This document shows, piece after piece, positions 1-64,000 of a stretch of 64,000 bases of DNA. Within the stretch, counting starts at the first letter, position 1, and each line of letters begins with the position of its first letter. The stretch lies in the NCBI RefSeq assembly GCF_020905295.1, contig NZ_JAJJMM010000001.1, positions 1,612,001 to 1,676,000 on the forward strand, given 5' to 3'. The stretch is from Flavobacterium piscisymbiosum (GTDB lineage Bacteria > Bacteroidota > Bacteroidia > Flavobacteriales > Flavobacteriaceae). Position numbers and translations under genes: made by a program. The notes beneath the pieces are model-generated. The model was not told where the DNA came from. It saw only the letters and a list, made by a program, of their open reading frames with translations, and did no database searches.

Positions 1-1260
1 TATTGCAGATTTACCAGATTTTGGTTCTAATGAATAAATTGTTCCCGGAGTTGTGTAATTTGTAAAGCTGTAATACAACGTTTTTTCGTCTTTTTTACCT
101 CCAAATCCACCTGCAGTTCCTACAGCAGGAAGTTTGATTTCGCGAATAAGTTTACCACTGTAATCATATTGTTGTACAAATGAAACAGCATCTTTTGTGT
201 AATTAGCGAAGAAAAATCCACCACCGGTTGAAGGTGATAAGATGTTTTGAGTTTCTTTGATAAAATCTTTCCAGTTTTCAGGTTTTGGATTGCTTATATC
301 AACAGTAACAACACGTGTATTTGGCGCATTTAAGTCAGTTTCGATAAACAATTTAGTTCCTTCATTCTCGATAATCTGATTGCTGCTGTTAAAATTATCT
401 ACAATCGTTACAATCGGACTATTTGCTTTGGTTAAATCTTTGATATATAATTCGTTTCCGTAAGTAGAATTAGCAGCAGAGATTACCAAATATTTATCAT
501 CTTCGGTAACATAACCACCTATGTATCTTCTTTTTTGATCGGCACCAAAAATAACTTTGTCTTCTTTTTGAGAAGTTCCAAGCTTGTGGTAATACAATTT
601 ATGCTGATCTGTTTTTGCAGATAATTCACTTCCTTTTGGTTTGTCGTAGCTAGAGTAATAAAACCCTTCGTTTCCGTGCCATGCAACACCACTAAATTTT
701 ACATCTACCAGAGTATCTTCGATAGCTTTTTTAGACAAAGCATCAATAATGATTACTTTTCTCCAGTCACTTCCACCTTCTGAAATAGCGTAAGCAGCTT
801 TATTTCCATCTTTAGAAAAATTTAAACCACCAAGAGATGTAGTTCCGTCTTTAGAGAAAGTATTTGGATCTAAGAAAACTTCTTCTTTTCCATCTTTTCC
901 TTTTCTGTAAATAACCGACTGATTCTGAAGTCCGTTGTTTTTAGAATAATAAGTAAATTTCCCTTCTACAAACGGAGCGCTGATTTTCTCATAATTCCAA
1001 AGTTTTTCCATTCGTTTTTTAAGTTCTTCACGAAACGGAATTTTATCCAAGTACCCGTAAGTAACCTCATTTTGAGCCTTTACCCAGGCACCGGTTTCAG
1101 CTGATTTATCATCTTCAAGCCAACGATAAGGATCGCTTACTTTTGTATCAAAATAGACGTCAACTGTTTCGCCTTTTTTGCTTTCGGGATATTGAATTTT
1201 ATTCTGCCCAAATGAAATTCCTGCAGTTGTAATTGCCATTATAAGAAATGTTTTTTTCAT
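1..1260 (-). CDS. Prolyl oligopeptidase family serine peptidase (S9A), N-terminal part
   Basis: The frame is open from an ATG at 1260 to the window edge, so about 420 residues are present and the C-terminus is missing. The translation starts with a short Sec signal (MKKTFLIMAITTAGISFGQ) and then YPESKKGETVDVYFDTKVSDPYRWLED, cut here to the diagnostic VxDPYRWLED signature of the S9A N-terminus. The rest visible here is beta-propeller; the catalytic Ser-Asp-His domain lies outside the window. The family cleaves short peptides after proline; a signal peptide implies a periplasmic enzyme. A TATTTTTG -7 box (reverse strand of 1283-1290) lies just upstream. The family call is firm; the substrate is unknown. 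Confidence 0.9.
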   Translation of the reverse strand, partial: MKKTFLIMAITTAGISFGQNKIQYPESKKGETVDVYFDTKVSDPYRWLEDDKSAETGAWVKAQNEVTYGYLDKIPFREELKKRMEKLWNYEKISAPFVEGKFTYYSKNNGLQNQSVIYRKGKDGKEEVFLDPNTFSKDGTTSLGGLNFSKDGNKAAYAISEGGSDWRKVIIIDALSKKAIEDTLVDVKFSGVAWHGNEGFYYSSYDKPKGSELSAKTDQHKLYYHKLGTSQKEDKVIFGADQKRRYIGGYVTEDDKYLVISAANSTYGNELYIKDLTKANSPIVTIVDNFNSSNQIIENEGTKLFIETDLNAPNTRVVTVDISNPKPENWKDFIKETQNILSPSTGGGFFFANYTKDAVSFVQQYDYSGKLIREIKLPAVGTAGGFGGKKDEKTLYYSFTNYTTPGTIYSLEPKSGKSAI

Positions 1261-1282
1261 AGTTTAAGTTTAACAGTTGTCA

Positions 1283-1290
1283 CAAAAATA
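1283..1290 (-). promoter_or_regulatory. -7 promoter box of the prolyl oligopeptidase gene
   Basis: TATTTTTG on the minus strand matches the Bacteroidota -7 consensus TAnnTTTG, 23 bases before the ATG. No well-spaced TTG -33 element is seen. Confidence 0.45.
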
Positions 1291-1314
1291 GCGTTTTTTG
1301 TTAGATCAATACTT

Positions 1315-1600
1315 ATTTAACCGCAAAGTCCGCAAAGATTTTATTTAATAATGCTTTAAAAAAATACAAAGTTCGCAAAGGCTGAAATCAACATATTGGC
1401 TTTGCGAACTTTGCGTTTTTACAAGATCAAGCATGTATAAGAAACCTTGCGTTCTTTGCTGTAAAAATTAATCTGTTTTTAGGTTAAAATGAGAAATCAA
1501 TACAAAGCTTTGCGGACTTTGTATTTTTAAAAGATCAAGCATATATAAAAGCTTTGCGTTAAAATTTTAAATAACGCAAAGCTTAATTAAATAAACCACG
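1315..1600. repeat. Intergenic inverted-repeat cluster of the 'CCGCAAAG' family
   Basis: The 408-base gap holds alternating direct and reverse-complement versions of CCGCAAAGTCCGCAAAG and TTTGCGAACTTTGCG, plus twice the segment AAGATCAAGCATRTATAA. The arms can pair into long hairpins. The same family recurs near 13.1, 24.3, 31.4, 52.4-52.8 and 53.1 kb. No reading frame is supported here. Confidence 0.8.
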
Positions 1601-1668
1601 TAAGAAATACAAGTTTAACCAAAAACAAAATAAACAGATATCCTACTTACATGGTTTAATTAAAAAAA

Positions 1669-3876
1669 TTATAAGTTGAAGTTTACCCCCAATACAATGT
1701 TTCTTCCAATATTAGGAATCCCGTCTGTTTTTAATCTTGAAAGGTGAGCAATATATTTTTTATCGAATAAGTTGTTTCCGTTCAGGTTCACATCAAATGC
1801 GTGTTTGCCTAATTTTACTGTCCCTCCAAAACCAAGATTTACCAATGTATATCCGTCTGAAGCGGTTTCAAAACCACTCACATTTTTCTGGGCAAAAGTT
1901 GATGAAACGTTTAATGAAGCATAACCTTCTTCAAACCAGTTATTGATTTTAAATTCGGTTCTTAAAGTATTGTTCCAGTTGTTAGCAGGAATCAAAGGCA
2001 AATAATCATTGTTTGCTTTTTTACCTGTTACGGTTTCAAAACTCGTTTCAAAATGCAACCAATCCAATGGATGAGGATGAAAGTGTAAACCAACTTCACC
2101 ACCATATAATTTAGCATTGTCCTGAACATAAGCAAAAACATCATTGTCATCGCGAACTTCTCCCGTTGGCGAAGTGAAGATATAATTGTTTACATGATTG
2201 TAAAATCCGTTGATGAAGAATTCAAAATGCGTGTTTTTGTACTCTAAATTCAAATCAGTCTGAACGTTTTGTTCTGTTTTTAAAGCAGCATTTCCAATTT
2301 CGTATCGGTTTGTTCCTTCGTGAACCCCGTTTGAAGTTAGCTCAGCTAAATTTGGAGCTCTAAATCCAGTTGCTACATTCAATCGAAGTGTCAATGGTTC
2401 TGCCAGTTTTGTTTTATATCCCAAAGAAGCATTAAAGCTATCAAAAGATCGGTCAAGAGGCAGAAAGTAACCTTCTTCACCTTCAGTTCCATGCGCTATT
2501 GAAGTAATATTTCGGTTGTCAAAACGTAATCCGGCTTGTAAAACACTATTGTCCCATTCGTAATTTGCAGTTCCAAAAACACCAAAGTCATTCGTAGTAG
2601 CATCAGGAATCAGGTATTCTTCGCCTGAATTTTTATTTGTTTGATGCATTCCCTGAACTCCTAAAATCGTTTCAATTTTACCTAATTTAGGAAAATGATA
2701 CTTGGCATTATAGTTAAAAGTATTCAGTTTCATGTGAAGAGAAGCTTCGTTGCTGTCTTCAAATTCGCTTCGGTCATTGGCGATATAGCCTAAATCAACA
2801 TCTAATTTCGAATTCTCAAAAAAGATAACGTTGTTTAAACTCAATAAATGATTGAAAATTCCTTGTCTTGGGAACTCTGTATTTTTACTTGTAGATTGTT
2901 CTCCAATTCCATTATCCGGCATTCCAAGATCAAGTTTATTGTAGTTATATCTTAAAACGCTTGAAAAACTAGAGTTACTGTAGCCAATTCCCGTTTTAAA
3001 ATCGGTTTCGTTGTAACGAGTGTTGGTTACGCGATCGCCATCGGCAATTTTGTAATCAGAGTGCGTGTTGAAACTTCCGCGAATAAGAAATTTCCAGTTA
3101 TCAGTAGATGTTTTTAATCCAATAGAAGAATTGCTTCCTTGTGTATTCGTGAAATATTTTTGACTAAAATTGGCTTTGAAAGTATTCGCATCGGCAAATT
3201 TTTCAGGATTAAAATATAAAACTCCACCAAGTGCATCAGAACCATATAATAAAGAAGCAGGTCCTTTAATGACTTCAACACTTTCGATTCCGGCATCGTT
3301 TAAACCTAAACCATGTTCGTCTCCAAATTGCTGATTTTCGATACGAACACCTTGGGAATAAACCAAAACACGGTTTCCGCTCAATCCGCGAATTACCGGT
3401 TTCCCGATAGAAGTTCCCGTAGAAATTTGCGAAACTCCCGGAATTGTTGCCAAACCTTCTATTAAAGTTGAAGTTCCTTTTTGCTGCAAAGTTTTGATGC
3501 TTTCATGCTCTACTTTCATTACGTTTTGCGATTGCAATTTGTTGAAAGGTGTAGAAACCACTACTTCATCCATTTCAAAAACAGATTCGGTAAGCGTTAT
3601 GTCGATAGTGTTTTCTTTTAATAACTTAGAAATTGATTTACTTTGAGTGGTGAATCCAACAAAAGTAAAAGTAAGTCGGAAACTTCCGTTTGGAAGATTC
3701 TTAAATTCATATTTCCCGTTTTGATCCGTCGTGGTTCCTTTGTGCAATTCCGGCGCATATACAGAAACGTTGGCCAATGGCTGGTTTTCAAGATTGGTTA
3801 CCGTTCCTGAAACCGAATTTTGAGCAGAAAGAATGCCCGAAAACCCTAAAATAAGGGCTAATATTATTTTTTTCAT
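1669..3876 (-). CDS. TonB-dependent outer-membrane receptor, possibly for a metal
   Basis: 735 residues. A signal peptide (to about residue 19) is followed by a CarboxypepD_reg-like domain (about 20-95, SVSGTVTNLENQPLANVSVY), a plug domain (about 105-225, with LIEGLATIPGVSQ and GPASLLYGSDALGG) and a 22-strand-type barrel ending in a terminal hydrophobic residue (GVNFNL). Such receptors import ligands across the outer membrane using TonB-ExbBD energy. The barrel has His-containing loops (HQTNKNSGEE, LHFHPHPLDWLHFE), and the neighbour upstream on the same strand encodes a His/Cys-rich protein. This context suggests a zinc- or copper-linked receptor, but that is inference. The receptor class itself is certain. 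Confidence 0.93.
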   Translation of the reverse strand: MKKIILALILGFSGILSAQNSVSGTVTNLENQPLANVSVYAPELHKGTTTDQNGKYEFKNLPNGSFRLTFTFVGFTTQSKSISKLLKENTIDITLTESVFEMDEVVVSTPFNKLQSQNVMKVEHESIKTLQQKGTSTLIEGLATIPGVSQISTGTSIGKPVIRGLSGNRVLVYSQGVRIENQQFGDEHGLGLNDAGIESVEVIKGPASLLYGSDALGGVLYFNPEKFADANTFKANFSQKYFTNTQGSNSSIGLKTSTDNWKFLIRGSFNTHSDYKIADGDRVTNTRYNETDFKTGIGYSNSSFSSVLRYNYNKLDLGMPDNGIGEQSTSKNTEFPRQGIFNHLLSLNNVIFFENSKLDVDLGYIANDRSEFEDSNEASLHMKLNTFNYNAKYHFPKLGKIETILGVQGMHQTNKNSGEEYLIPDATTNDFGVFGTANYEWDNSVLQAGLRFDNRNITSIAHGTEGEEGYFLPLDRSFDSFNASLGYKTKLAEPLTLRLNVATGFRAPNLAELTSNGVHEGTNRYEIGNAALKTEQNVQTDLNLEYKNTHFEFFINGFYNHVNNYIFTSPTGEVRDDNDVFAYVQDNAKLYGGEVGLHFHPHPLDWLHFETSFETVTGKKANNDYLPLIPANNWNNTLRTEFKINNWFEEGYASLNVSSTFAQKNVSGFETASDGYTLVNLGFGGTVKLGKHAFDVNLNGNNLFDKKYIAHLSRLKTDGIPNIGRNIVLGVNFNL

Positions 3877-4037
3877 TTGAAAATGATGCTATAGTTAATT
3901 GGAATTTGTCCTTTAAAACAAAAACTAAAAAGAATAGTAAAATTTGCCGACCCTGAACATTTCAGAATGGGGAAATCGACTAATTTTTTTGAATTAGATT
4001 TAAAAAAGAGTTTGATTTTATTTCGATGATTTCGAAA

Positions 4038-4391
4038 CTAAGAAACTAGAGCTGAGGGCGGACCGCGTAATTGATACGGGTTTTCTGAAATTGAAAATAT
4101 TTTTTCTGAAAGAGAGAAAAAATAAGGGATTTCATAATTGAAAGTATGAAATTCAAAAGCAAATTGTTCTGGTACAATATAACTTCCAAAAACAAAATGA
4201 CAAACAAAACAAACATCGTAATCGTGATGCTGATGCGTTATTTCGCCATTTGGGTCATTATAGTTATGATGACACTGTTTTTCTGAAAGTTGCTTTACAA
4301 TATGCTCATAACTGTGTATCGACTGAAACAATATTGAGAACAATACTGTCAGAGCCAAAGAAACACTTAATATGAGTTGCTTTCTTTTCAT
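4038..4391 (-). CDS. Small His/Cys-rich exported protein upstream of the TonB receptor
   Basis: About 117 residues from ATG 4391 (an upstream TTG at 4400 is also in frame but less likely). It has an N-terminal hydrophobic segment (LILSVSLALTVLFSILFQSIHS), then a dense His/Cys cluster: CHHNYNDPNGEITHQHHDYDV followed by CFVCHF, and a C-terminus RGPPSALVS. It was not recognised as a characterised family. The cluster looks like a metal-binding site facing the periplasm. It lies 161 bases upstream of the TonB receptor on the same strand, so the two probably act together. A TACCTTTG box (reverse strand of 4398-4405) is so close to the ATG that the transcript would be nearly leaderless. Confidence 0.75.
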   Translation of the reverse strand: MKRKQLILSVSLALTVLFSILFQSIHSYEHIVKQLSEKQCHHNYNDPNGEITHQHHDYDVCFVCHFVFGSYIVPEQFAFEFHTFNYEIPYFFSLSEKIFSISENPYQLRGPPSALVS

Positions 4392-4540
4392 TCGTGACAA
4401 AGGTATAAAAGATCAAAGTAAAATCGATTTATTTTTTGAATTCTGTTCTTGATTTGATGAAAAAAGTGCAACGAATGATTTTATTCTTCATGAAAAAGAG
4501 AATAATTGCGATCTAATTGCATCCTGAACTAGCATTATAT

Positions 4541-4548
4541 TATATTTG
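4541..4548 (+). promoter_or_regulatory. -7 promoter box of the outer-membrane barrel gene
   Basis: TATATTTG matches TAnnTTTG; a TTG at 4517-4519 lies 21 bases upstream, slightly longer than the optimal 19. The ATG at 4613 follows 65 bases later. Confidence 0.5.
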
Positions 4549-4612
4549 TAAGTAAAATAAATCTACTCTAAAAAACGTTTACTTGAAAAACTCTTTAAAA
4601 CCAAAATACGAT

Positions 4613-5320
4613 ATGCGATTACTTTTTAGTTGTTTGTTTTTAGTATCGTTTTTCAATTCTTTTGCGCAAGATGAGAAGCCGGAGATAAAGCCTATCGTAA
4701 AAATCGATTCTTTATATCGTGAAGATCAGTTTTATTTTTCGGTTACTTATAATCTTTTGGTTCAGGCGCCGTCCGGTTTAAAACAGGATAAATTTTCAGC
4801 AGGACTTTCTGCGGGTTTTTTGCGTGATATGCCCATCAATAAAACAAGAACTATTGCAATTGCAGCAGGTTTAGGTTTGAGTTATCAGAATTTTTATCAA
4901 AACCTGACCATTTCAAAATCTCAGGATGGAGCGCAAATTTATGGTGTAAATGGCTATGGCGAATTTGTGTCGAATAGATACAAACAGTATTCAGTTGACG
5001 TGCCAATTGAGTTTAGATGGAGAAGCTCAACTTATGAAAGTTACAAGTTTTGGAGAATTTACAGCGGATTAAAAATGAGTTATGTCTTCTCTAGTAAATC
5101 GATTTTGAAAGACGGAGAGGATACTTTTAAAATCTCTAACAATAAAGATGTCAATGAGTTTCAATACGGAGTTTATCTTTCGGCAGGTTATAATACCTGG
5201 AATGTGTATTGTTATTACGGACTAAATAGTTTGTTTGATAAATCGGTAAAAACTGTTTCTACAGGCGAAAGTATCGGAATGAAAGCCATGAATATTGGTT
5301 TGATTTTCTATATTTTATAA
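4613..5320 (+). CDS. Outer-membrane beta-barrel protein (porin/PorT-like)
   Basis: 235 residues from ATG 4613, chosen over an in-frame TTG at 4583 because a signal peptide starts exactly there (MRLLFSCLFLVSFFNSFAQ). The mature part alternates polar and hydrophobic residues as barrel strands do (FYFSVTYNLLV, TIAIAAGLGLSYQNFY, FQYGVYLSAGYNTWNVYCYYG) and ends in a hydrophobic strand (MNIGLIFYIL). It resembles the 'outer membrane protein beta-barrel domain' group that includes PorT of the type IX secretion system, but no PorT-specific neighbour is present. Role unknown. It converges with the following gene: the two stop codons overlap by 6 bases. Confidence 0.7.
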   Translation: MRLLFSCLFLVSFFNSFAQDEKPEIKPIVKIDSLYREDQFYFSVTYNLLVQAPSGLKQDKFSAGLSAGFLRDMPINKTRTIAIAAGLGLSYQNFYQNLTISKSQDGAQIYGVNGYGEFVSNRYKQYSVDVPIEFRWRSSTYESYKFWRIYSGLKMSYVFSSKSILKDGEDTFKISNNKDVNEFQYGVYLSAGYNTWNVYCYYGLNSLFDKSVKTVSTGESIGMKAMNIGLIFYIL

Positions 5321-5920
5321 CCACAAATACAAAAACAACAACTGCGGAACGATTCCTATAAATGTTCCAATCAATAATTCATTTGGCGAATGCGCTTCCA
5401 TTTCTAAACGAGAAGAGGCTACAACGCCCGTCATTAAAATCAAAAATGCAGCCCAATATGGATTTTGCATTTGAAGATGCATATTTAATCCGATAGCAAA
5501 AATGGTAAATCCGCTAATGGCCATCATGTGCAAGCTCGCTTTTATTTTAAACATAGAAAAAACCAAAGCCAAAATTGTACTAAACAAAGCTCCCAGAAAA
5601 AAGAAATGCAGCTCCGGGTAACGCGCAATAACAATGCTTCTTTTTACCAGTAAAATATATAAAAAGCACTGCAATACAAGCGGAATCTTACGCTGTGAAG
5701 TTTCATGAACCATCACTGATTTTACATGTCCTGTTGAACGAAGCAATAAGAAAAACAATATAGGTACTAAAATAGTAATGATCAGAATCTGGAATAAAAC
5801 ATAATATTTTTCCTGATTGGTAAAAGCTTCATTTTTGCAAAAAAGGTAAAATAAGGTGGCATACATCGAGATAAAAATCGGATGTAATATATACGAAAAT
5901 AAAGGAAGGATTCTTTTCAA
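5315..5920 (-). CDS. PAP2-like multi-pass membrane protein
   Basis: About 200 residues with six hydrophobic segments. Near the C-terminus, SSRLEMEAHSPNELLIGTFIG resembles the third motif of the PAP2 (type 2 phosphatidic acid phosphatase) family, SRxxxxxHxxxDvxxG, but the first motif KxxxxxxRP is not clear, so catalysis is uncertain. The open frame extends to a GTG at 5983, but a TATATTTG promoter box lies at 5951-5944 inside that extension and the extension is repeat DNA; the TTG at 5920 is therefore the likelier start. The first residues remain uncertain. Confidence 0.65.
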   Translation of the reverse strand: MKRILPLFSYILHPIFISMYATLFYLFCKNEAFTNQEKYYVLFQILIITILVPILFFLLLRSTGHVKSVMVHETSQRKIPLVLQCFLYILLVKRSIVIARYPELHFFFLGALFSTILALVFSMFKIKASLHMMAISGFTIFAIGLNMHLQMQNPYWAAFLILMTGVVASSRLEMEAHSPNELLIGTFIGIVPQLLFLYLWL

Positions 5921-5969
5921 AACGTTGTATTTAGTGGTGTTAGCAAATATAAACAAATAATGTTTTTTT

Positions 5970-6168
5970 GCCACGAATTGCACAAATTAGCACGAATTTT
6001 AATTTGGGGTCAATTTTTAAATCTCATACGTATCTGTTTCACGCAGATTTTGCAGATCTAAGCTGATTTTTGATAAGAACAAATCTTCGCGTATCTGTTT
6101 AAATCAGCAAAATCTGCGTGAAAAAAAACCACAAAGAATTAGTGGAAATTTGTGCAATTCATGGCAAA
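5970..6168. repeat. Nested intergenic inverted repeat
   Basis: Outer arms GCCACGAATTGCACAAATTA (5970 onward) and its near reverse complement near 6141-6165 enclose inner arms TTTCACGCAGATTTTGCAGA (6037 onward) and AAATCAGCAAAATCTGCGTG (6101-6120). Both families recur elsewhere in the window, alone or nested. Confidence 0.8.
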
Positions 6169-6200
6169 CCTTTTTTTAAATTTGACAAAAAGAATTTTCA

Positions 6201-8672
6201 ATGAGCATAAACTTAAAAAGCCTTATCCCGGTTCTTGATGCCGAATGGATTGGCTCAGAAACTGATGTTTTTATTAATCATATTTCAATCGATAGCCGTT
6301 CTTTACAAAACGGATCTGAAACTTTGTTTATTGCCTTATCAGGTGTTAATAATGATGCTCATTTGTATATTGAGGAGTTGATTGCGCAGGGTGTTCAAAA
6401 CTTTGTAGTGCAGTATATTCCAGAAAATTGTGCCGGAAAAGCCAATTTTATAGTTGTTAAAAACAGCTTGAAAGCGCTACAACAGTTAGCGGGTTATTAT
6501 CGTAATATTTTCGATTTTCCCATTATCGGACTAACCGGAAGTAACGGTAAAACAATAGTAAAAGAATGGCTTAATTTCTTGTTAAGCCCTGATTTTAATA
6601 TTATCAGAAGCCCTAAAAGTTATAATTCTCAGGTAGGAGTTCCCTTGTCTGTATTGGCGATTAATGAAAAACATAATTTAGGGATTTTCGAAGCCGGAAT
6701 TTCTACGGTGAACGAAATGGTAAATCTGGAGAAAATGATCAAACCCACAATTGGCGTACTTACGAATATAGGAAGTGCACACGACGAGGGGTTTTTGAAT
6801 TTAGTGCAAAAGATTGACGAAAAATTAATTTTATTCAAAGACTGTCCGTTAATAATTTATCAAAAAAACGAAATTGTAGATTCTTGTTTGTCGCAGTTTG
6901 TAGCCGAATATATGATGCATCCAAGAACTCTTTTTTCCTGGAGTTTTACAGATGCTTCTGCAGATGTTTTTATTCTGAAAAAAGAAAATAAAAGCGATTC
7001 AACACATATTAAATACCAATATAAAGAGGAAGTTTTTAGTTTAGAAATTCCTTTTAGTGATACAGCTTCTATAGAAAATGCCATTTCCTGTTTGGTAGTT
7101 TTATTGTATTTAAAATACGATTCAGAGACGATTCAAAATAGATTTGAGCGTTTGTATCCCGTGCATATGCGTCTGGAAGTTAAAAACGGAATCAATAATT
7201 GCAGCATAATTGATGATAGTTACAGTTCAGATTTTGAATCGCTTACAATTGCTTTGGATTTTTTAGAAAGTCAAAAGAAAAAGAACGCTTCAAAAACGAT
7301 TATTCTGTCTGATATTGTTCAGAGCGGATTTTCTAACGAAGAATTATATTCGAAAGTAGGACAATTAGTTGCAGATAATAAAATTAATAGAGTAATAGGA
7401 ATTGGAACCACAATTTCGGCTTTTAAGTCTAAATTTTCTAATGTTGTTACTTTTCAAAATACTGCTGAATTTATTGGTCAGATCGAAAGTTTGAATTTCG
7501 AAAATGAAACTATTTTAGTAAAAGGTGCCAGATCATTTCAGTTCGAAGAAATTGTGTCGCTGCTCGAAGAGAAAACGCATGAAACAGTTCTTGAAATCAA
7601 TCTGAACTCTATTGGTTATAACCTGAATTATTACAAATCAAAATTAGCCAATAACGTAAAGTTGATGGTAATGGTAAAAGCGTTTGGCTATGGTAACGGA
7701 GGCTTGGAAATTGCCAAATTACTCGAACATCATAAAGTAGATTACTTAGGTGTGGCTTTCGCCGATGAAGGAATCTCACTTAAAAATGGCGGAATAAAAC
7801 TGCCTATCATGGTATTGAATCCTGAATCGACCAGTTTTCCTTCGATTATTCAGTACAATCTTGAGCCTGAAATTTATAGTGTAAAAGGCTTGAAAGCTTT
7901 CCTGAAAATTGCCAGAGAAAAGAATTTAAAAGACTTCCCGATTCATATCAAATTAGATACAGGAATGCATCGTTTGGGTTTTGAAGAAAATACGCTCGAC
8001 GAATTGATTCAGACTTTAAAAGGCAATTCGACCGTAAAAGTAAAAAGTGTTTTGTCGCATTTAGCCACAAGCGATGAATTGCAGCATTATGATTTTGTGA
8101 TTTCTCAGATTAATTTATTCGAAAAACTGTCGTCGAGATTAATTTCAGAATTAAATATAAATCCTATTCGCCATATTCTAAACACATCCGGAATTAGCAA
8201 TTTCCCTGATGCGCAATACAATATGGTACGTTTAGGAATTGGTTTGTACGGAGTTTCAAACGATCCGGCAGAACAAAAATATCTGGAAAACGTAGGTACA
8301 TTAAAATCGATTATTTCTCAGGTTCGTACCATTCCTTCCGGAGACAGCGTAGGTTACGGACGTCGTTTTATGGCTGAGAAAGAAACTAAAATTGCGACAA
8401 TACCAATAGGTTATGCTGATGGAATTTCTCGTTTATGGGGAAATCAGGTGGGTTATGTGGTTATTAAAAATCAAAAAGCCTCTATTGTAGGCAGCGTTTG
8501 TATGGATATGCTCATGGTAGATGTAAGTCATATTGATTGTAAAGAAGGCGATTCGGTTGTTATTTTCGGCGAAAGCCCAACAGTTATAGAGATGGCTGCA
8601 GCACTAAAAACCATTCCGTATGAAATTATGACAAGCATCTCGCAACGCGTAAAAAGAGTATTTTTTAGATAG
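6201..8672 (+). CDS. murF-alr: Bifunctional MurF ligase / alanine racemase
   Basis: 823 residues fusing two peptidoglycan-precursor enzymes of the cytoplasm. Residues about 1-440 are MurF, which adds D-Ala-D-Ala to UDP-MurNAc-tripeptide, with the P-loop GSNGKT (Lys117) and NSQVGVPLSVL. Residues about 450-823 are a fold-type III PLP alanine racemase with the PLP lysine in VMVKAFGYGNG (Lys493), the second catalytic tyrosine candidate in SVGYGRRF (Tyr719), and IPIGYADG and SVCMDMLMVDV. The fusion couples D-Ala supply to its use and is known across Bacteroidota. The P-loop and PLP site are both intact, so both halves look active. A TAAATTTG box at 6177-6184 sits just before the ATG. Confidence 0.96.
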   Translation: MSINLKSLIPVLDAEWIGSETDVFINHISIDSRSLQNGSETLFIALSGVNNDAHLYIEELIAQGVQNFVVQYIPENCAGKANFIVVKNSLKALQQLAGYYRNIFDFPIIGLTGSNGKTIVKEWLNFLLSPDFNIIRSPKSYNSQVGVPLSVLAINEKHNLGIFEAGISTVNEMVNLEKMIKPTIGVLTNIGSAHDEGFLNLVQKIDEKLILFKDCPLIIYQKNEIVDSCLSQFVAEYMMHPRTLFSWSFTDASADVFILKKENKSDSTHIKYQYKEEVFSLEIPFSDTASIENAISCLVVLLYLKYDSETIQNRFERLYPVHMRLEVKNGINNCSIIDDSYSSDFESLTIALDFLESQKKKNASKTIILSDIVQSGFSNEELYSKVGQLVADNKINRVIGIGTTISAFKSKFSNVVTFQNTAEFIGQIESLNFENETILVKGARSFQFEEIVSLLEEKTHETVLEINLNSIGYNLNYYKSKLANNVKLMVMVKAFGYGNGGLEIAKLLEHHKVDYLGVAFADEGISLKNGGIKLPIMVLNPESTSFPSIIQYNLEPEIYSVKGLKAFLKIAREKNLKDFPIHIKLDTGMHRLGFEENTLDELIQTLKGNSTVKVKSVLSHLATSDELQHYDFVISQINLFEKLSSRLISELNINPIRHILNTSGISNFPDAQYNMVRLGIGLYGVSNDPAEQKYLENVGTLKSIISQVRTIPSGDSVGYGRRFMAEKETKIATIPIGYADGISRLWGNQVGYVVIKNQKASIVGSVCMDMLMVDVSHIDCKEGDSVVIFGESPTVIEMAAALKTIPYEIMTSISQRVKRVFFR

Positions 8673-8738
8673 ATTTTGAAACTTTGCAGAAAATTCCGTA
8701 TTTTCGATATGAATTAATTTATAACTAAAAGAACAATT

Positions 8739-9122
8739 ATGGGGATGTTTTCAGAATTTAAGGAATTTGCAATGAAAGGCAACGTAGTCGATTTGGCTGT
8801 CGGTGTTATAATTGGAGCTGCTTTTGGTAAAATTGTGAGCTCATTAATTGAAAATGTAATTACGCCATTAATACTAAAACCGGCATTAGATGCAGCGCAT
8901 TTATCTACTATAGAAGAGCTAACGGCTTTTGGAGGTGTAAAATACGGTTTATTTCTTTCGGCAGTAATTAACTTTCTAATTGTTGCTTTTGTTTTATTCT
9001 TAATTATAAAAGGAATAAACCATGCAAAAAAGAAAGAAGTTCCAGCACCGGCTGCACCAGCAGGACCAACTCAGGAAGAATTGCTTATTCAGATTAGAGA
9101 TTTATTAAAAAATAAACAATAA
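8739..9122 (+). CDS. mscL: Large-conductance mechanosensitive channel
   Basis: 127 residues, normal for MscL. The N-terminal amphipathic stretch (MFSEFKEFAMKGN) leads into TM1 with the family signature VVDLAVGVIIGAAFGKIVSSL, then a periplasmic loop, TM2 (FLSAVINFLIVAFVLFLIIKGIN) and the charged C-terminal helix (QEELLIQIRDLLKNKQ). The channel opens at high membrane tension to release solutes during hypo-osmotic shock. It has its own promoter-like TTG-N20-TATTTTCG (8676-8706) and a terminator after the stop, so it is probably monocistronic. Confidence 0.97.
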   Translation: MGMFSEFKEFAMKGNVVDLAVGVIIGAAFGKIVSSLIENVITPLILKPALDAAHLSTIEELTAFGGVKYGLFLSAVINFLIVAFVLFLIIKGINHAKKKEVPAPAAPAGPTQEELLIQIRDLLKNKQ

Positions 9123-9149
9123 TATACTATACCGCTACACTAAGTCTAA

Positions 9150-9183
9150 CTTAACCGCTTCTTGATTGAGGCGGTTTTTTTTG
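9150..9183 (+). terminator. Rho-independent terminator of mscL
   Basis: Stem AACCGC/GCGGTT around a short loop followed by a T run. Confidence 0.8.
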
Positions 9184-9227
9184 TTTTTGTTTGTTTTATA
9201 ACATTTTGTTATTTTTTGTGAAGCACC

Positions 9228-9257
9228 TTGTTTTGACTTTTATATTGTATACTTTTG
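9228..9257 (+). promoter_or_regulatory. asd promoter
   Basis: TTG (9228-9230), exactly 19 bases, then TACTTTTG (9250-9257): a full match to the Bacteroidota sigma-A consensus, 38 bases before the ATG. Confidence 0.8.
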
Positions 9258-9295
9258 CATAGTAAATTAGATTAATTCATACTAAAGATATAAAA

Positions 9296-10285
9296 ATGAG
9301 AATAGCCGTTGTAGGTGCCACTGGTATGGTTGGCGAGATAATGCTTAAAGTTTTAGCAGAAAGAAATTTTCCTGTTACAGAATTAATTCCTGTGGCTTCT
9401 GAGAAGTCAGTAGGAAAAGAAATTGAATATAAAGGTCAAAAATATAAAGTTGTAGGATTACAAACCGCAGTTGATTTAAAAGCTGATATTGCTCTTTTTT
9501 CTGCCGGAGGAGATACTTCGTTAGAATGGGCGCCAAAATTTGCAGCAGCAGGAACAACAGTTATCGATAATTCATCAGCATGGAGAATGGATCCGACAAA
9601 AAAATTAATCGTTCCGGAAATCAATGCAGATACTTTAACAAGCGCAGATAAAATTATTGCAAATCCAAACTGTTCTACTATTCAGATGGTTTTGACTTTG
9701 GCTCCATTGCATAGAAAATACAACATCAAAAGAATCATTGTTTCTACTTACCAATCGATCACCGGAACTGGTGTAAAAGCGGTAAGACAGTTAGAAAATG
9801 AATATGCAGGAGTTCAGGGAGAAATGGCTTATAAATATCCAATTCATAGAAATGCAATTCCACATTGCGATAGTTTCGAGGAAAACGGATACACTAAAGA
9901 AGAAATGAAATTAGTTCGTGAGACTCAAAAAATCCTTGGCGATAACACGATCAGAGTTACAGCTACTGCAGTTCGTGTACCAGTTGTTGGCGGACATAGC
10001 GAAGCTGTAAACGTGGAGTTTACCAATGATTTTGATGTAAACGAAGTTCGCGAAATTTTACACCATACAGATGGAGTAGTGGTTCAGGATAATTTAGATA
10101 CATTTACATACCCAATGCCATTGTATGCTGAAGGTAAAAATGATGTTTTTGTAGGTAGAATTCGTCGTGACGAAAGCCAGCCAAATACATTAAACATGTG
10201 GATCGTTGCTGATAACTTAAGAAAAGGTGCTGCAACAAACACCATTCAAATCGCTGAGTATTTAATTCAGGCAGGTTTGGTATAA
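9296..10285 (+). CDS. asd: Aspartate-semialdehyde dehydrogenase
   Basis: 329 residues, full length. It reduces aspartyl phosphate to aspartate semialdehyde with NADPH, the branch-point step towards lysine/diaminopimelate, threonine and methionine. The NADP-binding start is MRIAVVGATGMVGEIML; the catalytic cysteine is in NPNCSTIQM (Cys126); GGHSEAVNVEF and RVPVVGGHSE mark the substrate domain. It is transcribed alone from a consensus promoter and ends at a strong hairpin. No anomalies. Confidence 0.97.
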   Translation: MRIAVVGATGMVGEIMLKVLAERNFPVTELIPVASEKSVGKEIEYKGQKYKVVGLQTAVDLKADIALFSAGGDTSLEWAPKFAAAGTTVIDNSSAWRMDPTKKLIVPEINADTLTSADKIIANPNCSTIQMVLTLAPLHRKYNIKRIIVSTYQSITGTGVKAVRQLENEYAGVQGEMAYKYPIHRNAIPHCDSFEENGYTKEEMKLVRETQKILGDNTIRVTATAVRVPVVGGHSEAVNVEFTNDFDVNEVREILHHTDGVVVQDNLDTFTYPMPLYAEGKNDVFVGRIRRDESQPNTLNMWIVADNLRKGAATNTIQIAEYLIQAGLV

Positions 10286-10315
10286 GCGAGAGATTAAAGA
10301 AAATTGTTATAAAGG

Positions 10316-10353
10316 AAAAGCCGTAATTACAGTAATGTAATTGCGGTTTTTTT
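10316..10353 (+). terminator. Terminator of asd
   Basis: CCGTAATTACA-GTAA-TGTAATTGCGG stem followed by a run of T. Confidence 0.85.
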
Positions 10354-10389
10354 GTTTTTTGTAGACCGTACAATATTGCACATAATAAA

Positions 10390-10980
10390 ATGGAGAATCA
10401 GCGTTTAAGTAAAGTAAAGAATATTATGAATGAATTAATCGAAAAGTTAGACAAGCAATTAGCGAGATTACGACCAGAATATTATCAGGAACTTAAACCT
10501 TCTTTGAGCGATTTGGAAATTCAAAATTTAGAAGTACAATACAAAATCCAGCTTCCTGACGATTTAAAAACGCTTTACAAATGGAAAAATGGACAAAATC
10601 AAAACTGTTATGAATCTTTTGTGAATAACTCTATGTTTCTGTCTTTAGAAGATATACTGAGTACGGCAGCAGAGCTTACGTCAATGATAGGTTCTGATTT
10701 TGAAATTGAAAACTGGTGGAATGAAAATTGGATGCCTGTTTTTCATAATGGAGGAGGGGATTATATTTGTTTTGATTGCGAGGGTACTTTTACTGGAAAT
10801 GCTGGGCAAGTAATCGAATATTGGCATGCTGACGAGGATAGAAATGTAATAGCTCCCAATTTAATAGCTTTTATATCGCAAATTGTAAAGTATTACGAAA
10901 CAACTAATTCACAAGATTTTGATGAGTATTTTGAAATAGACAATGTAGATAATTATCCGCTGGTATTCAGTGTTCAATAA
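10390..10980 (+). CDS. SUKH (SMI1/KNR4) family immunity-like protein
   Basis: 196 residues. The hallmark SUKH start is PSLSDLEIQNLEVQYKIQLP followed by DDLKTLYKWKNGQ, the conserved 'P..l...y...nG' segment; later WMPVFHNGGGDYICFD matches the 'W.pi...g.g.y...D' block. SUKH proteins are the commonest immunity proteins of bacterial polymorphic toxin systems and neutralise many toxin types by direct binding in the cytoplasm. It is the first of a same-strand set of small immunity-like genes running to about 13 kb with no toxin gene in sight. The partner toxin is unknown. Confidence 0.85.
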   Translation: MENQRLSKVKNIMNELIEKLDKQLARLRPEYYQELKPSLSDLEIQNLEVQYKIQLPDDLKTLYKWKNGQNQNCYESFVNNSMFLSLEDILSTAAELTSMIGSDFEIENWWNENWMPVFHNGGGDYICFDCEGTFTGNAGQVIEYWHADEDRNVIAPNLIAFISQIVKYYETTNSQDFDEYFEIDNVDNYPLVFSVQ

Positions 10981-11051
10981 ATTACAATAATCGTAAAGGA
11001 TTAAATTGGATAGATAATTAAGAAGCAATATAATCATAAATTAGAAAAATA

Positions 11052-11453
11052 ATGAGAACAGAGATAAGTCATTTTTGGTTAGGAAAATTCAAATCGGAAG
11101 ATGAATGTTTTGATTTTGTAGGTGAGGACAACACGTATTATGAAGAGGATGATATAGAAGAGAAGTACATTTCTGAATTTGCAAAATCACAAGGCGAAAT
11201 TTTTTTAGATCATGATTTTATGGAAAGCGGATTTGAAAATGAGGCTGTTTCTTTCGAAGAAAAATTTTCAAAATATTCGTATGCTGATCAATGGATTGCT
11301 GAAGTAAAAAACAGATTGCATGATCAAAAGCAAAATCTGGAAGATATTAATACGCTCGTATTTATTTCGAAAGATCAAATTGAAAAGCCTGTTTCTGTAA
11401 TGAACTCTAAATTTGATTTATTGTATATAGGAGAAATCGAATACAATATTTGA
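11052..11453 (+). CDS. Imm22-like immunity protein
   Basis: 133 residues, very acidic. The start SHFWLGKFKSEDECFDFV and then the acidic stretch EEDDIEEKYISEFAKSQGE with FLDHDFMES match my memory of the immunity protein 22 pattern ('S.WlG.f.seeel..y', 'S.F..d.gi..yDeDf.E'). Such acidic proteins commonly neutralise basic nuclease toxins. The setting between two SUKH genes agrees. The toxin partner is not in the window. Family assignment is from pattern memory, so moderate. Confidence 0.65.
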   Translation: MRTEISHFWLGKFKSEDECFDFVGEDNTYYEEDDIEEKYISEFAKSQGEIFLDHDFMESGFENEAVSFEEKFSKYSYADQWIAEVKNRLHDQKQNLEDINTLVFISKDQIEKPVSVMNSKFDLLYIGEIEYNI

Positions 11454-11561
11454 TTTACATAGACATAGTTTTGTGATTATGTTATGTGTTTTATTTAAAG
11501 TGAAACGACTAGTAGGCACTTTTAAAATCGATGTTTCTATGTGTTAAAATAAAAGACAAAG
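11454..11561. repeat. Intergenic repeat of the 'CACATAGAAACATAG' family
   Basis: ACATAGACATAGTTTTGTGA and ATGTTTCTATGTGTTAAAAT flank the spacer between the two immunity genes. The same family is dense at 33.1-33.8 and 43.1-43.2 kb. Confidence 0.6.
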
Positions 11562-12107
11562 ATGGATGAAAAACGTATCTTAGCTATTATAAATAGAAAT
11601 AAAATGAACTTCGACAATTATAAAATAATTCCAAATTACAAGACCAATAAAACAGACTTGTTTCTTGCTGAAAACGAAGATATTCTGGCTTGCGAAAAGA
11701 CTTTGAATATTGTTTTTGATGAAGATTATAAAGAATATGTTTTGAATTACGGAAGTGGAATTCTGGGCGGAACTTACGTGCGTATTTATCTTCCTGAAAC
11801 TATAATACTCACGATGGATGAATGGAAAAGCCGCATAACCGAATATTGGTTTTGGGATGAAGGTGCAGCTGTTTTATCAAAAGAGGAAGTGCTAAACTCA
11901 GTTCGAATTGGAGATACTTACGATGGAGATGAAATTATTGTTTTTAAAAACGAATATTTTATTTTGCCAAGACATAGCGAGATGATTTATAAAGCCGGGA
12001 ATACACTGGAAGAAACTATAAACTGGTTGTGTTCCTCAGGGATTCTTACCGAAGCATTTTCTGAAAGAGAATTTGAACCTTTTGATCCGGGTAATTTGAT
12101 AGGATAA
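11562..12107 (+). CDS. SUKH family immunity-like protein
   Basis: 181 residues. The N-terminal part aligns with the SUKH fold: ENEDILACEKTLNIVFDEDYKEYVLNYG (quoted in part here: CEKTLNIVFDEDYKEYVLN) corresponds to the 'E..lg..lP..y..fl...nG' block, followed by an SGILGGTYVRIY strand and SKEEVLNSVRIGDTYDGDE. It is probably a cytoplasmic toxin-neutralising protein of a polymorphic toxin locus. Its last 70 bases have a decayed second copy at 12970-13042, showing past tandem duplication in this array. Confidence 0.75.
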   Translation: MDEKRILAIINRNKMNFDNYKIIPNYKTNKTDLFLAENEDILACEKTLNIVFDEDYKEYVLNYGSGILGGTYVRIYLPETIILTMDEWKSRITEYWFWDEGAAVLSKEEVLNSVRIGDTYDGDEIIVFKNEYFILPRHSEMIYKAGNTLEETINWLCSSGILTEAFSEREFEPFDPGNLIG

Positions 12108-12183
12108 TTTCAGAAAAAATAATTTGGCAATAATACAATTGCAATCTTCAGTTAGTAATTATAATAATTTTAGAAAAAGTAAA

Positions 12184-12945
12184 ATGAGGCTTAATGAAAG
12201 ACAAATACAATATGGATTCGATTATTATTTCAAAGAGGAAGTCGATAAGATAAGATGTATTACAGAAGTTTCAGAATACAAAGGAGAAACTAATTTAAGG
12301 ATTTGTTGTACTCAATTAGATTCATTTACTCCCAAATTTCAATCTGTAAAAGAAAAAAAAAGGGTGCTAAATGAATGGTGTGATTTTTTAAAAAATTCTC
12401 CCCATTCATTTACTGAATTAACATTTGTATCAAGAATGCCCCAAGAATTATTTGATGCAGTATGTTGTCAAAAAAACTTAAAAAACTTAAAAATAAAGTG
12501 AGGCGTGTATAAAGACCTATCTCAAATCGAAAACTTACAGAAACTTGAACTTTTAAGTATTGGCTCAGGAGCTGGCGTAACAAGTATATTGCCAATAAGT
12601 AAATTGACTAGTCTGATTGGATTATCGGTTGAGAACTTCCAAAAAATATCTGATTACAGTGTGTTAAGTAGATTGAAAAACTTAGAAATTCTAAGTATTC
12701 TTGGTGATGGGATGGCACCAAAATATATTAAAATTGATTCATTAGGCTTTTTAGAAGAAATGGGACAACTCCGACTATTTCGACTTTTAACAGCCAGATT
12801 ACAAAGTAAAGATTATAAACCTCTTCTAAAATTAGAAAAAATAGAACATTTGTCAATAGGAAAGTCCAAAGAAATAACGGCTTTATTGTATGAGCAATTT
12901 TTAGAACTGCCTGAGTTAAAATGGGGTTTGAATAGCCAAGGATAA
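12184..12945 (+). pseudogene. Leucine-rich-repeat-like gene interrupted by in-frame TGA
   Basis: One continuous frame from ATG 12184 to TAA 12945 is broken by a single TGA at 12499-12501. Before it the protein reads CQKNLKNLKIK; after it GVYKDLSQIENLQKLELLSIG, with further leucine-rich-like strands (SKLTSLIGLSVENF, LSRLKNLEILSILGDG). The leucine repeat register runs straight across the stop, and TGG (Trp) to TGA would be one substitution, so this looks like a recently disabled gene of about 253 codons. No good start follows the stop immediately (GTG 12505). Function is unknown; LRR-like proteins do occur in immunity arrays. Alternatives are two separate proteins, read-through, or a sequencing error. 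Confidence 0.7.
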
Positions 12946-12969
12946 ATTATAATTTCGGAAATAAAAAGA

Positions 12970-13042
12970 TCAAGTTTCATCAGGAATATTGACCAAAGCC
13001 TTTTCTGAAAGAGAATTTTAACCTTTTGAGGATCAGTGCTAA
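12970..13042 (+). pseudogene. Decayed 3' end of a second SUKH gene
   Basis: This stretch resembles the 3' end of the SUKH gene at 12030-12096: CCTTTTCTGAAAGAGAATTT versus GCATTTTCTGAAAGAGAATT. Its translation SSGILTKAFSEREF parallels SSGILTEAFSEREF, after which a GAA codon has become TAA. The 5' part of the copy is not present. Confidence 0.75.
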
Positions 13043-13079
13043 ATGTTGTGGAGCAGCCTACAAATGCTGACTATTTTTT

Positions 13080-13230
13080 TACCGCAGAGAAACAAAGATT
13101 TTATCTAAGAATGTCTTATAAAACACAGAGTTCGCAAAGCTAAATCAATATACAGCTTTGCGTCCCGAGGCTTCGGGATGCCTTTTATAAAAAGCTAAGA
13201 GTATAAAAACCTAGAGATCTTTGCGGTAAT
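13080..13230. repeat. Intergenic repeat cluster ('CCGCAGAGAAACAAAG' type) with palindrome variant
   Basis: Family of TTTGCG-type inverted repeats. It contains TCCCGAGGCTTCGGGA (13163-13178), a near-palindromic variant of the 18-bp element found widely later in the window. Confidence 0.6.
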
Positions 13231-13296
13231 TTTTTTGCTTCAGAGGTTTTAGGAGTGATTGTCTTTTGATCCAAATGAACTTACATAAGATTCTAA

Positions 13297-13350
13297 AAAA
13301 AATTCCAAATCCCAAAGAGCAGCTGCTAGTTGGAATTTGGAATTTTTAAA
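13297..13350. terminator. Hairpin downstream of the ferredoxin gene
   Basis: AAAAATTCCAAATCCCA and TTGGAATTTGGAATTTTT are inverted arms separated by about 17 bases. It lies beyond the ferredoxin stop on the minus strand and can serve as terminator; the TTGGAATTTGGAATTTTT arm recurs near 53215. Confidence 0.5.
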
Positions 13351-13367
13351 AAATTGTAATTTATTGT

Positions 13368-13685
13368 TTAGTATTCAGGAGCTAATTCTAATTCTAATCC
13401 TTCTAACTCGGTAGTAATTGGAATCTGACAACCCAAACGGCTATTTGATTTAACGTAAAATGCTTCCGACAGCATGGCTTCTTCTTCATCTCCCATTTCA
13501 GGTAATGCAACATCATTAAGAACATAACACTGGCAAGAAGCACACATGGCCATTCCGCCACAGGTTCCTTCAACAGGTAGTTCGTATGCTTTGCATAACT
13601 CCATTATATTCATTGCCATATCAGTTGGAGCTTGTAACTCGTGTATAACTCCTTCTCGATCTTTAATCTTTATTAATACATCCAT
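13368..13685 (-). CDS. 2Fe-2S ferredoxin (adrenodoxin type)
   Basis: 105 residues. The cluster ligands are visible as Cys42, Cys48 and Cys51 in GTCGGMAMCASC and Cys86 in RLGCQI, spacing C-x5-C-x2-C-x34-C, typical of adrenodoxin/ISC-type ferredoxins; one extra cysteine (Cys53) follows. It is a soluble electron carrier. It lies near a NifU-like scaffold protein and an Mrp carrier on the same strand, so a role in iron-sulfur assembly or in feeding a redox enzyme is likely. Confidence 0.93.
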   Translation of the reverse strand: MDVLIKIKDREGVIHELQAPTDMAMNIMELCKAYELPVEGTCGGMAMCASCQCYVLNDVALPEMGDEEEAMLSEAFYVKSNSRLGCQIPITTELEGLELELAPEY

Positions 13686-13745
13686 TTTAATTATTTGGAA
13701 TTTTACTGGTTAGGATTTTATAACGTGAAAAAATCCCTAATTACA

Positions 13746-14228
13746 TTAACTATTTTTTAAACTAAATGCGTATTCTTTTTTGCTTCCTTCTTTAGGGCGC
13801 ATTTTTACGCCAAGGATATTTCCGTTTTTCTCTAGTATAGTAACAAAAGCAATTACAGAATAATAATCTTTATCTGATTGAAAGATCAGAGTACCTTCGT
13901 AAGTAGAATTCATTACTCCCTGCTTGTCTGTTGTTACAGATACTTTTCGGGGATGTGCAAACTGTGCAGCACTATAAGTGGCTTTGTTCGAAAATTTAGC
14001 TTTTCCATTACAGAAATCGTATAAGAAATCATAATTTCCAATTCTTAGACTGCCTTCTTCCTCATTTGCGGTAGTCGAAAATACGATCTGACCTGAGTAT
14101 TTAAAATCTGACCATTCTTCTGATTCGTTTAACCAGGCTTTGTCAACAATTAATGTTTGCGTAGTTTGCTGAGCATAATTCACAGAAACAAAAAATAGCA
14201 ATAAAAATAGAGCGTAATAGTTCTTCAT
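13746..14228 (-). CDS. Secreted hypothetical protein
   Basis: 160 residues with a clear signal peptide (MKNYYALFLLLFFVSVNYAQ). The mature protein is rich in beta strands (SGQIVFSTT, LRIGNYDFLYDF, YEGTLIFQSDKDYYSVIAFVTI) and resembles a small lipocalin-like or barrel domain, but no family is recognised. It sits between the ferredoxin and the NifU-like gene on the same strand; a functional link is unproven. Confidence 0.6.
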   Translation of the reverse strand: MKNYYALFLLLFFVSVNYAQQTTQTLIVDKAWLNESEEWSDFKYSGQIVFSTTANEEEGSLRIGNYDFLYDFCNGKAKFSNKATYSAAQFAHPRKVSVTTDKQGVMNSTYEGTLIFQSDKDYYSVIAFVTILEKNGNILGVKMRPKEGSKKEYAFSLKNS

Positions 14229-14443
14229 AAATTTAAGATTTTGGGGTTATGTGACAAATTTAAGTTAAATATGTAACAATTCCTTAACTAAAACTCTTAA
14301 ATCTTTACGTTGTTTTTTGCTAAATCCGCAATAACTGGCTTTGTTTACGTAATATTTTTTAAAAATCGCAAACCAAAGCGCTTAAAGAACTATTATTCTT
14401 GTTAATTGGTTGAGTCTGAAAAGCAGAAAAATAGTGTTTTTTA

Positions 14444-14683
14444 TTACATTATATTTACCACAGTTTCAATTTGTGGGGCATACTTTTTTATTGTTGTTTC
14501 AACTCCCGCTTTTAGCGTCATTTGGTTTACACTACAGCTAATACATGCTCCTTCAAGACGCACTTTGACATGTTTGTCATCGTCTATAGAAATTAGCGTA
14601 ATGTCTCCTCCGTCAGAATTTAAAAAAGGTCTGATTTCGTCAAGAGCTAATAATACGTTGTTTGTTAATTCTTCTGTTGTCAT
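14444..14683 (-). CDS. NifU C-terminal domain iron-sulfur scaffold/carrier
   Basis: 79 residues consisting only of the NifU C-terminal (Nfu) domain. Features: LDEIRPFLNSDGGDITLISI and the cluster-binding pair in GACISCSVNQMTLKAG (C-x2-C). Nfu proteins bridge a 4Fe-4S cluster in a dimer and hand it to apo-enzymes. The gene is followed by the Mrp gene upstream on the same strand, a common pairing for late iron-sulfur maturation. Confidence 0.92.
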   Translation of the reverse strand: MTTEELTNNVLLALDEIRPFLNSDGGDITLISIDDDKHVKVRLEGACISCSVNQMTLKAGVETTIKKYAPQIETVVNIM

Positions 14684-14794
14684 AATATTAATGTGTCAAT
14701 TAGAGAATTCGAGAATTAGATAATGCTTAAAGAAAATTTTAAATTCTATTCTCCCAAGAGCATTATCTAATTGCCTCATTATCTCATTATCTAA

Positions 14795-15925
14795 TTATTT
14801 TTTAACTGCTGAACAACCTGCCATAGTTGTAATTTTAATGGCTTCTGTTGCAGGTAAAGTGTCATTTCTGTTTACTACTTCCTGTACAACGTTTCTGGTG
14901 ATTTCTTCAAAAACAGTTTCTATTACAGATGCAGTTTGCATTGCAGCAGGACGACCGTAATCTCCGGCTTCACGAATAGATTGTACAATTGGTACTTCAC
15001 CTAAAAACGGAACATCTAAATCTTCGGCCAGGTTTTTTGCACCTTCTTGTCCAAAGATATAGTATTTATTGTCAGGTAATTCTTCGGGTGTAAAGTACGC
15101 CATATTTTCGATAATTCCCAAAACAGGAACATTGATGTTGTCCTGCATGAACATAGCCACTCCTTTTTTAGCATCGGCAAGAGCCACAGCCTGAGGAGTA
15201 CTTACTACAACAGCACCGGTAATTGGCAATGATTGCATGATCGAAAGGTGAATATCTCCGGTTCCTGGAGGTAAGTCGATTAACATAAAGTCTAAATCGC
15301 CCCAATCTGCATCAAAAATCATTTGGTTCAATGCTTTTGCAGCCATTGGACCTCTCCAGATTACGGCTTGGCTTGGCGCAGTAAAGAAACCAATAGAAAG
15401 TATTTTAATATCATAACTTTCAACAGGTTTCATTTTTGATTTTCCATCAACGTTTATCGAAATTGGTTTTTCGTTTTCAACATCAAACATAATTGGCATC
15501 GATGGCCCGTAAATATCTGCATCAAGAATACCTACATTAAAACCCATTTTAGCAAGTGTTACAGCAAGATTTGCAGTAACAGTCGATTTCCCGACACCAC
15601 CTTTACCAGAGGCAACGGCAATAATATTTTTGATTCCAGGAATAGCTTTTCCTTTTATCTCATTAGGATTTTCCTTTGCTTCAACCTTAATGTTTACTTT
15701 GATTTTTGCGTCAGGAGATACCAATTCAAGAATTGTTTTTTTGATATCATCTTCGGCTCTTTTTTTAATGTGCATTGCAGGTGTGTGTAAAAGTAAATCT
15801 ACCACAACTTCATCACCAAAAGTGATAACATTGGCAACAGCACCACTTTCAACCATATTTTTTCCTTCTCCGGCTATAGTGATTGTCTCTAGAGCTTTAA
15901 GAATTTCTTTTCTATCTAATTTCAT
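14795..15925 (-). CDS. Mrp/ApbC-type P-loop iron-sulfur carrier ATPase
   Basis: 376 residues. An N-terminal MIP18/DUF59 domain (about 1-80) is followed by the NTPase with a deviant Walker A GKGGVGKST (107-115), ILDADIYGPSMP and LIDLPPGTGDIHLS. The family transfers 4Fe-4S clusters in an ATP-dependent manner. Oddity: the cluster-binding CxxC usually found after 'ENMxYF' is replaced here by FTPEELPDNKYYIFG, so ligands must differ; I believe this is common in Bacteroidota homologues. It is transcribed with the Nfu gene. Confidence 0.92.
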   Translation of the reverse strand: MKLDRKEILKALETITIAGEGKNMVESGAVANVITFGDEVVVDLLLHTPAMHIKKRAEDDIKKTILELVSPDAKIKVNIKVEAKENPNEIKGKAIPGIKNIIAVASGKGGVGKSTVTANLAVTLAKMGFNVGILDADIYGPSMPIMFDVENEKPISINVDGKSKMKPVESYDIKILSIGFFTAPSQAVIWRGPMAAKALNQMIFDADWGDLDFMLIDLPPGTGDIHLSIMQSLPITGAVVVSTPQAVALADAKKGVAMFMQDNINVPVLGIIENMAYFTPEELPDNKYYIFGQEGAKNLAEDLDVPFLGEVPIVQSIREAGDYGRPAAMQTASVIETVFEEITRNVVQEVVNRNDTLPATEAIKITTMAGCSAVKK

Positions 15926-16343
15926 TTTAATCTCTGTTTTCTATTGATAAAAATCAATTTACGCATTGTGTTTATTTAAACTGATTTCAGACTACAAAGA
16001 TAACAGATTATGTTGGGATTCAAACCCTTTTAAATTGTATTTATTGATATCAGGATTAGTCAAAACGATTCTGGAGTTTTGTAAACGCTTTCTTATAACA
16101 AAATACAGCGACTATTTTCGATCTGAAAAATATAACAGGAAAACTTTTTTAGTAAAAATTAAGGAATTTTACGATAAATTTTTAGAGTGAAGATGAATAA
16201 AATATCAATAATCTTAGCTATATTTGAGTACCCAAATTTATGATATCCAATCTTTGAAAAGTATATGAAAGCCTCATTTTTGGACAAATTATGGGTTTCG
16301 GTATTTTTTGAATAGAATTTCCTTCTAATTTAAATCTAAAAAT
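15926..16343. other. Intergenic region before the L,D-transpeptidase
   Basis: About 420 bases with no convincing gene. A TATATTTG box at 16219-16226 could be a -7 element for the downstream gene, giving a leader of over 100 bases. No repeat of the common families is seen. Confidence 0.4.
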
Positions 16344-17963
16344 ATGCGAAATTTTACTTTTTTACCTGTAATTATTGCGGTTAGTTTTTTGATGTCTGCT
16401 TTTGAATCTTCTGCTAAAGAGACACTTCTGAAAAATAAAAGAACGGAATTTGAAAATATTTTTGGATCAGGAAAATATGTTTCAAAAGCTACTGTTGACG
16501 CGGAATCAATTACTCAGTTTTACAAAAAATATCCCAAATTAAAAAAATACCAAAATGATGTTCTGGATCTTTATAAAAAGAAAGAATATAAGTTGATCTG
16601 GTACGATGATAAAAGTGTTAGCGAATTTGGGGCACTGTTGTATCACAAAGTTCAACTGCTTAACGATCAGGGTATAAAGGCGACTATGCCTTATATGGAT
16701 TTGGTAGATGATGTTTTTAATGAAAATGTTACTGCTGATTTACCTCAAATCGATACAGAACTTTTATTATCGAATATGTATGTGTTTTATGCCAGTAATG
16801 TTTATTCGGGCGTTGATCCTGCAACTTTAAAGAAAATAGGTTGGTTTTTGCCTGCCAAAACGATTTCGTATGTAAAGATTTTAGATTCGCTAATGGTCGA
16901 TCCGGACAGACTAAATAAAGATGAAAATCTTTTATTTGGTCAATATTATAAATTAAAGGCAGCATTAAAAAAATATCGAAACATAGAAAAAAACAATCTA
17001 TGGACAAAAATTGATATCGATGCCGCTAATTATAAAGACCTGAGACCTTTTGATAGTGGAGTTGCAGTAAAACAAATCAGACAGCGTTTGTTTGTGATTG
17101 GAGATTTGGCACAAGATTCTAAAAGCCAGGTTTATGATGAAGAAATGATGGCGGGTATTTTAAAGTATAAAGCAAGATATGGCCTAAAACTAAATTATGC
17201 TTTAACTAAAGAACATATCGACCAAATGAATGAACCCATTGGTAACAGTATAAAAACGATAATGCTAAACATGGAACGCTGTCGGTGGATACCAGCACAA
17301 TTGGCGCAGGCAAGCGAATATGTTATGGTAAATATTCCGTCGTTTAAACTGGTATATGTTAAAAATGGAAAATACGAATTAGTATCGGATGTTTTTGTTG
17401 GAACCAGAATGACCGAAACTGTAATTTTTAGTGGTAATATGGACAGGATTGTGTTTAGTCCGTATTGGTATGTGCCGCAGAGTATCATTAAAAACGAATT
17501 AAAACTAAAAATGGCAGAAGATAAAAAGTATCTGGCCGATCACAATATGGAATGGAACGGAGGGAATGTGAGACAAAAACCTGGGCCTAAAAACTCTTTG
17601 GGACTGGTTAAATTTATGTTTCCAAATCCCAATGATATTTATTTGCATGATACGCCGGCCAAAAGTTTGTTTGAGTTCGAAAAACGTATTTTTAGCCACG
17701 GATGCATCAATGTAAAAGAAGCAAAAGGTTTGGCACTTGCTATTTTAAAAGACAATCCTGACTGGCCGGCAGATAAAATAGATCAGGCCATGAGTGGTGA
17801 AAAAGAAACTACCTGCATGCTGAAAAACAAAATTCCTATTTATATAGGTTATTTTACAGCATGGGTAAGCGAGGATGGGGATATTGGTTTTTATCCGGAT
17901 GTATATGACAGAGATCCGCAATTGGACAAATTACTGTATTCAGACTCTGTAGCAGCAAAATAA
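16344..17963 (+). CDS. L,D-transpeptidase (YcbB/LdtD-like)
   Basis: 539 residues with an N-terminal signal-like segment. A scaffold region (about 60-240) precedes a peptidoglycan-binding-like repeat (about 230-285, FDSGVAVKQIRQRLFVIGD) and a YkuD catalytic domain (about 320-490). The active site is HDTPAKSLFEFEKRIFSHGC, with catalytic Cys454 in SHGCIN. These periplasmic enzymes make 3-3 crosslinks in peptidoglycan or attach proteins to it. The arrangement and length match the YcbB class. It is followed by a bidirectional terminator, and appears to be transcribed alone. Confidence 0.93.
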   Translation: MRNFTFLPVIIAVSFLMSAFESSAKETLLKNKRTEFENIFGSGKYVSKATVDAESITQFYKKYPKLKKYQNDVLDLYKKKEYKLIWYDDKSVSEFGALLYHKVQLLNDQGIKATMPYMDLVDDVFNENVTADLPQIDTELLLSNMYVFYASNVYSGVDPATLKKIGWFLPAKTISYVKILDSLMVDPDRLNKDENLLFGQYYKLKAALKKYRNIEKNNLWTKIDIDAANYKDLRPFDSGVAVKQIRQRLFVIGDLAQDSKSQVYDEEMMAGILKYKARYGLKLNYALTKEHIDQMNEPIGNSIKTIMLNMERCRWIPAQLAQASEYVMVNIPSFKLVYVKNGKYELVSDVFVGTRMTETVIFSGNMDRIVFSPYWYVPQSIIKNELKLKMAEDKKYLADHNMEWNGGNVRQKPGPKNSLGLVKFMFPNPNDIYLHDTPAKSLFEFEKRIFSHGCINVKEAKGLALAILKDNPDWPADKIDQAMSGEKETTCMLKNKIPIYIGYFTAWVSEDGDIGFYPDVYDRDPQLDKLLYSDSVAAK

Positions 17964-17966
17964 AAA

Positions 17967-18005
17967 AAGAAACCCGCCAAATTGCTAAAATTTGGCGGGT
18001 TTCTT
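17967..18005. terminator. Bidirectional terminator
   Basis: AAGAAACCCGCCAAAT and ATTTGGCGGGTTTCTT form a near-perfect 16-bp stem with A and T flanks, placed between two convergent genes. Confidence 0.9.
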
Positions 18006-18025
18006 AAAAAAAATGGTCTACAAGG

Positions 18026-20455
18026 TTATTCGTATTTTAAATATTTCAGGATGTCTATTTTGGTTACCTGATAGGCTTTTGTTAAAACAATAATCAAAGT
18101 TAATACCAGTAAAGAAATCAAAGCAACACTAAACGGAATAACCGAAATGTTGATTCTGTAAGCGAAATCTTCAAGCCATTTTTGCAATAAAATGTAAGCA
18201 GGCACAATGCCAATTACAAAACCTATTAAGCAAAAAACAACGTATTGTTTTGATAGCTCTTTCAATAAAAGATCCGTTTCTGCGCCCAATGTTTTTCTGA
18301 TAGCAATTTCTTTCAGTCTTCTCTCCATCGAAAAAGAAGCTAAAGCAAATAATCCAAAAACGGCAATAATAATTACTACAAGATTCAGGATGAAAAATAA
18401 ATCTTTCTGTTTGACTTGTTCCTGATAAGTTTTAGCAAATCCTTTATTGACAAATTCATATTGAAATGGATAATCCTGATTGATGTTTTTCTCCCAATAG
18501 TTTTTAAGTTTATCCAGAGTCTCCGTTAGATTATTTGGAGAAACCTTTACATATACATTATCAAAATTATTCCATTTTAAAGTTTTAATACTTATAAAAA
18601 CCATTGGAGGAACCTTGTTCTGAAGTCCTGTAATGTGAAAGTCTTTGACAACACCAACAATTTTAAACTTTAGATTACCTTTCTCATTTCCCCAACCGGA
18701 ACTTATTATTGTGTTTATTGGGTTTTTAAGTCCCAGAGTTTTCGCAAGTGTTTCATTTATTAACCAGTTACTAATAGTGTCCGAAGCATATTTTGGAGAT
18801 AAATCCCGTCCTTTTACCACCTTAATTTTCATCATATCAAGAAAACCAAAATCCATATCGACATTTCGTGGTTGTACAAAAACACCGTTGTATGTAAATC
18901 CGGAACTTGAATTGGTGCTGCTGCCAAAAGAACCTGCAAAAGTAGAGACATCCTGAACACCGGATAATTTTTTGACTTCTTGTTTTATAGTCAGGTATTT
19001 TTCTATTTTTTTATTGCGATCCGCAGTTTTAAACGGAATTTTAATTACCTGATCACCACTAAAACCAAGATCTTTACTGATCATGTAGTTTACTTGTGAG
19101 TTCACAATTAATGCGCCAATGATAAAAAAGGCAGCAATACCAAATTGAAAAATCAACATAGAATTTCGAATCCAGATACCGCTTTTACTTCTGGAGAAGT
19201 TTCCTTTTAATACTTTTAATGTTTCAAAATTCGAAATATAAATGGCAGGAAATATACCCGCAAGTACAATTACTAATCCAAATATAAAAATGAGCTGCAG
19301 ATAAAATTCACTGCCATTCATAGTCAAAGATTTCCTCAGGAAGTTGTTGTAGTACGGTAAAGAAAGCTCTACTATCGCTAGGGCAAAAAGAATTGCCAGA
19401 ACTACAATAATAGCCGTTTCAAATATAAACTGACTTGTTATTTGCATTTTGCTTGCCCCCACAATTTTACGCACGCCTACTTCTTTAGCGCGTTTCACGG
19501 CAGAAGCAGTCGCTAAATTGATGTAATTTACAAGTGATAAAATCAAAATCAATAGAGATAAGCCTACCATGATATAAAGCAATTGCAAATTACCTGTGCC
19601 TTCAGGAAAATTATAACTTGCGGCAGATTTTGTACCGTGCAATCGCGCTTTGTCCAATTGATCAAGAATAACCTTAACCTCGCCATTTTTCTTTACATAT
19701 TCTTCAGGTGTCTGGCCATTTGCTTTAGCATCTTTCATGGTTCTGTTAACAAAACTTACATTTTGCATCTTCTTTAAAAGTGCTTCTTTATTAGTACCTT
19801 TTTTTGCTTTAATCATTAAGGTATAATTAAAATTCCCCCAAATGTTAACGTCGTCATCTTCTAATAAACCTCCAAAGACATAATTGGGTTCAATAGAGGA
19901 GGGACTCATAATTTTATAAACCGATTTTATGACATAAGGTTTATTATCGTTTATAAGAATTTTGCCAATAGGATCTTCGTTTTTGAAGATTTTTTTTGCT
20001 TCGTCTTCTGAAATGGCAACACTATGTTTTTCTTTAAGGATGTCCTTTTTCGCCCCTTTAACAATTGGAAATGGGAAAATGTCAAAAAAGTCATAATCAG
20101 CGACTATTATTTTTTTGCCCATCCATTTTTGATTTTGGTATTTTATTACTTCTTCGTAATACCAGCCGTCAAAAAAACAAATAGACTCAATTTCAGGAAT
20201 TGTCGCTTTGCAGGTTACGCCAAACGGAATCGAACTTGAGGCCCAAATGTCTCCCGTTGCTCCAATTTTGTTTAGAACCTGATAGACGTTTTTTTTCTCA
20301 GGATTCCATTGGTCATACGAATTTTCATTGTTCCAATATAAAATAGCGAAAATTACTCCGGCAATTCCAATGCTTAATCCCAGGACATTTAAAAACGAAA
20401 ACAGTTTGTTTTGCTTTAAATGATATATAAATATTTTAAACCAGTTAAAAATCAT
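18026..20455 (-). CDS. ABC transporter permease, MacB/FtsX type
   Basis: 809 residues. The N-terminal TM helix (FSFLNVLGLSIGIAGVIFAILYW) leads into a periplasmic MacB-PCD domain; the three-helix FtsX blocks are at about 285-420 (with AVKRAKEVGVRKIVGASK) and about 680-809 (with RRLKEIAIRKTLGAE). Two FtsX blocks in one chain are usual for Bacteroidota permeases of this type. They drive mechanotransmission for export of peptides, antibiotics or lipoproteins. It is the last gene of the adaptor-ATPase-permease set. Confidence 0.9.
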   Translation of the reverse strand: MIFNWFKIFIYHLKQNKLFSFLNVLGLSIGIAGVIFAILYWNNENSYDQWNPEKKNVYQVLNKIGATGDIWASSSIPFGVTCKATIPEIESICFFDGWYYEEVIKYQNQKWMGKKIIVADYDFFDIFPFPIVKGAKKDILKEKHSVAISEDEAKKIFKNEDPIGKILINDNKPYVIKSVYKIMSPSSIEPNYVFGGLLEDDDVNIWGNFNYTLMIKAKKGTNKEALLKKMQNVSFVNRTMKDAKANGQTPEEYVKKNGEVKVILDQLDKARLHGTKSAASYNFPEGTGNLQLLYIMVGLSLLILILSLVNYINLATASAVKRAKEVGVRKIVGASKMQITSQFIFETAIIVVLAILFALAIVELSLPYYNNFLRKSLTMNGSEFYLQLIFIFGLVIVLAGIFPAIYISNFETLKVLKGNFSRSKSGIWIRNSMLIFQFGIAAFFIIGALIVNSQVNYMISKDLGFSGDQVIKIPFKTADRNKKIEKYLTIKQEVKKLSGVQDVSTFAGSFGSSTNSSSGFTYNGVFVQPRNVDMDFGFLDMMKIKVVKGRDLSPKYASDTISNWLINETLAKTLGLKNPINTIISSGWGNEKGNLKFKIVGVVKDFHITGLQNKVPPMVFISIKTLKWNNFDNVYVKVSPNNLTETLDKLKNYWEKNINQDYPFQYEFVNKGFAKTYQEQVKQKDLFFILNLVVIIIAVFGLFALASFSMERRLKEIAIRKTLGAETDLLLKELSKQYVVFCLIGFVIGIVPAYILLQKWLEDFAYRINISVIPFSVALISLLVLTLIIVLTKAYQVTKIDILKYLKYE

Positions 20456-20521
20456 GATTGTTTTTTTATAGTTATTAGGTTGTTTTTTAATGTAGCCTAA
20501 CAGTTTCTAAACCTGCCAGTC

Positions 20522-20593
20522 TTATATTATTGCTACTATTTTGCAAACAAATCCCACCAGAAATAAGATTGCGGTTACAATAAATTTGATCAT
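20522..20593 (-). CDS. Candidate 23-residue membrane peptide
   Basis: An ATG at 20593, only 8 bases after the ATPase stop, opens a 23-codon frame with the sequence MIKFIVTAILFLVGFVCKIV and then AII, ending in TAA. It is one hydrophobic helix with a lysine near each end. It lies between the ATPase and the permease of the transport operon, where small accessory membrane proteins occur. It was found by reading the gap; coding is not proven. Confidence 0.4.
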   Translation of the reverse strand: MIKFIVTAILFLVGFVCKIVAII

Positions 20594-20600
20594 TTTTTAA

Positions 20601-21308
20601 TTATTTAGCGTCCATAAAAACATCCACATTTCTCTGATTTAATTTTTCAGAAAATATCACACCGTCTTTCATATGAATTGTTCTTTGCGAGAAAGAAGCA
20701 TCATAATCAGAGTGGGTAACCATCAAAATCGTAGCTCCTTTAGCGTGCAAATCCGTTAAAAGTTCCATTACTTCATTACCATTCTTACTATCCAGATTAC
20801 CGGTTGGCTCATCGGCCAGAATAATTTTAGGATCGTTTACCAAAGCTCTTGCAACCGCAACCCTTTGTTGTTGTCCTCCGGAAAGTTGTTGCGGATAATG
20901 TTTTAATCGGTGCGAAATATTAAGCTTCTCGGCAATTGCTTCGATTTTTTGTTTTCTTTCTGATGCTTTTACATTGTTATAAAGCAAAGGCAATTCGATA
21001 TTATCGTAAACTGAAAGTTCATCTATAAGGTTAAAATTCTGAAAAATAAAACCAATGTTTTCTTTACGAACAACAGCTCTTCCTTTCTCTTTTAAACCCA
21101 CCATTTCCTGATCTAATAATTTATAACTTCCTCCAGAAGCACTGTCTAAAAGACCTATAATATTTAGTAAAGTCGATTTTCCGCAACCAGAAGGTCCCAT
21201 GATAGTAAGAAAATCTCCTTTTTTAATTTCTAAAGAAATCCCGCTTAAAGCTGCAGTTTCTACTTCTTCTGTTCTAAAAACTTTGGTTAAATTTTGAATT
21301 GTTATCAT
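20601..21308 (-). CDS. ABC transporter ATP-binding protein (MacB/LolD type)
   Basis: 235 residues. Walker A GPSGCGKST, Q-loop FIFQNFNLID, signature LSGGQQQR, Walker B IILADEPTGNLDS and the H-loop TH in MVTHSD are all present. EPTGNLDS is the hallmark of the LolD/MacB branch. It energises the FtsX-type permease downstream for export rather than import. It belongs to the operon starting with the adaptor gene upstream. Confidence 0.95.
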   Translation of the reverse strand: MITIQNLTKVFRTEEVETAALSGISLEIKKGDFLTIMGPSGCGKSTLLNIIGLLDSASGGSYKLLDQEMVGLKEKGRAVVRKENIGFIFQNFNLIDELSVYDNIELPLLYNNVKASERKQKIEAIAEKLNISHRLKHYPQQLSGGQQQRVAVARALVNDPKIILADEPTGNLDSKNGNEVMELLTDLHAKGATILMVTHSDYDASFSQRTIHMKDGVIFSEKLNQRNVDVFMDAK

Positions 21309-21483
21309 AGTTTTAATTTTAGTTGTTATTGATTATTTTTTGATTGATGATTGAAACTTAATTGATTTATTTTTTGTCGCTAATTTATTTTTCAGGATGC
21401 TTAAAAATTCGTACTCATTCGTGGCGAACTTTTTTTTAGATTGTAAACTGAGAACTGAGACTGAGACTGAAACCTGAAAACCG

Positions 21484-22728
21484 TTACTGAGAACTAATCG
21501 ACAATTCCTCGATATCTTTATAGTCTGTATAAGATGAGGTAATCACAGATTCTCCTTCTTTCAAACCTTCCAGGACTTCATAATACGAAGGATTTTCTCT
21601 TCCTAATTTTATATTTCTTCTTACGGCTTTATTTCCTTTTACAACAAAGATCCATTTTCCTGCGGTTTCCTGATTAAAACTTCCTTTCTGGATAACAAGA
21701 GTTTTATTTTTCTCTGATAAAATTAGTTTGACACCAAAACTAAGTCCGTCTTGTAATGCAATAGCATCTTTAGAGGTAAAAGCCAGTTCTACTATAAAAT
21801 GTCCGCCTTTAACTTCCGGGATTACTTTGGTAACTAAAACTTCAAGGTTTTTTCCTTTAAATTCTACCTGACCTTTCAAACCTTCGCGTATTTTTTCAAG
21901 ATAAAATTCATCTACATCAGCGGTAAGTTTATAACCTTGTTTAGAATCTATTTTTCCGATGCTTTCTCCAGCCTGAAATGTTTTTCCTAAAACAGGTTGA
22001 AACGAAGTCAAACGGCCGGATTCCGGTGCTATAATCAGGAAATTCTTTTTGTTGTTTCTCAAAATATCTAAACTTTTTTCCATGGTTTGAATGGAATGAT
22101 TGATTTGCGAAATCTGAATTTGATTCGTTTGTTTTTCTTTTTGAATACTTTGCTGAATCGTTCTTTTGCGTTCTTCCTGAAAACGAAGGCTTTCTTTAAA
22201 AGTATTCCAGTCATTTTTCGAAATTACCTCTTTCTCATACAATCGGGCATTCATATCGTACAGTCTTTTGGCATCATTATAATCATGTTCAATTAAAACC
22301 AAATCTTTGTTGAGGTTTAATTCCTGATTTCTAATGTTTAGTTTTCCGGTATTCAAATTGTTGATTTGCTCAATAATTGCGGTTTCCTGAGTCAGGTAAT
22401 TCAATTCGGTATTTGGATTGTACAAACGTGCCAGCGATTGACCTTTAGTAACCATGGCGCCATTTTCGACAAAAATCTCTTTTACAGATCCTCCTTCGGT
22501 AACATTTACAAGCATCACATTCAAAGGTTCTACTTTGGCCTGAAAAACAACAAAATCTTCAAAAAAAGCTTTTTCGACTTTCTGGATACTTAGTTCTTCT
22601 GCTTTTACATTTAAACTTCTTTTAGTGTTAAACGAAAAAAAGACGATTGTTGCCAAAACTAAAAAAACTCCAATTGCTATTGTGAGATATCTAAATTTTC
22701 TATTTTTACGAGGAATTACTTTGTCCAT
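21484..22728 (-). CDS. Periplasmic adaptor (HlyD/MacA-like) of the efflux operon
   Basis: 414 residues. An N-terminal anchor (YLTIAIGVFLVLATIVFFSF) precedes a lipoyl-like half (SVKEIFVENGAMVTKGQSLARL), a long coiled-coil hairpin (about 110-220, rich in Q, E, K and N), the second lipoyl half and beta-barrel domains (APESGRLTSFQPVLGKTFQAGESIG). Such adaptors join a MacB-type pump to an outer-membrane channel. No TolC gene adjoins, so the channel must come from elsewhere. The start lies about 18 bases after the predicted sigma-54 transcription start. Confidence 0.9.
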   Translation of the reverse strand: MDKVIPRKNRKFRYLTIAIGVFLVLATIVFFSFNTKRSLNVKAEELSIQKVEKAFFEDFVVFQAKVEPLNVMLVNVTEGGSVKEIFVENGAMVTKGQSLARLYNPNTELNYLTQETAIIEQINNLNTGKLNIRNQELNLNKDLVLIEHDYNDAKRLYDMNARLYEKEVISKNDWNTFKESLRFQEERKRTIQQSIQKEKQTNQIQISQINHSIQTMEKSLDILRNNKKNFLIIAPESGRLTSFQPVLGKTFQAGESIGKIDSKQGYKLTADVDEFYLEKIREGLKGQVEFKGKNLEVLVTKVIPEVKGGHFIVELAFTSKDAIALQDGLSFGVKLILSEKNKTLVIQKGSFNQETAGKWIFVVKGNKAVRRNIKLGRENPSYYEVLEGLKEGESVITSSYTDYKDIEELSISSQ

Positions 22729-22757
22729 TTCTTTAATAATTTACTGATTACCAATAG

Positions 22758-22772
22758 GTAAATACTGTGCCA
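22758..22772 (-). promoter_or_regulatory. Sigma-54 promoter of the efflux operon
   Basis: On the minus strand TGGCAC-N5-TTAC, against the consensus TGGCAC-N5-TTGC: the -24 part is perfect and the -12 part has one mismatch. It points at the adaptor gene and lies opposite a gene for a sigma-54 activator. Confidence 0.75.
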
Positions 22773-22835
22773 TAAAAATTATTATTTGTAAAGTGTTGAT
22801 TTTAAAGAAGCTTTAAAAACCATTCAAAAAAGAAG

Positions 22836-22873
22836 TGTTCGATAATGAACAGTTGACCGTTCGTTATCGAACA
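22836..22873. promoter_or_regulatory. Inverted-repeat binding site, probable sigma-54 enhancer
   Basis: Arms TGTTCGATAATGAAC and GTTCGTTATCGAACA are 15 bases each, separated by 8 bases, with one mismatch. The centre is about 90 bases upstream of the -12 element of the efflux promoter, a usual distance for an activator site. It ends 12 bases before the activator's own ATG, so it may also regulate that gene. Confidence 0.75.
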
Positions 22874-22885
22874 AAAAAAGACATC

Positions 22886-24241
22886 ATGCGAAAAAAACAA
22901 GCCCAGATATTAATCGTCGACGATCAGGAAGAAATTCTTTTTTCGGCAAAAATGATTCTCAAAAAACATTTTGAAACCATTTTTACAGAAAATAGTCCTA
23001 AAAAAATCATCTCTATTTTAAATGAAAATGAAATAAATGTGGTTTTATTAGACATGAATTACCGAATTGGTTTCGAAGATGGGCGCGAAGGGATTCACTG
23101 GCTCAAAGAAATTAAGATACTTTCGCCACAAACCGTCGTGATTTTAATGACCGCATTTGGTAAAATTGATACTGCAGTTGAAGGAATAAAAATTGGTGCT
23201 TTTGATTATGTTCTAAAACCTTGGAATAACGAAAAATTACTCGAAATAATTGATAAGGCTGTGGCCGAAAGCAGAAAAAACAGCAAAAAAGTGCCGGAAG
23301 AAAAACCGGTAAAAAACTATTTTGTTGGCAATTCCCTTAAAATAAAACAAGCCTATTCTATTGCCGAAAGAGTAGCCAGAACAGATGCCAATGTTCTCAT
23401 TTTGGGTGAAAACGGAACCGGGAAATATGTTTTTGCCGAGTTTATTCATCTCAATTCAGAACGAAAATCACAGCCATTTGTGCATGTTGATTTAGGATCT
23501 TTGAGCGATAATTTGTTCGAAAGTGAACTTTTTGGTTATGCAAAAGGCGCTTTTACAGATGCTAAAACAGATACTGCCGGCAGATTTGAAATAGCTTCCG
23601 GCGGAACTATTTTTCTGGATGAAATAGGGAATATTCCGTTGCATTTACAATCGAAACTATTACATGTTTTGCAAACCAAAACTGTTACCCGTTTAGGAGA
23701 AAGTAAGCCAAGACCTTTGAATGTTCGCGTAATTGCAGCAACAAACAGTGATATAAAAGCTGAGGTTAAGAACAAAACATTCCGCGAAGATTTGCTGTAT
23801 CGCATCAATACAATGGAAATTCATTTGCCTTCGTTACGCGAACGAAAAGATGATATTGTACCCATGGCACATTTTATCCTGGATAAAATTGCCGAAAAAT
23901 ACAATCATGGTCCCGAAGCTTCGGGATGGCATTTTGAAGACAATGTAGCATCATATCTGGAAAAATATCCATGGAAAGGAAACATTCGTGAATTGGAAAA
24001 TAAAATAGAACGCGCTTTGATTTTGGCTGATAATAATACTATTTCAGTCACCAATCTGGATATTTTAGATTTCGAAGAAATTCAGGAAAACGATGAAAAT
24101 CCGTTATCAGAAATGGAAAAAAGTGCGATCGAAAAAACACTCTTCAAATACAACGGAAACATCAGTAAAACAGCCGAAGAATTGGGTTTATCAAGAGCAG
24201 CTTTATACAGAAGAATCGAGAAATATGACTTAAAAAATTAA
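22886..24241 (+). CDS. Sigma-54-dependent response regulator (NtrC family)
   Basis: 451 residues from ATG 22886; an in-frame GTG at 22835 would place the inverted-repeat operator inside the protein and is rejected. The receiver domain has the phospho-acceptor Asp56 (VVLLDMNYR). The AAA+ domain has Walker A GENGTGK, the sigma-54 contact loop GAFTDA (GAFTGA variant, usual in Bacteroidota) and GGTIFLDEIGN. The C-terminal Fis-type helix-turn-helix is NISKTAEELGLSRAALYRRI. It activates transcription by remodelling sigma-54 holoenzyme. At 23911-23926 the coding DNA contains a perfect palindrome resembling the intergenic family. Confidence 0.95.
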   Translation: MRKKQAQILIVDDQEEILFSAKMILKKHFETIFTENSPKKIISILNENEINVVLLDMNYRIGFEDGREGIHWLKEIKILSPQTVVILMTAFGKIDTAVEGIKIGAFDYVLKPWNNEKLLEIIDKAVAESRKNSKKVPEEKPVKNYFVGNSLKIKQAYSIAERVARTDANVLILGENGTGKYVFAEFIHLNSERKSQPFVHVDLGSLSDNLFESELFGYAKGAFTDAKTDTAGRFEIASGGTIFLDEIGNIPLHLQSKLLHVLQTKTVTRLGESKPRPLNVRVIAATNSDIKAEVKNKTFREDLLYRINTMEIHLPSLRERKDDIVPMAHFILDKIAEKYNHGPEASGWHFEDNVASYLEKYPWKGNIRELENKIERALILADNNTISVTNLDILDFEEIQENDENPLSEMEKSAIEKTLFKYNGNISKTAEELGLSRAALYRRIEKYDLKN

Positions 24242-24360
24242 TTTTACCGCAAAGCACGCAAGGTATTTTTTAGGTTTGTTTGTAATTGGTTTTATTAAGT
24301 TCGCAAAGCTGTTTCTAGCGAACTTTGCGTAAACCTTTGCGAACCTTGCGGTTAAATCTT
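24241..24360. repeat. CCGCAAAG-family inverted repeat
   Basis: TACCGCAAAGCACGCAAGGT and GCGAACCTTGCGGTTAAA are opposite arms, with AGTTCGCAAAGC and GCGAACTTTGCG inside. The element separates the regulator from its kinase. Confidence 0.75.
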
Positions 24361-24391
24361 CAGCTACAGATGCCAATAAAAAAATAAAATA

Positions 24392-25717
24392 ATGAAAAAC
24401 TGGAAATTTTATAATGCTTTGTTTATAAGGGTTCTCTTTATTATGATTCCCTTTTTCTTTTGCGTTTTTTTAATTTATAAAACGCTTTATTACAATGCAA
24501 TTTTGGTTGGTTTTTTTATAATCTTGCTATTATTCGAGATGTATTTTTATATCAAAAATCATTCTTTATTTTATGATAAAATATTGCTTTCAATTTTGCA
24601 GAAAGATTTTTCGACCAATTTTCCGCCAGAATATAGAGAACAGAAATTTAGCAACTTATATCTTTTATACAATACTTTAAAATACCAGCAGCAAGAGCAG
24701 ACTTCAAAAGAATTGGTTTATCAGTCCATTTTGAATAATATAGATACAGCAACTTTAATTCTCGAAAAAGAAAACGATGACTGGAGTATTTTTTTAATGA
24801 ATGATTGCTTCTCCAGTTTATTTAAAGTGCCAAAAGTAAGTCATTGGAAATACCTTAAAAATTATTTGCCATCACTTTGCAATGAAATTGAGCAAACAGA
24901 ATTTACAGAGTTGAAATCGGCAATTTCGATTAAAATAGAAGAACAGGATTTGCAGACATTTGTATTGCAGACATCCTATACAAAAACTTACGATAAAGAA
25001 TATTTCATTATTTTATTAGACAGTATTCAGCGCGTTATTGAGAAAAAAGAAAAAGAAGCCTGGATTAATCTGATGAAAATCATTTCGCATGAATTAATGA
25101 ATTCCTTAACGCCAATTCGTGCGCTTTCGCAGAATTTACTTCAGATTGTCGATCAGGAAAAACTAGAAGAAGATGATTTTGAAGATATCAAAAGCAGTAT
25201 TTCGACGATTATCAATCGAAGTGACCACTTGCAGGTATTTGTCGAAAATTACCGAAAACTAGCCATGCTTCCGACTCCAACCAAACAAATGACGCCAATA
25301 AATTTACTTTTAGAAGATTGTATGCGCATCATGAACCCGATTTTGAAAGCGGAAAATATCGAATTGGTAAATGAAATTAGCAGTCCAAGATCTATTTTGA
25401 TTGATAAAAGCCAGATCGAACAAGTGATTATAAATCTAATAACCAACAGTGTTTATGCATTAAAAGAAAAGGCAGAAAAGAAAATGTTCTTGTCCAGTTA
25501 TACTGATAATAATCGTTTTTTTATCACCATTTCAGACAACGGAAAAGGAATCGACGAAGAGATTCGGGAAAAAGTATTTCTGCCATTCTTCACCACCAGA
25601 AAAGACGGCGCCGGAATTGGTTTAACGCTTTCTAAAAACATCATCGAAGCACACGGAGGTTACTTAAGCTACCAAACCGATGAAGATAAAACAAGCTTTG
25701 TGATTTGTTTGATTTGA
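24392..25717 (+). CDS. Membrane sensor histidine kinase (NtrY-like)
   Basis: 441 residues. Two N-terminal membrane helices (residues about 10-55) are followed by a PAS-like region, the phospho-acceptor H-box ISHELMNSLTPIRAL (His233) and a HATPase domain with N-box NLITNSVYAL, DNGKGI and GAGIGLTLSKNIIEAHGG. It should phosphorylate the adjacent sigma-54 regulator, which begins the same transcription direction 150 bases upstream. Signal unknown; likely envelope stress or the substrate of the export operon. Confidence 0.93.
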   Translation: MKNWKFYNALFIRVLFIMIPFFFCVFLIYKTLYYNAILVGFFIILLLFEMYFYIKNHSLFYDKILLSILQKDFSTNFPPEYREQKFSNLYLLYNTLKYQQQEQTSKELVYQSILNNIDTATLILEKENDDWSIFLMNDCFSSLFKVPKVSHWKYLKNYLPSLCNEIEQTEFTELKSAISIKIEEQDLQTFVLQTSYTKTYDKEYFIILLDSIQRVIEKKEKEAWINLMKIISHELMNSLTPIRALSQNLLQIVDQEKLEEDDFEDIKSSISTIINRSDHLQVFVENYRKLAMLPTPTKQMTPINLLLEDCMRIMNPILKAENIELVNEISSPRSILIDKSQIEQVIINLITNSVYALKEKAEKKMFLSSYTDNNRFFITISDNGKGIDEEIREKVFLPFFTTRKDGAGIGLTLSKNIIEAHGGYLSYQTDEDKTSFVICLI

Positions 25718-25726
25718 TATTTTTTC

Positions 25727-25919
25727 ACCATATAAGTGATATAAGTTCATATTAAAGATTGCGCATAATGTTCTCGCAAAGTTTCAAAGCTGTTTGTATT
25801 AATCGGGCAAAGTCGCAGAGTCGCGAAGAAAAACTTAAAAAAGAAAACTTTGCGACTCTGCGCCTTTGCGAGAGATTTTATGCGTACTGCTTAATATGAA
25901 CTTATATCACTTATATGGT
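25727..25919. repeat. 193-base element with 29-bp perfect terminal inverted repeats
   Basis: Positions 25727-25755 and 25891-25919 are perfect reverse complements, beginning ACCATATAAGTGATATAAGT. Inside is a second nested pair (TCGCAAAG...CGCAGAGTCGCG against CTTTGCGACTCTGCGCCTTTGCGAG). The right arm supplies the last codons and the stop of the next gene. Single arms of the same family lie near 30400 and 59702. Confidence 0.85.
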
Positions 25920-26240
25920 AGAAACCTCAGGCGTCCAAAAGTGCTTTTCTAAATCTACTATTTGATTATCGACCACCTCAATACCTTCGCTTTCCAGAAG
26001 TTGCTGCATTAAATTAGTTCCGTCAAAATGGTGTTTTCCGGTCAAGAGACCTTTTCTGTTTACAACTCTGTGCGCCGGAACATCTTCCATGTTATGGCAC
26101 GCATTCATCGCCCAGCCTACCATTCGCGCAGAACGGGCGGTTCCAAGAGCTTTCGCAATAGCGCCATAAGAAGTTACTTTCCCGTACGGAATTTGTCTGG
26201 CGATCGCATAAACGCGTTCAAAAAAATTATCTTCAGCCAT
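25911..26240 (-). CDS. Alkyltransferase-like protein (MGMT family, Cys replaced)
   Basis: 109 residues, the DNA-binding domain of O6-alkylguanine methyltransferases. Motifs: IPYGKVTSYGAIAKALG and ARMVGWAMNACH. The catalytic PCHR is PAHR here (VPAHRVVNRKG), so it cannot accept alkyl groups and belongs to the ATL type, which flags alkylated guanines for nucleotide excision repair. The final two codons and TAA come from the arm of the inverted repeat 25727-25919, suggesting the repeat landed in the original 3' end. Confidence 0.88.
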   Translation of the reverse strand: MAEDNFFERVYAIARQIPYGKVTSYGAIAKALGTARSARMVGWAMNACHNMEDVPAHRVVNRKGLLTGKHHFDGTNLMQQLLESEGIEVVDNQIVDLEKHFWTPEVSTI

Positions 26241-26406
26241 ACGTTTAAGTTATTTTTACTATTAAGATATTAAGGTTCATGAAGTCAAAGCTTAACTTTT
26301 ATTAAAAATAATTAAGAAAGTGAAGTTTCACAAAGTAGTGCTTTATTTTTCTTAATTACTTAATGGTTCAATTTTATAAACCTAAAATTTTAATCTTAAA
26401 AAACTT

Positions 26407-27042
26407 TCACCCAAAATAGTAATTCAGGATATTAAAAAGTGTTGCAATAGCAATTAAACCTGTAATGCTTCCTATAATAGTGTTCATGTTTCGCATCAGA
26501 TAATCAGTTTTCTTTTCTATTCTGCCAAAGAAACCAATGTAGCTGTACAATGCCGCAAACGAACCTAAAACAGACCCGAATACAAAAGTAAAAATAATGT
26601 TGTTTTCGAATGCAAAAAGATGGTAAGAAGCCAGCGTAACACTCACTACAACATAATACGGAATAGGGAAGAAGTTCAAACCGGATAATAGCATTCCCAG
26701 GAAGAAACGGCTTTTTTTGCTGCTCTTTTTAATCTTCGATTTCTTGGCTTTTGGCTCTTTTGCGATAAACAAAAAGTAAATCGTAAGAATAGAAAAAATA
26801 GCAAATCCAACCTCACGCAACAATGTTACCACATCAGGGCGATTGTCGATTACCTGCGCAAATAAAACGGCTAAAGAAACCTGAAAAAAGATTACTAAAA
26901 CCGCACCGGCAACAAACCATAAAGCGTTCTTTTTCCCCTCTTTCATGTTCACTTTTGCGGCCGTCATATTGATTAATCCCGGTGGAATAATCCCAATGAA
27001 AGCGGCAATAAAACCTGAAAGTAATGGGGTAAGTAATGCCAT
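26407..27042 (-). CDS. LysE family exporter
   Basis: 211 residues with six hydrophobic segments. The start LLSGFIAAFIGIIPPGLINM with the PPG motif matches the LysE/RhtB amino-acid exporter pattern, and GMLLSGLNFFPIPYYV matches the second conserved block (N with P). It exports an amino acid or small metabolite across the inner membrane; substrate unknown. It is placed 40 bases downstream of trmB on the same strand. Confidence 0.82.
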   Translation of the reverse strand: MALLTPLLSGFIAAFIGIIPPGLINMTAAKVNMKEGKKNALWFVAGAVLVIFFQVSLAVLFAQVIDNRPDVVTLLREVGFAIFSILTIYFLFIAKEPKAKKSKIKKSSKKSRFFLGMLLSGLNFFPIPYYVVVSVTLASYHLFAFENNIIFTFVFGSVLGSFAALYSYIGFFGRIEKKTDYLMRNMNTIIGSITGLIAIATLFNILNYYFG

Positions 27043-27083
27043 TCAGTTATTTAATGGGTTGGAAAAACGTTCTTAAAATTAAA

Positions 27084-27761
27084 TTAGTCTTTAATTTTAA
27101 AGCGAATATACGTAATTGCCTTGTTAATTTCTAAATATTGTTTCTCGTAAAAAGTCTGAAAAGCAGTAACTTCCTCAGGACTTCCTTCGTTTGTATACAC
27201 ATTATGGTTCGCGTATAAAACCTCATGTCCCTCACCGTGAAGCAATCCAAGAGTATAACCGTGCATGAATTCGCTATCGGTTTTAAGGTTTACAACACCG
27301 TCTTTTTTAAGGATTTTTTTATACAATTTCAAAAACTCAGAGTTTGTCATTCTGTGTTTTGTCCTTTTGTATTTAATTTGCGGATCCGGAAAAGTAATCC
27401 AGATTTCATCCACTTCATTTTCATTAAAAATATGATCGATCAATTCGATTTGAGTACGAATAAAAGCCACATTATGAAGACTGGTTTCTACAGCGGTTTT
27501 AGCACCTCTCCAGAAACGTGCTCCTTTAATATCGATTCCAATAAAATTTTTGTCAGGATATCTTTCTGCTAATCCAACAGAATATTCACCTTTTCCACAT
27601 CCTAATTCTAAAACTAAAGGATTATCATTTTTAAAGAAATCAGAGTTCCATTTTCCTTTCAGAGGCATTAAATCGCCTACAACTTCTTCTCTGGTTGGTT
27701 GAAAAACGTTTTGAAACGTTTCGTTTTCTCTGAATCTTTTTAGTTTATTTTTACTTCCCAC
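27084..27761 (-). CDS. trmB: tRNA (guanine-N7)-methyltransferase
   Basis: About 225 residues. I choose GTG 27761 (GSKNKLKRFRENETF follows), which is the usual family start in flavobacteria, over a TTG at 27782. The SAM motif LELGCGKGEYSVGLAERYP, the acid IGIDIKGAR and the TrmB signature WITFPDPQIKYKRTKHR are all present. It forms m7G46 in the variable loop of tRNAs. A conserved C-terminal YLEINKAITYIRF is intact. Confidence 0.94.
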   Translation of the reverse strand: MGSKNKLKRFRENETFQNVFQPTREEVVGDLMPLKGKWNSDFFKNDNPLVLELGCGKGEYSVGLAERYPDKNFIGIDIKGARFWRGAKTAVETSLHNVAFIRTQIELIDHIFNENEVDEIWITFPDPQIKYKRTKHRMTNSEFLKLYKKILKKDGVVNLKTDSEFMHGYTLGLLHGEGHEVLYANHNVYTNEGSPEEVTAFQTFYEKQYLEINKAITYIRFKIKD

Positions 27762-27867
27762 TTTTACAAAAATTTTCAGCAAAATTAAGGAATATAAACG
27801 AATGAAAATAGCGCAATTGGGTTTTAAAGTTTTTTGCCGCCAATTTTTACATTTTGGATCTTTTTTA

Positions 27868-27955
27868 ACCGCAAATTACACAAATTACACAAATTAATAA
27901 ATGAGCAAATTCAAAAAAAATTTGTGGTAATTTGTGTAATTTGTGGTGAAACTTT
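27868..27955. repeat. Inverted repeat between trmB and amt
   Basis: CCGCAAATTACACAAATTAC and GGTAATTTGTGTAATTTGTG are opposite arms; same family as the CCACGAATT repeats. Confidence 0.7.
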
Positions 27956-27960
27956 TAATA

Positions 27961-29343
27961 TTATCCGTAGTGAGCTTCAGTAATAGGTTTTAATTTTGGA
28001 TCAAGCGTTTCATCATGTTGTGATAAATCAAGACCAATATGTTCGTTTTCTTCAGAAACACGAAGCGGAATAATAAAGTTCGTTACTTTAAACAAGAAAT
28101 AAGCCCCGAAGAAAGTAAAGATCGAAACCAAAACCAACGCCATCATATGATGACCAAAAACGTTCCAGCCTCCGTGAAGTAAACTTGCATCTTCGCCATG
28201 AGCAAAAATTGCGGTTAAAATCATTCCCATGATTCCACCAACACCGTGACAGGCAAAAACGTCAAGCGTGTCATCAAATCTTTTAGAGAAACGACAATTT
28301 ACAACCGAGTTAGAAACCAAAGCCGTGATGAAACCAAAAAACATACTTTCAGGAACAGATACAAATCCTGCTGCAGGAGTAATGGCAACTAAACCTACAA
28401 CAGCACCAATACAAGCGCCAAGAGCAGAAACTTTTCTACCGTTCATTCGATCAAAGAAAACCCAGGTTAACATCGCGGCGGCAGATGAAGTTGTCGTTGT
28501 AGCAAAAGCCATTGCAGCAGTTCCGTTGGCCGCAAGAGCAGAACCCGCGTTGAACCCGAACCATCCAAACCATAACATTCCGGTTCCTAATAATACAAAC
28601 GGAATATTGGTTGGGATATGATCGCTATTTTTTCTTTTTCCTAAAACCAGAACCCCTGCCAAAGCAGCAAATCCTGAACTCATGTGTACTACAGTTCCTC
28701 CGGCGAAATCTTTCACGCCAAAATAACTTCCTAAAACACCCGTAGGATACCAGACTGAGTGGCACAAAGGAGCATATATAAAAATCGTAAATAAACTAAT
28801 GAATAGCAAATAAGAGATAAATCGAACGCGTTCTGCAAACGAACCCGTAATAATTGCCGGAGCAATAATGGCAAATTTCATTTGGAACAAAGCAAACAAC
28901 ATAAACGGAATCGTATTGGCCAATTGTTTATGAGGCAAAACCCCCACATAATCCATAAAAGCAAAAGTGGTTGGATTCCCAAAAAAGCTATAAAAATGTT
29001 CTCCTGAACCAAAACCTACAGGATCACCAAAAGCCAGACTAAAACCCACAACAACCCATAAAAGCGTTACAACGCCCAAACAAATAAAACTTTGCAGCAT
29101 CGTCGAAATCACATTTTTTCGGCCTACCATTCCTCCGTAGAAAAAAGATAATCCCGGCGTCATGATCAAAACCAGACAGCAAGAGGTCAACATCCAGGCA
29201 ACATCGGCAGGGACGATATGATCCGTAGTGCCAAATTCAGATAATACGTAACTATTTTCAGTAACTGTTGGCCAAAATGCGCCCGTAATACAAACAATAC
29301 TTATAATAATAAAGGAGATGATCCAGCGTTTTTCTATTTTCAT
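27961..29343 (-). CDS. amt: Ammonium transporter
   Basis: 460 residues with eleven to twelve membrane helices. An N-terminal helix precedes the Amt core: DVAWMLTSCCLVLIMTPGLSFFYGGMVGRKN, given here as LTSCCLVLIMTPGLSFFYGG, then FALFQMKFAIIAPAIITGSFAERV, FAGGTVVHMSSGFAALAG and FGWFGFNAGSA, with VFACHGVGGIMG holding the second pore His. It conducts NH4+/NH3. No glnB (PII) gene adjoins, unlike many amt operons. Its ATG is followed upstream by a gene-free AT-rich region of 260 bases. Confidence 0.95.
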   Translation of the reverse strand: MKIEKRWIISFIIISIVCITGAFWPTVTENSYVLSEFGTTDHIVPADVAWMLTSCCLVLIMTPGLSFFYGGMVGRKNVISTMLQSFICLGVVTLLWVVVGFSLAFGDPVGFGSGEHFYSFFGNPTTFAFMDYVGVLPHKQLANTIPFMLFALFQMKFAIIAPAIITGSFAERVRFISYLLFISLFTIFIYAPLCHSVWYPTGVLGSYFGVKDFAGGTVVHMSSGFAALAGVLVLGKRKNSDHIPTNIPFVLLGTGMLWFGWFGFNAGSALAANGTAAMAFATTTTSSAAAMLTWVFFDRMNGRKVSALGACIGAVVGLVAITPAAGFVSVPESMFFGFITALVSNSVVNCRFSKRFDDTLDVFACHGVGGIMGMILTAIFAHGEDASLLHGGWNVFGHHMMALVLVSIFTFFGAYFLFKVTNFIIPLRVSEENEHIGLDLSQHDETLDPKLKPITEAHYG

Positions 29344-29605
29344 TTTTCAAATACTTTATTTAACCCTATTTTTTTTGGGGTCAAAGTTAAAAAAAAATAA
29401 AGATTTTGATTTTCAGGGCTAATAAAATAGAGGGCGACCTTTTATTTTAGTCAATTTTGTAAAATTCGATCCATTTTTTTGAGAGTATCTTATTTTGAAC
29501 TTCTAATTTACGGATAAAATTGCCAATTGTATTATAATTAATTTGATATACGGCGCTGTAAAGCACTAGAAAAGTTAGGATTATAATAAGAAAGTTCGAA
29601 ATTGT

Positions 29606-30097
29606 TTATTTTTTCTGAAGCTTTGCGATCAGGATGTCTTCGATTGGCGCTTTTATTTTAGTAACCGCATCCACTTCGTCATTAGGAATCGTCATCGATA
29701 ACACATAATGCTGAATCTTCCATTGTTTCCCCACTTTTACCAAAACACCAGAACCGCGACAAATTTTCATCTGCGTATTCAGCAATTCATCAAACCACGC
29801 AATTTTTCCCGATTTATCAAAAAAGATATGACGTTCCAGAGCCGTAAAATTCCAGGTAGTTCCTTTGTCAAAAAACGGTTTTGCCCAAACTTTAAAGTCT
29901 TTTTTGGTCCAGTTTTCGGTAGCATCGGTTCCAATAAAAATTCCATCTTCGGCAATCAAATCAAAGTACGCGTCGAATTTTACATCACCAGCAGCCTTAT
30001 GCCATGCATCGATAGTTTGACTGACTTTGTCTTTTTCAGAAGTTTGTGCATTTGCAAAAGTCGCAACGAATAATAAAAGTAGAATTGATTTTTTCAT
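29606..30097 (-). CDS. Exported NTF2-like (SnoaL type) protein
   Basis: 163 residues. Signal peptide MKKSILLLLFVATFANAQ, then an NTF2 fold: VSQTIDAWHKAAGDVKFDAYF, IAEDGIFIGTDATENW, FTALERHIFFDKSGKIAWFDE, GVLVKVGKQWKIQHYVLSM. The 'GTD.tE.w' and 'W.i.hY.LS' parts are typical of the SnoaL_3 group. It is periplasmic, of unknown ligand. Confidence 0.78.
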   Translation of the reverse strand: MKKSILLLLFVATFANAQTSEKDKVSQTIDAWHKAAGDVKFDAYFDLIAEDGIFIGTDATENWTKKDFKVWAKPFFDKGTTWNFTALERHIFFDKSGKIAWFDELLNTQMKICRGSGVLVKVGKQWKIQHYVLSMTIPNDEVDAVTKIKAPIEDILIAKLQKK

Positions 30098-30129
30098 AAG
30101 GTTTTATTTTGGATTTAAAGTTAGTAAAA

Positions 30130-30426
30130 AATCTTTCAGAGATGCAAAGTTCAAAAGGTGCAGAGTTTTTTAATCGCGCAAAGACGCAAAGGCGCAAAGT
30201 TTTTGGTTCACGCAGATTTAAAAAGATTTAAGCTGATATACGCAAAGTATTTTATAAATTTAATCCCTTAAAACCTTCGCGAACCAAAATCTATTTGAAT
30301 CTTTTTAATCTGTGGCTTTAAAATAAAAACTTTGCGCCTTTGCGTCTTTGCGTGAAATTTTGGCTCAACGATTATAATTCAAATAGCGAAAAATCTTAAA
30401 TTATCTTATATTACTTATATGGTGAA
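30130..30426. repeat. Nested inverted repeat with 28-bp perfect arms
   Basis: 30177-30204 and 30325-30352 are perfect 28-bp inverted arms of the CGCAAAGACGCAAAGGCGCA type. Between them lie CACGCAGATTTAAAAAGATT and AATCTTTTTAATCTGTGG. One arm of the CCATATAAGTGATATAAG family (inverted) lies at the right end near 30400-30425. Confidence 0.85.
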
Positions 30427-30433
30427 ATCTTAC

Positions 30434-30441
30434 TATATTTG
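30434..30441 (+). promoter_or_regulatory. -7 promoter box of the repeat lipoprotein gene
   Basis: TATATTTG, 21 bases before the ATG at 30463. Confidence 0.5.
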
Positions 30442-30462
30442 AGAGCTTTAAAAATCTACATC

Positions 30463-31113
30463 ATGAATCCAAAAATACTTATCACCTCAATATTTGTCAC
30501 TTCCCTGGTTTTTACCTCTTGCAAAAAAGAACTCGAACCACAGGAAAACACACCAACATCAGAATTGGTGAAACTGGGATTGGCAAAAGACACCACAAAA
30601 ACGCAGCAATCGGTCGTTCAAAATCCGGCGGCGAATCCTAATACTGTAATGGGGGCAACGCAAGGAATAAATCCCGCACACGGACAACCCGGACATCGTT
30701 GCGATATTGCCGTGGGCGCGCCTTTAAATTCGGCTCCAACGCAAGGACAAACAACGCAAACTGCGCAACCTGTACAAGTAAATTCAGGTCAGCAAAATGT
30801 AGTAACCACAACAACCGTAGCCCCTACTAAAGTAGCCAAAGGAATGAATCCTGCGCACGGACAACCCGGACACAGATGTGATATTCCGGTTGGAGCACCT
30901 TTAAATTCTCCTGCAGCAAAACAACCAGCTGCGAATACTGCCCAAAGCGGCACTACAACACAAAATTTTACAGTAACGCCACCTGCAAACAATGCAGTTC
31001 CGGCCTTATTAAGCACCGAAGAAACAGCAGTAGCAGACGGAATGAACCCAGCGCACGGAAAACCCGGACACCGCTGTGATATCGCCGTTGGAGCGCCATT
31101 GCCAAAATCATAA
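30463..31113 (+). CDS. Lipoprotein with three HGxPGHRCD repeats
   Basis: 216 residues from ATG 30463 (an in-frame TTG at 30439 lies inside the promoter box). The lipobox is VFTSC followed by KKELEP, so it is lipidated. Three near-identical units occur: INPAHGQPGHRCDIAVGAPL, MNPAHGQPGHRCDIPVGAPL and MNPAHGKPGHRCDIAVGAPL, joined by Ala/Gln/Thr-rich linkers. Each unit has two His and one Cys, suggesting binding of a metal, haem or other cofactor, but no function is known to me. It is followed by a structured repeat element, and transcribed alone. Confidence 0.82.
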   Translation: MNPKILITSIFVTSLVFTSCKKELEPQENTPTSELVKLGLAKDTTKTQQSVVQNPAANPNTVMGATQGINPAHGQPGHRCDIAVGAPLNSAPTQGQTTQTAQPVQVNSGQQNVVTTTTVAPTKVAKGMNPAHGQPGHRCDIPVGAPLNSPAAKQPAANTAQSGTTTQNFTVTPPANNAVPALLSTEETAVADGMNPAHGKPGHRCDIAVGAPLPKS

Positions 31114-31130
31114 TAGTACGTCAATAATAA

Positions 31131-31249
31131 TCTGGGCGTGCCACCAATAAAAAAAGGGGCCAACTATGCAAATCGCTTAGTCGGCCCCTTCTTTTATTGC
31201 TGTCGGGCTATCACTGCTACTGCGGTAGCTTAGCTCTATCCCTCACGCA
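31131..31249. repeat. Structured intergenic element with GGGGCC hairpin
   Basis: Starts TCTGGGCGTGCCACC and ends CTCTATCCCTCACGCA. A central stem is formed by AATAAAAAAAGGGGCC and GGCCCCTTCTTTTATT (31147-31197). I recognise the start GGGCGTGCC, the middle GTCGGGCTATC and the end CCCTCACGC from repeats recurring in flavobacterial genomes; the central hairpin varies. It is also a plausible terminator for the lipoprotein gene. Confidence 0.6.
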
Positions 31250-31474
31250 AAACAGTTTTCAGTCTCAGTTTTCAGTGTACTCTTGTCATCAGAGCGAAGT
31301 CGAAATGTCATTTTAATATAAGTATACGTTCCAATTTTCCGTAGAGATTCCGCACAGCAGTGCGTCTAAATTTTTTAAACACAATCCCTTTGCGATCTCA
31401 AAGCAAAGCATAATTCACAAAACTTCGCGACCTTTGCGTAATCCTTTGTGCCCTTTGCGGTAAAAATCTCCTCT
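31250..31474. repeat. Repeat-rich intergenic DNA
   Basis: Contains CAGAGCGAAGTCGAAATGTC (the GAGCGAAGTCGAAG family) and CGACCTTTGCGTAATCCTTT with GCCCTTTGCGGTAAAAAT. No gene seen. Confidence 0.6.
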
Positions 31475-32635
31475 TTATTCAATCTCAAAAATCGCCTGAA
31501 TTTCTACAGCCGAATTTATCGGTAACGAAGCCGCACCAATCGTTGCTCTCGCATGTTTTCCTTTTTCACCAAAAACCAAAGCCGTCAAATTCGAAGCCGA
31601 ATTCATAAGTCCGGCATGTTGCGTATATTCCGGAGTCGTATTAAAATATCCTGTCAGTTGCACACATTGTTTTACCTTGTTCAAATCGCCTCCGCAAGCT
31701 TCTTTCAAAACCGCAATTACATTTAGCATTGTTTGATATGTAGCTTCCTTCGCCTGATCTTCAGTAACCGTTGCGCCAACTTTTCCCGGATTTAGAATTT
31801 TTCCATCTTTCAAAGCCACCTGATTAATGTATACTTTATGATCCGAAATCGTAAACGGAACATAATTTCCAACCGGTTTAGGCGCTTCAGGAAGCACAAT
31901 ATTATTGTCTTTTAATGTTTTATTGATATCGCTTTTAGTTTCAACCGAAGTGGTTTTTACAGACTTTATATTCTCTGTGTTTTTCAATCCCGAAGCTACT
32001 CTTGCCAAAGCTTTTCCTTGTTCTTTAGCTAAATTCAATTCGCTTTGCGACGGACGAGTTCCTGTAGATCCTGCTAATGAAGTGGCACCAAAAGGCGTAT
32101 TTCCCTGCGGAACCGTTTTATCTAAAGTTGCCGTTCCCATAATTCCGGTTGGTACGATCACCATTCCGTGAGAGGCAAGGATATTCCAGAAAGATAAAAT
32201 CGCAGCTTCTTTTCCTGCTCCAGATCCTGCCGACATGAATACGGTTGCCGGTTTTCCTTCTAAAGTTCTCGAAGTCCAAAGAGGAATACTCTGACTGAAA
32301 AAGTAATTCATATCAGCACTAATATTCGCAAAATGAACCGGACTTCCAAAAGCGATTCCGTCATAATTCGCCAATTCTTCGATAGTTGCAACAGGTAATT
32401 TCTCTACCTCAGCATTCAATTTCTCTTTCGGGTTTATAGATGGAACACGTTTTAAAATCGCTTTTGTATTAGGATATTCCTGAACACCTTCGGCAATAGC
32501 TTTTGCCATTTTGTAAGTTCCACCGTTTTGAGAATAAATCAAAACCAGCACTTTGGTTTCCGGTGATTTTGTTTGTGCATCGGCACCAAAACCTATAAAT
32601 ATGGCGATTAATAATACGAGTAGTTGCTTTTTCAT
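31475..32635 (-). CDS. Exported flavodoxin (WrbA-like)-Rid domain fusion
   Basis: 386 residues. Signal peptide (MKKQLLVLLIAIFIGFGADAQ), then a WrbA/flavodoxin domain (about 28-210): VLVLIYSQNGGTYKMAKAIA for phosphate binding of FMN and YDGIAFGSPVHFANISADMN. A linker leads to a Rid/YjgF domain (about 255-386) with VYINQVALKDGKI and the conserved ARATIGAASLP, whose Arg is the imine-hydrolysis residue in RidA. WrbA reduces quinones; RidA removes reactive imines. Joining both in one secreted chain is unusual. FMN loading in the periplasm is an open question. Confidence 0.85.
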   Translation of the reverse strand: MKKQLLVLLIAIFIGFGADAQTKSPETKVLVLIYSQNGGTYKMAKAIAEGVQEYPNTKAILKRVPSINPKEKLNAEVEKLPVATIEELANYDGIAFGSPVHFANISADMNYFFSQSIPLWTSRTLEGKPATVFMSAGSGAGKEAAILSFWNILASHGMVIVPTGIMGTATLDKTVPQGNTPFGATSLAGSTGTRPSQSELNLAKEQGKALARVASGLKNTENIKSVKTTSVETKSDINKTLKDNNIVLPEAPKPVGNYVPFTISDHKVYINQVALKDGKILNPGKVGATVTEDQAKEATYQTMLNVIAVLKEACGGDLNKVKQCVQLTGYFNTTPEYTQHAGLMNSASNLTALVFGEKGKHARATIGAASLPINSAVEIQAIFEIE

Positions 32636-32639
32636 GAAA

Positions 32640-33900
32640 GTAATTTTAAATAATTTGTAATGGATAATCTCAATTAAGAAACTTGTTTTATTTTAAAAAA
32701 TCAGTTTCTTTTTTGGGACTGCAAAATTACTTCTTACAATACCAAAAAGCGTTATTATTATGTTAATCGTGTTTTGCTGTGCGTTGTTTGTTGTCGATGT
32801 TTTAACAAATCGGGAGTGTGAAACTTTTTAAAGTGGGCTGAAAAACCTAAAAGCAATAGCGTAGTGCAACGCACTACGAATTAAATCAAGAGTTAAAATC
32901 GCCCTGAAAGGGCAACAGCAAATAGACAATAAAGATTAAGGATAACCGCAGTTTCTCATAAAAAATAATGTAAAATAGAATAAATGTTCTCTTTGAAATT
33001 TGGCTTTTGCCCTTACAGGGCTAAAACAACAATGGGTTTTCATTCATAGTGTTTCGCACCATGCTATTGCTAAGGCTCTTTCAGAGCAAAAGGTTTTTGA
33101 ATACTTATAAATTAGAAAATCAAATCTGCAGCATCTGATAAATCTGCGTGGAAAATATTTAACACATAGAAAAAAGTAGATTAATCATTTAATCGTTTAA
33201 TGTGTGGTATTTATATGTGTTTAAAAAGATAACCAATATAAAAGATTAGAAAAAAACTGCAAAATCTATGTGAAAAATATTTGAACACATAGAAGCATAG
33301 AATCAAAAATGAGCAAAAGAAATTTAAATTGGCGCATAGCTATGTGTGTTTAAAAAGAAAAGAGAAACGTTGCATGTTTACAGCTCCAGCGGAGCGACAT
33401 ATTTATAGAAAATTAAAAACAACACCCAACAGAACCCCATCGGGGTGGCATATTGAATCGCGCTAAAAAGTATATGCCGCTCCGCTGGAGCTATTTATTG
33501 ACGCATAATAAAATTAGCTATAAATATGTCGCTCCGCCGGAGCTTAGATTGAAAGTTGTAGCCTTGTTTTTCGCCACGAATTCACCAATACGATAAAAGA
33601 ATAATTCGTGAATTTGTGGTGATTTTTTTATTCATGAACTATGTTTAAATGTGTTCGCATATAAAAAGATCAGAAAAAATCTTCGTAAAAAATATTTAGC
33701 ATATAGAAATATATGATTTAAGAATAAACAAAAAAGAATTAAATGCAAATCAAGATTTGATACATAGCTATGTGTGTTTTAAATAAATGAAATGCCTTTT
33801 TTTAAGTTTACAAAATCTATGTTTCTATGTGTTTAAATAACCCGCTCCTAAAAGTTTATTTATAAAGTAAGCCTATAATTTTCTAACTTCGAGAAAACAA
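32640..33900. repeat. 1.26-kb gene-free region packed with repeat families
   Basis: No gene supported. In order: GCCCTGAAAGGGCAACAG and TTTGCCCTTACAGGGCTAAA-like arms with CACTATGC/GCACCATGCTATTGC (32870-33100); CACATAG/CTATGTGTTTAAA repeats (33160-33360); GCTCCAGCGGAGCGACATAT and its inverted and direct versions (33380-33545); CCACGAATTCACCAATACGA (33570-33630); a second CACATAG cluster (33640-33840). At least four dispersed families abut. Confidence 0.8.
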
Positions 33901-33911
33901 ATCGCCTTATC

Positions 33912-34568
33912 ATGAAAAAAGCAATTGTATACGGAGCAAGCGGATTAGTAGGATCTTATATCCTCGAAACGTTGTTGAATAATGCCAATTACGAACAAGT
34001 AATAATCGTGGTCAGGGCAGCGCTGAACATTCAGCATACCAAATTAAAAACAATAATTGGAGATTATAATTCGCTGACCGAAGTTGTAAAAGGCATTCCG
34101 GTAGATGAAGTTTTTATAGCACTCGGAACCACACAAAAGAAAACACCCGATAAAAAACTATATTATCAAATCGATCATGATTATCCGGTTTTAGCGGCAA
34201 AACTGGCCAAAGAAAACGGAGCGAAAGCAGTTTTTCTCGTTTCGGCCATTGGAGCAAATGCAAAATCGTCGATATTTTATACCAAAATGAAAGGCGAAAC
34301 CGAACAGGATATTATCAATCTGAATTTAGATCATACCCATATTTTTCGTCCATCGATGATTTTAGGCGACAGAAAAGAAAGCCGACCGTTGGAAAAAGTG
34401 TTTATCGGAATATTCAAATTGATTAATCCTTTGTTTATGGGAGGAATGAATAAGTATAAAGGAATAGAAGCAGCCCATATCGCCAAAGCAATGGTCAATA
34501 GTGCGAGCCAACTCAACGAGAAAGTCAAAATATTGCATTGGGAAGAAATGACCCATTTGCTGAAATAA
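33912..34568 (+). CDS. Atypical short-chain dehydrogenase (HTATIP2/TIP30-like)
   Basis: 218 residues. Rossmann start AIVYGASGLVGSYILETLL (GxSGxxG), then VFIALGTTQKK, FLVSAIGANAKSSIFYTKMKGETEQ (Ser/Tyr/Lys catalytic pattern with Y-x3-K) and THIFRPSMILGDRKESRPLE. This matches atypical SDR proteins that bind NADPH; in bacteria the substrate is unknown. It is transcribed alone and ends at a hairpin shared with the convergent hibernation factor gene. Confidence 0.82.
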   Translation: MKKAIVYGASGLVGSYILETLLNNANYEQVIIVVRAALNIQHTKLKTIIGDYNSLTEVVKGIPVDEVFIALGTTQKKTPDKKLYYQIDHDYPVLAAKLAKENGAKAVFLVSAIGANAKSSIFYTKMKGETEQDIINLNLDHTHIFRPSMILGDRKESRPLEKVFIGIFKLINPLFMGGMNKYKGIEAAHIAKAMVNSASQLNEKVKILHWEEMTHLLK

Positions 34569-34569
34569 A

Positions 34570-34604
34570 AAATGGCATTATCCTGATTAGAGATAATGCC
34601 ATTT
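34570..34604. terminator. Bidirectional terminator
   Basis: AAATGGCATTATC and GATAATGCCATTT form a perfect 13-bp stem between convergent genes. Confidence 0.88.
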
Positions 34605-34622
34605 GCATTTGATATATATAAA

Positions 34623-34937
34623 TTAAAACGATTTCTGTTTTTCGAAAGTCGTAGTAAGTGATTTTTTTGCTTTGGCAAGAGCACCGCTAAACGCTTTTTC
34701 CAGTGTATCCGAGTGATCTGTTACGGTTAAGGGTTGTAAATTGGCTACACGAACTTCAATCACACATTTTTTATCGTTTAAGCTGAATTTTTCTCCGTTT
34801 TCATCTCCAAAATGTACTTCAATGCGGGTTATTTTTTCTTCAAAACGAGCTAAACCTTTTTCTAATTCTTCAGAAAAATAAGTTGCTAATCTTTCGTGTC
34901 CTTCGATGTTCTTGTCGGTATTGATTTGAATTTTCAT
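34623..34937 (-). CDS. Ribosome hibernation promoting factor (HPF/RaiA family)
   Basis: 104 residues, the short form. The beta-alpha-beta start (MKIQINTDKNIEGHERLATYF) and FSEELEKGLARFEEKITRIEVHFGD, cited here in part, match the family, as do CVIEVRVANLQPLTVT and LEKAFSGALAKAKKSL. It binds the small subunit to silence or protect ribosomes in stationary phase. It has no C-terminal dimerisation domain. Confidence 0.85.
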   Translation of the reverse strand: MKIQINTDKNIEGHERLATYFSEELEKGLARFEEKITRIEVHFGDENGEKFSLNDKKCVIEVRVANLQPLTVTDHSDTLEKAFSGALAKAKKSLTTTFEKQKSF

Positions 34938-35240
34938 ATCGGTTTATATTTAATGATTATTCTCAAAGCTATCTTTTTTAGAATGAAAACCCAAGTGAGT
35001 TAATAAAACATTATGAAAAAATGTTAGAAAATTTCAAGGCCATTTTTTTATCAGACTTGGCGATTTCCGAAATGTTATTATCGAACACGGATTTAACGGA
35101 TTCACTTCGTGAAAACGCAGATAAAAACAGATTTTTTTATTGTATTTTTTTAGGCTGAGCGAAGTCGGTATGTCAGGCTGAGCGAAGTCGAAGCCCGTTG
35201 CACTTGTCAAACTTGTCTTTCTGCAATTACGTTTAACGAT
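34938..35240. repeat. Gene-free region with GAGCGAAGTCG repeats
   Basis: Includes GGCTGAGCGAAGTCGGTATG and GGCTGAGCGAAGTCGAAGCC in tandem (about 35152-35196) and ACGGATTTAACGGATTCACT (about 35085). These lie at the right edge of the helicase module. Confidence 0.65.
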
Positions 35241-35426
35241 TTAGATTTTTTTAATTTTAAATTTTGTTATGTGTTCGCATACATCACATTTTATAAAGCT
35301 ATTATCATCGACAAACATATTTATTTCAATTTCGTACTCACAAACATGACAATTGTAAAGAACGTCTATGATTTTTATAGGTGAATTAAGTACAGTTGGG
35401 ATTTCTAAGATTGAATATTCTATCAT
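35241..35426 (-). CDS. Small zinc-ribbon-like protein
   Basis: 61 residues from ATG 35426 (an in-frame TTG at 35465 would overlap the helicase gene). Two CxxC knuckles, CHVC and CDVC, are separated by about 20 residues (CEYEIEINMF in between), followed by EHITKFKIKKI. This is a plausible zinc ribbon. It lies 5 bases beyond the helicase stop, so it is probably co-transcribed and may bind nucleic acid or protein. No family is recognised. Confidence 0.6.
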   Translation of the reverse strand: MIEYSILEIPTVLNSPIKIIDVLYNCHVCEYEIEINMFVDDNSFIKCDVCEHITKFKIKKI

Positions 35427-35431
35427 GTTTT

Positions 35432-38400
35432 CTAACCTATTGACATTTTTGCAGACTCTTTCCAAAGATAATTAGGCATTGGCTCATTTAGCTCCCATTT
35501 TATATTCATAGGTTTCGAACCTTCAGTTTCTTTAAAAATACCTTCGCCAATAAAAACATATCCAAGTGTATTTCCATTTTCATCTTTTCCTTTTTCTCTA
35601 ATAAAAAGTAATATTTTTTTATTGCTTTCAATATGTTTTATGTATGAAACTCCTTTGCCTGTTTCTGGTCCATAGGCATTATGTGATTGCCAATGAAATA
35701 ATGTTTCACTTATAGCATAATCCTCATACATAGTTGTTGGCGAAAAGTTCTCTTCGGATTTAATCAAATTAATAAAAAGTATTTCTGTGTTTAAGCTCTT
35801 ATTTTCTGCTGCACCTTCTCGATTAGATGATTTTTTATCGAATGTACTTAAACGGAAAGCTGCTAGTATTTGATCTCTCGTATATCGAGCGTGTAATTTT
35901 AATGGTTGTTCATAAGGTAATTGAATATCAATTTCTTTAAAACCAATTTTATCAATTAATATTTCTAAAACTTCGATAATCTCATTAACAAGAGTTTTAT
36001 TTTTTCTTATTTGAATTATACTTTTTTCTAAAGAATCGAATCCTCCAGCATTTTGCCATACATCATAATGTAGCATTAATAACATGGTTTTTTGGTTTTC
36101 ATCGAAATCATCGATTCTAATATTGAAACCTTGTTTTGCGATCGTTAAAATGAAATTAAAATAACTTGTTGAGTTGGTCGAAAGCCATTTGTTGCTTATT
36201 GCAGAGTAAATTTGTTTTTCATTTATGTTTTCAAAATCATCAGTTATTCCTGCTCGTTGACATAATCTTGACCAGCTATCTTTTTTGTAAATAGTTTCAA
36301 TAGGAATATGATACAATTCAATGAAATTATTTAAAGTTAACGGTAAATTTGTTTGGTGTTGAAAATTTATAATTTTAGAAATTAGTTGATTTACATTTAA
36401 GGATGTAGCTTTTTTAATATTTTCAAGAATTGTTTCTTTTGTTTTCTTCTCCAAAACAATGGAACAGCCTAAAGGAAGATGAGGGAAATCATCTTCAATT
36501 TCTTTTTGAACTGAAGTTGTTGTTTTACCAATTAATGCTCTGAATTTACTTTCAAAATCATATTCAGGTCTTGAGTTTCCAACAAAATCTAAGACAGTCA
36601 AACAATCTTTTCCTTCCGCCAAACGTAAACCGCGACCTAATTGCTGAAGAAAAACGGTTAAACTTTCGGTTGGTCTTAAAAATAAAACGGTATCAATTTC
36701 AGGAATATCCACACCCTCATTGAAAATGTCAACTACAAATAAATAATTGAATTCTTTTTTTTTGAATTCTTCTCGAATTCTGTCTCTTTCGCTTGCATTT
36801 TTAGATGTTAAGTAATTTGCTTTTAATCCTGCCAAATTAAATTTTTCAGTCATAAAAATAGCATGTTCAACAGTTACACAAAAACCGATTGCACGAATGT
36901 CATTTATATCATTAAGATATTTATTAAGATTTGTAATTATCTCCCCAACACGAATATTGTTTTTAGTATATAAGGCTGTTAATTCGCTTGCTACATATTT
37001 ACCTTTTTCCCATTTTACATTTGTCAAATCAATACTATCAGTAATTCCAAAATATTGAAAAGGACTTAATAATTTTTTATTTAATGCTTCAGGAAGTCTT
37101 ATTTCTGCTGCAATACGATTACAAAAATCATCTAGGATATTTTCATTATCCATTCTTTCTGGAGTTGCAGTTAATCCTAATAAGATTTTAGGTTTAAAAT
37201 AATTTAGAAAAGGTCTGTAACTTGAAGCTGATCCGTGATGAGCTTCATCAAGAATAATAAAGTCGTAGTATTCTGGAGAAAGTTTTAAATCTTTTAATCT
37301 ATTGTTTAAAGTTTGTACTGATACAAAAAGATATTCATTAGAATTAGGCTCAATTCCGTCAACCCATAAATCACCAAAGTTGTTATCTTTTAAAACTCCT
37401 TGAAAAGTTGCTTTTGCTTGTTGTAGAATTTCTTTTCTATGTGCTACGAAAAGCAATTTAGAGGATTTATTATTGGTCCTGAAATTCTTGTAGTCAAATG
37501 CAGAAATTACAGTTTTCCCCGTTCCAGTAGCAGCTACCAAAAGATTTCTATATCGATTATGAACCGTTCTTTCAACTTCTAGTTTTTCAAGAATTTCCTT
37601 TTGATAAGGAAAAGGTTTGATATCAAAATAAGCTGTAGTAAAAGTATATTCTTTTGAAAATCTTCCTTGTTTAAGAGCATCAACTAATTTTTCAGAATGA
37701 ATACTTTCATCATATAATTCAAAGTCTGCATTTTGCCAATACGCCTCAAATGTTTTTTTAAATTTATCAATAATATGTCCAACTTCTTTAGTAGTAACTT
37801 TTAAATTCCATTCTAGTCCATCAGTTAAAGCTGAACGGGAAAAATTTGAAGAACCAATATAGCCAGTATGAAATCCCGTATTTCTTTGAAATAAATAAGC
37901 TTTTGCATGTAAACGCTCATTTCCTGTATTATATGAAACCTTTACTTCTGTGTTTTCTAATGAGGCCAAGAATTCAACAGCTTTAGAATCTGTTGCGCCA
38001 ATATATGTAGTTGTAATGACTCTCAGTTTTCCTCCTCTTTCTGTAAATTCTCTTAATTCACGTTCAAGAATTCGAATACCTTTCCATTTAATAAAAGAAA
38101 CTAGTAAATCGATTTTATCTGAAGATAATATCTCCTTTCGTAATTCACTTTCTAAAGTTGTTCCTGCATTTCCTCCAGTAAAAAGCTCGCTATGAATTAG
38201 TCTAGTGTAAGGTGTAATTTCTTTTAAATGTAGATCTAAGTCTTTAAAATGAGCATCGACTTTTGTGAAAACAGCGTTCAATATTTTTCCTTCTGTTTCA
38301 ATTAAATCGCCTTCAAACTCTTCGTTTTTTAATTCATCTCTTAATAGTTGAATTATCTTATTCGAAATTTTTATTTGATTATCTATTAAATCAATTTCCT

Positions 38401-38581
38401 TTTGTTTCGGTAAATTTTCTAATGCATATTTGATGACTTTGCCAATATGCTGTGATAATAATTGAGATGCTTCGGCTTTGTCTATTGAAGTCTTTTTTAT
38501 TTGAAATGTATCTTTATCTAATTCGTTTATTTTGTAGTTTATTAGCTTGGTAACTAATTCTTCATATAATCCTTGGTTCAT
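35432..38581 (-). CDS. PLD nuclease-SF2 helicase-DUF3427 protein, candidate defence factor
   Basis: 1049 residues. PLD domain (about 125-290) with one HxK motif, HAKAYLF (225-231), and GSSNFSR (243-249), so it would act as a dimer or cleave once per subunit. SF2 helicase (about 320-720): Walker A ATGTGKT (351-357), DEAH (445-448), SAT-equivalent LGLTATPER and motif VI QQLGRGLRL. The C-terminus (about 900-1040) carries the DUF3427 pattern (FSPTTMYEDYAISETLFHWQ, GVSYIKHI). Enzymes of this layout are thought to act on foreign DNA. The gene overlaps the NUDIX gene by 4 bases (ATGA), so translation is coupled. Confidence 0.88.
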   Translation of the reverse strand: MNQGLYEELVTKLINYKINELDKDTFQIKKTSIDKAEASQLLSQHIGKVIKYALENLPKQKEIDLIDNQIKISNKIIQLLRDELKNEEFEGDLIETEGKILNAVFTKVDAHFKDLDLHLKEITPYTRLIHSELFTGGNAGTTLESELRKEILSSDKIDLLVSFIKWKGIRILERELREFTERGGKLRVITTTYIGATDSKAVEFLASLENTEVKVSYNTGNERLHAKAYLFQRNTGFHTGYIGSSNFSRSALTDGLEWNLKVTTKEVGHIIDKFKKTFEAYWQNADFELYDESIHSEKLVDALKQGRFSKEYTFTTAYFDIKPFPYQKEILEKLEVERTVHNRYRNLLVAATGTGKTVISAFDYKNFRTNNKSSKLLFVAHRKEILQQAKATFQGVLKDNNFGDLWVDGIEPNSNEYLFVSVQTLNNRLKDLKLSPEYYDFIILDEAHHGSASSYRPFLNYFKPKILLGLTATPERMDNENILDDFCNRIAAEIRLPEALNKKLLSPFQYFGITDSIDLTNVKWEKGKYVASELTALYTKNNIRVGEIITNLNKYLNDINDIRAIGFCVTVEHAIFMTEKFNLAGLKANYLTSKNASERDRIREEFKKKEFNYLFVVDIFNEGVDIPEIDTVLFLRPTESLTVFLQQLGRGLRLAEGKDCLTVLDFVGNSRPEYDFESKFRALIGKTTTSVQKEIEDDFPHLPLGCSIVLEKKTKETILENIKKATSLNVNQLISKIINFQHQTNLPLTLNNFIELYHIPIETIYKKDSWSRLCQRAGITDDFENINEKQIYSAISNKWLSTNSTSYFNFILTIAKQGFNIRIDDFDENQKTMLLMLHYDVWQNAGGFDSLEKSIIQIRKNKTLVNEIIEVLEILIDKIGFKEIDIQLPYEQPLKLHARYTRDQILAAFRLSTFDKKSSNREGAAENKSLNTEILFINLIKSEENFSPTTMYEDYAISETLFHWQSHNAYGPETGKGVSYIKHIESNKKILLFIREKGKDENGNTLGYVFIGEGIFKETEGSKPMNIKWELNEPMPNYLWKESAKMSIG

Positions 38582-38973
38582 ATTTCAAGTTTTAAAAATT
38601 CTTCAACGATTGGTAAATCTGCTTCTGCCCAATCAAGGTTTAATAATTGTGATCTTTCTAGTAATCTGTAATCTTTATGTTCTGCTAGTTTGATTTCACC
38701 TGAAATATATTGAACTAGGAAAGGAATTAAATTGATTTTGAAAGTACCGTAATCATGAATATTATTTGATAATTTTTGTAACACCTCAATATTGATATTT
38801 ATTTCTTCTTTGATTTCTCTTTTGATACAATCTATTTCACTTTCATTAATTTCTAATTTACCGCCAGGAAATTCCCACTTTAAAGGTAATTTCATTTTTT
38901 CATTTCTTTGCGCAACGAGAATTTTTTCATTCTTTAAAATTATTGCACAAGTAACATTTATGATTTTAGACAT
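38578..38973 (-). CDS. NUDIX hydrolase coupled to the helicase
   Basis: 131 residues. The Nudix box is GGKLEINESEIDCIKREIKEE (Gx5Ex7REUxEE form: G-G-K-L-E start, REIKEE end), and the N-terminus ATCAIILKNEKILVAQRNE-like with WEFPGG matches MutT-type 8-oxo-dGTP or dNTP pyrophosphatases. Its stop overlaps the helicase start (38578-38581). I recall such small NUDIX genes next to DUF3427 helicases elsewhere; here it may remove a nucleotide signal, sanitise damaged or modified nucleotides, or control the partner. Confidence 0.88.
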   Translation of the reverse strand: MSKIINVTCAIILKNEKILVAQRNEKMKLPLKWEFPGGKLEINESEIDCIKREIKEEININIEVLQKLSNNIHDYGTFKINLIPFLVQYISGEIKLAEHKDYRLLERSQLLNLDWAEADLPIVEEFLKLEI

Positions 38974-39060
38974 TTTTAATAATGCGGTAAATGATTTATA
39001 AATACTAATTTGATAACGAAGTTTAATATTAGTGAAATATAATCACATTAACTATTCTTA

Positions 39061-39540
39061 TTAATTTTTAGGAATAAGATTTTCAGGATAAGAAATATTA
39101 AAATAATTTTCAAAAGCTTTACAAAGTAATTCTTTATCTATTGCAAATAATTCATTTCTAACATCCCAATCTTTAATATTCTCTTCGTCTTGCTCACAAA
39201 TCTCTTCACCCACAAGTTTTCTAGTTAATATATCGCTTAGTAAAACATTATCGCAATGAGAATATTTTGGATAATATTTCTCAATGAATAACCAATAATC
39301 AAATTTATCGTCATCTTCTTTTTCTTCTTTGCTATCTTTCTCTTCGTATTCTTTAATTACTTCGAATTCTAACCAACCCATTGCTTCACCAAGTCCTTTG
39401 TAAAATGCATTTCTTTCTACCCAAGTTTCGAAAGTATACTTTTTTAAGTTGATTATTTTTTCAAAATCATTTAAAGGTTCATTATTATGAAATTTTCTTA
39501 CTTGATCTTTTCCGAAAATTATTTCTGCTAAATATTTCAT
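39061..39540 (-). CDS. Acidic hypothetical protein of the helicase module
   Basis: 159 residues, not recognised. It is very rich in Glu, Asp, Lys and Tyr, with a strongly charged stretch (EEKDSKEEKEDDDKFDYW) in the middle. The start MKYLAEIIFGKDQVRKFH and LSDILTRKLVGEEICEQDEE suggest an all-alpha protein. It lies 87 bases upstream of the NUDIX gene on the same strand. A TACATTTG box (reverse strand 39592-39599) 52 bases before its ATG could drive the whole module. Confidence 0.65.
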   Translation of the reverse strand: MKYLAEIIFGKDQVRKFHNNEPLNDFEKIINLKKYTFETWVERNAFYKGLGEAMGWLEFEVIKEYEEKDSKEEKEDDDKFDYWLFIEKYYPKYSHCDNVLLSDILTRKLVGEEICEQDEENIKDWDVRNELFAIDKELLCKAFENYFNISYPENLIPKN

Positions 39541-39591
39541 TTCTTGAAAATGGATTTTGTTACTAAAAAATATTTTAAAACATGCTTAATT

Positions 39592-39599
39592 CAAATGTA
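39592..39599 (-). promoter_or_regulatory. -7 box, likely promoter of the PLD-helicase module
   Basis: TACATTTG on the minus strand fits TAnnTTTG; the -33 is unclear. Confidence 0.4.
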
Positions 39600-39660
39600 G
39601 TTTTTAGTCGATAATTGACCCGCTTACAATTGTCCTCATTTTTGTTTCAATTTTCTCCAT

Positions 39661-39693
39661 AAAAAAAACGCCAATCATTTCTGACAGGCGTTA
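39661..39693 (-). terminator. Hairpin terminating the AsmA-like gene
   Basis: On the minus strand AACGCC...GGCGTT is followed by a run of T. It insulates the helicase module from the gene at 39974-42442. Confidence 0.6.
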
Positions 39694-39725
39694 CTTAATA
39701 TTCCTAAACTTCTTATGAAACCAAA

Positions 39726-39806
39726 AGCCCTAGCCCTGATGGGAGCGGCATCCTTTTGTGGTGGGGTTCACCACGAAAGATATAGTGGACAGCAGGAAAT
39801 AGCTCC
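39726..39806. repeat. Structured intergenic element with GTGGTG/CACCAC hairpin
   Basis: Runs from AGCCCTAGCCCTGATGGGAG to CAGGAAATAGCTCC. A hairpin CTTTTGTGGTG-GGGTT-CACCACGAAAG lies at 39752-39779. I recognise GGCATCCTTTT, GATATAGTGGA-like and GAAATAGCTCC as parts of a very common flavobacterial intergenic sequence whose role I do not know. Confidence 0.6.
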
Positions 39807-39839
39807 TGAAAATTGAAATTACAGTATTTTGAAATTACA

Positions 39840-39960
39840 AATTATAAGTTGAAAGAGCTCTTCGACTTCGCTCAGAGTGACAAATCTTTGGCGAGCTTCT
39901 AGTGTGATTGCTTTCGCTGCGGCGAACAGGTCTTTCCTCAGCATGACAAGATTGAGATGA
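39840..39960. repeat. CTTCGACTTCGCTCAG repeat region
   Basis: CTTCGACTTCGCTCAGAGTG is the reverse complement of the GAGCGAAGTCGAAG family; further TTCGCTGCGGCGAACAG and CTCAGCATGACAAGA. No gene. Confidence 0.6.
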
Positions 39961-39973
39961 GTTTGTGGCAAAA

Positions 39974-42442
39974 TCATTTTTCTTTATCCTTCTTCCCCCA
40001 TTTAATTTTCATTTTTCCTTCATCGTCCAGAGCAATTAAATGCAGGACAATTCCGCGGTCGCGAACGGCATCGCGTTCGGCTTTGGTGGCGAGTTTGATG
40101 TCGTTTTTGGAGTTTCGGAGTGGGATGGTGAGGGCGAGATTGGTGCCTCGGCCAAAGGAATAAATACCTTCGGCATCGAGGTTTAAGACACTGGAACTAA
40201 TGGTAAAATTATTGACATCGATTTGTTCTCCGCGCAATTTAAGTTTGCCGGATAAATCGCTAAACGTGATATTCTCGACATCGCGGAACGGAAAAGCAAA
40301 CTTGCCAATTTTTACGATAGGCTCGAAGTTGACCAAAGCACCCTGATTGACATTGAACGCCAAATTGCCGTGCATAGAATTGGTGATCAGCTCGCCATTG
40401 CTATTAATAAATCCGGTAACATTGGCCTGACTGCTGAGTTTTCCTTTGATGTTATTCGGGCTAAAAGATTTGACTCCGAAGTTATTAAACGATCGTAAAA
40501 AACTCGCAATATCGACCCGGTTTACCTGCGCGTTGGAGCTAAAAGCAAAGTTTTTTCCGCTTGGTTGTACTTCGCTGTTAAACGTGATGCTTCCGCCGGA
40601 AGTTTGCAGCGAACCGTTTTTAATCACCAATTTCGAATCGATCATTTGTACGGTTGCGGTTGTGTTGGTTGCGGTTAGTTTGTTGTAACTAATTTTATCG
40701 GCTTTGATGTCGATTACTACAGCACATTTGTCGATTGCGGTTCGTATTTGGTTCGAAATTGTGGTTCTTTTATGGGTTTTCGCTATGGCTTTTGTTTTTT
40801 GCGAAGTGGCTAAAACACCCAAAAATTGTTTAAGATCGATGTATGGTGAATAGATTTTCCAGTTTACGATCATTTTTTCGGGCGCGTCGTAATAAAGGTT
40901 CAGAAAATTGTCGATTTTACCTTCGATTAAAATGGTGTTTTTAAGATGTTTGTATGTGATTTGTTTGATAAGCAATGCTTTCTCAGTAAAATCAAGATGA
41001 ATGTTGGTTTTTACGGCATGAACATTCTTTGGGATATAATGAAATGAGGCGTCATCGACATCTATTTTACCAATAAAACGTGGTTTTGTAATGTACAAAT
41101 CGACGATATCAAACTGAAATTTGAGATTGGCTTTTGCGTGTCCGGCCGAAAACTGAATCCATTTGTCATTGCTGATTTGGTTGAGTCTTTCGACATCAAA
41201 ATCTGAATTTACGTTTCCGGTCGCGACTGGTTTTTCGAGATTATTAATCGCCAATTGCGGAATCGTAAGCGGAATATTCTCGTATTCGCCTGCAAATTGG
41301 GTCAGGATAATAGCCGAATTGGCATCGTTGTAACCGTCTTTTGGTTTGAAATTGTTGGTGAAAATTCCCTTGAAATGGCATTTTTTAATTAATCCGTCGG
41401 GAATACTCAGTTCGTTGTCTTTTATGATGGCCTGAACGACAATTCTGGGATCGCCTTCGGCATTAAAATCGCCTTTTATGTCGCAATTGACATCGATGGG
41501 TTTACTCAGATTAAAGCGATTTAATTTCGAACTAATATTTGCCGATAATACATTCGAAGCATTTTGCCATAAAATAGAAGTTCCAATATTGATTCCGAAA
41601 AGGGCATTTCCTTTGGCCAGATTAAAAAAAGCAATAATATCAAAAGAGTCTCTTCCTATTTTTAGATCTCGGGTTACGACATCAATTCGTTCTTTTTGAG
41701 CAGAATAGGCAACATTAAAAGTTCCTTTGAGTTCTTTTTCTTTGGCGAAACTGCCGTGTACGGTATTAAAAGCTAAACTCTTTATTTGTGTGTCCAGAAA
41801 AACATCAGTTTGCCAATTATCTCCGTCATAATCTACTTTTGTTTTTAAACTGGCAACATCAAAATCGAACAATTTATGTCCAAGGCGATTGTCCAGAATA
41901 AAATGAACATCGTTGAGGTCGATTTGGTCAATGGTAGTTTCGCGATCTGATTTATTTTCGGGCGATTTTTTCTTTTTGGGTTTAAAGATATTGGCGTTCG
42001 AATAACCGTCTTCGGCTTTATAAACATAAATATCGGCATCGTTGATGAGGATTTTATGCATGTTGATTTCGTTTTGCAGTAAACTCCAAACGTTTAATCG
42101 CGCTTCGATTTCGGTTGCTTTTAGTAAAGTATGTTGGTGAGTTGCCCATTGATTGTCTTTGAGTTCGACATCTTTTAAGGCCAAAGTAAAATTAGGGAAA
42201 CCGGTTAGAAACTTATAATGAAAATCGCCAACATGAAATTTTCCGTTGATGTTTTCATTGATCTTCGTATTGATCTTGGCGATGATTTCGGTTTTATTTC
42301 GATTAAAATAAATAGACAATCCACCACAAGCAATTAATAACAACACAATAAGTCCTAATACGAAATAGCCAAAGCGTTTGGCATATTTTTTAAATCGAAC
42401 GGATTGAAAGAAGTTTTTTATGTGGAGTAAAGTTGCTGACAT
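39974..42442 (-). CDS. AsmA-like envelope protein
   Basis: 822 residues. One N-terminal membrane helix (FGYFVLGLIVLLLIACGGLSI) anchors a long periplasmic part rich in beta strands, as in the AsmA/TamB superfamily, which forms lipid-conducting bridges. Conserved-looking blocks include FPNFTLALKDVELKD near the N-terminus and INVNQGALVNFEPIVKIGKF-like text (NVNQGALVNFEPIVKIGKF) followed by ENITFSDLSGKLKL near the C-terminus, typical of AsmA C-terminal domains. The usual role is outer-membrane lipid homeostasis. It is transcribed alone. Confidence 0.82.
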   Translation of the reverse strand: MSATLLHIKNFFQSVRFKKYAKRFGYFVLGLIVLLLIACGGLSIYFNRNKTEIIAKINTKINENINGKFHVGDFHYKFLTGFPNFTLALKDVELKDNQWATHQHTLLKATEIEARLNVWSLLQNEINMHKILINDADIYVYKAEDGYSNANIFKPKKKKSPENKSDRETTIDQIDLNDVHFILDNRLGHKLFDFDVASLKTKVDYDGDNWQTDVFLDTQIKSLAFNTVHGSFAKEKELKGTFNVAYSAQKERIDVVTRDLKIGRDSFDIIAFFNLAKGNALFGINIGTSILWQNASNVLSANISSKLNRFNLSKPIDVNCDIKGDFNAEGDPRIVVQAIIKDNELSIPDGLIKKCHFKGIFTNNFKPKDGYNDANSAIILTQFAGEYENIPLTIPQLAINNLEKPVATGNVNSDFDVERLNQISNDKWIQFSAGHAKANLKFQFDIVDLYITKPRFIGKIDVDDASFHYIPKNVHAVKTNIHLDFTEKALLIKQITYKHLKNTILIEGKIDNFLNLYYDAPEKMIVNWKIYSPYIDLKQFLGVLATSQKTKAIAKTHKRTTISNQIRTAIDKCAVVIDIKADKISYNKLTATNTTATVQMIDSKLVIKNGSLQTSGGSITFNSEVQPSGKNFAFSSNAQVNRVDIASFLRSFNNFGVKSFSPNNIKGKLSSQANVTGFINSNGELITNSMHGNLAFNVNQGALVNFEPIVKIGKFAFPFRDVENITFSDLSGKLKLRGEQIDVNNFTISSSVLNLDAEGIYSFGRGTNLALTIPLRNSKNDIKLATKAERDAVRDRGIVLHLIALDDEGKMKIKWGKKDKEK

Positions 42443-42685
42443 CTCAAGGAATTTTCTGGATTACTAAAGATAAGGTAAAAAACCGAGCTTATTTTAAAAA
42501 GATGTGCCACAATATATGTAAGTTATAACTTATTTTATAAAAACATGGGAATGATATAATAAATGACAATGCATTTATAATTAAAACTAATTTAAGAATG
42601 GTGTATGATTAGTATTTAATTTTTAAATTTGTACTCTAGTTTGAAACGAAACAATTCAGACAATAATTTTAAAAGAAAAGAAATT

Positions 42686-43003
42686 ATGGCATTAGCAATA
42701 ACAGATGCTACTTTTGATGAAGTAGTTTTGAAATCAGATAAACCAGTAATGGTAGATTTTTGGGCAGCATGGTGCGGTCCTTGTAGAATGGTTGGTCCAA
42801 TCATTGACCAAATCAGCGAAGAATACGCAGGTAAAGTAGTTGTTGGTAAAGTGGATGTAGATGCTAACCAGGAATTCGCTGCAAAATATGGTGTGCGTAA
42901 CATACCTACCGTTTTGGTTTTTCATAACGGTGAAGTAGTAGGAAAACAAGTAGGAGTTGCTCCGAAACAAACCTACGCAGATAGTTTAGACGCTTTGTTG
43001 TAA
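42686..43003 (+). CDS. trxA: Thioredoxin
   Basis: 105 residues from ATG 42686; an in-frame TTG at 42629 lies in the promoter box and is rejected. The active site WCGPCRM is intact, with the core KPVMVDFWAAWCGPC and the cis-proline loop RNIPTVLVF. It reduces cytoplasmic disulfides. A TAAATTTG box lies at 42624-42631, and a terminator hairpin follows the stop. Confidence 0.96.
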   Translation: MALAITDATFDEVVLKSDKPVMVDFWAAWCGPCRMVGPIIDQISEEYAGKVVVGKVDVDANQEFAAKYGVRNIPTVLVFHNGEVVGKQVGVAPKQTYADSLDALL

Positions 43004-43023
43004 TCGTAAGATTATGATTTATA

Positions 43024-43058
43024 TAAAAAAGGTTTGGCGAAAGTCAAGCCTTTTTTAT
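43024..43058 (+). terminator. Terminator of trxA
   Basis: AAAAAAGGTTTG and CAAGCCTTTTTT stem with T run. Confidence 0.85.
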
Positions 43059-43079
43059 TGGAATAAAATTGGATTGTGC

Positions 43080-43458
43080 ATATTTTTAAACACATAGGAA
43101 CATAGCTTTTGTAACTTAATAAAAAAGGCATTTCATTTGTTTGAACACACATAGCTATGTGAAAGAAACGTGTTTTTTTATTCATTCTTTTTTTTCGGAA
43201 TGTAAAGCTATGTCTCTATGTGTTTAAATAAATTGGCAACAATAATAAACTAGAGGAATTTAAGGCTTTTTTATTTAAAGGTTTTTTGCCACGAATTTCA
43301 CGAATTAGCACGAATTACTTATTTTGGATAATGCTTAAAAAAGGTTGCCACAGATTAAAAGATTTTCACAGATTATAAAAATCATTTTAATCCTTTAATC
43401 TGTGGCAAAAAAACAGACTGAATTTTAATTCGTGCTAATTAGTGTAATTAGTGGCAAA
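43080..43458. repeat. Two adjacent inverted-repeat elements
   Basis: 43085-43225: AACACATAGGAACATAGC and GCTATGTCTCTATGTGTTTA as arms, with ACACATAGCTATGTG inside. 43287-43455: GCCACGAATTTCACGAATTA and AATTAGTGTAATTAGTGGCA as outer arms, with GCCACAGATTAAAAGATTTT and AATCCTTTAATCTGTGGC nested inside. No gene in the 444-base gap. Confidence 0.8.
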
Positions 43459-45529
43459 CTTTTATAGTAAAAGTAGTTCCGAATTCAGGTTTTGAGCTGA
43501 CTTCGATTTTGCAGTTTATGGCTGTAGCCAAATCCCGAATGAGATGCAATCCTAAACCGGATTTGATGCCAATAACTTCTGAATCATCGTATAAAGCTTT
43601 GAATTGTTCCTGAGTTCCGCCTGGACCATTGTCTGAAATGGAGAGGTATTGAACTTCGTTTTCCTGCCAGGCTTTCCAGATTATTTTTCCGTTTTCGGTT
43701 TTTTCTAATGCTTTTACGGCGTTTCCGGTAAGGTTTCGGATAATGGTTTTGAGGTAGTTTTCATCTGTATTTAGGATGATGTTTTCGGGATCTTCAAATG
43801 ATATTTGGATGTTTTCTATGCCCGAAAAATGGTTCTTGGTTTCATTAAATAAAACAGAAATCGGAATTTCTTTAAAATGCGGTTTAAAGTTTTCCATTTG
43901 GCCTTTGCTCCACAATAGAATGTCTTCCATCGAGGATAATAAATTCTCTGCTCCGGTGATAACTTTGGTTTGCATTCTTGCAGCCATTTCTTCATCGATC
44001 AATTCGGGGTTTTCTTTTTGAAGATGTAGAAAGTGAATTAAATTCGAAACCGGACTTCGTAAATCATGGTTTAAAATACTAAAGAACCGCGCTTTTATTT
44101 TGTTGGCTTCATCGAGTTCCTGATTCAAAAGCTGTAATTTCTGATTGGTTTTCTTTCGGTTTTGATTTTGTTTGAATAATAATAATCCAATGATTCCCAC
44201 TAGAATTAATCCCGAAATGAGAAAGATGCGTTGTTTCTTAGCTTCGTCAATCTGAATGTTTTTAAGCGTGTTTTGAGTCGAAAGATTCTTGATTTCCTGT
44301 CCTTTGGTTTTGTTTTGGTAACGCGCCTCGGCATTGGCAATATTTTGCTTCGCCGATTCCTGCATCATTTCGTCATTCGACTTGCTGTAGATTTCGTTAT
44401 AATAAAAAGCTTCTTTCCAGAGTCCTAATGCGGCATAACTTTGAGATAGTTTTTTATTAATATTTACAAAGGATTCCTTATCGTAGGTCAAAGCATTTTT
44501 CGACGCTTTTTTTAAGGTTTCTATCGCCTTTTTATAGTCTCCTTTTTCATATAAAATTCTTCCCATTACGGCATTGGCTTCCATAATAATATCCTGATCG
44601 TTGGATTTTTTTCCTAATACAACTGCTTTTTTAGCATAATTAAATGCAGTGTTTATCTGGCCTTCATTAGCATAATATTCAGATACGCTTCGATTGGCAA
44701 AACTTAGATTAAGAAATAAAGAGTCTTTTTTGGATGGAAAAGTATACGCTAAGTTGTAATATTTTTGAATGCTGTCCAGATTTTTTAAAGGCACAAAACA
44801 TTGCAAATAATAGTTGCAGGAAAATGCACTGATATAAGGAGACGTTTTGATATAAGGCTGGGCATAATTAAGATATTCAATAGCCTTATTAAATTGTTTC
44901 ATTTTGGTGTAAGCCGCTGCAATCTGACTGTACGAAACGCCAATGGTTTCATCATTGGCTACTGTTTTTTTGAGCAGTTTTTTGTAGTTAATGGCTTGTA
45001 GCTGATAATCAATAAAGGTTTCGTATTGGGCATTATCGAGGTAATATTCGCCCAGACTTCCGTACAGAACAGATTTTGTATACGTGCTTTTTGTGGTGTC
45101 CAGAACTTGTTTGATGTATTCGATTAATGCTTTTCTTTTCGAAGTTTCATTCAGTGCATAATAGGCATAACTCAGACGCATCAAAGTCGATGTTTCGTTT
45201 TTAAGATGTCTTGCTTCTTGCGCATATTTTAAAGCAAGTTCATAATTAACGGACGCTTCTTTAGTCTGATTGTTATTGAATTCGTAGGCATTTCCTTTTA
45301 AGAAATAAAATCTTGATTTGTAGGCAAGCTGATTTTTAGAAAGGTCAATTCCTTTTTGAGCGGCGATGATGAGTTTGGGATAATCTTCGGCATCCAAAAC
45401 TTCATTGGTATATTTTAGCCAGACTTTTAGTTTTTCCTGTTGGGTTTTATACTTGGACAAAATGGGTTCCTGCTGCGCAAAAGCAGTCAAGTTGATGAAA
45501 AACAGAAACAAGAACCCCATTTTTTTCAT
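43448..45529 (-). CDS. TPR sensor histidine kinase
   Basis: 693 residues. Signal peptide (MKKMGFLFLFFINLTAFAQ), then about eight TPR-like helical repeats in the periplasm (residues 40-410), one membrane helix (IFLISGLILVGIIGLLLF), a short coiled coil, the H-box ILNHDLRSPVSNLIHFLH and a HATPase domain (NLTGNAVKAL, DNGPGG, GLGLHLIRDL). It overlaps the response regulator gene by 4 bases and should phosphorylate it. Periplasmic TPR sensors are common in Bacteroidota; the ligand is unknown. Confidence 0.92.
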   Translation of the reverse strand: MKKMGFLFLFFINLTAFAQQEPILSKYKTQQEKLKVWLKYTNEVLDAEDYPKLIIAAQKGIDLSKNQLAYKSRFYFLKGNAYEFNNNQTKEASVNYELALKYAQEARHLKNETSTLMRLSYAYYALNETSKRKALIEYIKQVLDTTKSTYTKSVLYGSLGEYYLDNAQYETFIDYQLQAINYKKLLKKTVANDETIGVSYSQIAAAYTKMKQFNKAIEYLNYAQPYIKTSPYISAFSCNYYLQCFVPLKNLDSIQKYYNLAYTFPSKKDSLFLNLSFANRSVSEYYANEGQINTAFNYAKKAVVLGKKSNDQDIIMEANAVMGRILYEKGDYKKAIETLKKASKNALTYDKESFVNINKKLSQSYAALGLWKEAFYYNEIYSKSNDEMMQESAKQNIANAEARYQNKTKGQEIKNLSTQNTLKNIQIDEAKKQRIFLISGLILVGIIGLLLFKQNQNRKKTNQKLQLLNQELDEANKIKARFFSILNHDLRSPVSNLIHFLHLQKENPELIDEEMAARMQTKVITGAENLLSSMEDILLWSKGQMENFKPHFKEIPISVLFNETKNHFSGIENIQISFEDPENIILNTDENYLKTIIRNLTGNAVKALEKTENGKIIWKAWQENEVQYLSISDNGPGGTQEQFKALYDDSEVIGIKSGLGLHLIRDLATAINCKIEVSSKPEFGTTFTIKVCH

Positions 45530-46233
45530 GAGAACAAGTTTAGGTTTTCCTTATAACTTCTGCCAACGGGAATAGCAATGTTGTTGTTCAGAATAATTTC
45601 GGTTGAATTGATCTTTTGAATAAATTGTTTCTGCACCGCAAAACTTCGGTGAATCCTGATGAAAGACTGAAAGTGATCTTCTTTCAACAAATTACCAATA
45701 CTCGATAAAACGCAATGTCTTTTTTTATCGGTAATAACCAACGTATAATCTTTTAAGGCTTCGAGATATAAAATTTCATGCAGTTTGACTTTCGTTTGTT
45801 CGTGACCTTCTTTAATATAAATGGTATCGCCGCCAATACTGGCTTCAAAAAGAGATGCTTTGAGTTTGATTTCCATAAACTCTTCGATACGGCTTACGGT
45901 TTGTGCAAAGCGATCCAGTTTTAAGGGTTTTACGATAAAATCTAATGTTTCGATCTCAAAACTTTCTACGGCATGTTCAGGATGTGCGGTAATAAAAATA
46001 CAAACCGGAATTTCTAAAGCTTTTTTTCTAAACTCAATTCCGTTCAGGCCCGGCATATCAATATCCAGAAATAAGATGTCAACTTTTTCTTTTTCGATAA
46101 ACGGAAGCGCATCTTCTGCCGATTCAAAAACACCCAGAATATCCAGAACAGGAAACTTCTTGGCAAACGATAATACCGTAAGTCTGTCTATTTCGTCATC
46201 GTCGATAATAATACAAGTGTATTTTTTGGTCAT
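45526..46233 (-). CDS. LytTR-family response regulator
   Basis: 235 residues. A receiver domain with Asp57 in DILFLDIDMPG and the switch Thr/Lys region (FIVKPLKLDRF) is followed by a LytTR DNA-binding domain (about 135-230): YIKEGHEQTKVKLHEILYLEAL, cited in part, and FIRIHRSFAVQKQFI with NNNIAIPVGRSY. It pairs with the TPR kinase and probably regulates envelope genes, perhaps the divergent lipoprotein genes at 46438 and 47043. Confidence 0.93.
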   Translation of the reverse strand: MTKKYTCIIIDDDEIDRLTVLSFAKKFPVLDILGVFESAEDALPFIEKEKVDILFLDIDMPGLNGIEFRKKALEIPVCIFITAHPEHAVESFEIETLDFIVKPLKLDRFAQTVSRIEEFMEIKLKASLFEASIGGDTIYIKEGHEQTKVKLHEILYLEALKDYTLVITDKKRHCVLSSIGNLLKEDHFQSFIRIHRSFAVQKQFIQKINSTEIILNNNIAIPVGRSYKENLNLFS

Positions 46234-46437
46234 TTATCTGGAATTTATGTCGTCTGTCTATTTAAAATGTTGTTCGTCTATTAGTGGTTTTTCGGCACAT
46301 TTTAATCCTGCAAATTTGTCTTGTAATTCAATCATCAGATAAAAAGAAATACTCTTTTACGATCAGTTGATTATTGCAAAAATAATGTTATTGAATTAAA
46401 TAAGAATCATTTAGCCAAATTTAAAACCAAAATTATC

Positions 46438-46983
46438 ATGAAATTTTCAAAAACCATTTTTACCATTTTATTAGTTGCTATTTCTACCATTTCATGCAGC
46501 AGCGATGACGGGACCGACGGAGTAAACGGAGTTGACGGACAAGCAGGTCCGGCGGGAGCAACAGGAACAGCAAATGTTATTTATAGTGCGTGGCTAACAG
46601 CGCCAACGGCAGTTGCAGAGACAATAGATGGAACATCAGGAATGTCTACATCGATTAATGCACCACAACTATCAGAAGATATTCTGGCAAAAGGAACCGT
46701 ATTGGTTTATGTGTCTTTTGGTTCAGGTACTTACACATTGCCTTACACGTCGACAGCGGGCGGATTTGTGAATACAATTACAGCTATTTCTACAGCAAAA
46801 AAGATCAAATTATTCAGATTTAGACATGATGCAGGAGGAACTGTAAATCTTCCAACATCGCTTAGCTGGCGTTATATTTTGATTCCTGGTGGCGTTGCGG
46901 CTACAACAGGAAAAGCCGCAAAACCGGACTATGCTAAAATGAGTTACGAAGAAGTGTGTGCTTATTTTAATATTCAACCCTAA
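46438..46983 (+). CDS. Lipoprotein with collagen-like Gly-X-Y segment
   Basis: 181 residues. Lipobox in TISTISCSSDDGTDG; the residues after the lipidated Cys (SSDD) fit the acidic surface-export signal described for Bacteroidota lipoproteins. A Gly-X-Y stretch (GTDGVNGVDGQAGPAGATGTA) precedes a beta-rich domain ending in YKMSYEEVCAYFNIQP-like text (MSYEEVCAYFNIQP). It probably sits on the outer face of the outer membrane. Function unknown; it shares its signal sequence with the next gene. Confidence 0.78.
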   Translation: MKFSKTIFTILLVAISTISCSSDDGTDGVNGVDGQAGPAGATGTANVIYSAWLTAPTAVAETIDGTSGMSTSINAPQLSEDILAKGTVLVYVSFGSGTYTLPYTSTAGGFVNTITAISTAKKIKLFRFRHDAGGTVNLPTSLSWRYILIPGGVAATTGKAAKPDYAKMSYEEVCAYFNIQP

Positions 46984-47042
46984 TTTTAAAAGAATACAAA
47001 ATAATTTATTGAACGAAAGAATAACCAAATAACTACATTATT

Positions 47043-47636
47043 ATGAAAACTTTAAAAACCATTTTTACCATTTTATCCATTGCATTATTGACCATTTCCT
47101 GCAGCAGTGATGACGATAAAGAAGAAGCTGTTAAGTATAACGAAGAAAACCCTCTTGATGCTTATATGGCAGGTTCGGGATTTAGCCAGAAAGCAGTCGA
47201 TGTAAAAAACTCAGGAATTTACGAATATGGTTTCAGTTTTAAACCAACAGTAACCGGTAAAATAAATGCTTTGGTAGTAAAAATTCCAGATGTAAATGCT
47301 GCATTAAGAATCACTTTATGGGATGCGGCGACCAAAACGGTTATAAAATCTGAAACGATAAATGTACCAACCGCAAATGTTACGGTAGAAAAAACAATCA
47401 CTCCAATTGCGCTTACAAAAGACAAAGAATACTTTTTTACCGTAAACAGCGACGACTGGATTAACAGAACAAAAACTGACGGATCTGCTGCGACGTATCC
47501 TATTACGGCAGGAAATATCATCATTACAGGATATGCCTATATTTCAAGTACGGCTGCAGAAACTATTTTTCCAACCAATGCGCGCAATACATATTATGCA
47601 GGAGATATGACTTTTAAATTTCAGCAAACTCAATAA
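47043..47636 (+). CDS. DUF4082-like surface lipoprotein
   Basis: 197 residues. Lipobox LLTISCSSDDDKEE with the same acidic start as its neighbour. The mature part reads like a DUF4082 module: YEYGFSFKPTVTGKINALVV, IPDVNAALRITLWDAATKTV and TPIALTKDKEYFFTVNSDDW, typical of a carbohydrate-binding-like beta sandwich. It lies 59 bases downstream of the preceding lipoprotein and ends at a hairpin. Confidence 0.75.
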   Translation: MKTLKTIFTILSIALLTISCSSDDDKEEAVKYNEENPLDAYMAGSGFSQKAVDVKNSGIYEYGFSFKPTVTGKINALVVKIPDVNAALRITLWDAATKTVIKSETINVPTANVTVEKTITPIALTKDKEYFFTVNSDDWINRTKTDGSAATYPITAGNIIITGYAYISSTAAETIFPTNARNTYYAGDMTFKFQQTQ

Positions 47637-47672
47637 TTTTATTTTTGGATAGTTAGAATTAGTATGTTTGGA

Positions 47673-47702
47673 AAAGGTCTGGCAATAGTCAGACTTTTTT
47701 TT
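47673..47702 (+). terminator. Terminator of the lipoprotein pair
   Basis: AAGGTCTG and CAGACTTT stem followed by T. Confidence 0.8.
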
Positions 47703-47764
47703 TAGAAATTAACGTAAATTTGATAACCTTTTTTTAGATAATTAATCACTTTAAATAATTGAAT

Positions 47765-48238
47765 ATGAAAGCAATATGTTTATTGATTGTAATGTTGAGC
47801 ACGACAGTTGTTTTAGCTCAGAGCAAAGATGAGGCACTTAAAAAAATTATTCAGCAACAGGAATTAGACTGGAATAAAAACGATATGAAATCCTTTTCTC
47901 AGGCCTTTAGTGAAGACGCTGTTTTAATTAATTTTTTAGGAATGTACTGGAAAGGAAAAGAGGAAATAATGACTCAGTTTTCTCATATTAACGAATGTTG
48001 TATTAAACCAACATCGATAAAATTGGAATGGATCGATGCTAAATTTTTATCTGAAAATGCGGCTTATGCACATATAAAAGAAACTTTGACAGCAAAAGAG
48101 GATTATGCTGTTCCTGGAGGAGTTGTTAAAAAAGGAACTGTAAACACTAAATTTATTACAGCAGTTTTCGAAAAACAGAATACTATCTGGAAAATTACTA
48201 CTATGCAGGTAACTCAGGTAAATGCTCCACCGAGATAA
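47765..48238 (+). CDS. Exported NTF2-like protein
   Basis: 157 residues from ATG 47765 (a TTG two codons earlier is less likely). Signal peptide MKAICLLIVMLSTTVVLAQ, then an NTF2/SnoaL-like fold: ALKKIIQQQELDWNKNDMKS, FSEDAVLINFLGMYWKGKEE, and a final FITAVFEKQNTIWKITTMQV. Periplasmic. It resembles the protein at 29606-30097 in fold but not closely in sequence. A TAAATTTG box lies at 47715-47722. Confidence 0.75.
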   Translation: MKAICLLIVMLSTTVVLAQSKDEALKKIIQQQELDWNKNDMKSFSQAFSEDAVLINFLGMYWKGKEEIMTQFSHINECCIKPTSIKLEWIDAKFLSENAAYAHIKETLTAKEDYAVPGGVVKKGTVNTKFITAVFEKQNTIWKITTMQVTQVNAPPR

Positions 48239-48256
48239 TTTTTAAATAACACGTTT

Positions 48257-48548
48257 AAAAAGTTAGCTAATCCCGATAGCTATCGGGATAAATGATTTAC
48301 AGAGATTAAAAAAAAATCATTTTAATCTGTGTAATCTGTGGCAAAAAAGAATTTTAATTCGTGCTAATTCGTGAAATTCGTGGCAAACTAGCTCGAATTA
48401 TTTATTTTGATATTGTTTGAAAAGTTAACGACTCCCGATAGCTATCGGGATAAATGATTTACACAGATAAAAAAAATCATTTTAATCTGCGTAATCTGTG
48501 GCAAAAAGAATTTTAATTCGTGCTAGTTTGTGAAATTCGTGACAAACT
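48257..48548. repeat. Directly duplicated ~130-base block upstream of the aminopeptidase gene
   Basis: 48257-48389 and 48421-48548 are close copies. Each holds TCCCGATAGCTATCGGGA, GATTTACA, ATCATTTTAATCTGNGTAAT and GAATTTTAATTCGTGCTA, ending in GTGNCAAACT. The right copy runs up to the aminopeptidase leader. Confidence 0.85.
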
Positions 48549-48583
48549 TTTTTTATTTTTACAGATCTAACATTCCTTTAAAA

Positions 48584-51157
48584 ATGAAAATTTTCTACAG
48601 CTTTCTTTGTGTTCTCGCATTTACAACAATTGGTTTTTCTCAATCGAAACAAAAAGAAAATCTTCTTTTAGAAAATGGTGTTTCAGAACAATTGGCTATT
48701 TTTCGAAAAAAACAAGTTTCAGATGTTCGATATGATTTGGGATTTGAAATTCCGGGTCAGAAAACCGAAAATATCAAATCAGATTTGAAATTGTATTTGA
48801 CTTTGTCAGATTTGAGTCAGCCTTTATATTTAGATTTTAAAGAGAAAACATCCAACATAAAATCAATTCAGGTAAACGAAAAAAGTATTGCCATTGTTCA
48901 CGAAAAAGGACATATTGTTATTGCTGATAAAGACTTGATTTTAGGAAAAAATACAGTTGCGATTTCGTTTATAGCTGGAAATTTATCCCTAAACCGAAAC
49001 GATGATTTTCTGTATACTTTATTAGTTCCGGATCGCGCCAGTACATTATTCCCGTGCTTGGATCAGCCCGATATAAAAGCTACTTACAAATTGAGTTTAA
49101 CGGTTCCTAAAGACTGGACAGTTTTGGCTGGAGCCGATGTAAAAGAGAAAGTAGAAAAAGGAGATTTTACGAGTTATGCTTTTGGAGAATCAGATAAAAT
49201 GAGTACATACTTATTTTCGTTTGTTGCCGGAAAATTTAAAACGGTGACACAGCAACCAGGCAATAGAGAAATGACGATGTTATATCGTGAAAACAATCCG
49301 GAAAAATTCAGAGTAAGCGCCGATACTATTTTTAATTTACACCAACAATCGGTTGACTTTTTAGAAAAATATACCAATTATAAATTTCCTTTTCAGAAGT
49401 TAGATTTTGCTTCGATTCCGGTTTTTCAATATGGCGGAATGGAACATGTTGGCGCGATTCAGTATAGAGAATCGACTTTGTTTTTGGATAACAGCTCAAC
49501 CGACAGCGAGAAATTAGATCGTGCCAAACTCATTGCACACGAAACCTCGCATATGTGGTTTGGCGATTTGGTTACCATGAAATGGTTCGACGATGTCTGG
49601 ATGAAAGAAGTCTTTGCCAATTTTATGGCAGATAAAATCATGAACCCGATTTTTCCGAAAGTCAATCATAATCTACAATTTTTAACGGCGCATTATCCTA
49701 ACGCTTACGCGGAAGATCGTTCGTTGGGTACACATCCGATAAAACAACATTTGGAGAATCTAAAAGATGCCGGATCACTTTACGGAGCGATTATTTATAA
49801 TAAAGCCCCAATTATGATGCGCCAGCTCGAAGCTTCGATGGGAAAGGAAGCTTTCCAGAAAGGAATTGAAAAATACATTAAAAAATACGCCAACGACAAT
49901 GCCGACTGGAATAATCTGGTCGAAATTCTGGATGCCGAAACACCACTTGACATGAAAAAGTGGAGCGAAGTTTGGGTGAATAAATATGGAAGAGCGATTT
50001 TTAGTGATCAGATAAAATACGATGTTCAAAACCGAATTTCATCGTTTGAAATTTGGCAGGAGGCAGAAGGCAAATCTGATAATGTGTGGCCTCAGATTTT
50101 TGATATTGGTTTAGTATATCCTGATCAGGTAAAAGTACTTAGTGTCAATATAAAAGACAGGAATTTATCACTGAAAGAAGCCATTGGACTTGAAAAACCG
50201 CTTAGTATCATTTACAATTATAATGGTTTTGGTTACGGCGTTTTTCCGCTTGACGGGAATATAGAATCTGTTTTGAATTTGAAAGATGAGGTAGGAAGAG
50301 CGTCAACCTATATCAATATTTATGAAAATACCTTAACAGGAAATGTTACGCCAGGTAAAGCTTTTGATTGTTTTTTAAAAGGAATTCAGCAGGAAGAAAA
50401 CGAGTTGGTTTTGAAAGTAATTACCAATCAAACGAGTAATGTCTTTTGGAAATTCCTAACCGAAAAACAACAAACCAAAGCGCAGAAACAATTAGAAGCT
50501 GTTTTGTACAGTCGTTTACAAGCCAATTTACCAAGCAACATCAAAAAGACTTTATTTAATTTATTCAGTTCGATTGCGTATTCAAATTCGGCGAAAGCCA
50601 AATTATATTCGTTATGGAGCAAAGAAAAAGTGATTCAAAGCTTAAAATTAAACGAGGATGATTACACCAATATGGCAACGAATCTGGCGATATTTAAACA
50701 TAGTAAAGCCGATGAAATTCTGAATAAAGCCAGAACAACAATTACAAATCCGGACAAACAAAAGCGATTTGATTTTTTGCTGCCGTCTTTATCGAAAGAT
50801 GAAATGGTTCGCGATGCGTTTGTAAAATTATTAAAAGACGATGAAAATAGGGAGAAAGAATCCTGGGTCGCTGTAGGTTTGGCGAATATCAATCATCCGT
50901 TGCATCAGAAAAGTGCTCAAAAATACATTAGATTTTCGCTAGATTTGGTTGAAGAAATTCAGCGTACGGGAGATATTTTCTTTCCAAAAGACTGGCTGAA
51001 TAATACAATTGGTAAATATTCGTCGAAATATGCTTTTGATGAAGTGCAGCGATTCTTAAAAGAAAACCCTAATTTTAGTCCGATATTAAAAAGAAAACTG
51101 TTGCAGGCGACAGATGGTTTATACCGCGCACAAAATATAAAAAAGGAAACCGAATGA
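48584..51157 (+). CDS. M1 family aminopeptidase
   Basis: 857 residues from ATG 48584, where a signal peptide begins (MKIFYSFLCVLAFTTIGFSQ). The zinc motif is HETSH (319-323, HExxH) with the distal Glu in WMKEVFANFMADK, and the GxMEN-like substrate motif is YGGMEHVGAIQY. The C-terminal helical domain (about 560-857) completes the family size. It removes N-terminal residues from peptides in the periplasm. It overlaps the DUF58 gene by 4 bases, indicating coupling. Confidence 0.94.
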   Translation: MKIFYSFLCVLAFTTIGFSQSKQKENLLLENGVSEQLAIFRKKQVSDVRYDLGFEIPGQKTENIKSDLKLYLTLSDLSQPLYLDFKEKTSNIKSIQVNEKSIAIVHEKGHIVIADKDLILGKNTVAISFIAGNLSLNRNDDFLYTLLVPDRASTLFPCLDQPDIKATYKLSLTVPKDWTVLAGADVKEKVEKGDFTSYAFGESDKMSTYLFSFVAGKFKTVTQQPGNREMTMLYRENNPEKFRVSADTIFNLHQQSVDFLEKYTNYKFPFQKLDFASIPVFQYGGMEHVGAIQYRESTLFLDNSSTDSEKLDRAKLIAHETSHMWFGDLVTMKWFDDVWMKEVFANFMADKIMNPIFPKVNHNLQFLTAHYPNAYAEDRSLGTHPIKQHLENLKDAGSLYGAIIYNKAPIMMRQLEASMGKEAFQKGIEKYIKKYANDNADWNNLVEILDAETPLDMKKWSEVWVNKYGRAIFSDQIKYDVQNRISSFEIWQEAEGKSDNVWPQIFDIGLVYPDQVKVLSVNIKDRNLSLKEAIGLEKPLSIIYNYNGFGYGVFPLDGNIESVLNLKDEVGRASTYINIYENTLTGNVTPGKAFDCFLKGIQQEENELVLKVITNQTSNVFWKFLTEKQQTKAQKQLEAVLYSRLQANLPSNIKKTLFNLFSSIAYSNSAKAKLYSLWSKEKVIQSLKLNEDDYTNMATNLAIFKHSKADEILNKARTTITNPDKQKRFDFLLPSLSKDEMVRDAFVKLLKDDENREKESWVAVGLANINHPLHQKSAQKYIRFSLDLVEEIQRTGDIFFPKDWLNNTIGKYSSKYAFDEVQRFLKENPNFSPILKRKLLQATDGLYRAQNIKKETE

Positions 51158-52080
51158 AAATCGAATCGGAAATAGAGAAAGTATCCAGTTTTCAGCATCT
51201 CGAAATGCTGGCAAATCAGGTTGTAGAAGGTTTTATATCCGGAATGCACAAGAGTCCGTTTCATGGGTTTTCGGCAGAATTTGCAGAGCATAAAGTGTAT
51301 AATGCAGGAGAAAGCACCAAACATATCGATTGGAAATTGTTTGCCAAAACGGACCGTTTGTATACCAAACGTTTTGAGGAAGAAACCAATTTACGATGTC
51401 ATTTGATTGTCGATAATTCGTCGTCGATGCATTATCCGGAACTAAAATCAGGTCAGCCTTTTTATGAAAAGAAGATTGGTTTTGCGGTTTTGGCTTCGGC
51501 AGTTTTAATGAATATTTTAAAGAAACAGCGTGATGCCGTAGGTTTGAGCGTTTTCTCAGACAGTTACGAATATTATGCTCCCGAAAAAGGAAGCGATCGC
51601 CATCATAGAATGTTGCTCAATAAACTGGAACAATTATTAGAGCAGCCAAAAGTGAAGAAAACGACCGATACGATTACATATTTGCATCAAATTGCGGAGA
51701 AAATGCACCGTCGTTCGATGATTATTATATTTACGGATATGTTTCAGTCAGAAGATGATGAGAAGCTGTTTAATGCTTTGCAGCACCTTAAACACAATAA
51801 GCATAAAGTAGTTTTGTTTCATGTAGTTGATGATAAAACAGAGCTTAAATTTGACTTTGACAATACGCCAAGAAAGTTTATCGACTTAGAATCAGGCGAA
51901 GAAGTATCTATTTTTGCCGATAATGTAAAAGCAGAGTATGAAAAAAGGGCAGAGGAGTACTTTAAAAAACTCTCTTTGACTTGTGCAAAGAACCAAATTA
52001 AGTACGTTCCGGTGAATGTTGGCGATAATTTTGAAAAAATATTGACTACATATTTAGTTGAAAAACAAAACTTTGGCTAA
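51154..52080 (+). CDS. DUF58 protein
   Basis: 308 residues. The DUF58 block is YNAGESTKHIDWKLFAKTDR followed by LYTKRFEEETN, and a vWA-like segment begins LIVDNSSSMHYPE (MIDAS-like DxSxS). DUF58 proteins usually accompany MoxR AAA+ chaperones; no MoxR gene is visible here, the partner being an M1 peptidase. The stop lies 86 bases before tRNA-Asp. Function unknown in detail. Confidence 0.9.
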   Translation: MKIESEIEKVSSFQHLEMLANQVVEGFISGMHKSPFHGFSAEFAEHKVYNAGESTKHIDWKLFAKTDRLYTKRFEEETNLRCHLIVDNSSSMHYPELKSGQPFYEKKIGFAVLASAVLMNILKKQRDAVGLSVFSDSYEYYAPEKGSDRHHRMLLNKLEQLLEQPKVKKTTDTITYLHQIAEKMHRRSMIIIFTDMFQSEDDEKLFNALQHLKHNKHKVVLFHVVDDKTELKFDFDNTPRKFIDLESGEEVSIFADNVKAEYEKRAEEYFKKLSLTCAKNQIKYVPVNVGDNFEKILTTYLVEKQNFG

Positions 52081-52118
52081 TAATTTGAAAATATATTTAA
52101 TTTTTTTTAGCAAAACGC

Positions 52119-52148
52119 TTGCAGAAATGAAATTCTGTACTATCTTTG
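52119..52148 (+). promoter_or_regulatory. Promoter of tRNA-Asp copy 1
   Basis: TTG (52119-52121)-N19-TATCTTTG (52141-52148), perfect consensus. Confidence 0.85.
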
Positions 52149-52166
52149 CAACCGCAATAACGCAGA

Positions 52167-52240
52167 GGTTTGGTAGTTCAGTTGGTTAGAATACATGCCT
52201 GTCACGCATGGGGTCGCGGGTTCGAGTCCCGTCCAGACCG
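52167..52240 (+). tRNA. tRNA-Asp (GUC)
   Basis: 74 bases. Acceptor GGTTTGG/CCAGACC, D-loop AGTTCAGTTGGTTAGAA, anticodon loop CTGTCAC (GTC), T-arm CGGGTTCGAGTCCCG, discriminator G. CCA is not encoded. Identical to the copy at 52976. Confidence 0.97.
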
Positions 52241-52250
52241 CAATATTGGG

Positions 52251-52281
52251 AAAAGCCTTTCTTAACGGAAAGGCTTTTTTG
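52251..52281 (+). terminator. Terminator of tRNA-Asp copy 1
   Basis: AAAAGCCTTTC-TTAAC-GGAAAGGCTTTTTT hairpin. Confidence 0.9.
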
Positions 52282-52413
52282 CCCAAATACGGTATCTAAG
52301 ATTAGTTGTGTTGTTTTGCTACGACTTTGTAACTCGTAGCTGGTTTAGTAGTTAGACCAATGAAAAGCTTTCCACTTTTGTGGATGGCTTTTTTGATTTA
52401 GGACACTTTTGAT

Positions 52414-52716
52414 TTAACCGCAAGGAACACAATCCCGATAGCTATCGGGATACGCAAAGTCCGCAAGTTTTTTTTAAGCTTTGCGGATTTTTTGTTTTTA
52501 TTTTATATTAGTTTGAGAATATTTAACCGCAAGGAACGCTAAGATTTACGCGAAGTCCGCAAAGTTTTTTTAAGCTTTGCGGATTTTTTGTTTTTATTTT
52601 ATATTAGCTTGAGAATATTTAACCGCAAGGAACGCTAAGATTTACGCAAAGTCCGCAAAGTTTTTTTAAGCTTTGCGGATTTTTTGTTTTTACTTTATAT
52701 TAGGTTGAGAAAACAC
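52414..52716. repeat. Three direct copies of a ~97-base repeat, first one carrying the 18-bp palindrome
   Basis: Copies start near 52415, 52524 and 52621; each runs TTAACCGCAAGGAAC ... CGCAAAGTCCGCAA ... AAGCTTTGCGGATTTTTTG ... TTTTATATTAG. Copies 2 and 3 differ at a few positions. In copy 1 TCCCGATAGCTATCGGGA (52433-52450) replaces the middle GCTAAGATT. The inner arms form a TTTGCGGA hairpin. Confidence 0.88.
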
Positions 52717-52926
52717 AAAGTTCACAAAGTTGATTCAAGGCAAAGCTTTGTGCACTTTGCGTTTTTATAGACCAATCATGCATACAAACTTTGCACACTT
52801 TGCGGTTAAATTCGGCTTTTTAGCTTTTTAGATCTGGAATTTGGTCCCGAAGCGTCTAGATTTAACTTTGGAATTTCTTTAAAATCAGTTCATTAAAAAT
52901 TTCTCAAATTTTATTCGCAAAAAGCC

Positions 52927-52956
52927 TTGTATAATCCAAGTTCTGTTGTATTTTTG
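52927..52956 (+). promoter_or_regulatory. Promoter of tRNA-Asp copy 2
   Basis: TTG (52927-52929)-N19-TATTTTTG (52949-52956), perfect consensus. Confidence 0.85.
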
Positions 52957-52975
52957 CACTCACAATAACGCAGTT

Positions 52976-53049
52976 GGTTTGGTAGTTCAGTTGGTTAGAA
53001 TACATGCCTGTCACGCATGGGGTCGCGGGTTCGAGTCCCGTCCAGACCG
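52976..53049 (+). tRNA. tRNA-Asp (GUC), second copy
   Basis: 74 bases identical to the copy at 52167-52240. The sequence around it (AACGCAG before, CAATATTGG after and the terminator) is also shared, showing a segmental duplication. Confidence 0.97.
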
Positions 53050-53059
53050 CAATATTGGA

Positions 53060-53091
53060 AGAAGCCTTTCTTAACGGAAAGGCTTTTTTGT
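53060..53091 (+). terminator. Terminator of tRNA-Asp copy 2
   Basis: Same AAGCCTTTC...GAAAGGCTTTTTT hairpin as copy 1. Confidence 0.9.
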
Positions 53092-53094
53092 TTT

Positions 53095-53285
53095 TAAGGC
53101 TGAACCGCAAAGAGCGCTAAGATTTACGCAAGGTTCGCAAAGTTTTTAATTAAGCTTTGCGAACTTTGCTTTTTTACCTTGTGCCCTTCGGTTAGATCTA
53201 CACAATCCAGTTTTGGAATTTGGAATTTTTTAAAATTTTGGAATTTAAATTTCCCTACATTTATAGCACAAGAAAGATATTCGAT
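53095..53285. repeat. CCGCAAAG and TTGGAATTTGGAATTTTT repeats
   Basis: AACCGCAAAGAGCGCTAAGA and AAGCTTTGCGAACTTTGC, then TTTTGGAATTTGGAATTTTT (about 53213-53232). No gene before the AraC regulator start. Confidence 0.65.
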
Positions 53286-53292
53286 TACTTCA

Positions 53293-54105
53293 ATGGAACA
53301 TTCCGGTCAGAAACTAGATAAATACTATATCAAAAAAGTAGATGCCGATAAAAAAAGCATTTACTGCCACCACGATCTGATGGGTGAATTGTTTGTGCCT
53401 ACACACAAACACGACAAAGCACAATTGCTATATGCCGAAGGTGATGTAGTTTTTGTAACAACAGAAACCAAAACCTATTTTTTGCCGGCAAGACATTTTA
53501 TTTGGATCCCCAGTGGTGTTGCGCACAGTATTGAGCCAAAATCTGAAAGTGTGACCATGCGAAACTTATATTTTCCGGTTGAAAAAGACGAAGATATATT
53601 TTATAAGAGTGAAGGCATTTATCCGGTCAATAATTTATTATTGCAAATGATGCTTTTTACTAATAGGTGGAATGGTGATCTTAAAAAAGGAAGTCCGAAT
53701 TTTGCCATTGCCAAAGCCATCAAAGCAATATTACCTCAAATTTGCCTGACCAATTTACCTTTAGAGTTACCGCAGCCCAAAGATCCGCGTTTGAGTAAAA
53801 TTCTGCGACATATAGAGAATAATTTGGGCGAAACGATTCTGTTTGCTGAGGTTGCGCATCAATTTGGGTATAGCGAACGCTCTTTGTATCGCTTGTTCCA
53901 GAAAGACCTTAATATGTCATTCATTCAATATTATACCATTCGAAGAATTCTAAAAGCAATTGAGCTTTTATTAGAAAGAAAACTTTCGGTAAAAGAGGTA
54001 GCGCTGGAAGTTGGTTATAATAGTGTTCCGACATTCAGTAATACTTTCTTTAAATTCCTCGGACAAAGACCTTCTGATTACTTTAACGGAGAGAATATTC
54101 TATAA
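53293..54105 (+). CDS. AraC-family transcriptional regulator
   Basis: 270 residues from ATG 53293; the frame extends to 53179 but that part is repeat DNA. A cupin-like sensing domain (about 35-95: FVPTHKHDKAQLLYAEGDV, FIWIPSGVAHSIEP) precedes two helix-turn-helix motifs (about 170-265: LGETILFAEVAHQFGYSERS and KEVALEVGYNSVPTFSNTFF with GQRPSDYF). It lies upstream of the TolC-EmrAB-like genes on the same strand and is the obvious candidate regulator of them. Confidence 0.93.
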   Translation: MEHSGQKLDKYYIKKVDADKKSIYCHHDLMGELFVPTHKHDKAQLLYAEGDVVFVTTETKTYFLPARHFIWIPSGVAHSIEPKSESVTMRNLYFPVEKDEDIFYKSEGIYPVNNLLLQMMLFTNRWNGDLKKGSPNFAIAKAIKAILPQICLTNLPLELPQPKDPRLSKILRHIENNLGETILFAEVAHQFGYSERSLYRLFQKDLNMSFIQYYTIRRILKAIELLLERKLSVKEVALEVGYNSVPTFSNTFFKFLGQRPSDYFNGENIL

Positions 54106-54429
54106 AACAGATGAAATTATTCTCGCGCAGATTTAGCAGATTCTTTATTTAAAATGTAATTATCTGCTTGATCTGCCAAATCTGCGAGAGATTTTTACTT
54201 CAAAATAGTATAATCTGCCTAAATCTTTTTATCCCGATAGCTATCGGGAGCTTGAAACCCTGAAATCATGTCTATTTTCTTAATGAGTTATTATTCAGTA
54301 TTTTAATATAACGTTTTCGGGAAATAAAATTTTAACATTTGTCCGAAATGAATATGTTATTGACTTTTTAGAATTATCAGTCACCAAAAAAATGCAGGAA
54401 CTTTGCAGTATTAAAATCTTAAAATATTC
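54106..54429. repeat. Repeat and palindrome between araC-type gene and efflux genes
   Basis: CGCGCAGATTTAGCAGATTC and GATCTGCCAAATCTGCGAGA form an inverted pair; TCCCGATAGCTATCGGGA lies at 54232-54249. No gene. The 180 bases before 54430 are repeat-free and probably hold the efflux promoter. Confidence 0.7.
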
Positions 54430-55788
54430 ATGTTCCTTAAAACAACAAATTCTACAGAAGATTGTTTTCTCAAAATCGTGTTGATATTTATAATCGTATT
54501 AACATTCAGTAATGTACAAGCACAGGAAATTCATTCGGTTTCATTAAGTGAAGCGGTGAAACTGGCCAAAGAAAACAATAAAAAAATCCTTAGATCTCAA
54601 TTAGAGACTACGCTCTCAGAGCAAAACATCAAAGAAAGAAAAGAACTCCGTTTACCGGATATCGAATTAAACGGCGTTTATTCGAGAATTACCAATATTA
54701 CGGAATTCAAAGGAAGCGGTTTTTTGAAAGACAAAGAGGTAACGAAGGCGATTCCTGAAATTTATGAGGTGAATTCTACCTTTAAAATGCCAATTTATGC
54801 TGGAAACAAGATCAACAACGCTATTAAAATTGCCAATCAGGAAAACGAAATTGCCAAAATAAAAACCGAAAAGACCGAAAATGATATCGAGCTCGAAGTG
54901 GTGGCGAATTATCTGGCGATTTATAAAATGATGGAACTTCAGAAGATTTTTGAAGAAAACATCAAAGAAGAAAAAAGCCGATTAAAAGAAGTTCAGTCCT
55001 TGCAAAAACACGGAACCGTTACCAAAAACGAAGTTCTTAGGGCAGAATTACAACTTTCTGATCGTGAATTAAACTCCTTGACGAATTCTAAGAATATAAA
55101 AATCGCCTTGCATGATTTAAAAACTTTGATTCAGCTTCCGGAAAACGAAGAAGTAGCAATTGATACTACGGCCAATATGGATAAAATGAATGGCTTGGAT
55201 CCGTATGATTTTTATTTACAAAAAGCTTTTCAGAACGAAGAAATGCGAATCGCCAGCCAGGAATTAAACATCAAGAAAACAGAACTGAAATTGGTGAAAG
55301 GAAATTATCTGCCAACAGTAAATTTCTTTGGGAATTATGGTTTTTATTATCCTAACTACAAATTTTTTCCGCCAAATCCGTATTTGTACACTTTAGGGCA
55401 AATTGGTATTGAGGCACATTTTGATATTTCGGCTTTGTATAAAAACAAAACCAAAGTACAGCAAGCTACGACGCAAATCGAATGGCAAAAAATGCAGTCT
55501 GAAATTATAAAAGATGAAATTCAGGACAAGTTGTTTAAAGAACATACACAATATCAGGAAATCCTTGAAAAGTTTGTGGTGGTTGACAAAGCTTTGGATT
55601 TGGCCAATGAAAATTACCGAATTGTAAAACTAAAATACTTAAACCAATTGGTTTTAATAACCGAAATGGTCGATGCTGATAATGCTTTATTACAGGCAAA
55701 ATACAATAAGATTTCTACAAGATTGGATGCGATTCTTAAACATTATGAATTACTTCATACGGCCGGAATAATGCCGGATCAGATTTAA
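54430..55788 (+). CDS. TolC-family outer-membrane channel protein
   Basis: 452 residues. Signal-like start, then the outer membrane efflux protein fold of two repeats, each coiled coil plus strands: VSLSEAVKLAKENNKKILRS and KGNYLPTVNFFGNYGFYYPN, and long helices (AELQLSDRELNSLTNSKN). It forms the outer-membrane exit duct of a tripartite pump; the adaptor and the MFS pump follow. The initial residues (about 18 before the hydrophobic stretch) are unusually long for a signal, so the exact start is uncertain. Confidence 0.9.
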   Translation: MFLKTTNSTEDCFLKIVLIFIIVLTFSNVQAQEIHSVSLSEAVKLAKENNKKILRSQLETTLSEQNIKERKELRLPDIELNGVYSRITNITEFKGSGFLKDKEVTKAIPEIYEVNSTFKMPIYAGNKINNAIKIANQENEIAKIKTEKTENDIELEVVANYLAIYKMMELQKIFEENIKEEKSRLKEVQSLQKHGTVTKNEVLRAELQLSDRELNSLTNSKNIKIALHDLKTLIQLPENEEVAIDTTANMDKMNGLDPYDFYLQKAFQNEEMRIASQELNIKKTELKLVKGNYLPTVNFFGNYGFYYPNYKFFPPNPYLYTLGQIGIEAHFDISALYKNKTKVQQATTQIEWQKMQSEIIKDEIQDKLFKEHTQYQEILEKFVVVDKALDLANENYRIVKLKYLNQLVLITEMVDADNALLQAKYNKISTRLDAILKHYELLHTAGIMPDQI

Positions 55789-55793
55789 TTTAA

Positions 55794-55849
55794 GAAGCAA
55801 GAAGAAAGAAGCAAGAAGAAAGAAGCAAGAAGAAAGAAGCAAGAAGAAA
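55794..55849. repeat. 14-bp tandem repeat, four units
   Basis: GAAGCAAGAAGAAA repeated four times directly after the TolC-like gene; a variable-number repeat by appearance. Confidence 0.85.
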
Positions 55850-55889
55850 GATTTTAGAAGCAAGAGAATAGTAAAGAATATAGATTTTA

Positions 55890-55965
55890 AGTTCCGGAGG
55901 AACGATTCATATTGTAGCGCCGTCCCGATAGCTATCGGGATTAATCCGGTGGAGAATTAGAAAAA
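55890..55965. repeat. GTTCCGGAGGAACG repeat with 18-bp palindrome
   Basis: GTTCCGGAGGAACGATTCATATTG at 55890 onward (cited in part: GTTCCGGAGGAACGATTCAT) and TCCCGATAGCTATCGGGA at 55923-55940. The first unit recurs at 59980-60005. Confidence 0.7.
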
Positions 55966-55990
55966 ATAGAAATAAAGAATATAAAATAAT

Positions 55991-57043
55991 ATGGTTAAGA
56001 TAAAAAATGAAACTAAAAGAAACAGAACGTTTCATGTATTAATAACAGTTATTGCCTGCATATTAGTAGCAAGCGGAATCATTTTGGGGATTTGGTTTTA
56101 TGTGTTCAATAGTAATCACGAAGAAACCAATGACGCGCAGGTAGAGCAATATGTAACGCCAATTATGTCGCGTATTACGGGTTATGTGCAGGAAGTTCGT
56201 TTTGATGAAAATCAGTTTGTACATAAAGGTGATACTTTAGTTATTATTGATAATCGAGAATACAAATCAAAATTGAATGTGGCGCTGGCCGATGTTCAAA
56301 GCGCGAAACAAAGCAGCGTTGTGGCAGAGAAAAATGTAGCAACGACCGCAAGTTCAACTGCAATTGGAGAATCGCAATTGGCTGCAGCCAAAACCAATCT
56401 TTGGAAAACAAAATTAGAATACGAACGTTATCAGGCTTTGGTAAAAGACGAAGCCGCAACATCGCAACAATTAGAGAAAGTACGAGCAGATTACGAATCG
56501 GCGCAAGCCCATTTTCAGGAAATGAGAGAAAGAATTCAGTCTTCGAATTTAAGTACTTCTCAGGCTCAGGCCAATGTTCCTACGATGCAAACCAATATTG
56601 CGTCGAAACAAGCGGTGGCTGATAATGCTGCATTGTTTCTTTCATATACCATAATTACCGCGCCATATGACGGTTGGGTAGGCAAGAGAACTTTGCAACC
56701 GGGACAAATGGTCAAAGAAGGACAGTCGTTGCTTTCGATAGTAAGTAAAGAAAAATGGATTACGGCCAATTTTAAAGAAACGCAATTGCAATATTTAACC
56801 GTTGGTCAGGAAGTTCGCATTCAGGCTGATGCATTGAGTGGTAAAGAATTTACAGGAATCATCACTTCACTATCTCCTGCAAGTGGTGCGAGATTTTCGT
56901 TATTGCCACCGGATAATGCAACAGGAAACTTTGTAAAAATCGAACAAAGAATTCCGGTTCGTATTCAATTGAAAGAAACTAATAAACACGCTGAATTTTT
57001 AAGAGCCGGAATGAATATCACCGTTATCGCCGAACACCAATAA
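55991..57043 (+). CDS. EmrA/HlyD-like membrane fusion protein
   Basis: 350 residues. One N-terminal membrane helix (VLITVIACILVASGIILGIWF), the characteristic EETNDAQVEQYVTPIMSRITGYV, cited in part as NDAQVEQYVTPIMSRITGYV, the first lipoyl half, a coiled-coil hairpin, and the second half ITAPYDGWVGKRTLQPGQMV with ANFKETQLQYLTVGQEV. It joins the MFS pump to TolC. It is 1 base upstream of the pump gene, forming an operon. Confidence 0.94.
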   Translation: MVKIKNETKRNRTFHVLITVIACILVASGIILGIWFYVFNSNHEETNDAQVEQYVTPIMSRITGYVQEVRFDENQFVHKGDTLVIIDNREYKSKLNVALADVQSAKQSSVVAEKNVATTASSTAIGESQLAAAKTNLWKTKLEYERYQALVKDEAATSQQLEKVRADYESAQAHFQEMRERIQSSNLSTSQAQANVPTMQTNIASKQAVADNAALFLSYTIITAPYDGWVGKRTLQPGQMVKEGQSLLSIVSKEKWITANFKETQLQYLTVGQEVRIQADALSGKEFTGIITSLSPASGARFSLLPPDNATGNFVKIEQRIPVRIQLKETNKHAEFLRAGMNITVIAEHQ

Positions 57044-57044
57044 A

Positions 57045-58628
57045 ATGGAAGATAAAAGTATTTTTAAATCCTGGGTTCCAAAATGGGCAATCATAATTAT
57101 TTTGTTTGTCTGTCTCTTGCATTCCATGATTTTATTGGGAGTTTATACTTCAAACGTAACCTACGCAGCGAGTTTTCTGGACATTGAGCCCGAAGATTTG
57201 CAGTTTGCAATGTGTGTTACCTACGGAACTTTGCTGGCCACGATTTTGATCGAAAGTAGATTTTCGAGTTTCTTCCCTGCCAAAAATTATCTCATGGCGG
57301 TTTATTCGGTTATTGGGATTACGATAATTTCATCAGCCTATATTACGAACTTTTATGTCTTTTTATTGCTGCGTGTTGCCGAAGGGATTTTAATGGCGCT
57401 TCCGGTTATTACAATCAGACAATTGTTGATAGAACAGTTTCATTCAAAAAACGCCATCATAATTGGTTTCTCTTTTTATTACGGATCATTGTTATTGTCA
57501 ACGCCGTTTATCATGAATATCGCCGTTTGGTTTCTGGATCATTACGATTGGAAATACATGTTGTATGTTTCGGGCGGACTTCAGGTTCTGAATGTTTTTT
57601 TGATTCTGGTTACTTTTCGCGGACATAGAATCACAAAGAAAATTCCGTTGTATCAAATCGACTGGATCAGTTATATTTTGGTTTTAACGGCGATTCTTTG
57701 TGGTGCTTACTTTTTTGTTTATGCCGAAAAAAAATACTGGTTTGAGTCTTCGCACATGGTTTTAATGCTAATGATTGCCTTGATTACAGGAGGTTTATTT
57801 ATTTTTAAAGAACTTTTGGTAAAAAGACCCACTTTTGATTTCGAAGTTTTTAAATACGCCAATCTCCGAATTGGGTTTTTATTGTTCTTCCTTTTTTACA
57901 TCAGCAGAGCAACATTGAGTCTTTGTCATTCGGCGATGTATTCAATCTGGAATTGGGATCCATCCCGAGTTGCCGGAGTACAATACATAAACGGATTAGG
58001 AAACGTAATCGGACTTATTTTGGCTGCTTTTTTTCTAATGAAATCCGTTTCGACCAAAGTCATTTTTATCATCGGGTTTTCGTTAATTGCGTTATTTCAC
58101 TTTTGGTTTACATTCCTTTTTGTACCTGATGTCGCTTTATCAGATATTATCATTCCGTATATTCTGCAAGGTATTGGTGTTGGATTTTTATTTGTACCGT
58201 TAATATTATTCACTACATCATCGGTTCCGGCAAAAATGGCGGTTTCTTCAGGAATTGTTGGGGTTTCAGGACGTTTCTGGGGAAGCACAATTGGATTTTG
58301 TGTCATGCAGAATGCGATGGTATTTTTAAACAAAAAACACTTTCTTAAACTAAGCCAATTCGTAACCGGAGATAATCCGCAAGCTCAGGAAACAATCACC
58401 AAAACAGCGCAGAGTTTCGCTGCAAAAGGATATTCGCTTGACGAGTCGAATGCTCTTGCCTTAAAAAAAGTCTTCGGAACCATCACCAAACAATCGACTT
58501 TACTGGCCGATATGGAGATTTATACCATCGTAGGTTATGGTTTGGTGGTTTTAATTATTCTTATTGCATGCAATCAACATTTAAGACAAACAATGACGTT
58601 GGTTAAGAGCAAGATTTGGATAGGGTAA
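57045..58628 (+). CDS. EmrB/DHA2-type MFS drug exporter
   Basis: 527 residues with about 14 membrane helices, the size of the DHA2 branch. It shows the family features of proton-driven drug antiporters, including the R near LLLRVAEGILMALPV and the GxxxGP-like helix. With the adaptor and channel genes it forms a tripartite efflux pump. No motif identifies its drug. It follows the adaptor after a 1-base gap and ends near a repeat-filled gap. Confidence 0.92.
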   Translation: MEDKSIFKSWVPKWAIIIILFVCLLHSMILLGVYTSNVTYAASFLDIEPEDLQFAMCVTYGTLLATILIESRFSSFFPAKNYLMAVYSVIGITIISSAYITNFYVFLLLRVAEGILMALPVITIRQLLIEQFHSKNAIIIGFSFYYGSLLLSTPFIMNIAVWFLDHYDWKYMLYVSGGLQVLNVFLILVTFRGHRITKKIPLYQIDWISYILVLTAILCGAYFFVYAEKKYWFESSHMVLMLMIALITGGLFIFKELLVKRPTFDFEVFKYANLRIGFLLFFLFYISRATLSLCHSAMYSIWNWDPSRVAGVQYINGLGNVIGLILAAFFLMKSVSTKVIFIIGFSLIALFHFWFTFLFVPDVALSDIIIPYILQGIGVGFLFVPLILFTTSSVPAKMAVSSGIVGVSGRFWGSTIGFCVMQNAMVFLNKKHFLKLSQFVTGDNPQAQETITKTAQSFAAKGYSLDESNALALKKVFGTITKQSTLLADMEIYTIVGYGLVVLIILIACNQHLRQTMTLVKSKIWIG

Positions 58629-58659
58629 ATGTTTTTTTGTTTCAGGTTTGAAGTTGTTC

Positions 58660-59030
58660 GCATTTTTTGTCATCCTGAGCGAAGTCGAAGGACACGCACG
58701 GAACTCTGCAACGAAAGCCCAATCTTTGTCGGGTTTAATCTCGCAAAGGCGCGAAGCCGCAAAGATTTTATTTTAAAGCTACAGATTAGATTCAAAGGAT
58801 TTTTTTCACGCAGATTCTACAGATTTTAGCAGATTTAATTTTGATTATAATAATATCTGCGTTTATCCGCTTAGATCTTTTTAAAATCTGCGTGAAACAA
58901 AAACTTTGCGCCTCTGCTCCCGATAGCTATGGGGATTGCGAGATTAAAAAAAACTCAGCGAATCTCTGCGAAAAATCTCTGTGCAACTCTGCGAAAAAAC
59001 TTATCTTGCAACCGTTAAAAAAATAAAATA
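58660..59030. repeat. Gene-free repeat region after the MFS gene
   Basis: TCATCCTGAGCGAAGTCGAA (58672 onward), TCGCAAAGGCGCGAAGCCGC, CACGCAGATTCTACAGATTT and AATCTGCGTGAAAC as inverted arms (58808-58895), and a mutated palindrome TCCCGATAGCTATGGGGA (58918-58935). The last 40 bases form the next gene's leader. Confidence 0.75.
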
Positions 59031-59032
59031 CA

Positions 59033-59692
59033 ATGAAGCAGCAATGTGTAATTTTTGATATGGATGGCGTGATTTGTCACACCAATCCGCATCATGCAAA
59101 AGCTTTCGAGGCATTTTTCGATAAATATCAAATTTCTCACTCAGAGCAGGAATTTGAAGAACATATGTACGGAAAACATAATGGATATATTATGACGCAT
59201 TTCTTCAAGCGCCCAATTGCGGGAGAAGAACTCGTAAAACTCGAAGACGAAAAAGAAGGAATGTTTCGTGAAATTTATAAAGACAAAGTCGAAACCATTC
59301 CGCATTATTTGGATTTTTTAAGCGAACTGAAATCTCGAGGTTTCAAAACGGCTGTGGCAACATCTGCACCGCGCGCGAATCTTGATTTGATTATGGGCGC
59401 ACTAAAATTCGAAGACAAAATGGATTCTGTAATGGCAAGCGAAGACGTAAAATTTCATAAGCCAAATCCCGAAGTATATCTGGAATCTGCCAAACGCGTT
59501 GGCGTTTCTCCGTCTGATTGTATTGTTTTCGAAGATTCTTTTTCGGGTGTTACAGCGGGCTTAAATGCAGGAATGAAAGTGGTTGGCGTTTTGAGTACGC
59601 ATACAAAAGAACAGCTTCCGCCATGTAGTTTTTACATCAATGATTATAGCGAAATTAATGTCGATAAAGTTTTGGAATTATTAAACAGCTAG
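59033..59692 (+). CDS. HAD-superfamily phosphatase / phosphomutase-like
   Basis: 219 residues. Motif I DMDGVI with Asp nucleophile (residue 9 region), motif II ATSAPR (Ser/Thr), motif III KPNPEVYLESAKRV and motif IV VFEDSFSGVTAG. A four-helix cap domain (about 15-85) makes it subclass IA, as in phosphoglycolate phosphatases and beta-phosphoglucomutases. Substrate unknown. Confidence 0.92.
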   Translation: MKQQCVIFDMDGVICHTNPHHAKAFEAFFDKYQISHSEQEFEEHMYGKHNGYIMTHFFKRPIAGEELVKLEDEKEGMFREIYKDKVETIPHYLDFLSELKSRGFKTAVATSAPRANLDLIMGALKFEDKMDSVMASEDVKFHKPNPEVYLESAKRVGVSPSDCIVFEDSFSGVTAGLNAGMKVVGVLSTHTKEQLPPCSFYINDYSEINVDKVLELLNS

Positions 59693-60055
59693 AATTTTTA
59701 AACCATATAAGAGATATAAGTTCATTTAAATACAGCCTTTGTCAAAGTTTCGAACTTTGACAAAGGTTTTTTTACGCACAGTTTGTCATTCTGAGGAACG
59801 AAGAATCACACTAGTAATTCGACAAAGATTGACGGATATTCTTTGCGGAGCTTCTCGCGAGGATTTCTCCCTTCGCTCGAAATGACAAGATTGGGGTTGC
59901 TTTACGCTCCAAGGGATTGATCCCGATAGCTATTGGGACTAGCTACAAAATAAATCATTCCTCCGGAATTTCACAAAGAGTTCCGGAGGAACGGAACATA
60001 TTGTAGGGATGGATTTTAATCCATCTTTGCAGTTAGAAATGATAAAGTAAGCGAA
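59693..60055. repeat. Repeat cluster
   Basis: CCATATAAGAGATATAAGTT (59703 onward), GTCATTCTGAGGAACGAAGA, CGGAGCTTCTCGCGAGG, GCTCGAAATGACAAG, TCCCGATAGCTATTGGGA (59921-59938) and GTTCCGGAGGAACGGAACAT. No gene. Confidence 0.75.
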
Positions 60056-60058
60056 TAG

Positions 60059-60092
60059 CCTTCAGTTTTTAACTGGAGGTTTTTTTTTTTTT
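60059..60092 (+). terminator. Hairpin with T run
   Basis: CCTTCAGTTTTTAACTGGAGG followed by at least twelve T. Confidence 0.75.
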
Positions 60093-60166
60093 AAGAAAGG
60101 CTTTAGCCAAAATTTGATTTTATATATGAAAATAATAATTAGAGTTGAACGCATATATGGGTTCAA

Positions 60167-60446
60167 ATGAAAATAAGTTTTGAGGATTTTTGCTTTTTCA
60201 AACTTTAAAATTAGGAACAAAAATCATCTTTCAAAAGAAGTTGAAGCAAGACTAAAAGATTTTTTTATTGATGTTATGGATCCCGTAGATATGGCAAAGA
60301 CGATACGACAAGTAAATCATATTCTTTCTTTATGTGTAATGCGTGGATGCGAAACGGTAGAATCTGAAGTAAAAAATATTGAAGATAATTTTTATTGGCT
60401 CAATAAATTAGCCGAAGCTTTAGATCCTTATTTGGATGTTGATTGA
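60167..60446 (+). CDS. Small hypothetical protein, possibly frameshifted at its 5' end
   Basis: The main frame runs from TTG 60180 to 60446 and has 88 codons, rich in helix (VEARLKDFFIDVMDPVDMAK). No ATG precedes it in frame. An ATG at 60167 in the neighbouring frame reads MKISFEDFCFFKL before a stop; joining it with the main frame by one base near 60200 would give a continuous MKISFEDFCFFNFKIRNKNH. This suggests a frameshift or a sequencing error, or a TTG start. No family is recognised. Confidence 0.5.
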
Positions 60447-60599
60447 TAGAGAAAAGGCGCTTTTTGCAAGCTTATTTCGATGTGAGTGAATAAAACAACA
60501 AATCGGTAAAAAAACGAGATATCTTACTAACTTTTTTTTTCATGATAAATGACCTGTTGATAATATTCAAAATCACCCGTCAAACATGACAGATTGTAT

Positions 60600-60720
60600 A
60601 AATATTGCAATATAGGTTTTTATTTCCACGGAGGAGAAATCTCCATAAGTAACTCCGCAAAGAAAATTAGCAATATATGCCGATCTGCTTGCCGTTACTT
60701 ATGGAAATTACAAATCATAG
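60600..60720. repeat. Inverted repeat between the small gene and CBASS
   Basis: CCATAAGTAAC (60644-60654) and GTTACTTATGG (60697-60707) are perfect arms inside a block with GGAGGAGAAATCTCC palindrome and CTCCGCAAAGAAAATTAGC. It marks the left edge of the CBASS operon. Confidence 0.65.
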
Positions 60721-60734
60721 ATTAAAAGAATAGT

Positions 60735-61496
60735 CTAAACTTTGCAATGTTTCTGCTTAATTTTTTCCCATTCAGAAGAGAGTTGTGTATTCATTTTTTT
60801 GAAAATTTTGCTATCTAATGAAATGCCTGCCCAAGATAAGTTCTTTTCATAAATAATGATGTTGTTAACAATGTTTTGAACAATCTTTTCTTCATTAACT
60901 GATTTGAAAATTAATTTATAATTATTAAATACAGATTTAACATTTGAATTTAATTTGTAAAGTTTAAATGTCTGTAGAATTATTGTAAACGGTAAGGCAG
61001 ACTGAAAAACTAGAGTAATAATTTCTTTATTGGAAAATATGCAGACAAATAAAAAAACTACGAATACTATACTTAATTTTATATACTCCTTTGGAAGCAT
61101 TTTTGAAGTTATACATTTCGTAAAAAAAACATTTTCAAAATTATTTATACCTAATTTATTTATACCAACTTTTACCTCTTCATTAGAGAAGTAATCTTTA
61201 GAATTTTCTTCCGAAAAACTAGAATCTAAACTGTTGTCAATAAAATCTAAACTTCTGATACTTTCTGCTTTATGAAAAACATAACTTTGAATAGAATCAA
61301 TAACAAAGTAAATTACTGACAGAAATGCAAGAGCACAGTTGAAGAATTCCTTGATTCCCTCCACAGAGAATTTAAAAAATTCTAAAACAAGAAGAAAAAC
61401 GGAAATAATAATTGAGACAACAAGAATTGAACTAGAAAAAATGCTAGTTTTATTCAGCCAATCATAATAATTTGCATGTGGTACTTTTTCACTCAT
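60735..61496 (-). CDS. CBASS effector with four membrane helices (S-4TM-like)
   Basis: 253 residues. Two N-terminal helices (about 15-70), a cytoplasmic region and two further helices (about 136-180). The segment ENSKDYFSNEEVKVGINKLG with ENVFFTKCITSKML resembles the S-4TM family of putative pore-forming effectors of nucleotide-signalling systems. It starts inside the end of the E2-like gene (8-base overlap, ATGAGTGA). The usual model is that a cyclic nucleotide made by the neighbouring synthase opens it and kills the infected cell. Family is moderately sure; context is strong. Confidence 0.78.
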   Translation of the reverse strand: MSEKVPHANYYDWLNKTSIFSSSILVVSIIISVFLLVLEFFKFSVEGIKEFFNCALAFLSVIYFVIDSIQSYVFHKAESIRSLDFIDNSLDSSFSEENSKDYFSNEEVKVGINKLGINNFENVFFTKCITSKMLPKEYIKLSIVFVVFLFVCIFSNKEIITLVFQSALPFTIILQTFKLYKLNSNVKSVFNNYKLIFKSVNEEKIVQNIVNNIIIYEKNLSWAGISLDSKIFKKMNTQLSSEWEKIKQKHCKV

Positions 61497-61857
61497 CTTT
61501 TTTATTGTTTTTAATGTGTTCAGCTTCAGGGCCTAACCATTTACCGGTCTCCAGCCATACTTCATAAAAATAAATCCATCCTGCTGTCCAAGGAACTATA
61601 TCCTTAGCAATTAATTTACCGTGAGACCATTTGTAATCTTTAGGGTGATAGAGACATAAAGATTTACTCTCGTGGTAGAAATGAATTGGTTTTTCAACTA
61701 AAACGGGACTCAATATTCTAACTAAAGGTCTTAAATTTCCACGGTATGTTATCGATACGGTATATTTTGGAAATTCTGGTTTTACAATTAGTTCTCCTAT
61801 AAATTCAATTTCGTCTCCTTTTACAATTGATCTGAATTGTGGATAATTCGACTTCAT
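61489..61857 (-). CDS. CBASS E2-like conjugation protein
   Basis: 122 residues. The core matches prokaryotic E2-like proteins of type II CBASS: SKSLCLYHPKDYKWS with the candidate catalytic Cys68, then LIAKDIVPWTAGWIYFYEVW and LETGKWLGPEAEH. E2 proteins of short type II CBASS conjugate the C-terminus of the CD-NTase to another molecule and raise its activity. No E1 domain and no JAB deconjugase gene is present. It lies between the synthase (36-base gap) and the effector. Confidence 0.82.
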   Translation of the reverse strand: MKSNYPQFRSIVKGDEIEFIGELIVKPEFPKYTVSITYRGNLRPLVRILSPVLVEKPIHFYHESKSLCLYHPKDYKWSHGKLIAKDIVPWTAGWIYFYEVWLETGKWLGPEAEHIKNNKKDE

Positions 61858-61893
61858 CGCCTGAATTTGAATATTTGGATTATAGTGTTTTTT

Positions 61894-62880
61894 TTATTTA
61901 CTATCCCCATAATATCCTTTTGAAGATGTAATTGATTTACCAACAGTTGTTGACAGCAAGCCAGAGGAATCAATTTTTAAATTTCCTTTAGAAAGTTCAC
62001 TTGAAAAATTTCGTGCTTCTTCAATATTTGCTGTTGGAAACTCTTTTCTGAAAATTTCTTTCCAAATTTTTATTGCATCCGACTCTTTATCAGAATCAAC
62101 TAATTTTTTTGCTTCGTCAAGTTTCTGTTTAACTTCTTCTATATTGTCTTTGCTTGAATTGAATTTATTCTCAGAAGTAAAATCTTTAGATTTTAAGTGA
62201 TTCTCGGCGTTGAAAAACCAAAGACGTATTCCTTCCTCAAGATCAGAAAACTTGTCAGTTTCAAAAATGCTAATAGCAATTTCTTCAATGATATAAGAAG
62301 GTATCATTTTGTCATTTTCTCTGTTCCAATATTTTACTGCCTTAATTACTTTTTTTAGATTATAACCACAATATTTATCAGTATCCTCTAATCTTTGCGA
62401 TAAGCTTATAGGATTGGTAAATGTCCAGCTTTTTAGATCATGATTTGGTATTTTGTAGCCATCGCCTTCTTCAAAGCTAGGAAGTACATCAAAATTAATT
62501 TTACTTAAGTCAATTGTGACACAAGGTCTAGATTGAGAAACTTTGTCTTTATAATCTCCAATACCATTAAGATAATCCTTAAAATTTGTAAGAACTGTTT
62601 GAGGGTTAGGTAAATTGCCTTCTTCGTCAATCCATTCAGCTTTATTGAGAACAGCAAAAACGTCAACATCATCAAGTGGTCTTAATATTGTATCTCTTTC
62701 CCACGAACCATTAGTAAATGTTTCTTGAACAAATAAGTCACAATCCTCATGTGTTAGTTTATTATTTAAATTTTCAACTGAAGAAGTAATACTATCTTCT
62801 TGTTTGTCTGTAACCGAGATATTTTCAATCATTTCGGTTATTTTTTTAATTAATTTGGTCATATTAGTGAAATTTAACAT
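61894..62880 (-). CDS. CD-NTase (cGAS/DncV-like nucleotidyltransferase) of CBASS
   Basis: 328 residues. The SMODS active site is GSWERDTILRPLDDVDVFAV: Gly58-Ser59, with Asp71 and Asp73 as two metal ligands, and Asp131 in INFDVLPSF as the third. The fold continues through CGYNLKKVIKAVKYWN and MIPSYIIEEIAI. The enzyme makes a cyclic oligonucleotide on phage infection. The tail is rich in Ser/Gly and ends KGYYGDSK, exposed and suitable for E2 conjugation. First gene of a three-gene operon. It may also start at Met7. Confidence 0.9.
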   Translation of the reverse strand: MLNFTNMTKLIKKITEMIENISVTDKQEDSITSSVENLNNKLTHEDCDLFVQETFTNGSWERDTILRPLDDVDVFAVLNKAEWIDEEGNLPNPQTVLTNFKDYLNGIGDYKDKVSQSRPCVTIDLSKINFDVLPSFEEGDGYKIPNHDLKSWTFTNPISLSQRLEDTDKYCGYNLKKVIKAVKYWNRENDKMIPSYIIEEIAISIFETDKFSDLEEGIRLWFFNAENHLKSKDFTSENKFNSSKDNIEEVKQKLDEAKKLVDSDKESDAIKIWKEIFRKEFPTANIEEARNFSSELSKGNLKIDSSGLLSTTVGKSITSSKGYYGDSK

Positions 62881-63050
62881 AATTTTGTCAAAGTTTATGC
62901 CAAATGGGGAAACATGTCAAAATGACGTGTTTTCTGCCTAAATTACTTAAAAGCCTAAAATTAATTTTTAATTTGTCTTTTGGGGTATTTACTGTTTGAA
63001 GATTGAATAGGATAATTTATTTTCTTTCTGAAGAAAATTTAATCTAAAAC

Positions 63051-63082
63051 AAAAAAGCTTCTGATTTCTCAGAAGCTTTTTT
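63051..63082. terminator. Hairpin beside tRNA-Leu
   Basis: AAAAAAGCTTCTG and CAGAAGCTTTTTT stem; terminates tRNA-Leu on the minus strand. Confidence 0.88.
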
Positions 63083-63086
63083 TCAG

Positions 63087-63168
63087 TGCGGATAATAGGA
63101 CTCGAACCTACACGCCTTGCGGCACCAGATCCTAAGTCTGGCATGTCTACCAATTTCACCATATCCGC
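63087..63168 (-). tRNA. tRNA-Leu (UAG)
   Basis: 82 bases on the minus strand. Acceptor GCGGATA/TATCCGC, discriminator A, anticodon loop CTTAGGA (TAG), long variable arm typical of class II tRNA-Leu, and T-arm with GGTTCGAGTCC. CCA is not encoded. Confidence 0.95.
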
Positions 63169-63181
63169 TCAATTGTGGGTG

Positions 63182-63210
63182 CAAAGATAAACATAACTTC
63201 TATATTTCAA
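63182..63210 (-). promoter_or_regulatory. Promoter of tRNA-Leu
   Basis: Minus-strand TTG (63210-63208)-N18-TATCTTTG (63189-63182). Confidence 0.75.
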
Positions 63211-63247
63211 AGCATTTTTTGAAAAAAAATATTAATTCTCTTTTTTG

Positions 63248-63255
63248 TATTTTTG
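63248..63255 (+). promoter_or_regulatory. -7 box of the M20 dipeptidase gene
   Basis: TATTTTTG, 22 bases before the ATG at 63278. Confidence 0.45.
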
Positions 63256-63277
63256 AAATTCTATAAAAATTATTTCA

Positions 63278-64000
63278 ATGGAAAATATTAAGTCCTACGT
63301 TCAACAACATAAAGATCGCTTTATCAATGAGTTGATCGAATTATTAAAAATTCCGTCGGTAAGTGCCGACACTGCATATTCGCAAGATGTTATCGATACT
63401 GCCGAGGCCGTAAAGGAAAGTTTATCAAAAGCAGGCTGTGATTTAGTCGAAATTTGCGATACTCCGGGGTATCCAATTATATATGGAGAGAAAATAATCG
63501 ACCCAAATTTACCAACAGTTCTTGTTTACGGACATTATGATGTTCAACCACCAGATCCAATCGAATTATGGACATCGCCACCATTCGAACCCGTAATTAA
63601 AAAAACCGAAATTCATCCGGAAGGCGCAATCTTCGCTCGTGGTGCGTGCGACGACAAAGGTCAAATGTACATGCACGTAAAAGCCTTAGAGCTTATGGTG
63701 CAAACCAATACTTTGCCTTGTAATGTAAAATTCATGATTGAAGGCGAAGAAGAAGTAGGTTCAGCAAGTTTGGCCTGGTTTGTAGAACGCAATCAGGAAA
63801 AGCTGAAAAACGACGTAATTCTTATTTCAGATACCGGAATGATCTCGAACCAACAACCGTCGATCACGACAGGTTTACGTGGTTTAAGTTATGTAGAGGT
63901 TGAGGTTACAGGACCAAACCGTGATTTACACTCTGGTTTATACGGTGGAGCAGTAGCGAACCCAATCAATGTTTTGGCAAAAATGATTGCTTCTTTGCAT
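63278..64000 (+). CDS. M20 family dipeptidase, N-terminal part
   Basis: 241 residues present; the frame is open to the window edge. Motifs: LLKIPSVSAD at the start, metal ligand His in VYGHYDVQPPD, bridging Asp in ARGACDDKGQM, and the catalytic Glu pair in EGEEEVGS. The region VTGPNRDLHSGLYGG belongs to the dimerisation lid. It hydrolyses di- or small peptides with two zinc ions. There is no signal peptide, so it is cytoplasmic. Confidence 0.95.
   Translation, partial: MENIKSYVQQHKDRFINELIELLKIPSVSADTAYSQDVIDTAEAVKESLSKAGCDLVEICDTPGYPIIYGEKIIDPNLPTVLVYGHYDVQPPDPIELWTSPPFEPVIKKTEIHPEGAIFARGACDDKGQMYMHVKALELMVQTNTLPCNVKFMIEGEEEVGSASLAWFVERNQEKLKNDVILISDTGMISNQQPSITTGLRGLSYVEVEVTGPNRDLHSGLYGGAVANPINVLAKMIASLH

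Follow-up and report, generated by a model that had tools for sequence, protein, structure and literature searches.

A SauUSI-type Type IV restriction enzyme gene and its linked Nudix hydrolase gene in Flavobacterium: a candidate two-gene defence module

Type IV restriction enzymes degrade DNA that carries modifications and, as described, need no partner to do so. SauUSI of Staphylococcus aureus is a member of this type; a passage of PMC3874153 reports that it restricts modified lambda in E. coli on its own. A described enzyme of another kind, E. coli NudG, is a Nudix hydrolase for which a table in PMC5158307 gives kcat/Km values of 1,300 for 5-methyl-dCTP and 47 for CTP (x10^3 M-1 s-1). Genes of these two kinds have been seen side by side: a figure legend of PMC7641849 identifies the small proteins next to streptococcal SauUSI homologues as MutT homologues, and a passage of PMC12813430 states that the candidate defence gene PDC-S07 and RM type IV are co-localised in S. 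suis in 23/23 occurrences. The gene neighbourhood is therefore already in print for streptococci. A mechanism for a pair made of a Nudix protein and a SauUSI-type enzyme was not found in the literature searched, most of it open-access.

Layout of the locus and families of the two proteins

The window is the whole stretch of 64,000 nucleotides of Flavobacterium piscisymbiosum DNA that was analysed. The locus lies between two genes that border different cargo in relatives, and contains four open reading frames on the minus strand, at the positions given in a preliminary description of the same DNA:

34623..34937, minus strand: 104-residue protein, referred to here as HPF; one flank of the hotspot
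35241..35465, minus strand: mini-protein with two CxxC motifs, lineage-restricted; 61 residues from the ATG at 35426, 74 from an alternative TTG start at 35465
35432..38581, minus strand: SauUSI-type Type IV restriction enzyme, 1049 residues (PADLOC PDLC03659 mREase_IV, PDB 7clg, Pfam domains)
35456..36043, minus strand: DUF3427/SRA-like reader region of the enzyme, residues 847-1042 (Pfam PF11907, E 2.7e-27)
36620..36931, minus strand: second half of the SF2 ATPase core, residues 551-654 (Pfam PF00271)
37154..37621, minus strand: first half of the SF2 ATPase core, residues 321-476, with Walker A K356 (Pfam PF04851, E 4e-40)
37736..38119, minus strand: PLD-family nuclease domain, residues 155-282, with the HxK motif H225/K227 (Pfam PF13091)
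38578..38973, minus strand: NudG-like Nudix hydrolase, PADLOC PDC-S07, 131 residues (PDLC04899, NCBIfam PRK10546, PDB matches)
38794..38862, minus strand: Nudix box (residues 38-60) with its catalytic residues preserved in the alignment
39061..39540, minus strand: 159-residue protein predicted as two modules; part of a variable restriction hotspot and not specific to the enzyme locus (30/249 genomes; structure prediction)
39974..42442, minus strand: 822-residue protein, referred to here as AsmA-like; the other flank of the hotspot

The helicase and Nudix genes overlap by the 4 bp ATGA, and the mini-protein frame (35241-35426, 61 residues from ATG) starts 5 bases past the helicase stop. Pfam upheld the domain calls made from the letters (PLDc_2, ResIII, Helicase_C, DUF3427 and NUDIX). 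Two further features had been put forward as marks of acquired DNA. The AT-richness is real (GC 0.27-0.31 over 35-40 kb) but not unique, as values elsewhere in the window run from 0.285 to 0.415. Flanking repeats are likewise present; however, GACTTCGCTCAGNNTGACA, which forms the clearest pair adjoining the module, occurs 82 times genome-wide and is therefore a dispersed repeat rather than a border of the module.

Judged by its sequence, the nuclease-helicase belongs to the established SauUSI family of restriction enzymes. It matches PADLOC PDLC03659 at 777 bits (E 6e-234), far above the 275 bits obtained with PDLC03658, and SauUSI itself (PDB 7clg) with an E value of 1.2e-79. The His and Lys of the HxK motif are identical in 48/48 aligned relatives, and H225 and K227 align with SauUSI H119 and K121; the Walker A lysine K356 is invariant in a 15-row alignment. 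By analogy with SauUSI, from which both cutting and specificity are borrowed, the enzyme probably destroys DNA bearing modified cytosines. The PADLOC match bears out the earlier proposal of a defence locus with a nuclease plus a helicase.

The small protein matches the PDC-S07 model PDLC04899 over nearly its full length (164 bits), and its PDB matches include 5x1x, 3gwy and 2rrk. Its best NCBIfam match is the NudG model PRK10546; as the score of 86 bits falls below the family cut-off of 156, NudG likeness is claimed here only in the sense that the protein may work like NudG. Glu44, Arg52, Glu53, Glu56 and Glu57 of the Nudix box (alignment columns 43, 51, 52, 55 and 56, the count beginning at Ser2) are identical in 82/82 helicase-linked Nudix proteins. 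The Asp that NudG-type proteins carry in place of the MutT Asn is also found in 17/18 unlinked relatives, so that the Nudix sequence does not point to 5-modified dCTP in particular. Many unlinked relatives adjoin housekeeping genes, as judged by eye.

Linkage of the Nudix gene to the enzyme

Among 249 Flavobacterium genomes, 41 bear the enzyme, and in 36 of these a Nudix gene lies no more than 252 bp upstream, on the same strand; the other five do not have an intact adjacent Nudix gene. The association extends to Bacilli, where a Nudix gene adjoins 18/24 helicases with an SRA part but 0/8 without an SRA match (p 2.9e-4), and where three arrangements occur: upstream, downstream on the same strand, and downstream convergent. 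It is also found at L204, a locus whose enzyme is a very close SauUSI relative (1616 bits to 7clg). In a phylum sample, matching by eye placed a Nudix gene next to the enzyme in at least 19 of the 39 genomes that have it. Across phyla the proportion was 26 of 80 named relatives, the remaining 54 loci (some with short flanks) having no adjacent Nudix gene, and none was detected within 1.5 kb of the enzyme at 23 proteobacterial and campylobacterial loci.

A rough estimate puts the linkage far above chance, the probability of a coincidence being negligible. Descent of all linked Nudix proteins from a single clade was rejected (AU p 0.006, quick tree); hence, the linkage appears to have arisen, or to have been rebuilt, more than once. 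The suggestion that the Nudix gene goes with the helicase is thus sustained both in Flavobacterium and in Bacilli, and its conserved linkage makes the Nudix protein look like a genuine partner of the enzyme.

A possible protective role for the Nudix protein, and alternatives

The preferred explanation, to which we give about even odds, is that the two genes make up a Type IV restriction module, in which the enzyme would cut DNA containing 5-modified cytosine while the Nudix protein would destroy 5-modified dCTP, thereby sparing the host chromosome. The C-terminal SRA-like part would read 5-methyl or 5-hydroxymethyl cytosine in incoming DNA, ATP-driven translocation would bring two sites together, and the dimeric PLD nuclease would cut, as in SauUSI. 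A Type IV enzyme comes without a protective methyltransferase: the host stays safe only as long as its own target sites are free of 5-modified cytosine. A supply of 5-modified dCTP could come from broken-down modified phage DNA or from the phage's own pool, and its incorporation by the host polymerase would turn the chromosome into a target. A passage of PMC10742078 indicates that 5-methyl-dCTP goes into DNA and that degraded methylated DNA may be its primary source. The most likely role of the Nudix protein would be to close this route by hydrolysing 5-modified dCTP to the monophosphate, in the way that its relative NudG acts on 5-methyl-dCTP, and the same activity would also starve the phage of modified precursors.

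The distribution of cytosine-C5 methyltransferases (PF00145) was examined. No match was found in the host genome, with a search that was positive in 10/14 control genomes. In Flavobacterium, a C5 methyltransferase above cut-off is present in 6/41 genomes with the enzyme vs 136/208 without it (p 1.6e-9), and in 5/28 when helicases are merged at 90% identity. N6-adenine methyltransferases, used as a control that is near saturation, are found in 39/41 vs 193/208 (p 0.75). A wider sample of the phylum did not show exclusion of C5 methyltransferases (16/39 vs 127/257, p 0.39), and one is present in G405 and G474, which are among the three enzyme-bearing genomes of the genus sample most closely related to the window's. 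Directly 3' of the enzyme at the clostridial locus L110 there is an open reading frame that looks, from a motif, C5-methyltransferase-like. Other points against this explanation are the enzyme-bearing relatives with no adjacent Nudix gene, the NudG-type Asp shared with unlinked proteins, the action of NudG on 2-OH-dATP, the two changed pocket residues of the enzyme and the fusion of this Nudix family to another candidate defence helicase, PDC-S41 (see below).

A broader and more tentative speculation, towards which we do not lean, is that Type IV restriction has an antidote that works on the nucleotide pool rather than on DNA: a Nudix protein, keeping 5-modified cytosine from entering the host chromosome, would stand in for the protective methyltransferase of ordinary restriction-modification, and SRA-bearing helicases would have acquired it on more than one occasion. 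A conserved nucleotide-pool enzyme beside Type IV enzymes would make self-protection, or an attack on the phage precursor pool, part of the system; the defence candidate PDC-S07 would gain a role, and the finding would bear on how hosts tolerate the SauUSI barrier.

The Nudix protein might instead be an attack arm that drains the pool of modified (or ordinary) cytosine nucleotides on which the phage depends, while the enzyme cuts its DNA. We regard this as unlikely. The predicted chemistry would be the same (MutT/NudG-type matches, NudG substrates), the partner is a probable modified-cytosine restriction enzyme, and among the 120 relatives listed, 18 have the Nudix domain fused to PDC-S41, another candidate defence helicase. 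However, restriction of modified lambda by SauUSI alone means that an extra arm is not required, and the 54 named loci without an adjacent Nudix gene, short flanks included, speak against it.

There is little probability, in our estimate, that the Nudix gene is an ordinary housekeeping MutT/NudG gene, present as a bystander or hitch-hiker. In its favour, the PDLC04899 model matches housekeeping genes too (a match in 293/296 phylum genomes at E 1e-5), and several of 17 high-scoring unlinked copies lie, by eye, beside such genes. The gene might then serve as an antimutator, since NudG acts on 2-OH-dATP, with mutation-rate evidence, in the same table row of PMC5158307. Against this stand the negligible odds of adjacency in 36 genomes by coincidence, the fact that the association follows the SRA part in Bacilli, and the three arrangements with apparently more than one origin.

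Equally improbable is the four-gene module first described, with the 159-residue and zinc-ribbon proteins as working parts. For the former, Pfam, PADLOC and NCBIfam gave no match, and two parts (1-67 and 82-150) joined by a low-confidence linker are predicted; for the mini-protein, all zinc-ribbon matches stayed below threshold (Elf1, E 0.003; FmdB, E 0.016). In all nine Flavobacterium genomes with both genes, the 159-residue gene (its C-terminal half only in four) is separated from the enzyme by about 0.5 kb at most. A zinc-ribbon gene comes after the helicase in the window's genome and in three of its close relatives. Nevertheless, 21 of the 30 genomes with the 159-residue gene lack the enzyme, often carrying other restriction-type genes there, and the zinc ribbon was not found at the other loci searched, save for a weak match at L161, where the enzyme is absent. 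The neighbourhood comparison thus retains the Nudix-enzyme pair and drops the other two genes: what is conserved is a two-gene unit, and the 159-residue protein belongs to the variable restriction hotspot.

Least probable is control by a nucleotide signal, with the Nudix protein making or removing a ligand (ADP-ribose-type or alarmone, for instance) that gates the nuclease: Nudix domains are known in nucleotide-linked conflict systems (a passage of PMC7159879), but the best matches here are MutT/NudG-type (d)NTP pyrophosphohydrolases, and of the two roles initially offered for the protein, handling of modified nucleotides appears to fit better than signalling.

Comparison with known systems

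The window enzyme has the PLD nuclease, SF2 motor and DUF3427/SRA reader of SauUSI in the same order, and shares its HxK motif. Of the six 5-methylcytosine pocket residues of SauUSI named in a passage of PMC7913695, the Phe, Ile, Asp and Trp are kept (F936, I937, D954 and W964), while Glu and Ala (E922 and A924) take the place of M829 and Y831 in the window's subfamily. Further differences are some 100 extra N-terminal residues and a missing acidic residue of HxK(x)4E (Q232).

E. coli NudG (Orf135, PDB 2rrk) resembles the window Nudix protein in its Nudix box and in carrying Asp instead of the Asn of MutT, yet the latter scores below the NudG model cut-off; unlike the window gene, nudG has no restriction gene within the surrounding 8 kb. 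The fusion of PDC-S07 with PDC-S41, a Schlafen-group-3 helicase, covalently joins the same Nudix family to a candidate defence helicase, one in which Pfam detected neither PLD nor DUF3427. PDC-S07 itself is listed in PADLOC as a single-gene candidate; the window Nudix protein matches that model but is one half of a pair.

The SauUSI-type enzyme and its Nudix neighbour

The four reading frames of the preliminary description were borne out in the window sequence. They are listed here with the two genes that lie on either side:

34623-34937 (-), 104-aa gene
35241-35465 (-), zinc-ribbon gene, a mini-protein with two CxxC motifs
35432-38581 (-), large enzyme of 1049 aa, SauUSI-type helicase
38578-38973 (-), Nudix protein of 131 aa
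39061-39540 (-), 159-aa protein
39974-42442 (-), 822-aa gene

The large protein contains PLD nuclease, SF2 ATPase and DUF3427 regions (Pfam), and its match to the PADLOC model of Type IV methyl-directed restriction enzymes reaches 777 bits. Its best solved relative is PDB 7clg (953 aa), deposited under the title 'putative helicase'; this code is found once in the SauUSI structure paper (PMC7913695), where the last SauUSI residue given is 953 and the C-terminal part is described as an SRA fold. The nearest named homologues point to Flavobacterium as the genus. Judged by its sequence, the large protein is a somewhat divergent member of a known restriction-enzyme family.

The Nudix protein matches the PADLOC defence candidate PDC-S07 nearly over its full length (164 bits). 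In NCBIfam the top-scoring model is that of NudG, with a score under its cut-off. At a threshold of E 1e-60, the enzyme was detected in 41 of 249 Flavobacterium genomes, as two subtypes (27 + 14). A Nudix gene is found upstream on the same strand, at 252 bp or less, in 36 of the 41 (the window counted in), and the Nudix/helicase overlap is exactly 4 bp in 20 of these 36, with starts picked mechanically. The exceptions are four genomes without the Nudix gene and one (G438) with Nudix fragments only, beside a shortened helicase. In the phylum sample, a Nudix gene adjoins the enzyme in at least 19 of 39 enzyme-bearing genomes, as paired by eye among the matches listed. When 80 named loci were considered, a same-strand Nudix gene within 1.5 kb was present in 26 (21 upstream, 5 downstream) and in none of the 23 proteobacterial or campylobacterial loci; several flanks are short, which makes these counts lower bounds.

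The Bacilli set comprised 32 loci (30 of 49 listed matches plus two from a further search). Helicases bearing the SRA-like part had an adjacent Nudix gene in 18 of 24 cases; it lies upstream in 9, downstream in the same orientation in 2 and downstream but convergent in 7. At one of the six Nudix-less loci (L224), the flanks would not be long enough for such a gene. Among the eight Bacilli helicases without an SRA-part match, one of them a fragment, none had an adjacent Nudix gene, and Pfam DUF3427 was absent from the five scanned.

All 82 linked Nudix proteins have a Nudix box with its catalytic residues intact. A single clade for these proteins was rejected (10 label changes, AU p 0.006) on a quick tree with few columns. 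At two loci, L137 (genome G312) and L043, a helicase of the window's subtype is accompanied by a Nudix protein from the group of the other subtype, a pattern that would fit an exchange of the Nudix gene. Fusion of the window's Nudix family to a PDC-S41 helicase was seen in 18 of 120 listed relatives. At L190:4015-6387 (genome G130), a NudG-like Nudix domain is fused to a Schlafen-group-3 helicase of candidate PDC-S41, and a PDC-S68 match lies alongside.

A restriction hotspot with exchanged cargo

A protein search with the 159-aa protein gave 191 relatives at E 1e-3; among the 120 listed, all that carry an organism name belong to Flavobacterium or Flavobacteriaceae. A weak match was also seen to an 85-aa ORF of a Bacteroidales locus (L109). 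The gene occurs in 30 of the 249 Flavobacterium genomes. In all nine that have both, it adjoins the enzyme, as the full-length gene in five and as its C-terminal half in four. The initial view that it belongs to a four-gene module is unlikely to hold: 21 of the 30 genomes lack the enzyme, and its neighbours there include restriction-type genes. The protein is predicted to consist of two modules, which are also found alone as mini-proteins, in some cases next to restriction-type genes. A zinc-ribbon gene after the helicase is confined to the window's genome and three closely related ones; a single weak match was seen elsewhere.

Surroundings were taken for all 21 enzyme-free genomes (for L168-L170, among the genes listed). 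Nine scanned neighbours comprised two HNH nucleases, an NgoFVII-like nuclease, a Type II methyltransferase coinciding with the position of a PF00145 match, two AAA ATPases, a PDC-S41 helicase, a Vsr protein and one without a match. Seven enzyme-free loci (L160-L163, L172, L175, L178) carry restriction-type cargo between the 104-aa and 822-aa genes, and the enzyme occupies the same interval in the window, L125, L131 and L132. Because the same two genes flank different cargo, the interval (window 34623-42442) is a Flavobacterium restriction hotspot. At L121, L126, L127 and L149, the enzyme adjoins the 104-aa gene but does not lie between the two genes.

A dispersed repeat, GACTTCGCTCAGNNTGACA, occurs at window 35152-35190, 39860-39882 and 58675-58686, with 82 copies in the genome, some forming inverted pairs about 50 bp apart. 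Window 52167-53050 holds two tRNA-Asp genes of identical anticodon, with a 96-nt tandem repeat (2.7 copies) between them.

Modified cytosine as the predicted target

A search of the window's whole genome for cytosine-C5 methyltransferases gave zero matches. Across the 249 Flavobacterium genomes, such enzymes exceed the family cut-off in 6 of 41 enzyme-bearing genomes vs 136 of 208 enzyme-free ones (Fisher p 1.6e-9), a count that presumes that three below-cut-off genomes are those with the three weakest matches. If all matches are counted, the figures are 8/41 vs 137/208 (p 5e-8); when helicases are clustered at 90% identity, 5 of 28 clusters have any C5 methyltransferase. Adenine methyltransferases, a control near saturation, showed no comparable exclusion. 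The genus-level exclusion supports the modified-cytosine target that we infer for the enzyme but does not prove it, since no exclusion is seen in the wider-phylum sample (16/39 with the enzyme vs 127/257 without) and both genes are present in G405 and G474, which are among the three genus-sample genomes most closely related to the window's. In a clostridial genome (L110), an ORF judged by eye to be C5-methyltransferase-like lies about 4 bp after a family helicase, directly downstream of 9132; this hints that some relatives may be methylation-protected instead of methylation-dependent.

A role for the Nudix protein can be proposed. NudG is reported to hydrolyze 5-methyl-dCTP far better than CTP, with 2-OH-dATP named in the same table row (PMC5158307). 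According to excerpts of another paper (PMC10742078), 5-methyl-dCTP readily enters DNA, its source may be primarily degraded methylated DNA, and phage kinases phosphorylate 5-methyl- and 5-hydroxymethyl-dCMP. In a host that has a modification-dependent nuclease and no methyltransferase to shield it, 5-modified dCTP at the replication fork would therefore be a danger, and the most likely task of the Nudix protein would be to clear it. Family membership, linkage and the intact active site are direct observations; substrate, purpose and the exact target of the enzyme are inferred.

Comparison with SauUSI and known arrangements

SauUSI is reported to cut DNA containing 5mC and 5hmC, but not N4-methylcytosine (PMC3874153). 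In the published model, 5-methylcytosine is flipped into a pocket of Tyr831, Phe841, Ile842 and Trp868, where Met829 fills the gap and Asp858 is placed close by (PMC7913695). The window protein retains the Phe, Ile, Asp and Trp; Glu922 and Ala924 take the places of the Met and Tyr. Given this replacement, and with the Glu invariant in 25 of 25 aligned relatives that share the window's subtype, SauUSI and the window enzyme may differ in the modified base that they recognise or in its context. The enzyme and the Nudix protein form a conserved two-gene arrangement, of which publications on streptococci have given a glimpse; the present analysis adds its breadth, its tie to the SRA part and a role open to experimental test.
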